This document shows, piece by piece, positions 1 through 64,000 of a stretch of 64,000 nt of DNA. The notes beneath the pieces are model-generated. The model did not search any database. It worked only from the letters and a program-made list of their open reading frames with translations, and was not told the origin of the DNA. Source of the stretch: Harmothoe impar (lineage: Eukaryota > Annelida > Polychaeta > Phyllodocida > Polynoidae); NCBI GenBank assembly GCA_947462335.1, contig OX381710.1:35401204-35465203 (forward strand), written 5' to 3'. The position numbers and the translations under genes were made by a program. The stretch's first letter is position 1; each line of letters starts with the position of its first letter.

Positions 1-2082
1 AGCCCTGTTACTCTCTCCGAGGAGCAGCTCCTCGAAGAGGAAGACATGGATGTTTCCATGTCCGCATCAGTCCTCACTGAGGCTGAAAAGCAGAAGATAT
101 ACGAAGAGGATCGTCTTCTAGCTCTGAAGCTAGAAGAGGAGGAAAACCAATATACCAAGGATGTGTGGGAGATGATCGGCAACCCGAATGTCGATCCGGA
201 CCACCACCCGAAGGATGAGAAACCAGATAAACTGGTGAGGTCAACTGGTAAGATTTGCTACGATGGGAGGGAGATGAATCTCCACCCGGACGTGATGTCC
301 CCCACGGAGATAGGCCTATCTAGACCTATCCCAGAAGACATAGTGGATATGTTACGCCAGTTTATTGATGTGGGAGCTCTCCGCATCATGCCCCCAGAGT
401 GGTTTCGCACCTGGGAAAATTTACAGCAAGGCCTCCGGGTGTGCAAAGCACTTCGGAAAGGTTTGTTCGACGCCGAGATGGCCGACGTCGGGGTGTGTGT
501 ACCCCGAATGACGCGCATCTCGGATGACCACGGGTGTGGGGCCTTCGGCGCCACGTCCCTTGCTGTAGGTTGCTACCGCAGGAACAATCCAGTAGGGATG
601 CTAGAACCGAAGTCGGTTGAGGGATATCGGGCCCTAATACGGTCCAATTTATCCTATGAAGTCTATCAGATAGACTACCACCGCATGAAAGCTATCATGG
701 GGGAGAAAGGCCTCAGCTGTCACGAAGGTATAGTCGAGACGGTGGAGGAGATGGTCAAGACCCGTACTAAGAGTTTGACCCAAGCAGAGGAGAAGGCTGC
801 AGCTAAAGCCAGCAGAGACATCCGAAAGGGTGACTCTGTAGCCTGGACAAGCAGTCCCCACGGTCAGGATATACGGACCGTGGTCGTTGGAGGGGGTGAC
901 TCCCCTTTCATCCAGCCTCGGGGTCGCCAAGCCCTGAGAAATGAGGCGGCAAGGATGAGGAGAGTACCCGACGCCCAGCGGATCATGACCGATGGGTCTG
1001 TATCAGATAGATCTGATGCAAGCAGTATGTCCCAGGGGAAGTCTGCTGGAGGGGAGGATGACATGGACATTTCTACTCCAAAATCACCTCCCCATACGAC
1101 GGATCCGGCTGTGAATGTCGCCCGATCCGACCCGACGCCTGACCCGAAGGTGGCTGCCGGACACCAGTCCGACGTCAGTTCGGGAAGTGAGTCGGGATCT
1201 GCCCTGGATAAGCACATCTGGAACAATGCCAGAGGTGGATTCCAGGGATTCATTCCCTCCTACTGGGGGGAATGTGCAAAAGAATCGGGGCGTTTCTCCA
1301 TCCCGCCCCACATAAATCTGAACGGGAGATCAGATGATGAGGATTGGTGTAGGACCACCAAACGAGATCCTCTCGTGAGCGAGTTTTACGAGGACTGGCT
1401 CAAGAAGATAGATTTCTTTCCGGAAACCTATTACACCAGGGATCAGAAGGCAAAGATCCGCTGGGCTATCCGACAGTGGGATAGGGACCACCTAGAATGT
1501 CCCTTCCAGAAATGCCAGTCATCTCTGGAATTACAGGTATCCTTCACCACTAGGGCAAGGTATCTACGCCACTTAGTGGAGAACCACACACACCACTACA
1601 TGGTGTACCAGTGTGATCCGGAGGGAGCAGGTACCTCTACCTGTTCGGGTCACCTGCACCCTAGGCGTGGACGCCTAATTAAGCACATGACCATGCTCCA
1701 TAATATTGGGGGTGGGGAGGCCCGAACCAAGGTAATGGCCCTGAATGAACGCGTGATCGACGAGTTCAGAGAAGTCCTGAAGAAAGACGCGAAGAGCCTT
1801 AATTCTTCTAAGGCCTATTTCTGTGAGGTAGCAGAAAGTAAGTCGAAGCTCACAGTATCGAGGTTCGCGAAGGTCCCGGGTTCGCGAAAGTTCGACCTGG
1901 ACCCGGATAAGTACCCTCCAGAGATGTTCCGTCGGTCTGGTAATCAAGGCCGAGGGAGAGGTGGGAGAGAGCCCGACCCTAGAGACTACCGAGGGCCGAG
2001 GACCGCCGAGAGGGGATTGGGGACGCTCTCATTCCACCAGCCCGGCAACCCATGTCAAAAGGGGAGGGACCCTCAGTCTTGA
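1..2082 (+). CDS. Zinc-finger ORF of a retroelement, 5' end outside window
   Basis: The frame is open from base 1, so the first ATG inside the window (46) need not be the true start; from it the protein is 678 residues. I do not recognise the family. An acidic N-terminal stretch leads into a folded-looking region at about residues 85-250. A Ser/Asp-rich linker runs from about 300 to 390. Two C2H2-type zinc-finger-like units lie at about 484-555 (C-x4-C and H-x4-H spacing in the first, C...C and H-x4-H in the second). The tail is rich in Arg and Gly, as in nucleic-acid-binding Gag C-termini. A nucleic-acid-binding structural role is inferred. It overlaps the next ORF by about 250 nt in another frame. 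Confidence 0.55.
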   Translation, partial: SPVTLSEEQLLEEEDMDVSMSASVLTEAEKQKIYEEDRLLALKLEEEENQYTKDVWEMIGNPNVDPDHHPKDEKPDKLVRSTGKICYDGREMNLHPDVMSPTEIGLSRPIPEDIVDMLRQFIDVGALRIMPPEWFRTWENLQQGLRVCKALRKGLFDAEMADVGVCVPRMTRISDDHGCGAFGATSLAVGCYRRNNPVGMLEPKSVEGYRALIRSNLSYEVYQIDYHRMKAIMGEKGLSCHEGIVETVEEMVKTRTKSLTQAEEKAAAKASRDIRKGDSVAWTSSPHGQDIRTVVVGGGDSPFIQPRGRQALRNEAARMRRVPDAQRIMTDGSVSDRSDASSMSQGKSAGGEDDMDISTPKSPPHTTDPAVNVARSDPTPDPKVAAGHQSDVSSGSESGSALDKHIWNNARGGFQGFIPSYWGECAKESGRFSIPPHINLNGRSDDEDWCRTTKRDPLVSEFYEDWLKKIDFFPETYYTRDQKAKIRWAIRQWDRDHLECPFQKCQSSLELQVSFTTRARYLRHLVENHTHHYMVYQCDPEGAGTSTCSGHLHPRRGRLIKHMTMLHNIGGGEARTKVMALNERVIDEFREVLKKDAKSLNSSKAYFCEVAESKSKLTVSRFAKVPGSRKFDLDPDKYPPEMFRRSGNQGRGRGGREPDPRDYRGPRTAERGLGTLSFHQPGNPCQKGRDPQS

Positions 2083-3172
2083 GGAACTGGACTCTCGTTA
2101 TTACACGGAGTCCTCTCATAGTGGTCGAAGCTATGAGGCATCTGTGGATAGATATGGCGATTATCCGGAGATGAACTTGTCGCCTGGACTAGAGTCCCAG
2201 ACGCTCGGCCAGACCCCCCAAGATACCCGACGGCGTGAGAATGAACTCGCCCGCCAGAGGGAGATCGATAGGGAGCTGGCGCGACGGGGACGTCGGAGTC
2301 CTGGGGAGGATTATGATTCCTCCCAATCCTGGTATGACATGGTGCGACATGTGGCGTCCACCTCGTCTGCCCAGGGGGGTGTCCTACCCGACGCTAGATA
2401 CCGAGGGGGCCCTACGGGTAGACCTTCGTCTGCCTCAGGACGTGCTGAACCAGCCGCCCCTTTGGGAATACACCAACAGGTGTTAAAGCATGCCGGTAGG
2501 GATGCTTCGCGGCACCAACAACAGCCGCCACCCCATAAGGCGTTTAAGCCTTCTCATCGGATCACCGGGCCAGGGGAGGACCCTATGAGACCACCCCCTC
2601 CGCCACCAAAAGTTCCAGTACCAGCGCCGGTGACACCACCGGTTAAGCCAGTTCCACCACCAGGGAAGCCGGTTGACGTTGGGGAACCAACTGGTGATCC
2701 TCCTGGGAAAGCCCAGGATGTCAAAACAAAGAGGGAGAAGCCTTTGGTGACTCTAAAGGTGGCACCAATAGCATCCTACTTTCCGAAGGATGCCAAACTG
2801 TCCAATCAGATTGGACAGGAAATTCTGGACGACTTCCAGAAGGAGCAACAGGCGATGGCCGAAGATTACCACAAAAGAGTGGTACAACACTTTGTGGAAG
2901 GCGTGAGGAAGTGTCACCAGAAGGAAAAGGATAACCTTCAGAAGGAGACTGCTGATGAGGTGGTTACCAAGACTAGGTTCTTGGAAGCACAGCGAGACAA
3001 AGCAGCTGGGCTAGAAGCTACAGTCCGGGAGGAATGTAGTGAGCTCCAGGAAGAAATCCGGGAGATGAAGGCAAAGTTTAAAGTTTGTCTCGGGATGAAA
3101 ATCTCCGACTGGGATGGGACCCTTGAGCAACTCAAGGATGCCATTCAGAAGAAGGAGGTACCCGAAGGTTAA
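1832..3172 (+). CDS. Second retroelement ORF, Pro-rich with coiled coil
   Basis: This frame opens right after a stop at 1829-1831 and ends at 3172. No ATG sits at its head: 1961 is a GTG, so independent initiation is doubtful. It lies in the +1 frame relative to the upstream ORF and overlaps it for about 250 nt, so it could be reached by a +1 ribosomal shift or have been separated from it by an indel. From 1961 the product is 403 residues: a charged Arg/Ser/Asp region, a proline-rich stretch at about residues 205-245, and a helical Glu/Lys-rich C-terminus (about 290-400) with coiled-coil character. No enzyme motif is visible and I do not recognise the family. Confidence 0.5.
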   Translation, partial: QKVSRSSQYRGSRRSRVRESSTWTRISTLQRCSVGLVIKAEGEVGESPTLETTEGRGPPRGDWGRSHSTSPATHVKRGGTLSLEELDSRYYTESSHSGRSYEASVDRYGDYPEMNLSPGLESQTLGQTPQDTRRRENELARQREIDRELARRGRRSPGEDYDSSQSWYDMVRHVASTSSAQGGVLPDARYRGGPTGRPSSASGRAEPAAPLGIHQQVLKHAGRDASRHQQQPPPHKAFKPSHRITGPGEDPMRPPPPPPKVPVPAPVTPPVKPVPPPGKPVDVGEPTGDPPGKAQDVKTKREKPLVTLKVAPIASYFPKDAKLSNQIGQEILDDFQKEQQAMAEDYHKRVVQHFVEGVRKCHQKEKDNLQKETADEVVTKTRFLEAQRDKAAGLEATVREECSELQEEIREMKAKFKVCLGMKISDWDGTLEQLKDAIQKKEVPEG

Positions 3173-3393
3173 AACAAATCCCTTCGGGCAACTGAATACA
3201 GCTGTAGTTGTTTCAGGGACGCCTTCGGCTATGGAAGGCGATGGTACATAGGAAGGGACTAGCCCTTCGTATCAAAAGAACCCTTAGGTTCTTGGATAAC
3301 GATAACAATTTTTACCAAGTGTTAATATTATTTCCACATATGTATACGTTTAAACAAAATTACATCTACATCAGTCTACCTTTTCTGGTAGAC

Positions 3394-3631
3394 ATGAAGA
3401 GGAGAGCACCTCACTCAGTCGTCCAAGATGAAGAGGAGAGCACCTCACTCAGTCGTCCAAGATGAAGAGGAGAGCACCTCACTCAGTCGTCCAAGATGAA
3501 GAGGAGAGCACCTCACTCACTCGTCCAAGATGAAGAGGAGAGCACCTCACTCACTCGTCCAAGATGAAGAGGAGAGCACCTCACTCAGTCGTCCAAGATG
3601 AAGAGGAGAGCACCTCACGTACTCGTCCCGA
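3394..3631 (+). repeat. 34-bp minisatellite, seven copies
   Basis: The unit begins ATGAAGAGGAGAGCACCTCA and recurs at 3394, 3428, 3462, 3496, 3530, 3564 and 3598. Copies are nearly identical (CAGTC versus CACTC variants) and the last is diverged at its end. It lies in the untranslated tail of the retroelement, between ORF2 and the LTR. Confidence 0.95.
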
Positions 3632-4544
3632 AGCAGATCCAGAGATCAGCCCACTACCCGACATTATTTAGTCGATATAGCACTTTTGTGAGGTCCTGCA
3701 GTATACCACTGTAGTTCCAGATTATTTATTAAAAATACATTCTCGTCCATGTTTCTAATATATATATTTATGGTGCTGATACACTACGATAGTCTATGAT
3801 ACTCAGGATATTACCAAAGATCTGTATAAACCATAACTGTGTTCAAACGTTGACCACTTCGGGTGGATGTAAATAGGAGTATGTATATCTAGAAGTAGTA
3901 GATATATTTTGTTATAGAAAACGGAGGTGATGAAGAAAATTTTGATTCTGGTGCGGAGAGAGGTTATCATGTATCCCTATGTATTTTTTTTTTTAGGCCT
4001 GTGAGTCCTTTTCAGGACTGGTAATAATTCTTCGGAATAGGTACACACTTGCCGATCATATTTTTAAAAGGTCCTTATCAGGACTATATAGGTAATTTTT
4101 AGAAGATAGTTACAATCTATTGGTAACTACTTCAGGTTCTACTAAAACGTATGAGTCATATCATAAGGTAACTATGACAGTGTAATGCCTTAATTTCAAT
4201 GATATATTGTTTATCATATATTACATATGACTAATTATAGTAAAACCCTTTTATGTATAGTGTATAGACAAACTACTTCTGGTTGTCAAACTATTTTTAT
4301 TATGAGTTTACTACTCAGGTTTTTACCACACCTAGTGTTGTCTAGGGGGGGGTAGTGTAGGGGTTTACTACGGTAATCATTTCTATCCAGGTGACCGAGG
4401 AGGGTTATTTCGGGTTGTTCCCGCCTGGCGTTAGTGTGGGCGGTATCCCAGAGGGGGCGACTGTCCTCTCTCGGGTACTGCGCACCACGTTTCAGGCGGG
4501 AACTTACCAACATGTGACCATGTCGATTTCATATCCAAAGGGGG

Positions 4545-4552
4545 TATATAAA
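4545..4552 (+). promoter_or_regulatory. TATA box in LTR
   Basis: TATATAAA follows a G-rich run and precedes C-rich sequence. A start site about 30 bp downstream (near 4577) would put the R region between there and the AATAAA. Confidence 0.6.
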
Positions 4553-4695
4553 CCTCCCCTCCTCGTATAGTCACCAGTCAGTGCAGGCCCGGCTGACTCC
4601 CAGCATTACCCTACCCCAATCACTAGATTGAACCAGGACTGCTTCGTCTTCCCCTTCGGGTTAAGACTAGATTCAATTGTAATAGGGATACGTTG

Positions 4696-4701
4696 AATAA
4701 A
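4696..4701 (+). terminator. Polyadenylation signal in LTR
   Basis: AATAAA lies about 70 bp before the inferred LTR end and is followed by a T-rich stretch, as expected for the R/U5 boundary. Confidence 0.6.
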
Positions 4702-4840
4702 ACACTCTTTCTACTTCGCACTTGGAAACTGCCGTTCTTGTTCTCTTTCTGAGATACCGAACCACAACACTAGCCAGGAGGCCAAGATATGATGTCAGCC
4801 CAAAGCCAGAATTCCTGCTTATCCAATTTCAAAGGACACA

Positions 4841-5440
4841 GAAAAGGTGTCCCATCATGTGCCTTGACTGTCCAACTATAACTCACCAAGTCACTGTAGC
4901 ACAAGTAACACATTACATATTAATGAAGAAATTTAGTTTAACTTTGTGTCTTATTGCAGTAGGCCCCTATATAGAATTCATTTCATCCAACTTTTAATCA
5001 AGAATGGGGGAATGCTGATCAAAACGTGATCACGATGCAAAATGAGACCTCTAGTTTTGGAGCTCAGAATTGTCTATGATAGAATATAGTTATGTCAACT
5101 TATAGATGTCATATTCTGACAAGATTGTGATGTCATAAATTTGCTATATTGGAATAAATCCATACTCCTATCATTTTAATGACATCAGAATCTTGTCAGA
5201 ATATGACCTATTATAGTTCTGAACTCCAACACTAGGGGTCTCATTTTGCAAGGCTATCACATTTTAATTAGCATTCATTCATTCTTCATTAAAAAGTTGG
5301 ATGACATTAATTCGATTAAACTGCAATGAAGGACAAGGTTGGACTAAATTTCCTCTGTGATATATAAAGTGTCACTTGTGTTACAGTGACTTGTTGAAAT
5401 TAGTTGGATAACCAAGGCACATGGGTGGACACCTTTTTCT
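4841..5440. repeat. Large imperfect palindrome (foldback element)
   Basis: The left arm, about 4841-5128, pairs with the right arm, about 5170-5440, around a short AT-rich centre. Matching landmarks in inverted order include AAGGTGTCC near 4844 and its complement near 5428, CAAGTCACTGTA near 4889 and its complement near 5375, GCAAAATGAGACC near 5037 and its complement near 5239, and ATTCTGACAAGATT near 5111 and its complement near 5188. It begins about 70 bp after the LTR end. No ORF of note lies in it. Confidence 0.85.
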
Positions 5441-8028
5441 TCCCCCTTTTCCACTTCATTAGTCATAGCTGAACCCCAGTTAAATACCCTTTTAACACTT
5501 TTAAGACATAATTATTTGAGACTACACATGATTACAGTAAGATTTCATTAAGACGCACTCAAAACGTTTCCCTGTTCACTCGCGTGAGCTAGGTGACATC
5601 TGCCTTTTTTATACCTGGGACACATGAGACCACCTAATTAAAATTATTCTAATTAGTTAGCAAATGACCTAAGCTGTTTTCTTCTGGGGAAGTTTAATAA
5701 ATCGTAAACTATTGATTTTAATATATTTTGCTAAAATGTGACAAAACGAGGGAAAAGGTAACATTAGGGGAAAACACCTTTATTTAAGTTCATGTCTTCA
5801 GCTACAATTCAATATTTCATGCATCAACATATTTGAAATAGTTGCTGAGAAATCACATCTCAAACATGGGATGGTAGAGACATGTAGGAATGCAGAATAG
5901 ACTGCAATGCTATCACATATCAATCTTTTTTCAAATAATCCATATGAATCATAATTATTAGATATCAAATAAATAAATGCATATCATTGTACATAGATTT
6001 GGATCTGGTAGGAATATTGGCATTCTGTTTTCAGTTCTGAAATCCTCATGGATGAGGCAATTGGATAGGGATGATTTATATTCCAAAAGAATGAATTGGT
6101 GGTTGCCATGGCAACCAAATGTCAACAAATGGGCTAAAAATGGCTAAAAACGTTCTTTTTACATTCCAAATCAGACTAATTTAGAATGAAAATAGAATTT
6201 TGATAATAGCTTCAAAAGATTCCTTGGGAAAAGTTAGTCTGCGGTCATTTTCTCTTAAGTATTCACATTTTTAGCTCTATCTCCTGAAATATCATGGTTA
6301 GAGTATTTATGGCTATTCCCCCTAATGTTACGATTTCCCAGGTTTCGTCACAAATATGATAAACTTATCTTAATTTTCTATCTTTTTTTTCTAAGAATGC
6401 CATGTTACTGAACTGTATATAATTTTGAATCTAAAATAAGGAGTGATATCTTGACGTTCTCTGTTTTCTAGCACATGCTTTAATATTCAGGACTGTTAAA
6501 ATATTCTAAATGATCTGAAGTATCCCTGGGAAAGAATCGGAGGAATTTTAATGACTGCGATTCAATGGGATCGACTCACCTTAAAAAAGTGTCTCAAACC
6601 GCGTCTTACATAGAAACAGCATGGGCACTTTGAGGGTTGTGCACCTCAACATTACATTTTCTATATGGACAACACCTGCCAACGTTTTGTGTCCTGTATC
6701 TTGATTTGATAAGTGTGCATTCATTTTTTTTGTGGCTGGAAAGGGGCTTCAAAAAGGGGAGGGGGTCTTTTTAAGGTTAAGAAAGCTATTCTTAGGGGAG
6801 AGGTATTTTTCAACACCTATTTTGAGGGGAGTAGATTTTAGGGGGATGGGGTATTCTTTGATGTGATGGAAATTTCATGAGGCAAATTCCGGTTAGAGAG
6901 ACAACACAACCGTTAAATATAGTGTCCACCAATCGACACTTTGAATGATTCACTACATTTCTCTCACTAACGAGATCTACCCAACATATTCAGGGTTGAT
7001 TAGGCTTTATATGCAAGTACACAAATGTATCACGTCATGCTATCCATATGTTGGCTGAGCCTGCATCCTAGACCCTCACCGGAAGCGAACGACGTCTTCA
7101 CCACCAAAAAAGTCCCCTATGTCTACTGTTTAGCCATGGAGGTCTAGGACCAGGGGGAACCTAGTGCACCATAGCTGACTCAAACCAACATTCCAGCATA
7201 TCTAAGTGAAAAGCATATAAAGTTCTGAATCAATGACAAAAATCCACTTAAACATCATGCCATGTTGTAGAGCTCTTCATAAATAGAGGAAAGGCATGTG
7301 TCAGATTTTTTTATGTTTCTGACATTAATTGAGGAAAAGTCCATGGTGGCAGTTCCCAGATCAAAAATTATGTTCGGTGGGGGAAATGCCCCTAAAGACA
7401 GCTGACCTTTCTGACCCACACTTGTTGCAATTCATCTGTACTCCAGATTCAGTTAAAAAATAATATATAGTTTCCTAAAATGATTTTGCTTAGATGTGCT
7501 GTACGAGTACCTAGGTGGGGTTGAAATACATAGTAGGAATCATCACGGCTTTGTTATTTCAGAAGTGGGCTGGTATGCATGATGCAGATCTGCCTCCTAT
7601 ATATAGTTAGGTCCATTCAAAGGTCTGATTACTCCAGTTATGATTCACACGTTTCCTTTGTAGATGGGAGATTTTAGGCCATGTAAATTCAGTATAGACG
7701 TCCATGCTGCAGGTATACCTTTTCAACCTTCAATCACTAACCCCCTCCCCCTGCCATGAATAATGAGGGCTCCCTTGTTTATTGCTATTGAAGGTCACAT
7801 ATTTCCTTATTGCTAACTATAGGCACATCTGCAATAAATTATATAAGGAAAATCAAAGCGAATTTTCAAGGGCATGTAGGTTGGTACTGTTTGATTGCAA
7901 GTGTAATTGTCACTAGCGAACAAATCTGCATTCCAACAGTTAATGCTTGACCAGTGCTCATCATGATGTCTTTCTCATCTCCAGTTAAAAGAAAGAGAGC
8001 CACATAGGTTTGTAAAACTATATCACAT
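5441..8028. other. Intergenic, no gene seen
   Basis: AT-rich DNA without a supportable exon or ORF. A block at about 6090-6170 (GGTTGCCATGGCAACC followed by AACGTTCTTTTTACATTCC) recurs in inverted or diverged form near 22,700 and 59,230-59,350, so it belongs to a dispersed repeat family. Confidence 0.5.
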
Positions 8029-8034
8029 TTTATT
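8029..8034 (-). terminator. Polyadenylation signal of the protease gene
   Basis: AATAAA on the minus strand, 18 nt after the protease stop codon. Confidence 0.7.
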
Positions 8035-8051
8035 ATGAATACTTCTGCAGT

Positions 8052-10481
8052 TTATACTCCAGACACCTGTGAGATCCATTCACGGTAGAAGGAGATCCTG
8101 GTGTAGGCAGAGGGGGTGTTAGGGTAGCAGCCACGCTGTCCGAAAGAGGTGACACCGGCAAGCTTGCCATTGCACACACATGGGCCACCAGAGTCACCCT
8201 GAAATGGAGAACAACTTATGTAGCTCCTGGGCAATACTGTAATAGGCACATAATTAACAATTTCTCAGTTGTCCTATCGGATGGAACAGTAAAAAACTAA
8301 TTGGTCCAACTGCCTTATTTACATATCCATGGCATTAACTTGTAATATCTGTCATCCTTTGTCCCTTATTTCAATGTTTTCATCTCCATATAATTATTAT
8401 TTACATCTAATTGGTGGAAAACGGTGGAAAAAGTGCTGGGGGTATGACACAAGGATTATGAAACCATAAAATACAATAATGATGTTTTGTATTTGATATA
8501 TTGCAGGTAACTATGTACTTACATTGCAGGCACCCTTGCTTCCCTCATCCCAGACACAGATGTGTCCCTCTCCAGTGTTGCTCCAGTATCCCTGGCACTC
8601 AGCGACAGAGATAGCTTTGACATCAGCAGCCTGCAGGGTGATGGCACTTGAGCCTCCTCCTGAAATGTTTTATTTTCATGCTGAGCAAAATCATCATGAG
8701 GATTCACCGCATTATAGACATTGACTTCCACCTATGAGAAATGGCAACTTCTAAGCCGCAATGTGCTCTTATACATGCAGATAATGCCAAACTAAAGTTA
8801 TAAATCATCAATAATAGTAATCAGTCACTGTTAATGTTAATCAAGCATTATACTTGTTTATACAAATATAATTAAATGCAATGACCCCTTACCAACAGTG
8901 GTGACTCCCCATCCGGAGATAGTGCAGTCAGCACCATCCAGGTTGGTTCCAGCAGAGTGCATCTCAATGGTCCTCACGTACTGGTTCATCTCTACGGGGC
9001 TGATCAGCTTGATCATAGCAATGTCTCCAAGCAGGGTTTGTGGGTTCCATGCTGGGTGCTGCATGATGTCTTCAATGTAGTACCCTACTGGGGCTCCAAC
9101 GGATGAATCACCACGGGTGTGGAGTCCCATCACAACATACAGGCCAAAACTGAAAAGCAATGCATATTCTACTTCACACATTGTTTTCAGGGACACATTT
9201 TGTTAAAACATTGTTATCTATATTATAACATTTCTGGATGGTTTTGAGGGGGATGTTTGTTCTTTTTTCCATGACATGTACACATGCAAATGGCCTACTA
9301 TAAGCACATATTTTGAAATAATTCCTAGATATGGTTTCCCCTTGAACCCATTTATTTATATTATTTCAATTGTTAAAGTTTTGTGGGTGTGTGTGGAGGG
9401 GGTGGGGGTGTCTGGAAATGTAGGAAACAACAGTAAGGGCGCGTCCATAAATGGCCCCCTTTAGTCATGTTTTCTATGTAGCAATGTATGGGAGGCTTGA
9501 CCCCCACCTCTCCTCCGTAATATGTCATCTATGGACATTCCCAGTGCAGGGCATGTTAGTGTAGATAAAAGTACTCACGGTCCAGCACCAACACAGTGGG
9601 CAGCGGTCACAATCCAGGTGTCAGAGACGAGCACACATCCACAGGTGTGGCCTGGGAAAGTCTCCACAGCCATCCGCCTGCCAAGACGCTGCAGGGATCC
9701 CTGCCATGGGAACTCTCCAACCTGGGCATCACGGCCTGCACATTCCAAAAGGTGAAGCATTTCAATTGATCTATAGGAGTGGATTGTCAATTAGTGACCA
9801 TTCCCCCTTGCAGGGGTTGACATGAATGCAAGTGATTTCCCAAATAAATGTAATGCTCAATATGATCACTGCTCATTGGATTGATATAGTTTTAATTATG
9901 TAGTAACATTGTCAAAGAATATTCTCCAGGCAGTACATGGTAGCAAGGGAAATTGTTAGGTAGCATGATGAAGATTACTGTGTGCTTTAAACAAAACATC
10001 AGTCTTATTATTAAGAATATAGAGAAAATGACAGTGTGGTGTTTACTATCCCACTCTCATTTCAACGAGCATATGAATGTACTTGAAAGGGAGAATTACA
10101 GCTAATTCTCTTGGGTATTGACACTATTTATCCAAATCTATGTGTGTTTTTCTCTATATAAAAAGTAAAAGTAATCATTTTGTCCCTGTATTTTTAGGTG
10201 CAGGCTCGTAGATTTTTAAGACAGCATTCGATCCCCAGTGGCTGAAAACGTAGTGTCTACCTCTGTCCACAACACCCTCTGTTTGTAACCTCTATACTAT
10301 CTTAATAGCCTACTGTGTATAATGCCAGAACTCAAGCACTTATAATGTGTAACCAGAAAGTATGTTAGCTTTGTAGCCTATGTGAAAAAAAAGTCTCACC
10401 TCCAATGATCTGTGGGGCCACACGTGCCTCAAAGGCGGGGATGGCAAAAGCCAGAAGTGCGACCACAAGCAGTCCGTTCAT
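8052..10481 (-). CDS. Chymotrypsin-family (S1) secreted serine protease, 5 exons
   Basis: The exons are 10481-10400, 9735-9579, 9149-8893, 8659-8523 and 8198-8052. All junctions are GT-AG and phases agree, giving 259 residues. Residues 1-19 form a signal peptide. The mature chain begins at IIGG (residue 25). Catalytic His74 sits in TAAHC, Asp122 in GDIAMIKL and Ser214 in GDSGGP. The residue at chymotrypsin position 189 is Gly208, not the Asp of trypsin, and position 226 is Ser241, so trypsin specificity is unlikely; a chymotrypsin-, elastase- or collagenase-like pocket is possible. The residue before IIGG is Gln, not Arg or Lys, so activation by a trypsin-like enzyme is not obvious. A digestive role is inferred. 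A TATA box and AATAAA flank it. Sequence style resembles mollusc chymotrypsin-like enzymes. Confidence 0.92.
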
Positions 10482-10524
10482 CTTGACCAATTCTGGAAAG
10501 ATGCTATACCCTCAGACCATCTAG

Positions 10525-10532
10525 CTTTTATA
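10525..10532 (-). promoter_or_regulatory. TATA box of the protease gene
   Basis: TATAAAAG on the minus strand, 44 bp upstream of the ATG. This implies a start near 10,500 and a very short 5' UTR, typical of highly expressed secretory protease genes. Confidence 0.65.
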
Positions 10533-10559
10533 TGGGTATCCTTGTGAGAAACCACATAT

Positions 10560-12000
10560 GTTTTGCATAATCTATTAGGTAATGAGACCTTCCTCTCTCG
10601 TATGTATAGTGCAAGATGAGAGATACTACATAAGGTCTAATCAGAACAACAGATGTATTGATAATGTTATCATGTCAGTGTCATTAAGTGTGATGTGGTA
10701 AGTATATGGCACGTTGTTCTTTTTTATTACAACCATCGACTAGCAAACTTTGGATTACAATACAAATGAAGTTGAAAATACATGATGTTGTCATCCATCT
10801 AAACTATGGTACAAAAATGAGAGCATGAATACATGAGCTTTGTACAATGTGTAGGCCTACCACAGGTGTAAGTAATGCTCTGAACTATATATAAGGTGCA
10901 GTGTATAAAAAAAAGGTACCATCGTGGTTATGCATTCAAGCGAGGACGAGGATTATACAGATATTCATAAGATTGATAGTACAAACAAACAACATTGTGT
11001 GTGAACTCAGTAAGGCCATGATCCGGGAGGGCTGATCCTGACACACCTGGAAGGCGTTTCTCGTTTACGGATGTCCATAAGACAATGTATAGACTATGCA
11101 CTTTTCACAAAATGCTGTAGAAATGCATGACCAAGATGGTATAAAGTATGCTATGGGGACCATGCAGTCTGGGTCTTACTTCTTCATCCAAAACTGTGCT
11201 CTCTTTAGCCTAGATTAAGAGAAATTGGAGAAATAAAAAAGTTATGGCTTATGGAAAAAAGTTATGGTTTGTGGAAATGAATTACGGACTCCATAAGTAT
11301 CCAGCAGAAACGCACTTCTGGATGAGTTTCCACTAAAGACATAGGAAATGTAATGTTTATGTTGTTAGTGACTGCTTTGGGTGAGTACCATTTATAGCTT
11401 TATTTGGTTAGAAATGTTGTGGCAATCGTGGTTTCCTTCCTACCTTGCATTGGCCTTATTGTATCAACTACAGTGGTTTATTTTATGGTGAATATGGCAG
11501 TCCCTTTGAATTAACCAAATGAGGTTGTATTTCAAACACCCTGTTAAATAACCCTCTCCCGTATTTCATGGCCTTTTACATTTTTTAATGGATCATTTAA
11601 TCACTGTAACTCAACTTTTTCAGATCAATTAAGTAGGATTTTGATGAATATTGTTAATAATGACATGAAATAAACACAAATGAGCACTTGTATAGTTCCC
11701 CACTTTCTATTTACGGTTTTTTGCTCGACGGTAAAGTTTTCTTCTTTTTCCCTTTCAGGTTTCTTTCGATTTCTTTTTGAACGCCAATTTGAAACTGACT
11801 TTGGACTTTGGGAACTGGATTTCTAGGTTGAGTGTGGACTTTTTATACATTTGTAATTGTATATGTCTTCTTCTGGCAGGGAAACTAAATTTAGCATTGG
11901 CTCCGGTGGTCCTGGCCCAATTCCGCCCTAGCTGGATGTCCACTGTACAGCGCCATGTTTGACTGGTCCCAGTATACATCCTTTATGTTCCAATTACTAG
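10560..12000. other. Intergenic, no gene seen
   Basis: AT-rich sequence upstream of the protease gene. Short ORFs near 11.75-11.98 kb lie in both strands over low-complexity sequence and show no domain or splice context. Confidence 0.5.
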
Positions 12001-12004
12001 CTTC

Positions 12005-12223
12005 AGCAAATCCTGTACATGGGGGTGCTCAAACTCTGCTTGGAGAGTGGAACCAATGTATTCCCTGCATGGTAGGACACCTGCACTCATTTTGTTACCA
12101 CTGTCCAGGATAGTGCAGTGGTTAGCACATTGGACCCATCATCAAGAGCACCCAAGTTCAAATCCCTCCCAAACTCTCCACTCTCCAATCAGAGTCTGAG
12201 CACCCCCATCTACAGGATTTGCT
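12005..12223 (+). mobile_element. tRNA-derived SINE framed by an inverted repeat
   Basis: The core at about 12,110-12,170 has a tRNA-like A box (TAGTGCAGTGG) and B box (AGTTCAAATCC) at the usual spacing. It is framed by 46-bp inverted arms (12005-12050 and 12178-12223) that match with only a few differences. The whole could be one SINE inserted in, or carried by, a foldback element. Confidence 0.6.
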
Positions 12224-12229
12224 AGTTCA

Positions 12230-13360
12230 ATGGGCTCTCACCCTGTGGATCCACTGGTATCCCGCTAGTGAGGAATATAGGGAGACACTTTTTTGATTTG
12301 ATGAAGCATCATGCTACAAGTAACTCTTTGCGCCAGTTATAGTTAGTTTTAGTTATAGGTGATAGTTAGTTTGTAAATTGATATAGCCACTATCTCAGAT
12401 ATTTGATACCGCAGCTGGGAGAGCATTTTGAAAATTGGCTGAGAATACTGAGGTTTACTTTGGAGGTAACTTTTCCAATATTACAGCTTTGTATGTTAAT
12501 GCAAGACGTAGTCTATATGTATATCTTACTCATTTATAGTTTCATTCAATTGTGCTGTTTTAGTACATGGGAAATGACAAAAAAAACCACGTATGTTTTA
12601 TTTTTAGGATTTGATACCTTTTATACGTATTATACAGGCACGCAGTTTATTTTGTTCTTTCTTCCAAGTGTAGTATAAGTTTCCCTAAATCCCTATCTCG
12701 AGCAGAAGTCCCAAAAAGTTGTGAACTCCAAGCAAATGCTTTATGAAGGCGACCCAACCACTCTGCATACTGAGCCATTAGAATATGGTCTACCGTCATG
12801 GTACTCTACAGTCCATCATCACGGTCTACCATCATGCTGTCAATGAATTTACATTATCATGATTTGGACTTATTCATAGTTAAATGTATGCAGAGAGTGA
12901 ATTTGTCTAACACGCCTTCAGTTAAGGAAAACAGGTAGACCTGGGGTTTAGAAACCACACAGTGGCAAGTCTTTATTCATTATATGAGGGAGAGGCTCTG
13001 TCATAACATAATACCGCAATATACATGGTAATTATGGGGTGATCTTAATACTGGATTTAGTTCTATGCTTGGCATACATTACTCTCACTATTGTCAGGGA
13101 CTACCCTTCACATTATTCAAATGCTTTAATTAATATTTGAGAGGTCTACAGCATTAATTTAATGCATGTATATGTGCATATATATAGTAGGATGATACAT
13201 TGTGATATGGCATTGTAATACATTTGTACATTATATACAAGTCCTAGGCTATATGTAGAAATAATTGGGTGTTTGGTGATCGGGTGGTTTGTGATTGGGT
13301 GCATAGTGAATCGGTGGTGGATTATTGAGTGGTGGGTTATTGAGTGGGATTCCGCCCTTA
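12230..13360. other. Intergenic, no gene seen
   Basis: AT-rich sequence with a short hexamer-like repetitive tract near 13,265-13,350 (variants of TTGGGTGNTTNGTGAT). No gene is supportable. Confidence 0.4.
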
Positions 13361-13679
13361 GGACATGCTCATTTTTTAACAACGGGGGGGGGGGGGTGAG
13401 ATTTCGCGGGGAGCGCGCGAATTTTTTTCACCCCCCCCCCCCCTCTAGAGGGGTCGACATTTTTTACCCCCCCCCCCCTGCAGGCCGAAAATCGCGCGCG
13501 TTCGCGCCCCTTTGTAGCATAGTAACGCGCGGGCTTTTCCCCTCCAAACAGGTTGAATTTTTTTGCCCCCCCCCCCAAGAGGGGTCTGAATTTTTTACCC
13601 ACCCCCGGTCAAGGGGTCCAAATTTTTTACCCCCCCCCCAAATCCACCACCCCCCCTGTTGTTAAAAAATGAGCACTCC
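13361..13679. mobile_element. MITE-like element with long C/G runs
   Basis: The ends are inverted (GGACATGCTCATTTTTTAAC at the left; the right end reads back GGAGTGCTCATTTTTTAAC). The element is flanked by the direct repeat CTTA (13357-13360 and 13680-13683). The interior alternates homopolymer C runs of 12-14 bases with short motifs such as AGGGGT and TTTTTTAC, plus a CpG-rich core (GCGCGCG). ORFs across it are artefacts of the C/G runs. Confidence 0.7.
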
Positions 13680-13683
13680 CTTA

Positions 13684-14907
13684 ATTAGGAGTAAGATCAG
13701 CAAATCAGACGGAGGAGTTTAGACTTACAACGGAGGGTGTCTGAGTTCTCAATAATAGAATATTACACCATTCTAGTTATCAAGGTTTACTTTTATAGCT
13801 TACCAATAAGACAACAGAGGTTAGACTCTTTCGCTGTCTAGTATCCTATCACATGCATATCGTAATTGTGCATTTTGTGTTTTCTACATGCACTATCAAA
13901 CGATACACATAGCCCATATCTGATGGTATCATAAAGAGACCTATTGCCAAGGATTCTGGTCATAGATAGCGTTTGTTAAACTATATACAGCATCAGAATA
14001 GAGGTACTTTTAACAAATGTGCACTTTGCAGAAGGGGACGGCATGGTAATGGATAATACAATGACGGTGATGACAACCAATACAAAACTATAAAATTATA
14101 CAACATGTAGCCTATTGTACACCGGCTGAAGTATAGCCGTGCTAGATAACTATACATCAGACACTTACAACCTATTGACAAATATGATTCAATAAATATA
14201 ACCTACATGATGTTGACGGCATATCATTGACATTGGTCTTTGGTACACTTTGCAATAAAAGTTCCTGCGAGTTTAAAGTTCTCGTTCAGGACACCCAACT
14301 AGGAAAACGGACATAATGATTCAAAACTACATAGATTTAAATGGTCTAAATAGCAACGCGTCCCTCTACCGTTATACGCCTTTCTCATCTATCATACATC
14401 TCACGATGAGTCGACACTCAAATTTTGCTCTGCTAATTTAAGAATATGAGATCGTCGGGAACCATTCGTCGGGAACCATTCACTGGTAGTTCATCAGATT
14501 AGAACCTATACTAGTGATTACATAACATTACTGATTGTGAAAATTACCATGGTAAAGTTATGATAGATATTAGTTATTCTCGGGGTATATAGTAGTACAT
14601 ACCTCCCTAATCAGTCACTTTCAACACTCGCAGCCACACTCTACTGGTTTTATTCAAATGTCTTTTACAACGGTTATTTCTATATTAAAATATGCCATGG
14701 TCTGTATACTTTAGCATTGGGTTTCATTGCCAAACGCTACTGGGTTTATTCAAATGTCTTTTACAACGGTTATTTCTATATTGAAATATGCCATGATCTG
14801 TGTACTTTAGCATTGGGTTTCAATGTCAATGGTACATGTACGTGATATACAATGAAAGTACAAAAAATCCTAATGGATTATTACTATAGAGAACAGTGTT
14901 ATCAACA
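13684..14907. other. Intergenic with a local direct duplication
   Basis: A segment of about 90 bp at 14,645-14,735 (TTTATTCAAATGTCTTTTAC... to TTTAGCATTGGGTTTCA) is repeated at about 14,744-14,822 with few changes. No gene is seen. Confidence 0.7.
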
Positions 14908-17900
14908 TCAGTGGTCAGAGAATACAAGTGGCTGAGTGTATATGATCCAGTAGAGGACATTAAACATAGCAAAGGTGGCAGGAAAGAGACATCTGGACAC
15001 AACGTCTATCTTATGGGAGCTCAGAGAGTCCTCTTTCATATTCAGCAAGACCCTCATGTTCTTGGTGATTCTTCTCAACAGGGGGCGACTCTGTGCCTGC
15101 GTTCCCTCACTTATTTGCAGTTCCTGTGAGGATATAGTGAAAAAGGGTGTTATAGGTAAGCAATATGGCAAGGGATCAGGCACTTACTGCAATCTATGTT
15201 TTTCAATATTCAAAATGACGCATGTTCCTCATCTGGCAAGACATTATACTATTATTAGATCAAAGTCGATACGTATATACCATATAGTATTTCACAGGCA
15301 GTGTGTCACATCAATATTGGGGAGGGAAACCACTATAGTATCATATATTATTAAAATGTCATCTCTTATTTTTACATAATTGCTGATAATAATATTGCTA
15401 TTTAAACAACTACATACAACGATTAGATATCAATTCTAAGCTATGGCAAGAAGCTTTTTGAATCTTTACACATTGAAGAAAAATCATCAAAAATGTGAAA
15501 TATGTTACCATGGAAACATGACCCAAAAATAGACGAAATTTGCCATTTCCCCTACCTTTAACCAATGAAAGTACTCCAATGACCAAGGGGATCCGCATAT
15601 CAAACAGGCAACAATAAATACCTATGCAAAATGGGGTAATAATCAAGAATTGTAAATTTGTACAGGAAATTTAAGACAAATAATGGGTTCCTTTAGATTC
15701 AATCAGGGTTCTTCGGTACTGTCACTGCAAACAAACTATGAACATGGGCAAGGCTAAAATACTTACTGCATCATAATTATTTGCAGAAGAAGGGGAGCCC
15801 TCTAATTTGGCCTGCTTGGCCTTGTTCTCTTTGCGGGTTAGTGAGTTGACTATGGCATACTCAACGAGCGCGCTGAAGACGATTATCATACAGAAGGCAT
15901 ACCAGACGTCTATAGCCTTAGCATAAGACACAGTCATCGTCGTGCTACGGGAACTGGAGAGCTGTGTAGCCATGGTCAACACGGTGGTAACACCTGGAGA
16001 AGTAAGGAAATCATGTTCATACTGATCTCCAACGAATATCATTGATCTTTGTTCTATGTTATGAATATGAGACTTATAACCATTGTATTGCTACTATTGT
16101 ATAACTTAGTAGACACTAGTAAATCTAAATTATAATCATGATGCAAGTCCAGTTGGAGAAACTGCCCTAGCTTGATGTTGGTCATCAATTCTTGAGATTG
16201 ATAATTTTATAATTATGGTCTATTGGTGTATGCCTATGGCATTATTCAGAATGCCCTGTATGAATGCATCATGATGGCAAAAAGCATGGCACAATATAAC
16301 ACTATGTCTATATCTCACCGAGTGTAATGCGGGCGGGCACAGCGTCCTTGTGTATCCAGAAGGAGAGCCAGGAGAGGATAACGATGAGGATGGAGGGGAT
16401 GTAGGTCTGCAATAGGTAGTAGCCGAACTGCCGCTTCAGGTGGAACAACACCTTCAGACACGAAAAGTCACCTGCAGTATAACAAACAAGAGGATTTGAT
16501 TCAAAGGTCCATCGACTACTCACATACCTGTGTAACTGCAATATGATGAGCTGCACACATACCTGTGTGAGACCGATATGATGAGCAGCATACACACTAT
16601 TTAACACCAATAGTATTGAGCTGCTCGCACACTTGTATAACACCGATATGGTGAGCTGCTCACATACCTGTTTCACACCAATATGATGAGGTGCTCACAG
16701 ACCTGTCTCACACCAATATGACCTGTCTCACACCAATATGATGAGGTACTCACACATCTGTCTCACACCAATATGATGGAGGTGATCACACACCTGTGTA
16801 ATACATGTGCCAATATGATGTACTGCTCACGTTCCTGTGTTGCGCCAATATGATGAGTTGCTCTTGCACCTGTGTATTATTCTCGCACCTGTGTACACGT
16901 ACCAAAATGATGCACTGCTCACATTCCTGTATTACGCCAATATGATGAGCTACTCACACCTATATAAACAAGAAATGATGAGCTGCTCACACTACTGATC
17001 ATACCTATAATATGATGTTATGTTCACACACCTAGACAACACCAATGTGCTGAGCTGCTCACCTGTTTTGTAGTGTTCACTGCAGATATCAGTAGACGTA
17101 CGGAGCAGCTCAAACTGAGGCAGTGATAACTCGTTCAGATTCATCTCTATAGGGCTGTGGTCCATCCAGATCAGGGCCACATCAGCGGTCGTGTAAGCAT
17201 CTGTAGGCAGAGTAGCAACAGTTTAATTGTGTATGTGTATATACATGTCTAGGAAGGGCATGGTATAAAAAGGCCTGCACATGTTTAGCTATTGTCGGTT
17301 CAATACTATGATGCGCATTGCAGATATGTTATTGGGAACACCATTCCTCATAGCCTCATGGGAGAAATGGATTTTTACAGTGCAATCGTGATAATATTGA
17401 TACTATCTAAGAAAATGCAAATGAAAATATTAGTAATCCTGATGACTTAGCAGGATGACCCTCTCATACTTACAGCTGGACACCTTGATAAAACAGATCT
17501 GGTAGTCCATTGGGAAATGAGTGAGCACCATGGGGCATGCCAGCGTGAGTGTCATCCTTTAAATGGAAACAGTAGGAATCATTTGAATAACGATATACTG
17601 ATTTGATTTGATTTGAATTTCTTTTATTTATCCTGGCAGGAATGTATGGCCTAGAAGACCGTGTTATACAGACACCAGCAATTTCCGATGAGCGGAGGTA
17701 ATAAAAGGCAATTAAGCCTTTGTAGAAACAATGTATATAGGAGGAACATGCTCATGTAGGAGCATGGTCCTTCTATGTATATCTTACCTATTAAGCTATA
17801 AAGTATAATAAGGGTTAGAATTTTTTAATATGTCTAGTAGCCAAAGGCTATTGTTTAGGTTAGTATACATGATAACTTGTGGTTTCTTTTCTCGTTAGAG

Positions 17901-20900
17901 GAAAGAGAGAAAAATAAAGAGGATAGAACCCATGCTAGGTAATAGCAATGGGTAGAGTAATAGAGAGTGAGTGATTGGTGGTTTTTTGGACGCTTAGTGT
18001 GTATTCAGTTAGAAATAACAGAATACATATATTACCCGGTATATAAGGGTGTATGTCATATAACAGACACCATTATATACTAGCCCGGCTTGTTTACATT
18101 TCTACAAGAACAGCAACATTGTTAAATTAGACTCATGCTTGTCTGTGCGTTGGCTTAATTCCAGTTTTAGCATTCTGATCCGATTTCTTTCAAAATATGG
18201 TTGGATTAAATTAATGTTAAGATAATAGTGTATGCACGAGTAAGAAGTGGAAGCTTGAAATTTACCTAGAACTGTAGAGTACAGTGCCATTAGGGAAGAT
18301 CTTCATAACCTTATTGGTAACTGTGACCTCATGAAACTTGGCTGTCTTTTCGTTGGGAAAGAATAGGTCTGGAACCCAGAGCTTATCCATGGACTTAGGG
18401 GACACTATCAGAGGTGTCTCGGGCACATAGGGGATATCCTCATCCTGAAAGATCAACAAGTAAGCTGCAGATTTTAACAGGTCAAACATGAATTAAGTAA
18501 TGTTCCTCTGGAGCCATGGTATGCATCGACTGAAGTCAAGAAGTGTCCATCAATTAGTTACCAGACATCTTAAGTGAACTTTGATTAACGTTTACTGATG
18601 GTTAGATGGACTAACATTTTGTTTGTAAAATACATGTTTCAACATTGAAATACAGCAATTGCAATTGAGTAATTACCCACCGACCTGGTGCTTGGAGAGT
18701 GAGATAGGTTCGCACCCATAACTACTTGGGTATACGCTATTGCTTTGTGTATAAGAATCTTTTCCATGCTTGATATTATTCATTTCACATGCTAAGAAGC
18801 AACCTATACTTATCACCTGATCAACACGGGTCCGTAAAGTGAATGGATATATAATTAAAACCCCATCACTACGAATAGTTAGATATCAATGTGATAGATG
18901 TGAGTCATTACCATGAAAGCAAGACGCTCGTCCACCCACTGCTGTCGAAAGAAGACGTCAACTTGGAAATCCTGAGAATATAAAAAGGGTGTGAATCAAT
19001 TTGTATAAGTACCTGTAAATTCCTACTTAAAATTGCGCTCTAAACAATATCGAGGTGCTTGTAGGAACAACAAACAGGGCAAAAAAAGGTGACCGGCCCT
19101 ATATCCCGGACTTTTTTTTTTATTCTTTTTTTTTCCATCTTTTCTTTAAATTCTTTTAAAAATGTTTAGATGACTTTTTTCCCCCTACTAAAGATATGCT
19201 ACCTGAAACTATGAGAAAATGGAGAAACACCCCTCAGAACAGTGCAGTGAAGACCTTTGTTCTTAAATCCCCAAATAATGTAGGCCCTATAGCCTCACAA
19301 TGAAGCATAACAATGGCATTGTGTACTTTTAATTGTACAATAAAGATATCAGAGTATGTGTCCCTTAACCCCGCCCCTTTTCTTTCTACAAGTCCAACTT
19401 ATGGCTCATTCTCTATATTGGTTGCTGTAATTCTTTATATGAAAGTTTTAACTTTGTACTACCACTTCAGTAAAACAACATTTTGAACGAATTTAAACGA
19501 AGAAAGATCGGACCGGATTTGAATTAGAAAATCCATGCTTTATAATGATAATTTTAAAAATGTAGTCATAGTAGTGAGGCCCTACTTACCATATCAACCG
19601 CGTTGATGGACCCAAAGAGGGCCACGTAAAACTCGCAGAACACCTCCACGGGGGCACCTGAAGGTGGAACAGATCAGAGAAAAACGTCATGGAAAGCTTC
19701 AAACTTCATAGAACAAATAAAAGCAGTGTTAGGATTTGCAATTCTAAGTCTATGGTATTACTGTGGGAGTAGATGATAACAGCCCGACTGTTATTTGTCC
19801 CATTCAGAAGACAGAGCTGCAGTTCATCCATGCAATATTGGCTTGGAAGCCCTGTTGGGACGTACCCGTGGACATTTAGGTCTAGAACCAATTAACTGCA
19901 ATGTGTTGAAGTTGGTTATAATGATTCCTCTCATGACTCATGTCATGTTGAAAGAGTCATTGGGAAATAGAATAAGAAAATTATTATGCATTTGCAGGAA
20001 TAACATGCAGTCCGGCCTCTGAGGCTGTGCTTTTGTGCATTTGTAGACCCATTAATGACATTCCCATGCCAGTATTATAATTCAATAGCTTTATTGGTGC
20101 AGAAAATACCTTATATGGTGCTTGGGTAGCCTCCATGCATAAATCATTTGCAAGCGTCCACCACAAAATATTTTCTGGGTTCCATAAAGCATTTGTTGGG
20201 GTCCAAGAATTGTCATCATTTGAAGTAAAACAGCCTCCAAATCTTAAATTGTCACCAAACTATACTTACCGTATATGTTGGGTCTGATCCGGCTGTCACT
20301 CTTGTTGATGATGCGGTTCATCAGGGTGGCTGCCATCGTCTCGTTCAAATGTTTCTTAGGAACACTGTCAGGAAATATAAATACATTTATTATCTCCAGT
20401 CAAACAAACAGCTGTAAAGTATCTCCATAGTACATCTATTTTCATGTAGGACGAAAACAGCCATGAACTGCTATTAAAGTGGTACCCATATGGGTTTTAA
20501 TATTTTCAATGTTGAGTTGGTGGTTTAGCTTAGCTTGCCCATGCATATAACCCCAAATGGACCCATTAATTAGCACTGCTGTAAGGGTTTTGGTTCACCA
20601 AACATATTCTAACATCATGCTATTTTGCTCACTTCCTGATGGGAATGGCTCAGATCAGTTTCCTGATGGGAATGGCTTGCCCTATCACAGAATAAATGAT
20701 GTTTACATCCAATAGTCCAACCTACAGTATTGGTATTTCGTCGTTGAGTTTTTAGCCCAAGGTAAACACAATATCTCAAAGTGTCGGACCCTGAGGGGTT
20801 GTATCAAGAGGTACTTTGTGGTACTGCGTGTTTTTCAGGTAGCAATGGCGTAAGACACTTGGGAAACAGAGGGTCTACATAAATACACCTGGTATGTTTA

Positions 20901-23607
20901 GCGTTTGTCTAAGTAGCATGCATCAAGGAAGCACCCCTTGTTTACAGAGCGTGTATTTTGATTTGCTGGTATCAACACAAACTCTTGTTTATTGCCTGGC
21001 AAAGACCTCCAGGGCTTGTGCCATGTGGTCTAAAGAGGCTCCAAGTCCCTGCTGCCTACACAGGTATGTGACCCACCTGTTCACTATAGAACACCCTGTC
21101 CCCCAGGGCCCTGGAGAAGCAAGCCCACCAGCGAGTTATGGCCCAGGGCTTCCTTGCTACATCTTGGTTAACTAACAATAGGACTCACAATGATAGCAAG
21201 CCTCCCTGTTGCTCAATTGTTCAGGTTGACCTGATATATATATTACTAAATGACACGTTATCATTATATTTGACAATGATTAACAGTTCCACATGTGTTG
21301 TCAGTCGGGGGGAGATATATGAACAACAGGGCCAGAGACAAAAATATCTTACTGAAGCCATATGTCATCTGTATATGAGCTAGAGGCAGGGCAGGAGTAA
21401 GCACCTCTTATCTATGTAGGGGTGGTTTGTTCCTTTTAACCTCTTCCTAGTCCATCATACATGCTCCTTGACATGTACCTCTGGCCCTGGAGGACCTCGC
21501 ACATTAAGACCCTCTGAAGGCAGCACCCCCACCTTGTAAAGACAGAACGGCTTCACTATCCACATATCGCCTTAAAAATGATAAAGACCACAATGTCCAT
21601 ATAAATATGGTGTAACAGTTTAAATCCTTCTGATACTAATAATCATTTGTAAGTAGAAGAAGGATATTAAAAATGACACACAGATTGATACAGACATCAC
21701 GAACACACATACACATTTGAACTGAAAATTAAAAATCGACCCCACATTTGCTCCCAATTCAACTATAAACCACATGGGACAACGGACATAATCTATGCAT
21801 TAGTACCCCCAAACTAGTTTCTGGACAGCAGCTACACCATTCAGCACATGCCATATGATTCTATGGTCTACAACTAACACCTGGTAGTCCTCAGTCATGC
21901 CCCTACACCTCTGCCTCACTGCACATGGCGGCTTATGATGGATGATGGTTGGTGGTCTGAGGAAAACGCTATACTCTAGGTTTTCCCCATGATATAACCC
22001 ATAAGGGTACATCGAATAATGTTATTTTATCTTACTATTGAACACATCTCTATATATCTTCAGTTAAACAATTTGGTATACCGATACCTTTTCGTTCCAT
22101 GAAATACACTTAATTAATGATTGGTTTTGGTGTCAATTCTACAAAAACTGTGTTGATACAGGCACATCACGTAATGTGAAGCAAATCAAATCAGCTTAAA
22201 ATAGTATGTCTTAACCAGACAGGCCTTGGACTTCATTAGAGCTGTTATCTACTATCGACCTATAGCTATTCCCCAGGTCGTGCCCAGCCTACTAATATGA
22301 CTAGCACTATCTCATATCACGCAAAGGCACTACCCATGCATGGCTGTAGCATTCTGACCATGGTAATTTACAATTGACATGCACGGTGTACAAAGGTGGG
22401 AGTGAAGGTCACAAGAGGCACGTGGCCGTGGGTGATAACAGGGGAAACTGACAGGGGTCATGATGAATACAGCCTCAGTGGCCGGCAACGCCCACGGGCA
22501 ACCACTAATGCCCTTTATATGTGGATCAACAAGGGAAAAGGGACCTCCGAGGGGGATTTTTAGTAGCAACTTTGGCCACCAGGGGGCTCCATATAGCCAA
22601 CAATGTTCAAAATATCATAAAAATTGTTCTATACTACTTTTTGATGGAGAATACAATAAGCTAATTTAGAAAATTCCAACTTTAGTGAAAACCTTCCATA
22701 TTTGGAATGTAAAAAGAACGTTTTTGGGCCTAAATTGATGTTTTTGCACTTCTTGGTTGCCATGGAAACATAATTTTCATTCTAAATTGAGTTTTTCAAT
22801 AAATTAATGATTACAGGCCCCACAAAGATTTCTGTGCTGAAAACGGAATGTAAATCCCATTTTAAGATCAAAAGCTGTGACCAAATGTTTGAAAAAGTTT
22901 GGATATTTGGGAATTTTCATAATTATGCTAATTAGATAGAGATATCTCTAAAACAAAGTAAGATAGAGCTTATTGGCATTTGAGATTGGACAGTGCCCAC
23001 ACATATTCAAGGAGCCAGTTCTCAAAAACTAGAAGTGGTACCTGCTAATGAAATATATCACTGGAAAGCTGATGACCTCAATTTTATTATTGAGTTTAAC
23101 CTTTGGAGGACCCTTTTCCCTCAACTGTCCACATATATCAAATAAGTTCTGTTTTCCTTTTGGGTCCATTCGTTTCCCAATTTTACTGTACTCATGGGGT
23201 CCTCATTGGTTCGGATGGACGGAACTGTAATATCAATTAAGATAAGAGGGTGCAGCCCCTAAGGGACTGACATTGAATTAGGTTTGATTCGTTTTCTCAG
23301 TGACTGATTGTATCATGGAGAGAAAGGAGGATGTAAACAAAAAAGAAGACGATCGGTAAAGATAAATCAATGGGCAGAGAGAGAGAGAGGGCAGACAGAC
23401 AGAGACAGAGGTAGACAGACTGACAGGCAGAGGCAGAGGCATAGAGAAAGAGCTAGATGGACAGGTTGTTAATGAATCACATAATTATTAAGGTGTAGAG
23501 CTAGGTAAGACCTGAATGGCTAGAAAGAACCGCACACTGTAAAACCTTGGGTATACCACAGTCAGGTATGTGTCAACCCCACCTTCTTGTGAAAGGCAGG
23601 CTGAGAG

Positions 23608-23674
<67 letters not shown>

Positions 23675-26600
23675 TAGCTATAATTTATACGTTATCCCCT
23701 TACCCAAGCATTCAATTATCCTATTCAAAACACATACTGTTGTCGTAAATAGGGAAGGATGTGCTATGACAGACCACCAGTCTTTTAAGTATGTAGCAAC
23801 ACAGCTGTTACAAGAGATCCCAATATCGCAATGTATATTCAACTTCCAAATCCACAGGAATGGTGTCTTAACATTAAATTCACAAAGAAGGCTTATGCTA
23901 ACTGACCTTCAACCCAGTCAGGCTGACTCCGGTATGAATAATTATTTTGCCAGACTGTCATTCAAGAATCATACTGACTCTTGAAAGGGGGTAACTTTAA
24001 CTGACCATTAAAGGATGCTCCGCCTTACTGTTGTCTAAGCGACTTGAAGGTCCAGAAGAGTCTCCTTTGAGTCGGGTGGTGCCTGACCCTGGAAAGAGTC
24101 CAGCTGACGCTCTCATTTTTCTATGTAACTAACAGAATACAAACAGTGTGGATCTATGTGTAATTTTAATCCGGGTAATGGGTGCTCTGACTGCTACCCT
24201 TCTCTGTGTGGCAACCAGCATGGCAGGAATTGCTACAATGCCACAGCATAGTATATGAGCCTACAATACTATAGACAGTACCAGGCTATGCAAATACGCC
24301 AATGGTGGATGTAAAAAAGAAAGAGGCAGGTCAATATTATGCTGCCCCCGTTACATGGGCTAATTGTGAGGCGTTGGTAGAGGTGGAGAGACTAGATCAT
24401 CTGATTCATCCTCGGCATGTGAGCTTTCTCCATATCCCATTACCATTTACATTATGGATATCCGATACTATCCAGTAGCTGCCAGTTGGCCATACACTAT
24501 TACATGCGATGTCTACTGGACTTGATGGCCAACTATATCCATCTGCATAATATGCATAATGAAGGGATACTAAATTCTTAGGGTTTAGAGAAACTATTTT
24601 GTCATATGGTTCAGCACCAGTTCTCATTCCTTAAGGTGCAACGCATTATTCCATGGGTGTGGCCATATACGTGAATTTCTATGGTGAGAAGTACCTCCTC
24701 TGTGCCAAACGAGCTAGGTGGATTTTATCTCCCTTAAGGCAGATGGGAAAGAAAGCTCATCGCCATGGTAACTCTGAAATATTCAATGAAATATAACACT
24801 AGCTTTGACCCCTCTTCCCTCATAGCCAGGACCCCACACATTGGTTGAATCTTATCAGTCTTTCCAGTAACTTGTGAGGCAGAGTGAGTAATTTCTCTGA
24901 AGCTGTAATCGAGCTGGATGCTTTATAAGTGGTCATCCATCATAGGCTAAGGGACCCTATGGGTAACCATCCATTGTGAACCAAGGCCTCCCTTTTTATT
25001 GTTGCAGGAGCTAGGGGAATGCCTCAAACCAGTCTCAAATATATATCATGCTCAACGAAGCTGATACAGCCAATAATATATAGGCTCAGGGTAGTAACTT
25101 CGGTATCAATGTAGGACCTAATTTTTTCTGGTACAATTCAATTCAAGAGGCCTTATATTTACAGACAATTCCAAGGTATACCCAAGAATGCTCGTTTAGT
25201 TTTTGCAGTCGGCAATCACCACCCTTCCTAAATCCTAAATATCAAAGTTAGTCCTCATATACATTTACACCACAGTGGACTGAAAGAACCAAAAAAGATA
25301 CCAGTAGCCTGACTATATATTACATACATGGCTGTATGTGGACGTGGCTCATTGGGCAGCCTCTCCTACCATGAGTGTACGTCAGATATGATATGCATCA
25401 CCCTTTCCTTGGCTTGTATCACTTAGATACAGCGACTCACTTGTACCATGTCTACCACATAATTATATTGTGTATACCTCTATACCAGGGTCTGGCTCAT
25501 ATCTGTGTAGGTCGAGTACAACACAAGTATCAGGTCTTTACCTGGACAAAGTTGAACAAATGCAGAGCTGCAGCTCCACTATCTGATTGCAGTAAATTAG
25601 CGGCACGTGGCAGACCACACCCTGACCTTTGGACACCACTCTCCCCGTATCAGGGAATCCTAGCTTATCTCTGCCCAAACCTGTGAATCTTCGTCGTTGG
25701 GATCAGCAGTACTACTATTCTGCTCTTCTATCCCCATCACACACTGCCAGACTCCCTACACAAAAATATGCCCTTGGGGACTATGCTCAATTTCTTCCAT
25801 GCACATTATTATATCAAGACTGACAAGTATTTATCCCACGGAATCTGGTGTATGTATTTTTTTTTAAAGTGTTTTATTGGGTTGAATAATAACAAATTAC
25901 ATAATAAAATGAAAGATGAAATTAACCTAGCACATGCGCATTGCATTACTTCCGCTAGGACCCCATACATATCTATTTAAATATCTGAAAGGTTTCATCC
26001 ATCACACATGACACATTTCAGTAGAAATACGTAATTGGCAAAACTGATCCACTGTGGCAGAGATTTGGTGAGTGTCTGGAGTGAAATATCTACCGCCTGG
26101 AGATTGTCCCGGAGATCTGCCATGGGAGTGAGACAAATTGTTCAAACACCTGATGGTGGCATCGCTGAGCAGTTCTCAGCATGGATGAAAAAGTCCACGG
26201 GATGAGCAAACCTACCTGGATGTCTTCTCCTGTTTTATTAGTACAGGTGGCGGACCAGTTTCACTGCTTTGTGTAAATTGTCGTGTTAATAGCGCTTAAC
26301 CTTTTGAGTAATTTAGGCCTAATTACCAGGGTCTGGGCGTGTATCGGTACTGTCTTGCAACTCCCTATAGTTTAGAATGTCAGGGTTGTGTTTAGAATGT
26401 CAGGATTGTGGAGGTCATAATATTTCAGTATAGTCGTTTGTACCAGTGAATCAGTTAAAGGGCCAGCAAACTCAACCTAAATCGTAAAATTCTCTGGCAG
26501 GGTTGTTGAGTTTATATAACACTCCAGTTATATTTAGAATCCCCCAAACAGAATCCACCACATGCAGGTATATCCTAGCCCTGTGAGCCTGTATTCCCCA

Positions 26601-29403
26601 GCACCAGTACCCCGTGTATAAAGGCTCAGGCAACCAACAAATAGTTTGCTTGTTGTTCCTTTCCAGCAGTCCTCTGGTCTAGACAAGTTGCACTGGTGTG
26701 ACCAGCAGTTGCACTCTGCCAGTGGTATAGAATTGAGTACTAGTGATACCCACCAGTGTACTGACTGCCACCAGTGTGCCCACAGAAAACGGTATACTCC
26801 CCCTTGAATAGGCCACATGCTATTATTTTGGGTAAAAAAAGAACATCTATACACAATGATATCATTGCACAACTTGTATACCTAGAAGCCAATATGTAAT
26901 CATCAAATCTAAGAGGGTGCTATAGTTTTATTATTCTTTTATAGACTATTTAATTCCAAGCAAAGCCTGATACATGGTCCCCTTACTGAAGTCACCTGGC
27001 CAGCATGATCACCTGGTCCCACTGCTCACTGCACCCTTCACCCATACACTGTAAACAATGTGTATGCACTTTAAACACTTTCACCCAAACATATTTATGG
27101 CAAAATCTAATCTTTTTTGTGTAAACATGTGCAGGAATATGGCCGCCAGTGATGGGTGAGCTGCACCAGTGGAAAATGGTGTGTGATTGCAGTTTGGCTA
27201 GCCCGCTGGTATTATTCTCCTACCCCTTCTATAGGCTGTCGCCTATATACAGGCTCTTCTCAGTCAAACACAGTACCTATAATGTTGTTTAACATCCATG
27301 GTCATTTAGATAATGTCCAGAATAATGAGTAGATAGTGCTGTCCAGAATATTCCAGTGAGCCAGCCAAACTGGCCTTGCCCACTGTTGTTTCACTTTTGT
27401 AGGCCCATCCATCACCAGTGGCCATATCCCTGTACCTGCTGACAAAAGAAAGTGTTTAGATGCTGAGATTCAGTGAAAGTGTTGAACTTTAATGTGTTTG
27501 GATAAATTTATGTGTTTAAATTAGAAACACTTTTTACAGTGTATGTCTGAAGGCTGTTAGCACACTCAGTCTACTAGCAGGCCTTTGGTGTGCATGGGGA
27601 CTTGTTTACAGCCACATCTGAAGGGTCACCTGGATTGGGATAAAATCACCTGGGTCAGATAATTTTGCCCTCTGGTGTAAAAACTTGTGAAGTAAAAATC
27701 GATCTGGAATTTGAGTAGCACAGTTTAGTAGCAGAGTTATGAACTACATGCTCTACTCCTAGAGGTCTAACCCTTTAATGAATATTATCAGATAACATTA
27801 TACTTTGATGATAAAGTACATGTTCATACATTGCCATTGGCTTGCAGATGAGCAAAACGCTAAAAGCGACAAGACTGCAGCCTGACCAAGCCAACAAACT
27901 GTGTGCCAGAACGGCAAACATGTGGCTGTTTTTGTTGGTTTGGTTTGTTGATGTGTATTACACGAGATTGTGATGTACAGCAGTTATATGCCTCAGTACC
28001 ATTCGCTTACTGCTGATAATATCTAGCGAAAAATATGTGTGTATATTCTTAGTATGGGGGGGGGGGGCAGGCGAGTGATGAAACACACCATGTGATATAG
28101 GGAAATCTCATCAAATACTTTCTTACAATAATTTAAGGGAGAGAATGCACTACAAAACGGATACTGATTACATCTCAAATGAGGAATTTTTCATATAATG
28201 TTAAACAGGACAACACCATGGGGTACTGGTCATGTTATCTAGCATCATATTACTTAACGAACGCAATGGTGTAGTAAAGAGGATAGGGGATGTATATATA
28301 CTTATATATGCGACGAAGCGCATACTAGTACTACTGAAAAAAACGTTCCTGTTTCTAATACCTAAAAGCGAAAAGAATAGATATATATGGTGTCTAGGTC
28401 TACAGTAGGCAGTAAATTGGCACCATCTGTGGCATCAAGATTAGCACTATAACTCACCAGCCAGCCACAATGTATTGGTTCTATTGGCTGCTGACGAGCC
28501 CTTACCCAGTGGGCACAGAACATTGAATCAACATTGATAGATGGTTGTCAATGTTGATTCAATGTTGATGCAATGTTGATTCAACATGAAACTAAACTCT
28601 GTGCCCACTGGGTAGGGTACTAACTAAATGGGCAGTATTCATAGCTATTCTATACACGTCAGGGACAAAGTTATATTGGAAACGAAAAGTGGACATAACT
28701 TTTCATTTTGGCTCTACAAATTCCTATAACTCTTACCTATATCGTGAAGAGGTGGAAGAGGACCTGGTCCTACTGTTATACAGTATAAATAAACAAATAC
28801 GATTTCACACACATTTCAGCCAACCAATGGAATACAATAACACAGCGCCTTTCTCTTCCCCCGTTCCAAAACTCTTATTTCCTTATGCATTTTTTTAAAT
28901 GTAGACTGTAACTTCCTAAGTACGCAGCCTAGCTATGCATAAATACACATGCACACTCAGAAGAGTTAGCGTCATTGTTGCTAAAACCACTCTCACCTTC
29001 TGAGTGTGTGTGAGTATTATGATATTTTAGTGAATATGAATGACCGCATCAATAGCAAAATGGTGAGTATCAAATTTTATAGAAAGTTTCCTGGGTTAGG
29101 TATTCCTAAAATTAGGTATCGAGGGGCCATACATCGATCCCGAACTATGGCTTTCTGAATTTACTCTATATAGCTTTGCATTTATAGGGTCAAGATAAGT
29201 TTCTTGAAACTGGATTTCCTTAGAACTTTTCTTCTAATGTAATAACCCCTCCAGTATTTTCATGTTCAACCTATAAAGGTATTAAAGGTGTTAGACCTTA
29301 ATTCACTGCATATATCACTGTAACAATTTCCTACTTACCCTTCATAGGACGAAGCAACCTTTAAGAGCTGCAACAGCGTTAACATTCCGAGGAAGATGTC
29401 CAT
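14908..29403 (-). CDS. Glycine-receptor-like Cys-loop anion channel, 10 exons
   Basis: The exons are 29403-29339, 20364-20270, 19657-19590, 18971-18912, 18444-18266, 17556-17474, 17200-17063, 16471-16319, 15993-15767 and 15123-14908. All junctions are GT-AG and phases agree throughout, giving 427 residues. Exon 1 encodes a signal peptide. The Cys-loop disulfide is Cys163-Cys177. A second pair, Cys223-Cys234, in the ligand loop is the mark of glycine- and glutamate-gated chloride channels. TM1 is about 247-269, then PAR at 275-277 before TM2 indicates anion selectivity. TM3 is about 308-331, the cytoplasmic loop is short, and TM4 is about 398-418. The ligand (glycine, glutamate or other) cannot be decided from sequence alone. 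The assignment of exon 1, 9 kb away, rests on phase and signal-peptide character and is less sure than the rest. Confidence 0.88.
16510..17060. repeat. Degenerate minisatellite of about 33 bp beside a splice donor
   Basis: About fourteen diverged units carry the consensus CACCAATATGATGAGCTGCTCACACACCTGTGT. They fill the intron from near exon 8 up to the donor of exon 7 at 17,063. On the gene strand most units contain CACAGGT followed by RTGTGAGCAGCTC, closely matching the real donor of exon 7 and its first intron bases, which suggests the array grew from that donor. Confidence 0.85.
17585..17720 (-). repeat. Possible retroelement tail inside an intron
   Basis: TGATTTGATTTGATTTGAATTTC is a short GATTT microsatellite adjoining a segment with TATCCTGGCAGGAATGTATGG. 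Short microsatellite tails of this kind end many SINEs and LINEs, but no diagnostic domain is visible. Confidence 0.25.
23603..23671. repeat. (GA)n microsatellite
   Basis: About 33 uninterrupted GA units after an initial imperfect start. The Arg-Glu repeat ORF over it is an artefact. Confidence 0.95.
28505..28612. mobile_element. 108-bp MITE with TA target duplication
   Basis: It begins CCCAGTGGGCACAGA and ends with the inverted GTGCCCACTGGG, flanked by TA on both sides. Inside are several short TCAACATTGA/AATGTTGATTC repeats that can fold on themselves. Confidence 0.85.
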
Positions 29404-29700
29404 TGTGGGCGGCGGTACTGTGGGACCACAGCACAAACTCTCTAACCTGAAACAAGGAGAATCACAATGAGTAATTCAAAAAACCACAAAGAGCAATATG
29501 CATGGAAATAGTGGAATAGGTTAGAACTCATACAAATTGGAATAATGAAGCTATTTTCAAAGTAAATAACTGTAGGGTTCCAATATCTCGTACACTGGGT
29601 AGTATTTTGGCTGTGGCAGCAACTTGAACTGAGCAGCATCAGACATGAAGACCATGCATAGATGTAGAGGGAAACCCAGAGCAGTGTGTCCATTTAGGTG
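29404..29700. other. Upstream region of the channel gene
   Basis: The 5' UTR reads upstream from the ATG to a possible splice acceptor (TTGTTTCAG on the minus strand ending near 29,447), so an upstream non-coding exon is possible. No TATA box is evident close by. Confidence 0.35.
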
Positions 29701-29822
29701 CATACGGGGCTAATGGGACGTTACTTCGATCCCCAACTGGTTGAGCAGATCAGGAAACGGTACCATCCAGTGCTAGATTTTCTGTGTGGACACTGTCAGC
29801 GGTAAAAGTCAACCCATAGTTT

Positions 29823-29859
29823 ATTACCGTGGGTGCATTATATTATTACCCACGGTAAT
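29823..29859. repeat. Perfect 12-bp hairpin
   Basis: ATTACCGTGGGT and its exact complement ACCCACGGTAAT are separated by 13 bases. The arms may be the ends of a tiny inverted-repeat insertion. Confidence 0.6.
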
Positions 29860-32800
29860 GCAATTGCTTCTGAACAATCAAAGTCAAATATTGCATCATG
29901 ACATGAGTGTTATTGAGCAGGAGTATCTGAGCTCTCTGAATCGGAGTTCACTGATCGATTGGTCAATTACCTTGGCAAGCTACTAATATGTACATTCTTT
30001 ATTGTATTTGAGCGTTGCATGTATACACGAAATGCACACATGGGATTTATTAGTTTTGATATATCCCATCAGAGCTCTAATAGACCCCTGAGACTACTAC
30101 CATAGGTTTATTGATCTATACGAGTGGTATCGCATGTATACTGTTCAGAAAATGGCATTTATACTATCAGATATCCTTGTAGGTAGCGCCCTGTAATACG
30201 TTTGCCTCAGGCAGACGCCCCCCCTCCCGCCTCCAATCCTACACATTATCTAGCTTGGTAAGATAGGACCCCAGAGAACTGGTTAGTAGGGAGGTGTATC
30301 AGGAAGCCAGACCAATGGCATTGATCACCAGAATCAAGTTGCCAACCAGCATCACACTCTAGGCTCCCCCATCCGGAACCTTTTTTTCTCTATTTTTCTT
30401 TTGCATTTCCTACTTTCACTACTTTTCAGTCATTCCTAGCAATAACAGCATTTCTTCTGTTCAGAAGTGAGGGAAAATGTGATCGATCAAAAATCACAAT
30501 ACATAGAGACATAGGGCACTGCTTTCAAGGATTGAGCTGCAAACTATATAAGCTATGCATGTATCATTGCAAAGTGCAATGCAGATATGTCCAGTAATAT
30601 GTCCAGAAGACATTTCTCTATATTTAAACATGATTTGATATTTTGAATTATAAGTTGCAACAGTAACTAGTGATCTAACCAAGGTTCCCTATGTAGGCAA
30701 GGGTAGTCAGGGGTCTAAGCAGGCAATTCCAATGTCTGAATGTAGAAGATGTATATATGTCTTATGGTGCCTATGGAGTGGCACGGCACTAATCACCATC
30801 CAGTAGTGATCTTGAATGAGTCTAGTGTAGGTTTTTTCATTCACTAGGGAACTTTAACTTTTCACTTCAATACACTTCACCTAGTTTTATTTGCTGATGA
30901 CCAAACCCTCACTACATTCTAATAACTTCTACACTGGTGCCCAGGAACTCTACCCACGTATTCCCCTTCACTTCCTCTATTGTAGAAAGGAGATATCTCC
31001 AATACGTTTCTTCTCTCACTGGTTGGTTTTAATTCTCAAGTCAGTCCTAAGTGCATTTCTGTATAGCTGCTTGTTGACCAATTTACTTCATCGCAATCAA
31101 ATGTACTCCTGAGTATACATGAATACTTCTGAGACTTTGGATACTTACTCTACATGTTAGTACAGGTAATCTGTGAAGTGCTGCCTTCGCCCTTGTTCAT
31201 GGCAGAGTTTACAGAGTATATGAGGTTGTAGATGAAACAACATAGACCAAGGGAGGATGGGCTGAGTGGAGAAGTAAGGACAACGCAGTTGATAGAAAAT
31301 ATACTGATGAATTCATGCTCAGAGACAACTACTCTGAGACGGGCAAATGAGAGGTGAATTGCTTTTCCTTCATTTGGAAATTGAATCAGAGGACCCTTTC
31401 AAGTCAAATCAAGCATAAGTCTGATAGAACTAAAACTATAAATTATCGTACCAGACAAACTCAATTAAAGGCCACCCTTCTATCTCACCAAGTGGGGTTT
31501 TAAAAGCAACATTCATCTCTGTGTTTTTATTCATCTAATGGGAGAAGTGCCTATCAACACATATCCTACTTCCATAGTAACAGAATTGTAGCTTTAATGA
31601 TTATTAGTCTTCAGGGTCAATTAATTGTATCTTTATAGCATTGTAATAAAGTTGCCGTTGGTGTTTCGGCTCTGGTATCTATAATCAGGACCCTATGATA
31701 ATGTTACCATGACCTGGTACCAGGTCCTAGTAGATACAAGTATGGTTACACCATGTAGCACTTTTCATAGTGTACTTCATAGAGATCTCAGAATTCAGAG
31801 TCATCCATCATATCCAAATCATGCAGGTAATTCATGGTTTGTAATGATAATATTCAAAACCTAGAAGTTGATGCATCTGCAAACTGAGTCATATCTAATT
31901 AGCATGTGTGAATTACTAACAAATCTCTATGCAGATGTTGATGTCTTATCTCTTGTGGGAGACATAACATGATAGCAGAACACAGGGTGGCCCATATAGA
32001 CTTACGTTATTTAATGGAGACCCAGTAGAAATTCCTTAAAGGAGCATTCTCACCACTCACACTTACCACATAGCAGACTAGATCAGTACAAGCACTGTGA
32101 GTGGAATATGCTCGGTGATTATGCCACTTTAAGGCCCATAGGTGTCTATGGCTGGTGGGTCAAGTCCTAAAAGGTAATCCATCAGCGATTGGCCTCCACC
32201 CTTTAGTTCATGGTGTGCTAACTCCTGGGCACAACTTGCCTGTGGAGGTGTAATCATTATAATCCTCTATACCACAGAGTGACAAGTGTCAATACTGAGT
32301 ATGATGTATGCAGATAAGGGACATTAAGGTTTTATGGTATATATACCGTAAAAGCCTAATGTTGTAAATTACCATGATTGTATACATGCAATTAATCTAA
32401 ATGACATGCAATAATACTATTTACAGAAACAGCAATTCTAACTAGACCTATAGGGCATCTAATGCAATTGCTTCAAAATTGTGAATAATACATGTCCCAC
32501 ATAAATTGAATGAATAGCATAGGTAAAAGGGACGTGCATGGTTTGCAGGTTGAGGGGATACCATATATTGGGCCCAATAAGAACATTGTACATGCTATAA
32601 GCTTTCAATTAAAAAGTTTTTTGTTAGAGAAACACTTGTCATTTAAATCAATATTTCATTTAGACCATTTTCCAAGCTGCCAATTTGGATGATCCCCTTT
32701 TGTAGAGATTCAAACAAGTAAACAGGTTCTTACATCGTTATAATCTTATGATGGTCAGAATGCATACCTTTTCGGCGGCATGGGATATGATGTTTCAATT

Positions 32801-34669
32801 CAAGTGTTCGCTGCTGAGACCATCCATAGATAACGGGATAATCATGATTATTGTAATGTAAGCAATACCTTCATCATTTAGGAATAAAAAAGTTATATCT
32901 ATTAGTTATGATAGAGACCACGCTAGCTCTCTTAATCGTAATACAAGTAGCATTATCAATCTATTTTGAGTGCCATCATATGTAGATCTTGCAATGAGAT
33001 GTGTTTCACTATCAGATATTCTAATTGTCTGCACTAGTTTGCCTTGGGCACCAGCTACCCCATCACTGATGTGTCTGTCTTGATGGGGCAGCACCTTGAA
33101 GCAATCCTTTCTAACATGTCTTTTTTGGGGAGGCAGGGAAGGGGGGGGGGGTCGGAGAACGTTGCCAGAAGTATCAGGAGGTCAGACTGGGACATTGATC
33201 ACTGGGATCAAGCTGCCAACTAGGATCACACTTCATTCTCCCCCATCAAGAAGATTGCATTCTTCACACCTTCATTCCTCCGGCTTTTCACTCACAACAT
33301 TATTGATTCATTAATGATATCTCCCTACTGCATCAAAATAGGATTATCTCATTGAAGGTAAATTAGGATAATTTTCATCCCGGGTAACTATTACTTTATC
33401 ACACATTATAGTTTAGATATTCCAACTGACTATTCATCATCGTTCCATGGTGCCCAGCCCACTGCAGATGACATATCTATATTAAAATATCATTTTAATT
33501 GTCTTTCATGTGCTCATAAATTATTTCCATTCACTTTCAGGTCTAGCAATAAAAAAACTATTATTTTAGAATGGTAAATCATATTCAGTTTGTTAAAGTC
33601 TATAAAGCAAGGACTTTATCAATGAACAAACATCACAATCACCTGAAATTAGCTTCATTGTATGTCTTCTCTCCTCACATTGCTCAGGATTGTCAACCTC
33701 ATTATAAGCTCATTCCCGATATGTAAGGATGCATCTAAACACATTCGGACTCATCCCCTCTATATACTTTCTGCACGGATTCTCTTGGTACTCAGTATAA
33801 AGAGAAGACACATCACCAACCATATATCGTGGATCCTCGAGAGAAATGTCAGACACACTTCTGAAGGTGGAATGGGTGTTCTGTGTCGGGATGCAGGGGT
33901 CAATGCCTCCAATATTCACAGAGGCACACTACTAAAACCACTGCCACAATACTTCCTCTGAGGCTGAGAGCCTGGATCACAGCTTATGTGGCACAAACTC
34001 ACTCTATCGACAATAAAAGACACTCATTGTAGAATCTGAGGATATGGAGAACATGGTTTTCGCCATTAGGATCCATCTGCCAGCTGGCATCACACTTCAG
34101 CCCCTTTAGCCTAAATAATCCTTCCTTTGGCTTTTATATTGCATATCATACGGCTAAAGGCTTTCTCTCAAGAATGTGAATTTGCTGTACCATAATTATA
34201 GTGTTATGTCTAACACATCGTATACTGTTACTAACGTAAACTATAGTAACCTTTTTAAATATATCTGTTATGGTGATGTGTATGTACATGCAACAGTGCA
34301 AATCATAACCAAGCAAGTTTATAGTGGTTCTACACTACATGTGCAGGTAGCAAGGGGTCTGATTGGCCATATGGATTCTTTAGCAGATGTCTAAGTATCT
34401 AACTGTGTGGCACAGAACAAGCCATCATACAATGGTGCTTAAGATAAATCCTAGTATCTTATCGTATATAAGCCCCTTGAGACTTCTTATAGGTCACTTA
34501 CAATACATAATCAATGCTCAACCCAAAGAAAATATATCAGAGTACATGTTATCGTTATAATTTTTATGATAACTTAAAAAATGAATATCCAACATATCAT
34601 CCAAATGGAACATTATAAACTATAGTCATGAACCATTGACTATCTCATCAGTAGACCCTGCTATCACTT

Positions 34670-34740
34670 GCCTGGTTAGCTCAGTCAGTAGGGTGCTTGC
34701 CTCTAAATCCCAGGATCGAGGGTTCTAGGTTCTCTTTAGG
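34670..34740 (+). mobile_element. tRNA-like SINE head
   Basis: GGTTAGCTCAGTCAGTAGG matches a tRNA D-arm/A box. A weak B-box-like GGGTTCTAGGTTC follows about 35 bp on. The anticodon and acceptor stems do not pair well, so this is a SINE remnant and not a functional tRNA gene. Confidence 0.5.
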
Positions 34741-34973
34741 AAACTTACTTATAAAATCTTTAAAAAAATAGTCCTGAACCAACACACCAGCGGAAGTCAG
34801 TGAGTTTCTAAAGATTCTGAGAATGTGCACCAGGTGGGGTTAGTGGACTTCTAAAGGTTCTGAACATCTCCACAGGATCCCGCTACTAGTTTCTCAGAAT
34901 TATCCTTAAATGAAACTGACGCCATTCAGGTCACTTGCCAATGACCAGCATCTCCACTGAAGTAACTTCTTAA

Positions 34974-35184
34974 GGCCCGGTCACACTGGTCGTGAAAATC
35001 CAAAACAAATGTTTTATAATGCCAAGACAATTATTGACAAGACAAATGTTTTGCTGCATAACATTTTTGTCTTGGAACACTTTTGTCTTGGAACGCAAGT
35101 CACACCTGTCTTGGAATTGAAAATATTTGTTGTGCAACAATTGTCTTGGCTTTACAAAACATTTGTTCTTGATTTCACGACTGC
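34974..35184. mobile_element. MITE with inverted arms
   Basis: The left arm (CGTGAAAATCCAAAACAAATG...GCCAAGACAAT) and right arm (ATTGTCTTGGC...CATTTGTTCTTGATTTCACG) pair over about 45 bp. The left outer end GGCCCGGTCACACTG has no match at the right, so the right terminus may be truncated. Confidence 0.65.
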
Positions 35185-36399
35185 TATCTAACTCACTCTA
35201 TTGATAAGTTCTTTGATAGTTCTTTTACAGAATCCTGGCTGTTTATGGGACGAGTTTATCATTTGGAAATGGATGAATGAAAGGAAGGCTGCTTTCCTTT
35301 CTGATATGTCACAACAGGACAAGTGCCAGGTCACCCCCATAGATAAATTGAATTCAGTGGGACCTTTAGGAGTCAAATCAAGCAGAAGTAGTGATAGAAA
35401 TAATGATTATTCAAAATGTCTGCCTGGTGTCTACATAAGAATTTCAGCTGCTTACCCCAGAATATTGCATAAATATAAAGTAGGTCTATGCTATTGTACA
35501 CCTTTTCCTTTGATCAATTGCTGTTCTAGTTATAAGTCCTTGTCCTGGTTTTTGCAATACATAGTCAGAACATTGTTCTTTAACAATTGAGTGAAAAACA
35601 AAAACATCACAAACCCCAGGTGGCAAAATCACCCTAGTATATACTATGACACTATGAGCTGCAACTGCATTTGTATTCACCAATAACTGTATTGGTATTA
35701 TGCCATTATATCGCAGTTTTATTATATCAGACTTTTATGATATTCTACTGTTGGGTTAAAGGTACCATTTATTCCAAGTCATCCATCATATCTGTGGTAT
35801 GCAGGTAACCCATGGGTTTGAATGTTATATTCACAACCCAGTACTCATAGTTAGCTAATACACCTGCTCAAATTGTACCATGCCTTAGTTGGAAAATAGG
35901 GATGGATGTTTGTCATCATATCCTCCCATGCAGATATAACCTGTCAGAGATCACATAGGTCTGTGTACATTATATCTCCTTTGCTTATAGATACGGCCTG
36001 CTGTCATTTCATAAAGGCTGCTTTATCAGATATACGAGCAGCAATCAAATCAGATGTCCATGTCTTATTTCCCATGTGAGACATAATGTCGCAGTAAACT
36101 GACCACAGGGTGGACCATATAGACCTGTGTTGGCTCATATGGGCCCAGTCTGATGGCAGTGTTAGTGGCTATGGCTGTTAGACCCACCAATAATGGTGAT
36201 CGATCATACACAGGGTTCCACCCTTTAGTTCCAGGTCTACTATCACCCAGACACAACCTGCCTATGGAGATGGCATCATTATTCATACCTCTTGGTCATT
36301 ACTACTGGGTGCCAAGTGTTAATAATCATGTAATATGTGACCAATCATGGTAAACCATAAGGTTTCTTCTTAATAACCAGAGTAATTATATATGCACTA

Positions 36400-36621
36400 C
36401 CGTAAATTCCCGCGTATTACCCGCATCTCGCGTATAACCCGCACCCCCAACTCAGGGGAATCCTATAACCCGTTTTTGAATTTGAAAAATTGAATTTTAG
36501 TACTGTTCTATAGTAATAAAACCCCTCGTATTACCCGCACCCCATATAGGCATGTTTGGTATCAAATGAAAGCTGAGTTTGGTTCGCGTACAACCCGCGG
36601 GTAGTACGCGGGAATTTACGG
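36400..36621. mobile_element. 222-bp MITE with TA target duplication
   Basis: The ends CCGTAAATTCCCGCG and CGCGGGAATTTACGG are perfect inverted repeats flanked by TA. The interior contains GTATTACCCGC/GTATAACCCGC direct repeats. It interrupts a module of the tandem array. Confidence 0.9.
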
Positions 36622-37225
36622 TAGTACGGTTTATATCCACTTACAAAGATTATATCTCTACTTATCCATGGTTGAGGCATCATCAAGACGTAGACTTCTA
36701 GGTAATGCTATGCCATGTTATGTGAATAAATGTACCATCAAATTTATAAATATGATTGGATTCAAACTCAAGTGCTTCACTTTAATACAATAACATATTA
36801 AACGATACATAGCCCAATATTTCTCACTTTAGATTAGAATATCCAGAGATAACATGATAATACGAACAAGTACAATGTATTAAGGTTAAACATAACTATG
36901 ATCTTCCCAGTAAACAAAAAAACGTTGTACAACGTTATATAACGTTTCTCTATGGCTCCTGATCATGGTCATTTTAAAAATACTATTACGATAATAGATG
37001 CCTTATGTAGTACATCTCCTTCACATACAAACAGTCTAGGCAAATGCATAATGTGGCATAGTGGTTGAGTGGGATACTTTTTCTGTTACAGCAAGGCTTA
37101 AACTCATTCGCCTGCTACTCCCATGAGTGAAGTACTTCCTCCTCTTTGCAGTCAACAAGAATATTGATGTCCTTCTGTCACATCACACTACACTGGTGTG
37201 TTAAACCGTAGCTCTACCTGCAGCT

Positions 37226-37278
37226 CGGTGGGCCGCTCAGTGGGCCGCTCAGTGGGCCGCTCAGTGGGCTGCTCAGTG
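37226..37278. repeat. Short 12-bp tandem repeat
   Basis: Four copies of GGGCCGCTCAGT (the last with GGGCTGCTCAGT) follow one another. The Val/Gly-rich ORF across it is an artefact. Confidence 0.9.
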
Positions 37279-40200
37279 GTGGAGCGTCATACCAGCAGGG
37301 CTTTGCACACAGTATACCTCCCCCTACAGCCAGCGTCTCTTGAGCTAGCAGTATGGGAGTCCTTTAATTTTAAAGCATGGTGTCAACATCATCGTAGCAA
37401 CTTTTGGAAAGAACATATGATATCAAATTAAAACGATACTTCACATCCCCATGAGTTGTTTTTTTTGATTTTACATAAGTTCACTATCAAAACATAAAAC
37501 CAAATATTTAGAAATAAATAGTACATTAATGCACTACGGGCCCTCCTGTAGTAGCGGTCATTGAGAAGTTAGATACCTCTCCAGTCATGTTGCTATTTGT
37601 CAGAGCAATGATATTGAGGCTGTTTTAGGTTCATGATGAATAGTGCCTACTACTTGATACACAGGCATAAAGAAAGAAAAAAATTAAAAATTAAAAATAA
37701 AATGGGAGGTTTCTCTGATCCCCAACTGATTGGAGGGATCAGGAACTGGGAACCTAGGTATTAGATATTCTGTGTGGACACTCTCGATTATGAGAGTGAA
37801 CACACTATTTATTGCTGTCGGACCCCATAGGAAAGCCTCTATTTGGGGATCACAGGACATGACACTGCACAGGAAAAGAAACGGGTCAGCTGGACTCAAA
37901 TACATCAGTCAGGCATGCGTCGCCAAAACCACCACCTTCTGAAAATCAGGCTGACTACAGCTGGGACTCCACTACCCGATTTTTTTGGCAATTCTCACGA
38001 GCCGATCATACAGGTCTATATAGTTTGCTCAAGCATAAACAAAGGCCTACATAAATCTGTATGGCCGATTAAGCAATTCATTCCATGTATTTGACTGTAT
38101 AGAGGATCCAGCACTGCTTTGCCTTTGTTCCAAACAGGGTTCGATAATGCCTAAGAGCATAAAAGTCAGGCATGAAGGTTAGGTAATGCTGAACTCACAT
38201 TAGCATGAAAGTCAGGCAATGCTGCACTCTATGCCTGATGCTGGTCAGGCATGCATGTACAAAAAAAGTATTACTACACTGATAAAATGAAGGGATCCAA
38301 ACTTGTCAAAAGGTCGTCTTATAAGAAGAGTTTAGGGTCTTTAAAGTGACGGTCATAAAATAAACGAGTTAAAGGTTGTCTATTTGATGAACTGTCCGGT
38401 TACCATCCCACAAGACAAGACTAGGGTCATCTAACTGACAATGTTAGCCCAGGCAGTGGCCCACTCCAAGTGACAAGTCTAAGGTCGTCAAATTCACAAC
38501 CCAGAATAGTTAACCCTTTATTGGCTGCAAACTGCTTTAAATGTGCTTGAATCCCTTTGTCAGCATGATGCATGGATGTAGCCCTGGTGAGTCTATTCAC
38601 CAAGCCTGCATTCATGCACCTTTGGAAATGAATCAACAGTTGGGCGAGTACACTTGCCAAGGCTGAATTCATGTATTATGATCACATAGAGCATAGCACC
38701 TTAAAGCACTATGCACCCCTTAGAGGGTTAACCTGTGCACTATAACCTCTACTTCACTGCAGGTGGAGCTAACTGGGTTCTGCTTAGGCATAATTGTTGT
38801 CCATGTCTGTCTATATTTCTGAGGTTTATAATAGCTAATTCATACAAACATAGAGGTATATAGGTTAGGGGAATTCCTGCCATATCCCCAAGTCTATATT
38901 GAGAGTATTTCTACCCTTTAGTTACAGACTGCTAACACATATGTGGATGTCATACCAATGGGAGTTTCCTTGCAGCTATTGTACCATAGAAATAACCACA
39001 AAAGAGGTGACTGTGCCCTACACATATTTGTTTTGTCTTAATCATATCAAAACATTGATTCCTTTACCTTTTCTAGCATCCCCAATAGATAAATCTTAGG
39101 ATTCTCCATGACATGAATGTGTATTCCCATAAATATGATTAAAATCAACATAGAAATTAAGCAATTCATTCCCCAACTTTATACAGAATGCATGTTATAC
39201 TGATGCCACCTACAGGGACAATCCTGAATCAGACCCTGGTTGACGAGTCTAGGGCTGGCATGAGTCAGGTTTTGGGCTGGCACATACCAAGTGTATCTTC
39301 TATCTGACAACTTCAGCTAGAGGACCCACTCTCTTGTCACTTTGAAGAGTCTGCAGACGAGTTTAATTTTTGAGTGTACATTGTATGGTGCAATGCCGAT
39401 ACGTCCATTAATATAACCTTGAGAAGACATGGATCTATATTTAAACAAGGTTCTCTTATACAAGCGCATAGGCAAGGGAAGTCAGGGGTCTAAACAGGCA
39501 ATTCCAATTTCAGACTGTAGAAGATGTCTATGTCTTATGGTGCTTATGGAGTGGCACGGCACTAACCACCATCCAGTGGTGCTCTTGAATGAGTCTGGTG
39601 TAGGTTTTTTCATTGACTAGGGAACTTTAACTTTTCACTCCAATACACTTTGCTCAGCTTCACTTGCTGATGAACCACCTCGCTCTATTCAAATAACCTC
39701 TACTATGGTGACCAGGAAATCGACCTACCTATTTCCCCCTTGCTTCCTCTATTGGAAAAAAGAAATTTCTCCAACACTGTTCTTCTTTCACTGTTGGTTT
39801 TGATTTCTGGTCAGTCCTAAGTGCATGCCTGTATATAGCTGCTTGTTGACTGATGTACTTCATCTAATATGAGATCAAATTTACCCCTGGTTAAATATAG
39901 TTCTGAGACTTTGGATTCTTCCTCTATATCTGTCAGTAATGGTAATCTGTGCTGTGCTGTTATTGTAAGATGCCTGTAGAAATATTGAAACAGCAGCCAC
40001 AGCTCTTGCAAGACTACCCAGAGTATGCAACTTTAAGAGGTGTGGAGAGGTCGTCAATACGAGCCTCTATGTAAAATGCTTGTATATGAAATAACCATAG
40101 CCTACCAAGATAGGATGGGCTAAGTGGTGAAGTAAGGATAAAGCAGTTAATAGAAATATCCTGATGAATTCATATATAGAGAAAATGATGTGCAGACTAG

Positions 40201-40812
40201 ACAATACAGACAGGCAACGTGAAATGGGACCTTCATTTGGATATTGAATCAGGGGATCCTTTCTAATCAAATTAGGCTGATAAAACTAAAATTAAAACTA
40301 AAATTCTTTGTAACAGACAAACTCAATTATAGCTTACCATTTCTAGCTGCCCAGGTGGGGCTTTAAAGAAACATTCATCTCTGGGTTTTATTCATTTAAG
40401 GCGAGATGTGCTTATCAATAGCATGCCTACAATCCATGGTAACAGGGTTGGTCCATACAGAATCATGACTTTAATGATTTGTCATCAGGGTCCATTACTC
40501 ATATATTGATAGCATTGTATAGTAATGTTGCCTTTGGTGTTTTGGCTCTGGTATCTTTGATGACAATGCCACCATGACCTAGCATCATGTACTGGTGGAT
40601 AAAATACAGAACACTCCATAGAAGTGTCAGAATTTAGAGTCTTCAATCACATCTAAATGATGCAGATAATTCATGGTTTGAAATGATTAAAAATATTCAA
40701 AGCCCAGAAGTTGATGCATCTGCAAACTGTATCATATCCAATAAGGTTGATAGCATTCCACATAGGTATGTGGGTGTGATGCCACCATATCTATAGCTAT
40801 ACAGCTATCACT

Positions 40813-40932
<120 letters not shown>

Positions 40933-41898
40933 CTCTGTGTGCATTACTATAATAGCATGGATAGATGGCCAACGGTTGGACCATGTAGACCTATGTTAGT
41001 TATTGTAAACCTGGCCAGTGGCTATATGACTGGTGGGTCCAGCCCTAAAAGGTGGTCCATTAACAATTGTGCTCCACCCTTTAGTTTGTTGTTTGCTCCT
41101 GGGCACATCCTGCCTGTGGAGGTGGTATCATTTTCATCCTCCATTCATCCAGTTATGACCACAGGTTGCGAAGTGTCAATAATGAATATTATATTCAATA
41201 AAAGATTAATGTTGGAAATCAGCACACTATTATGGTGATATCTAAATGAGATGCAATACTGACTTCAGAAACAACTAGACGGACAGGGCATCGTATGTAA
41301 TTGCTTTATACTGAAGTGTTTTCCCTAAATAAAGGCAGGTACAATGTATTAGCAATTACTTAAACTATGATTATCTTCAAAATGTTTTAAAACCTCATAT
41401 ATGACAATACTACATGGTTGTCAATCGTAAATAGCACATGCCCTGCACAAATGAGCAGCCTCGGTAAAAGGGATGATGTGATTTGCTGGTTGAGAGGTGT
41501 GCTTTATGTCACAGTTACGATATAGACCAGCCCTAGGTGGTAGCTGCTAATATGAGTAGTGTTATCAATCTATATTGAGTGCCATCTTCTGTCATTTTTC
41601 ACTGAGATGTGTTCCACTATCAGATGTTCTGATTCCCTGCAGCAGTCAACCTTAGGCAGTATCTACCCAATCACTCATGTGTCTGGCTTGATGAGGCAGC
41701 ACCCCGGAGCAGTCCTTTCTACCACGTATTTTTTGGGGAGGCCCTGGGGTTGGGTTGTTGGAGTCATCAGGAGGCCAGACAAGGACATCGATCACCAGGA
41801 TCAAGCTGCCAACTGGGATCACACCTCAGTCTGCCCCATCAGGAAGATTCCATTATACACATCTTCCTTCCTCTAGCATTTCAATCACAGCACAATTA

Positions 41899-42930
41899 CA
41901 CAGAGAGAAGAAACCGAGTCACAAGGGGAGTTCAGGCTATAAAAAGAGAGCCAGGGTCCCTTTGGCTCACTTTTCACACTGTCTGACTCCCCCTTCTAAC
42001 AGCCTTGGCTCCTTTTCAATAAGATCAAACAGAGTCCATGTCAGCTGAGGTGAGTCAATGGCTACCTGGACTCCCTAAGGGAGTCACAGAGGTGAGCATA
42101 CAAAACGGAAATAGGAAACCCACTAGGTGACACTACTGTACAATGACTGTAATGCCATCTAGCATATATGTTAAGAAGCCATCTGACTCTGTTTCTAATC
42201 AGAGTCAGGGGTCCCTACTCCCTTTCCCCCCAAGGGAGTCAAACAGTTGGTTACAGTCAAGCCTGCTAGGTGGTAGCACTATACCTAAAATGGTAATATT
42301 CTGCATGCTCAGATCTCTATATCCATGTTATTTGTGACATTAATAATTATGCTGATACGTGTATATCATTGTAGCATCAACATGTAATGTCAGAATTACA
42401 TTTTATGAAATAATTACAGTTAATTTAAAACTGTAGCATAAGCATGATGTATAAGGTATAGACACCCAATTTGTAGCAAAATGAGAAAGTTAAATCCCAA
42501 AAGCCCATATGTTCCTTTGTATATTAACTAATGTGCTCTGAGGGATCTTTCTGATATCCCTCCTCCTTGTGAGGCATTGCACCAACATAATGTAGAAACA
42601 TCAGCTAGGGAGACAGCTATTGAAATGGTTATATAGAGGGTTAGGGGGTAGGAATTACCTATAAATTATGACTCTCTATTCCAAAGGAGCCATCCTGTGC
42701 CTTGACTCCCTTTCTAAAGGGAGTTGCAGCATAGACCTGGACTCTGTCTGTAGCGGGGAGTCATAAAAGGGAGTCATTTTGGAGGCAAAACCTAGGCTCT
42801 CTTAAGGGAGTCACATAACTCCATTTTAAGGGAGTCAGGTTCATCAAGAGAGTCAGAAAGAGAGTCAGAAAAGGGAGTCATTCTGGAGGCAAGCCTGGAC
42901 TCCCTTTTGACTCGGTTTCTTCTCTCTGTG
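41899..42930. mobile_element. 1.03-kb inverted-repeat element with TA target duplication
   Basis: The ends are inverted: CACAGAGAGAAGAAACCGAG at the left and CTCGGTTTCTTCTCTCTGTG at the right, flanked by TA (41897-41898 and 42931-42932). The interior carries many copies of GGGAGTCA/TGACTCCC in both orientations. No ORF codes for a transposase, so it is non-autonomous. The corresponding place in the first array dimer (near 33,290-33,320) reads straight through without it. Confidence 0.9.
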
Positions 42931-44197
42931 TAACCAATCAATGATGTTGCCAGCTATATCAAAAACAGGGTTATATCCTATTGAAGGTATCCTGGGATAT
43001 AATTATTTCTCTCCAGGGTGTATGTGATATAATTATTTCTCTCCAGTCTATTAAACTAACAATGCCATAATTATCCTGCTATATCAATGAACACACATTA
43101 GTATTACAAGCACTTGAGAGTGAAATGAGCTTTATTGTATGTTTTGATCATCTCAATTTCTTTTATAGCCGTCTTCAATCATACATCTCTCAATCCTTAC
43201 ATTCCTGAGGAGTATCAATTCCCTAAGCTCCTTAATGATCTATAAGGATATATCTGAACATAATTGTTCTGACACATGCCCTCTACATAATTCCTGCATG
43301 GCTTCCCTTGGTACACATGTATAAAGAGAAAACACATTGCCTACCATATATCATGTAATCCTCAGGAGAAATGTCAAAGAGACACTTCTGAAGTCGGAAT
43401 GGGTGTTCTGTGTTGGGGTGCAGGGGTCAATGCATTCAATACTCACAGAGAAGGCACACTGCTGAAACCGCAGCCACATTTCCTCCTCTGTGGCTAAGAG
43501 CCTGGATCACAGCTTTCATGGAATTAACTCACTCTATGAACATTAGAAGAAACTTCTTTTAGAATCTGAGGATAAGCTAAAGGGCGAAAGTAAGCTAAAA
43601 TGCGATGGTCATTAGGATCCCCCTGCAGGACATCCGCCTCCTGTTTCCTCTAGAACCTTATAAACAATTGTCCATGTTAATCATGGTTCTACTCTATATG
43701 TTAGCAGCCTGTATAAGCTGGCCATTCCAATTCATTAGTAGATTTCCGGGTATCTAATGATGTGGCACCGAACTAGCCACCATCCATTGGTGCTTAAATG
43801 AAACTTATGTCATCCATTTCACTAGCCACTGAGATGTATTATCTCAACTGATTACCATGATTTATTCATAACTGATGAACAGTATCTCATTTGAAGTAAC
43901 TTCCTGGGTCGAGACTTCTATTGCTGTGAGTAATTCGTTTTTTTTTGTAAGATCATAATAATCATTTCCTTGTTGACATTATGTTGCATTTCTCTTCATT
44001 ACTGAGAAAAGCTCCAACAAAATGTTCTACTCTTACTAGTCGACTTCAAATCTCTCCAGCATAGAAATAACTCGTGCCTTAGACATTTTCTTCAATATGT
44101 TTGTCTAGGATCTACGACAGTGGCATTTGTTTTGTCTGCTATCATGTGAGTTGGTGTTAGAATGGTTGTTTGCTGTTGGGCATGATGAGTTTGGTGT

Positions 44198-44330
44198 CCC
44201 AGCGGATAAAAACCTTTCAAATGCGTTTTCATACGTTTTAAAAGCGTTTGGCTATAGGTTTGTATGAAAAATGTTTTCCTCCAAACGTTTGCAACTGTCT
44301 TTTCTTTTAGCTGGGGTACAATTAATAGTC
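44198..44330. mobile_element. Small MITE-like inverted repeat
   Basis: GTCCCAGCGGATAAAA at the left and TTTTAGCTGGGG-TAC at the right are imperfect inverted ends. The interior contains AAACGTTT and ACGTTTTAAAAGCGTTT hairpin motifs like those of the AACGTT element nested at 53.1 kb. Confidence 0.45.
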
Positions 44331-47242
44331 CAAAATGTTGCAATGACAAACATTTTTTGCAACAGCAGACCCATCACCCAGCTTCAGAGAATATAGATTA
44401 CCAATATCGACTGTTTTCACAGGGAAACCCGCTTGCAAATGTGGCGACATATAGACCTATATAGACCAAAACAACAAAATGTGAATATAGAAGCTAGTGT
44501 AAGGGTAGTAGGTAGAAAGCATCCTGGTGTATCCATGAGTGAAGTAATCACATGATTATTGATGATTGAAAGAAAGGCTGCTTTCTTATTCCTTTTTCCG
44601 GAATCCAATGGGACCTTTAGAACCTGAATCAGGCATAAGTTTTGAATCTCAGCTGGTAACTTAATGATAAGGTGGCACCAACTCAATGTAGGTCTATAGT
44701 ATATAATATTTTCTTTGATCATGTGGTGTTACAGTTGTAAGTTCTTGTCTGAGGTGGTATGTTTCTAAATGATACATAGTCATACAGTTGTTATCTAACA
44801 ATTGCATGAAGAATAAAATACTACAAAACTGGAGCTATGTCTATCTATCAATAATTTATGCTACATCTACAAATTTAATGATAACGGGAAATGACATCAT
44901 AGGAAGTTTTATGTTACTCTAGTGTAAAGCCCTCACCGATATATGTCAGAATCCAGAGTCATCTATCATATCTATGGTATGCAGGTAATCTATCTGTCTG
45001 AATGATATATTTACAACCCAGTAGTTCCCATTGTTCCACAAACTGAGTCACATACCATCAGACTACTAACACACTATATACCTTGGTTGAAAATGACATG
45101 GACCTGGAGTAGGATGTTTGTCTTCATAATATCTCCCCATACAGATTTATCCCATCAGAGATCACATGCATTATATCCCAATAGGTAAAATAGATCTCTG
45201 TTGCCTACTGTCACTTAATATAGGCTGCTTTATCAGATATAGTATGAGCAGCAATCAGATGATGTCCATGTCTTATTTCCCATGTGAGACATAACATCGC
45301 AGGATGCTGACCAGAGGGTGGACCCTATAGACGTGTTTTAGTTCATGTAGGCCCACTCTGATGGCAGTGTGAGTGGCTATGGCTGTTGGAGAAGGCATTA
45401 ATGGTGATCGAGCAGGCACTGGTTCCACCCTTTAGTTCCAGGTCTACTAACACCCAGGCACAATCCTGCCCATAGGAATGGCATCGTTCACCCCCTCAGT
45501 CATTACTATGGGGTGCCATATGTAACAAATTGTAGTAAAACATAATGTTAGAATGGCTATATTCACTTCAGCAATCATGATTTCTTCTTAATTATCACAT
45601 AATCATCAGGCAATTTAGTAGATGATTGTATGTAGCATATCGCTTTTACAAACAACCAGTCTAGGCAAAGGCATAGTGTGGTGTACAGGTTGAGTGGTGT
45701 GCTTTGTGCTACAGCAAGGCTTAAGCTCATTCCCCTGCTGTTTCCATGAGGTAAGCACCCCTCCTCTATACCTCTTTGGTTTGGAGTTGACAAGAATATT
45801 GATGTACTTCTGTCGCATCGCACCACTCTAGTATGTTTTTGTCTAATATTTCCTCAATATTTAGGCATATAGAAAGTAGAAACACAGCACGGTTCTATAT
45901 TTCGAGTGATAGTCAAAGTGCCTTTTACAAACAGAGCTCAGTATCAGAAATGAAATCCTATGATGGGCTGGGCCAAATTGCTTCCAACTCTGAGAAAGCA
46001 TCCTAGACAGTTCATATGAAGACTGGTACAGCCATTAAGGTTCAGAGCGGGGTTACTGGGACATTACTCTGATCCCGAACTGATTGGAGGGATCAGAAAT
46101 TGAGAACCTACGATGTTGGATATGCTATGGGGGATGCCCTCCATGGTTAAAGAGAGCATCATTTACTAGCATGGGATTCTACAGGAGATCCTCTATGTCA
46201 GGAACACATTAGCCTACAAATATAACCTTGCTAGAGATGTCAAGTAAGGGGACTCATAAGCCTCCAGACCTTCCCAAGAGTCGAAAACGTCCAGGTCCAT
46301 TAACAAATGCTCCTCTAGTTATGGTACTTGTGAATACAAAATATTATTTCAAAATTTCAAAAAAAAAGTTATAAGTAGATCTAAAATCGAATAACTTCTT
46401 TTCCCACTGCTGGGTGTGGTATATTTATCTAGACATTGTATTACCCGACTTGTGATATTCCTGACTGATTGAAGGCTACTCAATAGCACAAGCTCATCCA
46501 ATCAGAACTTCCATGTTAAATACTTGGTCTATCACATCAGGGTAAATATCGCAATATTGTTGCCGTTTTAGCAATAAAAAAACATGCAAAAATCCATGAT
46601 TTATAACCTAGTATAAACGACTATCCTATCTCTGGTGGTAGATGCTAATATTGGAGTGTTATCGATTTATATGAGTGCCTCTGTTGACTGCTCGGTGAGC
46701 TCTCACAACAAGGTATGCTAGCTGCCTGTATCAGTTTGCCTTGGGAAGCAGCGCCCCCATCACTCACACGGCTGGTGGGACAACACCCCAGAGGATGTTT
46801 TTTTGCTGCTTTTGATGGGGTGCTGCATTGGGAGTTGAGACCAAGTACATGGATTATCCAGATCAAGCTGCCAACCAAAACCACACTTCAGGCTCCCTCA
46901 TCTAGAATAGTGCCATCTATTCTTGCCTTTCTGCTTCTTAAGATTTTCAATCAAAGCACAAACATTTTACCTACAAGAGTGATTATCAACAAGGTTTCGC
47001 TCAATCCAGCCATCATGTGATGTATCATTTATTTTCGGTGATATTAGTGCTTCTTTAAAACATAACTGGGATCTTATGAGGTCAATAAACACAATTGCTT
47101 TCCATACTATTATATGGCACAAACTCCCGACTGATGTTGTTTTGGCTATTTCTTGCCCTTTTCAGGCTTATACCCTTACAGAATAGCAACTTTTGCACAT
47201 TTTTTTCATTTTTTTGGTACATATGAGAAAACATCCTAAACG

Positions 47243-47248
47243 CCTGTG
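47243..47248. repeat. Left 6-bp target site duplication of the Polinton
   Basis: CCTGTG immediately before the left terminal inverted repeat; the same six bases follow the right end at 57742-57747. Six-base duplications are characteristic of Polinton/Maverick insertion. Confidence 0.93.
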
Positions 47249-47660
47249 AGTAGTATAGTATGTATCGGAACGGGACTATAGTTAACTACTGTTTATTACT
47301 CAATCGACCTGCAGCCAATCAGAGGCCTCCATTTGGTCACGTGACCGGAAGTGACCTACTTAGGGGATTAGTGGTGACGTCACGTGACCTAGTTAGCCAA
47401 TCAGAGGCCGCCATTTGGTCACGTGACCGGAAGTGACGTCATATGACCTACTTATGGACCGGAAGTGACGTCATATGACCTACTTAGGGGACCGGAAGTG
47501 ACGTCATATGACCTAATTTAGGATCACGTGACCGGAAGTGACCTGATGAGTCACGTGACCGGAAGTGACGTCACATGACCTAATGGCCAACCGGAAGTGA
47601 GTGACCTCATTGAGGATCACGTGACCGGAAGTGACCTGATTGACCACGTGATCGGAAGTA
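47249..47660. repeat. Left terminal inverted repeat with dense transcription-factor sites
   Basis: It matches the right terminal repeat in inverse. It holds eight CCGGAAGTGA (ETS) sites, four of them extended to CCGGAAGTGACGTCA (ETS plus cAMP-response element). It also has at least seven CACGTG E-boxes, often as GTCACGTGAC, two CCAATCAG boxes and one GCCGCCATTTGG (YY1-like). The (GAA)8 tract at 47,659-47,682 follows it only on the left side. Confidence 0.9.
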
Positions 47661-47767
47661 GAAGAAGAAGAAGAAGAAGAAGTTTTTTGTTTAGGAAGTG
47701 AGGGTCTTTAGGATCACGTGACTGGAAGCGACGTCGTCACATGAGTGACGCTTTAAGAGACTGCGCG

Positions 47768-47812
47768 ACTTACTAGTAAAAGAAGACGTATGAAAATAAA
47801 AACACAACAATA
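47768..47812 (-). terminator. Inverted cassette downstream of the polymerase gene
   Basis: On the minus strand this reads TTGTTGTGTTTTTATTTTCATACGTCTTC then ACTAGTAAGT, the same as the segment directly after the death-domain stop (56,679-56,720). Because each copy lies just 3' of an outward-reading gene, it may be a shared 3'-end or polyadenylation cassette; that role is inferred. Confidence 0.5.
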
Positions 47813-47897
47813 ATTTATTTTATTTTTTTTATTAAATAAACACTCTATTTTTGAAAAGATGCACTCAATCAAGCAATAACACGCTTATTTTTTTTTT

Positions 47898-50800
47898 TCA
47901 TATCTCTAAAGGACTCGTTGTCACACCGTCAGAATGCACGCGACGCTTATAATACAAGTAGCGCACGCCGTCTTTCTCTATGGTGTAGGTGACCATTTTG
48001 TTTCGCACCACTTTGAAATTTCTATTTACAGCAATGAGAGTTTTTCGTTGGCGAAGAACATCCAAGAAGTCGTCTGGTTCCTGAGGGTTTTGTTTCTTCT
48101 GTACGCCTTTTGCACTCCATTTTTTGGATTTTCTTTCACCGGTGTCGCTGACTCGATCGTAGCAAATGTAAGTCTTAGGGTTGAGACTTAGGATCCCGTC
48201 ACCTTCCCACTCCGCTTTCATGAGCCCCGAAGTTCTCAGATCGTGAAGGTACCGTCTCTCACAACATCCGCCGGGCGGCGGACACCATTCTCGCACTCTT
48301 TCCGTTTTTGTCTTCACGAAAAGCTCTAAGTGATCGTCGCACACCGCTGTCGGAAGCCACTTTCGTTTCTCTCTGAAGTACGTCTCTCTCAGGCGAGGTT
48401 TGACTAGGTCATCCAACGTGTCACCGCTGAGAGCCATGTAAAGACTGTCGGTGTCCATTTGACAAAGGGCATAATCGCGCCGATCGACGAATCTATCCAA
48501 GAAGTCGTATGTGAACTCTAACATTTTCAACTTCGCGTACTGGTATACCATGAACCCTATTTGAATAGGGAGGTTGTTCTTGACTGTTTTCGGTTGTAGT
48601 TCGACTTCAAACAGATCGGAACTCAACTCGGACGCCTTTTTGAAGCGCCACGAATTGGCCAATAGTTCGAACTTCCGACTGTCAGTGTATCTCACCGCCG
48701 TGTGTTTTTCTTTGTTGCAGATTGTTTTACCGTACGTAGCGTTTCCCATTAACTTGTAACAGTCTGACAGAATTTTCTCGTTCTCGTTCACGTCGCCACG
48801 TCTTCGCGCCGCCGTTACTTCGTCCACGAAACCGGCAAAGGAGCGTTTAGGTAGGTATTCTACGACCAGCTGCACTTTGGTGACTATCAAACCGTGCTCT
48901 AAATACCACTTGAGAAGCGGCGTTCCCAAGAGAATATTTTTTCCGTGGTAACTCCCTATCAGACATCTCTGAGGCGTGTTCAACAGCTTTTCTTCCTGCG
49001 CAAAGTCTGACATGTGAGGTCCTATGTCCGATTTTGAAACGGTCACGTTCTTGAAAACGGGGGTCATTTCTTCGAAGTAGTCTCGTAGGTGAGGCGGCGT
49101 AGTGATGTCCACTTGAACTAAACCGAACATTTTCCCGTCTTTCACAGCGGAAAGGATGTCGCTCTCGCTCATCGCGTTTCGAGACACTTTCAAAGCGTCA
49201 ACCTTCCAGCGTTGTTGGGAGGCCTTAACCCGCTCATCTCGACGCTTCATCTCTCTCCATTCGCACTCCCACACGACGACCAGCTTGTAACCTAGCGCTT
49301 TCAAGTACGCGCTTACTCTAGTCGTTCTGTCGCGTCTCTCCTCCCTCAGTGAAGCGCACTGATATCGGTGCGACGGTATGCACTCGTGAGCGTGGAACCA
49401 ACACCCGTGAAACTGGAAAACCGTATTAGAGGCCGCGTGAAACCCGTCCACGCGAATTCTCCGACAGCCTACAACCATCTCGCCGCCGTTCAAAGCGTGG
49501 CGCAGTTTCACGTCGCGGTCGTGCTCTACGAAGCGTAACCACTCCAAAGTGCTGTGAGAGTTTCTTTGCCTAATTTCGGGCTTGAACTTGGTCTCAGGTC
49601 GTCTCACCGCGTAATAGCCCGTGCAGTGCGCTTCGCTCATGCAGCGCAAGTACAGAGAGTTAGCGTCTAGTCCTAGGATGTGTTGGCACGGTCTCGCTTC
49701 TTCGCCGTACTTGTGCTCCCTTATCCGCGTGGTGCCCTTCTCGTGAAATCTATGGAAGATGATGGAAGGACCGCCGACTAGATTTTCTTTGATCAGAGCG
49801 TGGAGGACGGCGTCGAACTGGGGGAACGTTGTGAACGCGTCTTCTAGGTTTTGGAAGAGGAACCGTAAAGTCAAACCGGCGAGAGAAACTCCGTCTTTCA
49901 ACATGTCAATGCCGCGATCTTGGAAAAATTTAGCGTGATTTTTCAGAGCTTCTATGAAAGGTTTGACGTCTTTGTTGTTGTAGTGGATCAAGTAATCTTC
50001 CATAGTTTGCATCTTCTCGTCGGACCAAACTTTCTGACATGCGGCGTAGTCGGATTCGGACATTTTGATGCCCGTCAGTTCGCTGTCAAAAGCCGATCTC
50101 GGTGGCAGCGTTCTGTTTGCCAGTTTCCTGGTAGACGTCATCCATTCGTAAGGAAAGTGACCTTTCTCTTCGTTCCTGGTGAAAGCTCGCAAATAGGTCG
50201 CGTAGTTGTAACCGGGTGCCAAATAGTTGACTACGTCCAAGAAAACCGTGTGCTGTGTGTAAACCGCCAAGTATCTTTATGACGCTGAATTCTTGGTTTC
50301 TTCGGTCTCCGGAGGCAAAGAACGAGTGAAGGCGTATTTTGATCAGGTTCAAGTCGTAACGCCCCGAGTTGAAGCCCACGACTGGAGCTTGACGGATGTA
50401 TCTCAGAAGACGCTTCTTCAGTTGAACTAACGGGTGTCTGGTCTGAGCCGCAGCGAAGCCGCCTGGAGAAGGGGTGAACGTCGCCTCCTCCAGCAGGAGA
50501 GCTTCACCTATCGCCGCATCTAACTTCGCTAACGTCGGTCGGTAAAGTTCTAGCACAGCTTCCCCGATGACTTTGGCGTTCTCGTTTATGTGATTTAAAA
50601 CTCGGTCCAACAAGGGGTCGGAATCTGCGTCGGATTCTCTGACGAAGCAGACGGGCCCCTCCCACCCCGGAAAGTCGGATGCGACGCTAGCCGACAAAGG
50701 GACGTGATCCCACAGCAGGGACACGTGTTCCGTCGACGGTTCTTTGCACGGTCTGAAGAAAGCCTCGAAATCGAAGGCGATCTTGTAAGGGTAGATTCCG

Positions 50801-52002
50801 GAATGTCCGTCGGGGGGAAAAATGGAGAAGTCTGCTAGCGCTTCGAAAATCGTTCTCGAATTTTGGTAGATGCCACCTACGTAGCGCAACTTGACTTGTC
50901 GGCAAGAGGAAAGCTGGTTCCTGTGTCTCTTCAGCAAGAACTCGGTGGTGAACGCCGCCTTACACTTGCAACATTCGTATATGCCCGCGTACGCGTTGAA
51001 GTCCGTGACGAGAGAGACGTGCAAACCGCCTTTCGCCGTCAGGTGTAGGTTGACTTTACCTCGGGCGGCCAGAGTTCTGGAAGGCGGTCTGATCAGAGTA
51101 ACGCGTCTTCTCAACTTCCGCCCCGGCACTTGACGCGACGCGGTGTAGACCGCTATTTGTACATCAAACAAGTTCTCTAACGCGGGTAAGTCGCGGATGT
51201 TCAGACCCGGAAAGGATTCAGGTGTGGCAGCGGGACAGAACTGACGTAACAAATCTGAAGCGCGCTTGCTGGTATAAGTGAAAGGAAATGCAGCGGAAGA
51301 TGCAGAGGTTGTCCTTGTTGGGAAAATCTAACACGCCGCTTCTCTTTCCAACTCGACCGGCCTGAGTGATCCTACCGCCTATGGGGAATTCCCCCGGTCC
51401 CATGTAAACGCAAATGTTCAAATTGGTAGGAAAAAGAACGTGCCACTTGGTGTCAGCGTCGCAAAGTTTCCGTACTTCCTCGCAAGCGACGGTGTTTTCC
51501 ATCTTTGAGAGGAGCTCTTCCAAAGTTTCTGAATTAGTTATAGTAGGGAGCGGTTGTATGAGAGTTGCGTTGTTCTGGGAGGCGTGAAAGTAGCGCAGTT
51601 TGCTCTTGTCTTCTCTGTGTTGTAAGAGTAAGCCTACCGAGAAACCCACTTTGTATCTGAATCTTTGTGTCAAGTGAATGCGACGCATAGTATCTACAGC
51701 GTCACTCAACTCGCCGGTTGGTAGCCTGAAGTTTGTTACACTCACGCGAGTCCCGTGCATCCTGACGCCCGTTTGTATCGCAGGCCAATTCGCCGTGAAC
51801 GTTTCCTCCCCGTTCGGTACAGCACGTATGCGCGGAGGGATGGTCACCCCGTCCAGAGATTCGCGTCGACAGGCGATCTTTCGGCAATCGCCTTCGCCGC
51901 ATAGAGGGCAAAACTTATTACTCTACAACTTTCTACGTGTCTCTCGTGGTTGTACGGTCTTTTAAAAATTTTGAAACACTTTTCGCATACGTACTGTGTC
52001 AT
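47898..52002 (-). pseudogene. Protein-primed-type family B DNA polymerase, three frameshifts
   Basis: The gene starts with ATG at 52,002, opening with a C2H2-like zinc finger (MTQYVCEKCFKIF, then H-x3-H and C). It continues in other frames after shifts near 51,920, 51,250 and 50,275. The second frame has a further C-x2-C...C cluster. The third carries a zinc finger, exonuclease motif I (DFE) and motif II (GFNSGRYDL). The fourth (790 residues) holds exonuclease motif III (YNNKDV), polymerase motif A (DANSLY, near 49,660), motif B (KLMGNATYGK, near 48,745), motif C (MDTDSLY, near 48,450) and KTY. All catalytic motifs are present, so the gene is recently broken or the shifts are assembly errors. 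Expected function is replication of the element from a terminal protein. Total length would be about 1,350 residues. Confidence 0.88.
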
Positions 52003-52029
52003 GTTTTTTTCACTCAGTTACCAACTACT

Positions 52030-52150
52030 TAGCCGTCTAACTATCTATCTATCTATCAATCTATCTGTCTATCTATCTATCTATCAATCTATTGTCTATC
52101 TATCTATCTATCTATCTGTCTGCTGTCTGTGTATCCGTCTGTCTGTCTCA
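52030..52150. repeat. (TCTA)n microsatellite
   Basis: Imperfect tetranucleotide tract (TCTA with TCAA and TCTG variants) in the gap between the polymerase start and the stop of the next minus-strand gene. Confidence 0.95.
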
Positions 52151-52202
52151 TACAGCGTACGTCAAACGCTGTGTGTGTGCGCGCTTGAGCGTTGAGCGTC
52201 TC

Positions 52203-54685
52203 TCATTCCGAATCTATACCGAGATATTTGAGAATAATCTCTGTTTTGTCATCCAACTCTTTGAGCGCTCTGGCGGACAGCGTCACCCCCTGCTGTGTGG
52301 GTTTTTTGTCAGGACCTTCGTACTTGCGCACGTGGACGAGGTTCTTACCGCTGTAGTAGCTCACAGCTGTGTACACTTCGCCCTCCTCATCCAGCACTGC
52401 GAACCAGGGGGTGTGATTAGGTCTTCCTTGCGCGGCCGCTGTGTCGCGTATGCGCACCACTGCGCGGATATCGGCGATGCGTGCTATAAGCTCGCGCAGC
52501 GCGTCGGCCGTGAAGTGCACTCGCTTGCTTCTGGTCAGAGACGCCTCTTTCACCTGGCCGTCTTTTGTGTAGCGCGGCCTCCTAGACAGTCTAGCCACGT
52601 CCTCCCAGATCTCCAGCGTCAAAGCTCCGTCTAAGCAGAACTCTAACCCGAGAAGACGGGAGAAGGGTTTCTCTGCTTCTTCTCGTCCATCTCGTTCTTT
52701 TTCTTGTATTTTTCTCTTCTTAGTAGGCCTTGTTGTTCTGGAACTCACCTTAGAACGTTTCACACCCGCAGGAAGAGTAACACCATCAGCGTGAGCTGAA
52801 TCAGCAGCAGAACCGATAGCAGGAGCAGCGTCAGCGCTGGTGGTATCCGAGGCCTCGTTCTTGGAACAGAGCAGCCACACGCCGTCGGTGCTGAGTGTAG
52901 CGGTAGAAGATGAAGCGCCGCCGCCCTCGTAAGGTGGCGGTGAGGGCAGTCGCCACGGACCGGACGGGGCGCTACTAGTGGAAGTGAGGTCGAAAGGTCG
53001 AAGAGGGGAGCCGAAAAACGTACCGCCCACCCCTTTCCCTTCGGGTTCTTCGTACGCCTCGTCGTCAGCGTCGTTCTCTGTCTCACCCTGTTGCTGCTGC
53101 TCCCCACTCAACAAAAAACGTTATTTAACATTTGCAAACGTTTCTACAGGGTTTGCAGGAGAACGTTTTTTTAAAAACGTTGTTTAAACGTTTCTATATA
53201 GTTTATATTACGAACGTTGCCATCTAGAATGTTATTTAACCTTTCTATAAGGTTTAGAGGAGAATGTTAGTTTCCATGACGTTATATGATGTTTCTACAG
53301 GGTTTAGATAAAAACGTTGGTATTTAAAATGTTATTGAACATTTCTAAATGGTTTAGATGGAAACGTTTTTATCCAATACATTATTGAACATTTCCACAT
53401 GGTTTGGATAAAAAACGTTTGCATATAAACGTTATTTTGATGTTAATTAACGTTTCTATTGATGCCAGTATCTTCTACCAGAAGGCAGCACTATCCATTG
53501 AATGGTATTTTGCTGGTCCTTCACCACATTACCTCATACAAATGGTGCCATAATGATGATTATCCTAAACTATTCTAATCAGTGTAGTTGCAAAATTTCA
53601 AATCAAATCCTTTTCCACAGACTAGCAGCAAGATGAATGGTATTTATGTAGTCTAGGATTGGAATATACATGTATACACCCATTTTGTGGGTATCTAAAA
53701 AATATATAGTCACATCAGTTCATATGAGGATTTGTAATACCTAAAGGTATCAAAGGCTTCTTTGTGTAGCCTGACTGCTCAAAGGTAGTGAATGGTTTTG
53801 AATCTTACTGATGGTTGTTTGCATGATCTACTATTACAGCCCCAGAACACAGTCTCTATGGCTAAACCAATTTTTTTTTAAAAAGGATCAAACCAAAAAT
53901 ATATATGATGCTGGTATGCTCATTTTTCAGCTTAGTTCGGTGCCCTCTAGTCAACAGAAAAAACGTTATTTTGACCCTTAAAAAATGCTATTTTGATCAT
54001 CGAAAAACGTTATTTAACATGGGGATAAGGTTGCACATCCAAACGTTTTTATAAAACGTTTATTTACGTTATTTGGAGTCAACGTTTTTACGTAAAACAA
54101 ACGTTAAAAACGAACGTTTTTCAATCCTTCAGGGAACGTTTTTTCCAGGGTTAAATAACGTCTTTTTGTTGAGTGGGTCCTCCTCCTCCTCTTCTTCTCG
54201 GTTTAGGGGCTGAGTGTCCGAATAGCTGTCACTCTCAGCGCGAGCGGCGTCGAGGGCGTCGGTCGATGTAGTGGTGGAGGAGAGGGGCTGTGCAATGTGC
54301 GGCAGGTCATCAAAGTCATCAACAGTAGTGGGGAGGTAAAAACCCGGTTGCCAGTACTGCGCTGTGCCAGGAGCGTTGTCGTCAGTAGTAGTAGCGGTAG
54401 CAGCAGGTGCAGCAGAAGCAGCAGCAGCAGCAGCAGACGCAACAGTAGCAGGCGCAGCAGCCTCAGCAGGCGCAGCCGTAGCAGGTGCAGCAGTAGCAGG
54501 TGCAGCAGCAGCAGCAGCAGCAGCCGGAGCCCGAGGATCACCAGCAGCAGCAGCAGCAGCAGGCGGAGCGGCAGTAGCAGCGGCAGCACGCTTAGCAGCA
54601 ACGTGTACCGTCGCGAGTGTAACAACGTCGCTAGCACGACGACTACTACCAGTAGTACTACTACCACTACTACTACTACTACTAG

Positions 54686-54722
<37 letters not shown>

Positions 54723-54878
54723 GCTGCGAGCGCTCGCTACAGCGGGAGGGTGATAAGACCAAGCGGCTGCGGCGGTAGTCTCATTTTCAGTAGCAAGAGG
54801 AGGCACTGACGCTAAACGAGCGCTGTTCCGCGTAGTCTTCTTGTTCTTGGACGGCGCTAGGTGTTGTCTTTTGCTCAT
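52203..54878 (-). pseudogene. Low-complexity protein with PC4-like C-terminus, split by a nested element
   Basis: The preferred start is the ATG at 54,878 (MSKRQHLAPSKNKK); another ATG lies eight codons upstream at 54,902. The N-terminal half is basic, then poly-Ser, then Ala/Pro-rich, then acidic. A 1.07-kb insertion at 53,103-54,177 interrupts an acidic-to-Gln tract. The frame is the same on both sides and the insertion plus its duplication is 1,077 bp, a multiple of three, but stops inside it end the protein. The C-terminal half has a basic KKRK stretch and a final domain (about the last 130 residues) with GKNLVHVRKYEG and GVTLSARALKEL, which resembles the PC4/p15 single-stranded-DNA-binding fold; a first, weaker copy may precede it. 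A role in replication or transcription of the element is inferred. Uninterrupted length would be about 530 residues. Confidence 0.65.
53103..54177. mobile_element. Nested non-autonomous element rich in AACGTT
   Basis: The ends CCCACTCAACAAAAAACGTT and (inverted) CCCACTCAACAAAAAGACGT pair over about 27 bp with one indel. The flanking duplication is two or three bases (TC or TCC). The left third is a tandem series of about 60-bp units carrying AACGTTATTTAACATTTCTA-like and GGTTTAGA motifs. It has no ORF. A related end (CCCAGTAAACAAAAAAACGT) occurs alone near 36,908. Confidence 0.85.
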
Positions 54879-54960
54879 GGTGGTGACTGTAGAGAGCAGC
54901 AAAAGAATGAGTGAGTGAATGGAGGTTTCCAGGCCCCTTATATACGCCTTCTCGCTTCTA

Positions 54961-55330
54961 GAGCTAAGCTACTTACTGACCCTGTTCAGCTGCCGCCGGC
55001 TGGCCGGCGGCCATTCACAAAGAGAAACAAAAGACATAAGGCATGACGTTTTCAGCTGGATCCCTTTCCCCCCTTTTGAGAGATCGACTGTCATGAGCTA
55101 AGCCGCTTACCACCCTGTTCAGCAATTCAACGCGCATTAGCTGTATAAAGGATTAAGCGGTTGCTGCCGTCGACTGACCGGCGGCCATTCACAAAGACAT
55201 AAGGTATGACGTTTTCAGCTGGATCCCTTTCCCCTCTTTTTTTGAGGGATCCGCTGTCATGAGCTAAGCTACTTACCACCCTGTTCAGCAATTCAGCGCG
55301 CGTTAGCTGTATAAAGGATTAACGGTGATG
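54961..55330. promoter_or_regulatory. Direct-repeat control region between divergent genes
   Basis: Three tandem copies begin at GAGCTAAG (54,961; 55,095; 55,261) and share CTTACNNACCCTGTTCAGC, GGCGGCCATTCACAAAG, GACGTTTTCAGCTGGATCCC and TGTCATGAGCTAAG. Spacings are 134 and 166 bp. TGTATAAAGGATTAA appears in two copies, near 55,143 and 55,309. GTTTTCAGCTGG recurs once more near 55,677. The region lies between the start of the minus-strand PC4-like gene and the plus-strand death-domain gene, so a bidirectional promoter or replication control site is plausible. Confidence 0.65.
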
Positions 55331-55817
55331 AGCTTAGAGTGTGTATACAAAAAAAACTACAGGAGGCGTGTGGCGTGAAGCAGGACCCCCCTAAGACGAA
55401 CGTGTCTGTCTGTGAGTAGAGGCGTGTGCATGTGGTGAGCGACTTAAGTGTAAGACAAAAAAAAATCACCACCTCCTGCCGTGGTGAGTAGACCGGGCCG
55501 GCCAGGCGGCGGCCGGCTAGTTCAATAGGGAGGGGTGACAGCTGACTAAGGCTGTGCATGAAAAAAATCCGATTTTCACCTGACCTCTGACGTTTGTTAC
55601 AATGAATGTCAGAGGGAGGGAGACGTCCTCAGGTAGGGGGTAGGAGGTAAGGCTATGGATGAGGAAGAAACACCGTTTTCAGCTGGTCTCCACGGTTAGC
55701 GATGACATACCCCTCGTCATCTAAGCTCTTAAGGGGCGGAGCGGCTGAAAAAGCGTCATGCGGACAGGTCGCTAGACAGCTGGAGTGCTGTTGGAAATGG
55801 GATTAAACTCCCTCTGT

Positions 55818-55825
55818 ATAAAAGC
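55818..55825 (+). promoter_or_regulatory. TATA box of the death-domain gene
   Basis: TATAAAAG preceded by CTCTG, 113 bp before the ATG. The inferred leader contains a CCACCG/CCG trinucleotide tract (about 55,876-55,922). Confidence 0.65.
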
Positions 55826-55889
55826 TCTGATTTCTGTTGGAAAAAAACCATATCGCCTCTGACCACAGTAACGTCTACTACCACCACCA

Positions 55890-55924
<35 letters not shown>

Positions 55925-55937
55925 AAGACGAGACGAG

Positions 55938-56678
55938 ATGGCTCAAGCTATTCCACTTTCAAGCTCGCCTTCACCGCCTTGTCCACCTGAAAAAAAGTTA
56001 ATGCGGCTTGACGACGTGAGACGCGCGAGGCAGACCGATGGGGAGAACAGAGAGGTAGGACAGCGGCGGTTAGCCTATAGCGATGCCTTGCTTCGTCAAC
56101 TAGGTAAAGAGTTGAGCGGCTGTTGGAGAGAGTTGGGCAGTAGCTTAAAAGTTACCGCCGCCCGTATGGATGCTCTAGTAGAGCGCAGTGTCAAGACACC
56201 GGAGGAGCTGTGTACGGCGATGTTCCGAGTCTGGTGGGGTGAAACCCCGCATCGTCATAGATGGGGAGAGCTCGGTCGCGTCTTCACCCGCATTAGACGC
56301 GTGGAACTGTTGGCTCAGTGGATGTCCCTTCTCCACAGACAGGGGTTGGATTTCGAAAACCCCGACTCGCGCGCGATGCATAAGCACTTGGGCACCCTCG
56401 GCAGACGTCTAGGTAGCAGGTGGAAAGAGGTGGGGGACCATTTAAAATTGTCGCCTGAGAGGTTAGATAAGATCGCTGAAGAATGCGAATACGGAGGAAG
56501 TCCCGCTGAGTGGGCCTTCCGAGTGTTGAAAATGTGGCAAGATGAAGCTGACGGTGCCGGCGGTACACCTTTTGAACTCCTTCGAGTGTTGACTGAGGAC
56601 ATGGGAAAGTTTGACCTCGGCATCGCGATATTACTTGACTTTATCAAGCAAGAAACAACGAGAACGACGGACATGTGA
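55938..56678 (+). CDS. Tandem death-domain protein of the Polinton
   Basis: This intact 246-residue ORF has a good start context (G at -3 and +4) and a TATA box upstream. After a Pro/Ser-rich and basic leader come two death-fold modules. The first, about residues 48-132, contains LGKELSGCWRELGSSLKV, RMDALVE and FRVWW. The second, about 145-237, contains LGRRLGSRWKEVGDHLKL, RLDKIAEE and VLKMW. The spacing of Trp, the LG...W..(L/V)G core and the Leu-rich last helix fit the death domain of FADD- and Pidd-type adaptors. No protease, kinase or caspase-recruiting partner domain is present. A role in binding host death-domain proteins, as adaptor or decoy, is inferred. It is the only Polinton gene here without visible damage. 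Confidence 0.85.
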   Translation: MAQAIPLSSSPSPPCPPEKKLMRLDDVRRARQTDGENREVGQRRLAYSDALLRQLGKELSGCWRELGSSLKVTAARMDALVERSVKTPEELCTAMFRVWWGETPHRHRWGELGRVFTRIRRVELLAQWMSLLHRQGLDFENPDSRAMHKHLGTLGRRLGSRWKEVGDHLKLSPERLDKIAEECEYGGSPAEWAFRVLKMWQDEADGAGGTPFELLRVLTEDMGKFDLGIAILLDFIKQETTRTTDM

Positions 56679-56720
56679 ATTGTTGTGTTTTATTTTCATA
56701 CGTCTTCTTTATTAGTAAGT
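56679..56720 (+). terminator. Inverted cassette downstream of the death-domain gene
   Basis: ATTGTTGTGTTTTATTTTCA begins one base after the stop codon and continues to TTAGTAAGT. It is the inverse of 47,768-47,812 at the other end of the element, showing that the element's terminal symmetry reaches the gene 3' ends. Confidence 0.5.
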
Positions 56721-56826
56721 AAAAAAAAATATCATAACAATTAAGACGCGCGCCCTCTTAAAGTGTCACTTCCTCCAGTCGCAGCTGATCGCCTCATCGA
56801 GGCACGTGATAAACAAAAAAAAATGA

Positions 56827-56868
56827 AGAGACACGCTTCTTCCTCTCGAGAGGAAGAAGCGTGTCTCT
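56827..56868. repeat. 42-bp perfect palindrome
   Basis: The arms meet at CTCGAG (56,845-56,850) and read AGAGACACGCTTCTTCCTCT outward-in, with exact complement on the other side. Flanking A-rich (left) and T-rich (right) tracts extend the symmetry loosely. It could form a cruciform or a transcript hairpin. Confidence 0.95.
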
Positions 56869-56924
56869 CGATTGAAATCTTTTTCTTTTCTTTTTTTCTT
56901 AAAAGAGACAAACGCCCCTTAGAG

Positions 56925-57250
56925 TGCCCCCCCACCCCCCTAGAGTGCCCCCCTCCCCCCTCCCCCCCTCCCCCCCACCCGCCCCATGCATCCTAAAAGC
57001 GCCCCCCTCCCCATGCATCTTAAAGGGGCCCCCCTCCCCTTCCCTCCCCTCCCCTCCCCTCCCCCCCCCTTATACACTCTAAAGAACGCTTCTACCTAGT
57101 TCAATAAGTCACTTCCAGTCGCTCGTAAAACAATAAAAAATGAAAAAAAAAACAAACTTATATCGTAGTGTTTTTTATTAGTTTACCGAAAAAAATCAGA
57201 GACTCGCCTCCTCCTCCTCTCCTTCTCCTCCTCCTCCTCCTCCTCCTCCA
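56925..57250. repeat. C-run and (TCC)n low-complexity block in the right end
   Basis: Repeated runs of C6-C9 joined by TAGAGTG, CATGCAT or TTAAAG (56,928-57,070) and a (TCC)n tract (about 57,207-57,250) separate the inner inverted cassette from the right terminal repeat. Nothing like it occurs at the left end. Confidence 0.85.
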
Positions 57251-57324
57251 AAAAAAAAGATATCACATTTTAAAGCGCGTGACCCCTTAAAGACGCTCAT
57301 CTCTTCATTAAGTCGCGTGACGTC

Positions 57325-57741
57325 ACTTCTTCTTCCGGTCACGTGATCAATCAGGTCACTTCCGGTCACGTGATCCTCAATGAGGTCACTCACTTCCGGT
57401 TGGCCATTAGGTCATGTGACGTAACTTCCGGTCACGTGACTCATCAGGTCACTTCCGGTCACGTGATCCTAAATTAGGTCATATGACGTCACTTCCGGTC
57501 CCCTAAGTAGGTCATATGACGTCACTTCCGGTCCATAAGTAGGTCATATGACGTCACTTCCGGTCACGTGACCAAATGGCGGCCTCTGATTGGCTAACTA
57601 GGTCACGTGACGTCACCACTAATCCCCTAAGTAGGTCACTTCCGGTCACGTGACCAAATGGAGGCCTCTGATTGGCTGCAGGTCGATTGAGTAATAAACA
57701 GTACTTAACTATAGTCCCGTTCCGATACATACTATACTACT
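57325..57741. repeat. Right terminal inverted repeat
   Basis: It is the inverse of 47,249-47,660 with scattered differences (for example AGTACTG for AGTAACTACTG-side bases). It carries the same ETS-CRE, E-box, CCAAT and YY1-like sites in mirror order and ends at AGTATACT...TACTACT. Confidence 0.9.
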
Positions 57742-57747
57742 CCTGTG
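57742..57747. repeat. Right 6-bp target site duplication of the Polinton
   Basis: CCTGTG directly after the right terminal repeat, identical to 47,243-47,248. Confidence 0.93.
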
Positions 57748-57890
57748 ACTGATTTTCTGGCCCTCCAAAGGCAAAAAACACACCTAAAGCGTCAAAAAGG
57801 CAAAAAATGACATGTTTTACATGTGTCCCATGTATACTGAGGCAGTAACAGCCTATCCCAAATATCATTTTCTATTAGCCCTATGGTATA

Positions 57891-58761
57891 CCCAGTAAAC
57901 ACAACTACGTAGCTCAGACGTAAATCTATGTTGGCCTGGAGTCTGAACTACGTAATTTTGCAAGGTTTGTAGACGTCAAAACATGAAGGTTTATTTACGT
58001 TCCACAGACGTAGAAGTCTGATTTACGTTTTTCTACGTCATTCAGACGTAAATATTATGGTGAAATCACTTGTACATTGATGTACTAAGAGGCCTACGTT
58101 TTATAAAGTCTAGTGGGAATCAGGCATATATCTATGTCATTTGAATATACTATAAGTAAATACCTCACTTCATATTATGTAAATTAAGGCTAATTTGGTA
58201 TCTCCTTTACCAGGGAAGTAACCTTAGTTTGTGTATAGTTTTGAGGCCAGTTCTGGCAGCAGGGAGGCTTTATATTTCCGTCACTGCCACACATGTGGTA
58301 TTCGATTAATTAGGTGTCTTAGTATAGATATTACATACTATCATTTTATCTCCTTTCCTTCATGAAGGAATAGTCAGTGGTGTGCGACTTATTTGCACAA
58401 GATTTAAATTCATAATCATTAATGTCTACCTGCTATAGTGTGGTAAATCTTTGAAGTGACATATCATTTCTCACCATATCTGATAGTGCTGCTACCTAGT
58501 GTGACACTAGAGAAGGATAAACACAATTGAAGTTGAAAAACTACGAATTTTAACGTAGATCTACGTAGATATATTACGTAGATTTACGTCTCAATGACGT
58601 AGAAAAACGTAAATCAGGCATCTACGTTGGTAGGACGTAAATAAACCTTCACGTTTTGACATTCATAAACCTTGCAAAAAGTCGTAAATCAAACCATTGG
58701 TTGAACAGAAACCTACACAAACCTATGGCCAACGTTGGGATTTGGTAGTGTGTTTACTGGG
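57891..58761. mobile_element. 871-bp inverted-repeat element with TA target duplication
   Basis: The ends CCCAGTAAACACA and (inverted) CCCAGTAAACACAC are flanked by TA. The arms pair for about 200 bp, with shared TGCAAGGTTT, GAAGGTTTATTTACGT and TGATTTACGTTTTTCTACGT. ACGTA and TACGT motifs are very frequent. No transposase ORF is present. Confidence 0.9.
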
Positions 58762-58826
58762 TAGTCAATTGATTTACGTGGATTTCACTAGATATGTACC
58801 TTATTTTTTTCTCCATAGCCATTTAA

Positions 58827-59510
58827 CCCTTTCGTGCCCAGAACTCCAAAAGTGCGCACTTTTACACCCATATATGTTCAGGAGAGCACCTTGGGTCTCC
58901 TAGGACTCGGATTTGGATAATTTTAAGACTGAATTATGCACAATTACATAGGCTTTCTAACGATACCAGGTACCCTATGGTAGCATGTGTGTGTGTGTTG
59001 ATGGGATGCTACACTAGAAGATATTATGAGTTTAAAACTGCCTTAAAAGCACTAAAAGTGCGCGCTCTAGCAATAGAAGGGCAGATTAATTACAGAAATA
59101 TTGATAAAATAGTGAAAATATTGATAAAAAATGAATCAAAACCTTTTAAATTGGGTTTTCTCTAAGGATTCCAATAAAAATTTTGACATAATTCTATTTT
59201 TAATAGATATGCCTTCATTTGGAACCCCAAAAGAACGTTTTCTAAGCCAACATAAGATAAATACCATCTAAAAGAGAAAAACCTGGCCTTTAGATGGCAA
59301 TATTGCTTGATATCAGTAAAAAGAATGTTTCTGGTTGTCATGGCAACCCAAAATAGATTTTTTTCATAAAGTATTAAAAGGGGCACTTCAATAGCTTTCA
59401 AAAAATATAATATAATGCATATGTCAAAACAACTTATTCATTGGTTATCCAATTTACCAATGATGATGTAAAGAAATTGACTTTCAGCAATAGTTCTGGG
59501 CACGAAAGGG
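58827..59510. mobile_element. piggyBac-type MITE with TTAA target duplication
   Basis: The ends CCCTTTCGTGCCCAGAACT and their inverse AGTTCTGGGCACGAAAGGG are perfect 19-bp inverted repeats flanked by TTAA (58,823-58,826 and 59,511-59,514). TTAA duplication and a CCCTTT start fit the piggyBac superfamily. The interior shows the AAGAACGTTTT / GGTTGTCATGGCAACCC block also present near 6.1 kb and 22.7 kb. The only ORFs inside are short and unsupported. Confidence 0.85.
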
Positions 59511-59514
59511 TTAA

Positions 59515-60370
59515 GGACTCTCAACAGGTTTGTTCAAATGAACACATGTATATGCATGGATTATTTGACACAGATATGTTGAGACTATACACATTGTACA
59601 CCAAATTGATCATATTTAATGTTTCTATCAAATTAGTTCAATTTTGGAAGGTTTAAGAAGCCATAGAGTGCAAATGGAACAAAAACGTTCATTTTTCTTA
59701 GAACAGCATTATGGGATGGAAAAAGAACACTTTCATAACCTTTGATAATTGGAGAGTAATCTACGGGTCATTCCCTGGTTGAAAGTTGTTGAAAACAGGC
59801 GAAAATAGGGGAAAATAGGAGTTTTTGGTAATTTTTCATGAAAAATCATCAATTTTCAAGTAACTATGCTACTTTGAACAGCTCTGTAGAGCTTAATAAT
59901 TGAGATATAGCTAAAAGAAAGAAGAGATCCCCAGGGAATGGCCTCTAGACTACTCTCCAATTATCAAAAGTATGTTGTAAACAAAATTAGGAGTTGCTAT
60001 GATGTATTCAATGCCAAAAAAATCAATATCCATGTATTTTCCATCTCAGAATCACCCGAAATAATGAGGATCAGCTTCGTGAGGCAATAAAAACTGAACC
60101 GCTAGGGTTAGAGATGTATCAAAAAGTGTTCCAAGGAGCCAAGATATATTTATACCTTTCAATATAATCAACTTGATTAAACATATTGAGAACTTTCTAG
60201 TTTGACCATCCTCAGACCCAAAACTGCATAACTGAGGAGTTTGTGCCACATACGTTATTTATCTACATGTATGCAGTCATCACAAGTATAATTTCTCCTC
60301 TTTTTTTTCACCATGTAATTCCAGCCAGGATTTAATTTCTGACCAATTACTCTGACGGTCACTGTTAAGA
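59515..60370. other. Intergenic, no gene seen
   Basis: AT-rich. A segment around 59,740-59,960 (ATTGGAGAGTAATCTACGGG... and its inverse near 59,940-59,970) forms a loose inverted repeat with TTTGATAATTGGAGAGTA at one end and TACTCTCCAATTATCAAAAG at the other. It may be another small foldback element. Confidence 0.5.
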
Positions 60371-60379
60371 CCCTACAAC

Positions 60380-63300
60380 GTTCTACTATGTATGTGGTGG
60401 GACCACAGAGCAGATGAAGGAGGCAATTCCTATTCCATGTTGAACACAGGACCAGGTCGCTTAGTTATAGCTTCACTGAGTCGCTCGTTTGACCTGAAAC
60501 AATTTTCCTTGCATATGTACTGGGAATATACGTGTAAAAGAGTGCAATTTATTTCATTTACCGAAGACCTTTAATTCTTCACCTCAATACCTTTTGCCTC
60601 TTTCCCATTGACTGTTACCCGGTACTGATAAACAGCACCTCGACCCCTTCATATATAGCCTATCCTACCACCACACACGCATAGCTTTGTTCATCTTAAT
60701 TGTTCAGGCGTATTCATCTTTTCCCTATATATATATATCGATTTAACCTATTTATTGTTAGTCCTCTCGTCCTCGATAGGCTCAAACTGCCGTCAATATA
60801 GCTGTTTTGACGGTGTGCAATAAGTTCAGATCAAATCGAATTTTTAGTCCAAAATTAGAAAACCTTGCCGAGCCCATTGGTGGTGTTGCTGAGACCTCAT
60901 CTATTATATCTGCTTAGGATCTCTGAGTAAATTGGGCCAGCTTCTGTCTGGCATTTCTGTATAAGCTGATGTTACTGTTGAAACAGCAGCCTTTTATCTA
61001 GATCTGAACAGGGGATCTATATCCCTTTGTTGGTTCAACCCATCCTATTATCAACTGAATCCTCTTACCAATCGGAAAACCTAAACTACAGTAGGATTTG
61101 CCGATTGGGATGGATCGAAAATGAGGGTAAAGAAAGCAGATAGGAAATGAGGTATGATGTGAGATAACCACTTGGGCTATCTTTCATTTTAATTACCTCA
61201 CAGCAAGATCTCAATGGACAAATTGAATTCAGAGGGATATTTCAACATCAGGTCTAGTTCTATAAGGACCTTAGCTTGATTTTATATAATGCAGATAGGT
61301 GACATAACAGGGCACTTAATGTTGCTGGAAATCAAAACGGATAAGTGAATGGTACATAATTGATGTCATAATATGTCTTATTAGATATGTTTATAAATAG
61401 TGTTATAGTGTTGAGATTTTACAATATTAATGATAAATATCATTTTTACCATCACAATTAAACTAGAAATATCAGAAATACAAACTAATGATGGGCATGG
61501 CCAAATTGCTTCCATACTTGAGAAAACAACCTAGGCAGTGCATATGCAGACCAGTAGTATGCCCTTAGGTGCAAAAGGCGGTCAATGGTACATTATGCTG
61601 ATCCCCAACTGATTCCGGAGGGATCGGGAACTAGGCACCTATGGTGTAAGACATTCGGTGTGGACACTCTGCATGGTGAAAGTGAGTCCCAATACCTCTC
61701 TAGTCAGTTTTAAAATGTCAAATGCCTTATTCACGTTATGAGACCTGAAAATATGAATAATCATTTTTAAGATTTCCAAAGAAAATTACATAATTTTAGG
61801 AATTCACTTATTGTTCTTCTAACCTGCTGAGGTCAGGAGTGTCAATCCTGAATACACGTGTTGGGATGCAGGGGTCACTAAATCCAATATGCACAGAGGA
61901 GGCACACTGCTGAAACCACACACACTTCTCATAGCTAAGGCTGAGCATTCCACTTCAGGCTCGGTCATCTAAAGTAAAAGAATTCTCATAATCATATACT
62001 TCATGAATCCTCACTCTTTTCTGTCAAAGAATATGTAATGGCTTTATTCTTACATACTAAACAAAGCTTTCTGTCAAACATTATATAGCCTTCACTGTAT
62101 AATTATGAGCCTGTATTTAGGATACATATTTTATATCATCTTCTTGCAAGCATTGCTGCACATATACCAGGACCAGGAAGAACTGCTTTAATATTGAATT
62201 TCCATTTCCAAAGCTACTCTTTACAAATTGTCGCATAGCATGTAATTGTAATAGTGTAAAACTTGCGTAAGTGAGCCCCTCTGACTTAGTATGGTTCATT
62301 GTGTGGGTAATGTTAGTGAGTGGTCTCTTAACAGGTTGGACCCCATTAGCACGTGATCTCCTTTTCGAGGAACAAATTTTCAGCTGAAAACACCTTCTAT
62401 TAAAAGCCCAGAGACATATTCATGTCTCTTATAACAAGGATTTATCACCTCTGGAATTGCAGTCTGAACCCGGAGACAAACAAATCCTGTCACATGACCA
62501 CTATCTTTGACCACAAATTACAATAAAGACTGAGCCATACCTTTTTCTAAGAGACTACAGTTAGGCTTGGGGTTAGAATTAGGGTTAGGGGTCATCTCTC
62601 TCCAAATTCTGAGTAACAATCATGATTGTTTTGTTGATGATGCCTTCTTAAAAGAGGAGGCTAGTGTCCCTTCTAAAACAAGGATTTTTCACCTCAAAAG
62701 TTCTTCTTATAAAAGGAGATCATGTGCTAATAGCCTGAGGTAGTTCAAATTCCTCACTGTAGAAGATGCTGATGCCTTATAGTGTGACACAGCACTGGCC
62801 ACCATCCATTGGTACCCCTAAATGAGCCTGCTGTCGGTTGTTCACCTCAATACTATCTCCTTCTTTCCCTTTGGCCCTCACTGATAAACAGCACCTCCAC
62901 TCAAATAACCTCATCTATCAGCCCCACTAAGTCGTCTTTCCGTCCTAATTGGAAGTGCTACTCATTTTCCCATTGATTCTATCCTTTTATCTACCTTTTT
63001 TTTAAAAACCTTTTCTGTTGCTTTATTAGGGGGAAATGCAGTTCCCATTACAATTTTAGCCCTGCTGTCTCTGACTATGAGACTACAAACGTGTGGCAAT
63101 AGAAACTATCAGGTCTATAATATCATAGTTTGTAAAATTATTATTTTGGACAAAAGCCCTGTAGAGATGTCAGAATTCAGAGGTATTAATCATCTCCATG
63201 TGATGCAGGTAATTCATGGTGCAGAATGATGTATTTCCAACCACAAGCCAATTTATATATTCCCTTCCTCCTATTGTTGAGTTCCACAAACTGAGTTTAA

Positions 63301-64000
63301 TGCATACAATCAAGTCTAGATGACTAATGTCTAAATGTATGGCATTGAATCATACATCTGTATTGTTTAAGATATAATTAGATAAATGAAGCTAATACAT
63401 GACATTGTATACATACAGCTATTCTTAATCTGATTTCCCAACCATTGATGGAAGGCGGAGACATATAATATGCCTCAGACACCATGTCCCTCGGTGTATT
63501 AGGGCATCCACATGCTTATATGGAGATATGACAAGGCAACAGTGTTTGTCACTATATATTCCTTTCCAGATATCACACCTCCGAGATCATACAGGTCTCT
63601 GTGCATTAACACTCCATAGCTAATAGATCTCTTCAGTCTACCGTCATCTCATATAGGCTGCATGCTTTATCAGATATATGAGCAGCAATCAGGCTAGACA
63701 TCCATGTCTTATTTCCCATGTGAGACATAACGTCACAGGAAGGTGACCATAGGGTGAACCATATAGACCTGTCTTGGTTCACGCAGGCCCGGCCTGATGG
63801 CAGTGTGAGTGGCTTTGACTGTTGGACCCAGGATATATGGTGATCAATCAGACACGGGGCTCAATCCTTTAGTTCCAGGTCTATGGCAGGTCTACTAACA
63901 TGCAGACACAACCTGCATCTGCCCTCATTCATTACCAGGCTGCCAGGTGTTGATACTGAATGTGTGATGTGTGTGACAAATCATGGCAAAACAAACATGA
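60380..64000. repeat. Further copy of the higher-order tandem array
   Basis: The same modules reappear to the right of the Polinton: GATCCCCAACTGATT near 61,600, GGGATGCAGGGGTCA near 61,865, CAGCACTGGCCACCATCCATTGG near 62,793, ATGCAGGTAATTCATGG near 63,205, TTTCCCATGTGAGACATAA near 63,712 and CCTTTAGTTCCAGGTCTA near 63,868. The first two lie 0.27 kb apart here but over 4 kb apart in the left copies, so part of this copy has been deleted. It runs off the window. Confidence 0.7.

What the first reader, a model, noticed from the sequence alone, without database searches (positions are those of the whole stretch)
47249..57741. A 10.5-kb Polinton with polymerase and death-domain cargo but no capsid, ATPase, protease or integrase
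The ends are textbook Polinton (AG terminus, long inverted repeats, 6-bp duplication), yet the cargo is only a family B polymerase, a PC4-like protein and a tandem death-domain protein. Loss of virion genes with retention of replication genes plus a host-signalling gene suggests a compact replicon that depends on a full-size relative for integration, or a distinct lineage.
Basis: partly seen in the sequence, partly recalled or inferred. Interest (0 to 1): 0.88.

Follow-up and report, generated by a model that had tools for sequence, protein, structure and literature searches.

The report
Small Maverick element without an integrase
This is one of dozens of near-identical small mobile DNA elements that carry their own DNA-copying enzyme but no recognisable integration or shell genes, in a genome full of larger virus-like relatives, one of which has almost the same ends, so the small ones probably hitchhike on it.

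Summary
In detail: 47249-57741 has (AGT)2//(ACT)2 ends, 416-bp inverted repeats, a CCTGTG duplication, and a family B polymerase, PC4-like and death-domain gene, with no integrase, ATPase, protease or capsid found. This copy is broken (polymerase in three frames; a private 1,074-bp insertion in the PC4-like gene).

At least 70 loci of this family were listed. Both ends were mapped in 27 copies, all short (26 at 8.0-9.8 kb).

Two larger Maverick families live in the same genome. F2: one copy read in pieces is 18.6 kb with integrase, protease, ATPase-like and death-domain genes; its polymerase is only 44% identical. F3, seen at one end only: capsid-like and protease genes, 150 of 150 scored protease places 100% identical, and a terminus matching the compact one at 96-97 of the first 98 bases, then diverging. 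F3's integrase and polymerase were not seen.

So the death gene is not unique cargo, and this is not a simple deletion of F2. Best reading: a Maverick lineage that replicates itself, lost integrase and virion genes, and uses the termini, hence probably the integrase, of F3. Trans-mobilisation and packaging are inferred, not shown.

The parts
47243..47248 (.). target site duplication CCTGTG, left copy
   Evidence: sequence
47249..47664 (+). left terminal inverted repeat; its first 98 bases match the F3 terminus at 96; carries 8 CCGGAAGT, 5 TGACGTCA and 7 CACGTG sites
47898..51922 (-). family B DNA polymerase gene, in this copy over three reading frames (ORFs 47898-50276, 50086-51327, 51218-51922); exonuclease and polymerase motifs present in the pieces
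52203..53103 (-). 3' part of the Ala-rich/PC4-like gene (Pfam PC4 7.6e-5, under its cut-off)
53104..54177 (.). private nested insertion, inverted ends CCACTCAACAAAAA.., TCC on both sides; absent from 18 of 18 sibling loci
54178..54878 (-). 5' part of the Ala-rich/PC4-like gene (from the first Met of the ORF, by eye)
54879..55937 (.). central region between the divergent genes, with a 1.8-copy 166-bp tandem duplication (55030-55326)
55938..56678 (+). tandem death-domain protein, 246 aa
   Evidence: Pfam Death 3.7e-7; homologous to the F2 death protein
57326..57741 (-). right terminal inverted repeat; its first 98 bases from the outer end match the F3 terminus at 97
57742..57747 (.). target site duplication CCTGTG, right copy

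Best explanation
A compact Maverick (Polinton) lineage without integrase and virion genes. Shown: its anatomy, its copy number, two larger Maverick families in the same genome, and a terminus nearly identical over 98 bases to that of one of them (F3). Inferred: it copies itself as linear DNA by protein priming with its own PolB, helped by the PC4-like protein as a single-strand binder. The integrase of the F3 family (not seen here) recognises the shared terminus and inserts the copies with 6-bp duplications. The death-fold protein, which F2 also encodes, would blunt or redirect host death signalling during replication. Possibly the capsids of F3 or F2 also package it, making it a satellite.
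For: At least 70 distinct loci. Both ends mapped in 10, 16 of 20 and the window; 15 of 15 testable duplications match. Integrase within 25 kb: 0 of 34 compact-type PolB, 0 of 40 compact terminal repeats, 31 of 35 F2 PolB (capped list). F2: rve 1.3e-10 and Chromo 6e-9, Peptidase_C5 3.8e-5, Death 2.3e-13; 113 of 113 scored integrase places 99-100% identical, 112 without a stop. F3: terminus 96-97 of 98 bases identical to the compact one, capsid-like and protease genes (Peptidase_C5 4.9e-5); 150 of 150 scored protease places 100% identical, of 2,308 candidates. A third kind of end (L022, L008) shares 84-85 of the first 86 bases. 27 of 34 scored compact-type PolB places have no internal stop (best-scoring places only).
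Against: No mobilisation was observed, and no integrase was seen in F3: only its last 1.5 kb and 1.9 kb further in were read. F2, where the integrase was seen, shares only the first 9 bases of the tip and short internal words with the compact repeat. All searches are capped (integrase 113 of 8,484 candidates, PolB 34 of 7,223 and 35 of 6,863, F3 protease 150 of 2,308). A DNA search with the F3 terminus returned nothing, not even itself, so the DNA searches undercount. In an unselected look PolB was in one frame over its full length in 4 of 18 sibling loci (some pieces are cut). Selection tests are weak: pooled dN/dS 0.44 (Death) to 0.84 (PC4 N-part); shared and single variants do not differ (Fisher p 0.12), and single variants in Death are nonsynonymous-rich, 30 to 6. 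One degenerate copy, L023, has an unmatched 1.2-kb stretch with 330 stop-free codons, unidentified. Structure models were too poor to use.
Confidence: 0.72

Rival explanations
1. Internal deletion derivative of F3, the abundant family with nearly the same terminus.
For: 96-97 of the first 98 bases identical and virion genes in F3; F3 polymerase not seen.
Against: Beyond 98 bases the terminal repeats differ, and the F3 stretches read (L025:1-1467, L053) match the compact element only in repeat-like terminal words and one 44-base stretch. If F3 carried a compact-type PolB, its many copies should have shown near compact PolB hits: 0 of 19 compact-type PolB on C1-C7 lie within 25 kb of a listed F3 protease (capped lists).
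Confidence: 0.14
2. Internal deletion derivative of F2, the full-size family read in pieces.
For: Same class of ends, a homologous death gene, shared words in the terminal repeats.
Against: PolB 44% identical and in a separate, strongly supported clade; DNA matches to F2 are simple repeats, a 45-base stretch and 139 bases of polymerase at 73%.
Confidence: 0.03
3. Autonomous element that integrates by an unrecognised activity of its own, for example the Vsr-like segment of PolB.
For: Weak Vsr endonuclease similarity in PolB, E 0.0019; 35 of 50 ORFs not scanned.
Against: Residues of that segment (F872, G874, C875, H878, E920, C921 of P0001) are invariant in 24 PolB relatives, so it is a general PolB feature; 6-bp duplications and (AGT)2 ends are those of integrase-bearing Mavericks (PMC8097293 section 7).
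Confidence: 0.06

Closest known systems
Intact vertebrate Mavericks (Polintons), Barreat and Katzourakis 2021, PMC8097293 (sections 6 and 7 and passages read)
   Same: (AGT)2//(ACT)2 ends, 6-bp duplications, inverted repeat within their 46-1,447 bp range, protein-primed-type PolB
   Different: theirs are 12.7-24.6 kb with eight (seven in Xenopus tropicalis) conserved ORFs including int, atp, pro and capsid genes; here 8.0-9.8 kb (window 10.5) with three genes. Their mining took INT and pPOLB hits on one contig 4-40 kb apart, so elements without an integrase would be missed
Polintons lacking capsid, protease and ATPase together (nine elements in a set of 72), Krupovic 2014, PMC4028283 (section 4 read)
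   Same: concerted loss of virion genes
   Different: the section read does not say that the integrase is lost too
F3 Maverick family of the same genome (end seen at C2:95189507)
   Same: terminus identical at 96-97 of 98 bases
   Different: capsid-like and protease genes; diverges after 98 bases; integrase and polymerase not seen
F2 Maverick family of the same genome (copy C6:55493294-55511864)
   Same: (AGT)2 ends, words in the terminal repeat, tandem death-domain gene, Ala-rich protein next to PolB
   Different: 18.6 kb, integrase, protease, ATPase-like and capsid-like genes; PolB 44% identical
Adintoviruses (PMC11071296, passages read)
   Same: animal PolB/Maverick kin
   Different: defined there by PolB with an OTU-like N-terminus, Hexon and rve-chromo integrase; the last two were not found here
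Virophages and satellite viruses (recalled; listing only)
   Same: would work like a satellite if a helper's capsid packages it
   Different: own polymerase but neither capsid nor integrase

Membership tests
Maverick/Polinton | (AGT)2//(ACT)2 ends, long inverted repeats, 6-bp duplication | tested here: met
   15 of 15 testable duplications match
Maverick/Polinton | family B polymerase of the Maverick clade | tested here: met
Maverick/Polinton | rve integrase inside the element | tested here: not met
   (15 of 50 ORFs); F2 integrase matches 0 of 41 compact sequences; 0 of 34 and 0 of 40 places with one within 25 kb (capped)
Maverick/Polinton | capsid, ATPase and protease genes | tested here: not met
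   one search found protease and capsid-like matches in 1 of 41 sequences (L025), outside the compact copy
Simple deletion derivative | a full-size parent with near-identical ends and near-identical shared genes | tested here: inconclusive
   F2: no; F3: ends yes over 98 bases, shared genes not seen
Adintovirus | OTU-like N-terminal domain in PolB | tested here: inconclusive
   CxFRC motif present, no Pfam OTU hit
Adintovirus | Hexon and rve-chromo integrase | tested here: not met
Satellite virus | propagation depends on a helper's proteins | not testable with these tools
   only shared termini and co-residence shown

The most novel reading that the evidence does not exclude
A vertebrate-type Maverick satellite: a lineage with its own replicase that wears the termini of an abundant, seemingly very young full-size Maverick (F3), lives off that family's integrase and capsids, has spread to at least 70 loci, and, like F2, keeps a tandem death-domain gene, an undescribed Maverick gene that acts on the host.
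Probability: 0.38. Interest if true: 0.85.

Novelty: new variant of a known kind. Interest (0 to 1): 0.64.

Why it matters
Non-autonomous transposons usually keep little but their ends (recalled). Here the replicase is kept and integration and virion genes are missing, in a genome with at least 150 listed places of one identical Maverick protease gene and 113 near-identical integrase genes of another family. Shared termini on elements with different insides make trans-integration, and perhaps packaging, by an animal Maverick directly testable. Mining for integrase plus polymerase misses such elements. A tandem death-domain gene emerges as a Maverick gene. In the held library no paper joined Polinton with death domain (0) or Maverick with death domain to the point (1, unrelated by title), nor used the six phrases for non-autonomous, mini- or defective Polinton/Maverick (0).

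Tried and rejected
Contig lengths as a sign of compact elements in other samples: dropped, since P0006 is 99% identical to the F2 PolB (18.6-kb element) yet lies on a 10.1-kb contig.

F2 as the helper: my first reading, weakened on checking, when one search showed F3 beside a compact copy with a far better matching terminus. Odds changed for that reason: main reading from 0.70 to 0.72, satellite reading from 0.35 to 0.38, and deletion from a lineage other than F2 now has a named candidate.

IMG/VR scans with PolB, a PolB alignment and the death protein found no relative.

Whole-genome family searches with PF00770 and PF21738 found nothing and their controls were silent. PF00770 does match the F2 and F3 proteases scanned alone, so those negatives say little.

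The capsid-like F2 protein (437 aa) had no Pfam or PDB sequence support; it is named by its place beside the protease.

AlphaFold models of the death and PC4-like proteins reached mean pLDDT 43 and 49, so no fold search was made.
Full report
OBSERVATION. The element at 47249-57741 is real. Two 416-bp inverted repeats are about 99% alike, the tips read AGTAGT..ACTACT, and CCTGTG lies outside both. End motif, 6-bp duplication and repeat length are those of intact vertebrate Mavericks in PMC8097293 (sections 6, 7 read). Pfam finds a family B polymerase, a PC4-like segment below its cut-off and a death domain. In all 15 of 50 ORFs over 60 aa were scanned.

THE WINDOW COPY. PolB and the PC4-like gene run leftward, the death gene rightward. 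PolB lies in three frames. The Ala-rich and PC4-like ORFs are one gene: 12 of 18 sibling loci hold the matching stretch in one frame. A 1,074-bp insertion splits it here and is missing from 18 of 18 sibling loci. The polymerase pieces keep ExoI-III and motifs A, B, C (names recalled; positions).

THE FAMILY. The genome (1.51 Gb, unnamed) gave 40 near-perfect hits to the terminal repeat, the window's own included, 40 of 173 candidates being scored. I examined 18 sibling loci over up to 10 kb (L009-L028, two loci held twice) and end pieces of 20 more. In 10 of the first set both ends lie in the piece, 7,989-9,784 bp apart, 10 of 10 duplications matching. In the second set the far end lay 8.1-9.7 kb away in 16 of 20, and 4 of 4 testable duplications match; 4 showed no far end. 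Unmatched stretches over 200 bp inside copies: 239 bp in L027, 260 bp between two tandem ends in L011/L024, and 0.7 and 1.2 kb in the degenerate L023; those in L022 and L025 lie outside the compact copies. Synonymous divergence between copies is 0.9-1.9%: a recent spread. PolB was in one frame over its full length in 4 of 18 loci.

THE DEATH GENE. Open over its alignable length in 15 of 19 sequences that reach it, window included; one of the other four (L024) is cut by the end of the piece. The protein search returned three clusters, 100, 78 and 55% identical, beside PolB clusters of 98, 78 and 69% and PC4-like ones of 96, 74 and 79% (the last over 28% of the query). This suggests, without proof, that the three genes travel together in more than one lineage. 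Selection tests are weak or mixed.

FAMILY F2. P0018 as query found 35 of 35 scored places with one open frame of 1,364 or 1,379 aa at 59%. One copy, C6:55493294-55511864, read in four stretches, spans 18,571 bp with AGTAGTATATAG tips and CCTGAC on both sides. It encodes an integrase (rve, chromo), an ATPase-like protein (weak AAA hits), a death-domain protein, a DUF5662 protein, an adenain-like protease and a 437-aa protein taken as capsid by position. 113 of 113 scored integrase places are 99-100% identical, 112 without a stop. An integrase lies within 25 kb of 31 of 35 F2 PolB, but of 0 of 34 compact-type PolB and 0 of 40 compact terminal repeats (the integrase list holds 113 of 8,484 candidates). 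F2 PolB is 44% identical to that of the compact family, in another strongly supported clade. The death proteins are homologous over 188 residues (26%, 2e-12). The terminal repeats share AGTAGTATA and the words GGAAGTGACGTCAC, CGGAAGTGACCT, ATATGACCTACT, AGCCAATCAGA (0 of 500 resamples reached the longest). The compact repeat holds 8 ETS-, 5 CRE- and 7 E-box-type sites against 0.01, 0.01 and 0.24 in shuffles (names recalled), so host factors could explain the shared words. The PC4-like counterpart in F2 rests on position only.

FAMILY F3, FOUND ON CHECKING. A tblastn of twelve F2 proteins against 41 compact sequences found no integrase or ATPase-like match, but protease and capsid-like matches in one, L025. 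They lie outside the compact copy, in a neighbouring element that ends at L025:1467. Limits: the F2 death protein also matched 0 of 41, so only close relatives would show, and the control for one protein (p312) was not among the subjects. The neighbour's terminus equals the compact one at 96 (left) and 97 (right) of the first 98 bases and then diverges; F2 matches the compact ones at 36-37. Its protease scores Peptidase_C5 4.9e-5, and 1,951 further bases hold more of the capsid-like gene, 39 and 34% identical to F2's. Its protease as query gave 150 of 150 scored places at 100% identity, of 2,308 candidates, all on contigs C1-C7, 45% of the genome: a capped list of a very abundant, very young family. 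A DNA search with its terminus returned nothing, not even itself. A further kind of end, identical in L022 and L008 over 258 bases, matches the compact one at 84-85 of 86 bases and then diverges; its inside is unknown. So several kinds of element share one terminus on different insides.

MECHANISM. Shown: anatomy, insertion signature, copy number, recent spread, shared terminus with an abundant Maverick that has virion genes. Inferred: protein-primed replication by its own polymerase with the PC4-like protein as single-strand binder, and integration in trans by the integrase that serves the shared terminus (0.72). Speculative: packaging (about 0.38) and suppression of host death signalling. 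It works like a satellite that brings its own replicase; by membership it meets the end, duplication and polymerase criteria of Mavericks and fails the integrase and virion criteria, so I file it as a non-autonomous Maverick lineage.

PRIOR WORK. PMC4028283 (section 4 read) reports nine elements, in a set of 72 Polintons, lacking capsid, protease and ATPase together; loss of the integrase is not reported there. PMC8097293 required integrase and pPOLB hits together. PMC6431247 and PMC11071296 were seen as passages. Searches found nothing to the point; two searches were seen as listings.

Noticed in passing
L025:1-1467 and L053: Full-size-type Maverick F3 directly beside a compact copy: capsid-like and protease genes and a compact-type terminus; at least 150 identical protease places in the genome.
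   Followed up: partly
L022:9743-10000 and L008:2633-3416: Further elements start here with a compact-type terminus (84-85 of 86 bases), identical to each other over 258 bases and different inside; content unknown.
   Followed up: partly
window 53104-54177: Private 1,074-bp insertion with inverted CCACTCAACAAAAA ends and TCC on both sides; superfamily not identified.
   Followed up: partly
L030:4455-5138 (minus strand): F2 encodes a tandem death-domain protein beside its ATPase-like gene, possibly one of the 'PM/PZ' proteins of PMC8097293; not tested against them.
   Followed up: partly
L030:5427-6077 (minus strand): F2 encodes a DUF5662 protein (Pfam 1.6e-21).
   Followed up: no
L023:41-813 and 2817-3985: A near-perfect terminal repeat abuts a second, 71% similar one before a degenerate compact copy; an unmatched 1.2-kb stretch there has 330 stop-free codons, unidentified.
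   Followed up: partly
L011 / L024 (C2:107723326 and C2:107725125): Two compact terminal repeats in tandem 1.8 kb apart in the same orientation.
   Followed up: no
C12:34472994 and C12:34481628: Two F2 integrase genes only 8.6 kb apart.
   Followed up: no
L031:561-3541: Retrotransposon-like ORFs (zinc-knuckle and endonuclease-like, by eye) just outside the F2 copy; no Pfam hit for the two scanned.
   Followed up: no
window 1832-3172: 446-aa ORF in a GC-rich stretch with weak coiled-coil matches only; not identified.
   Followed up: partly
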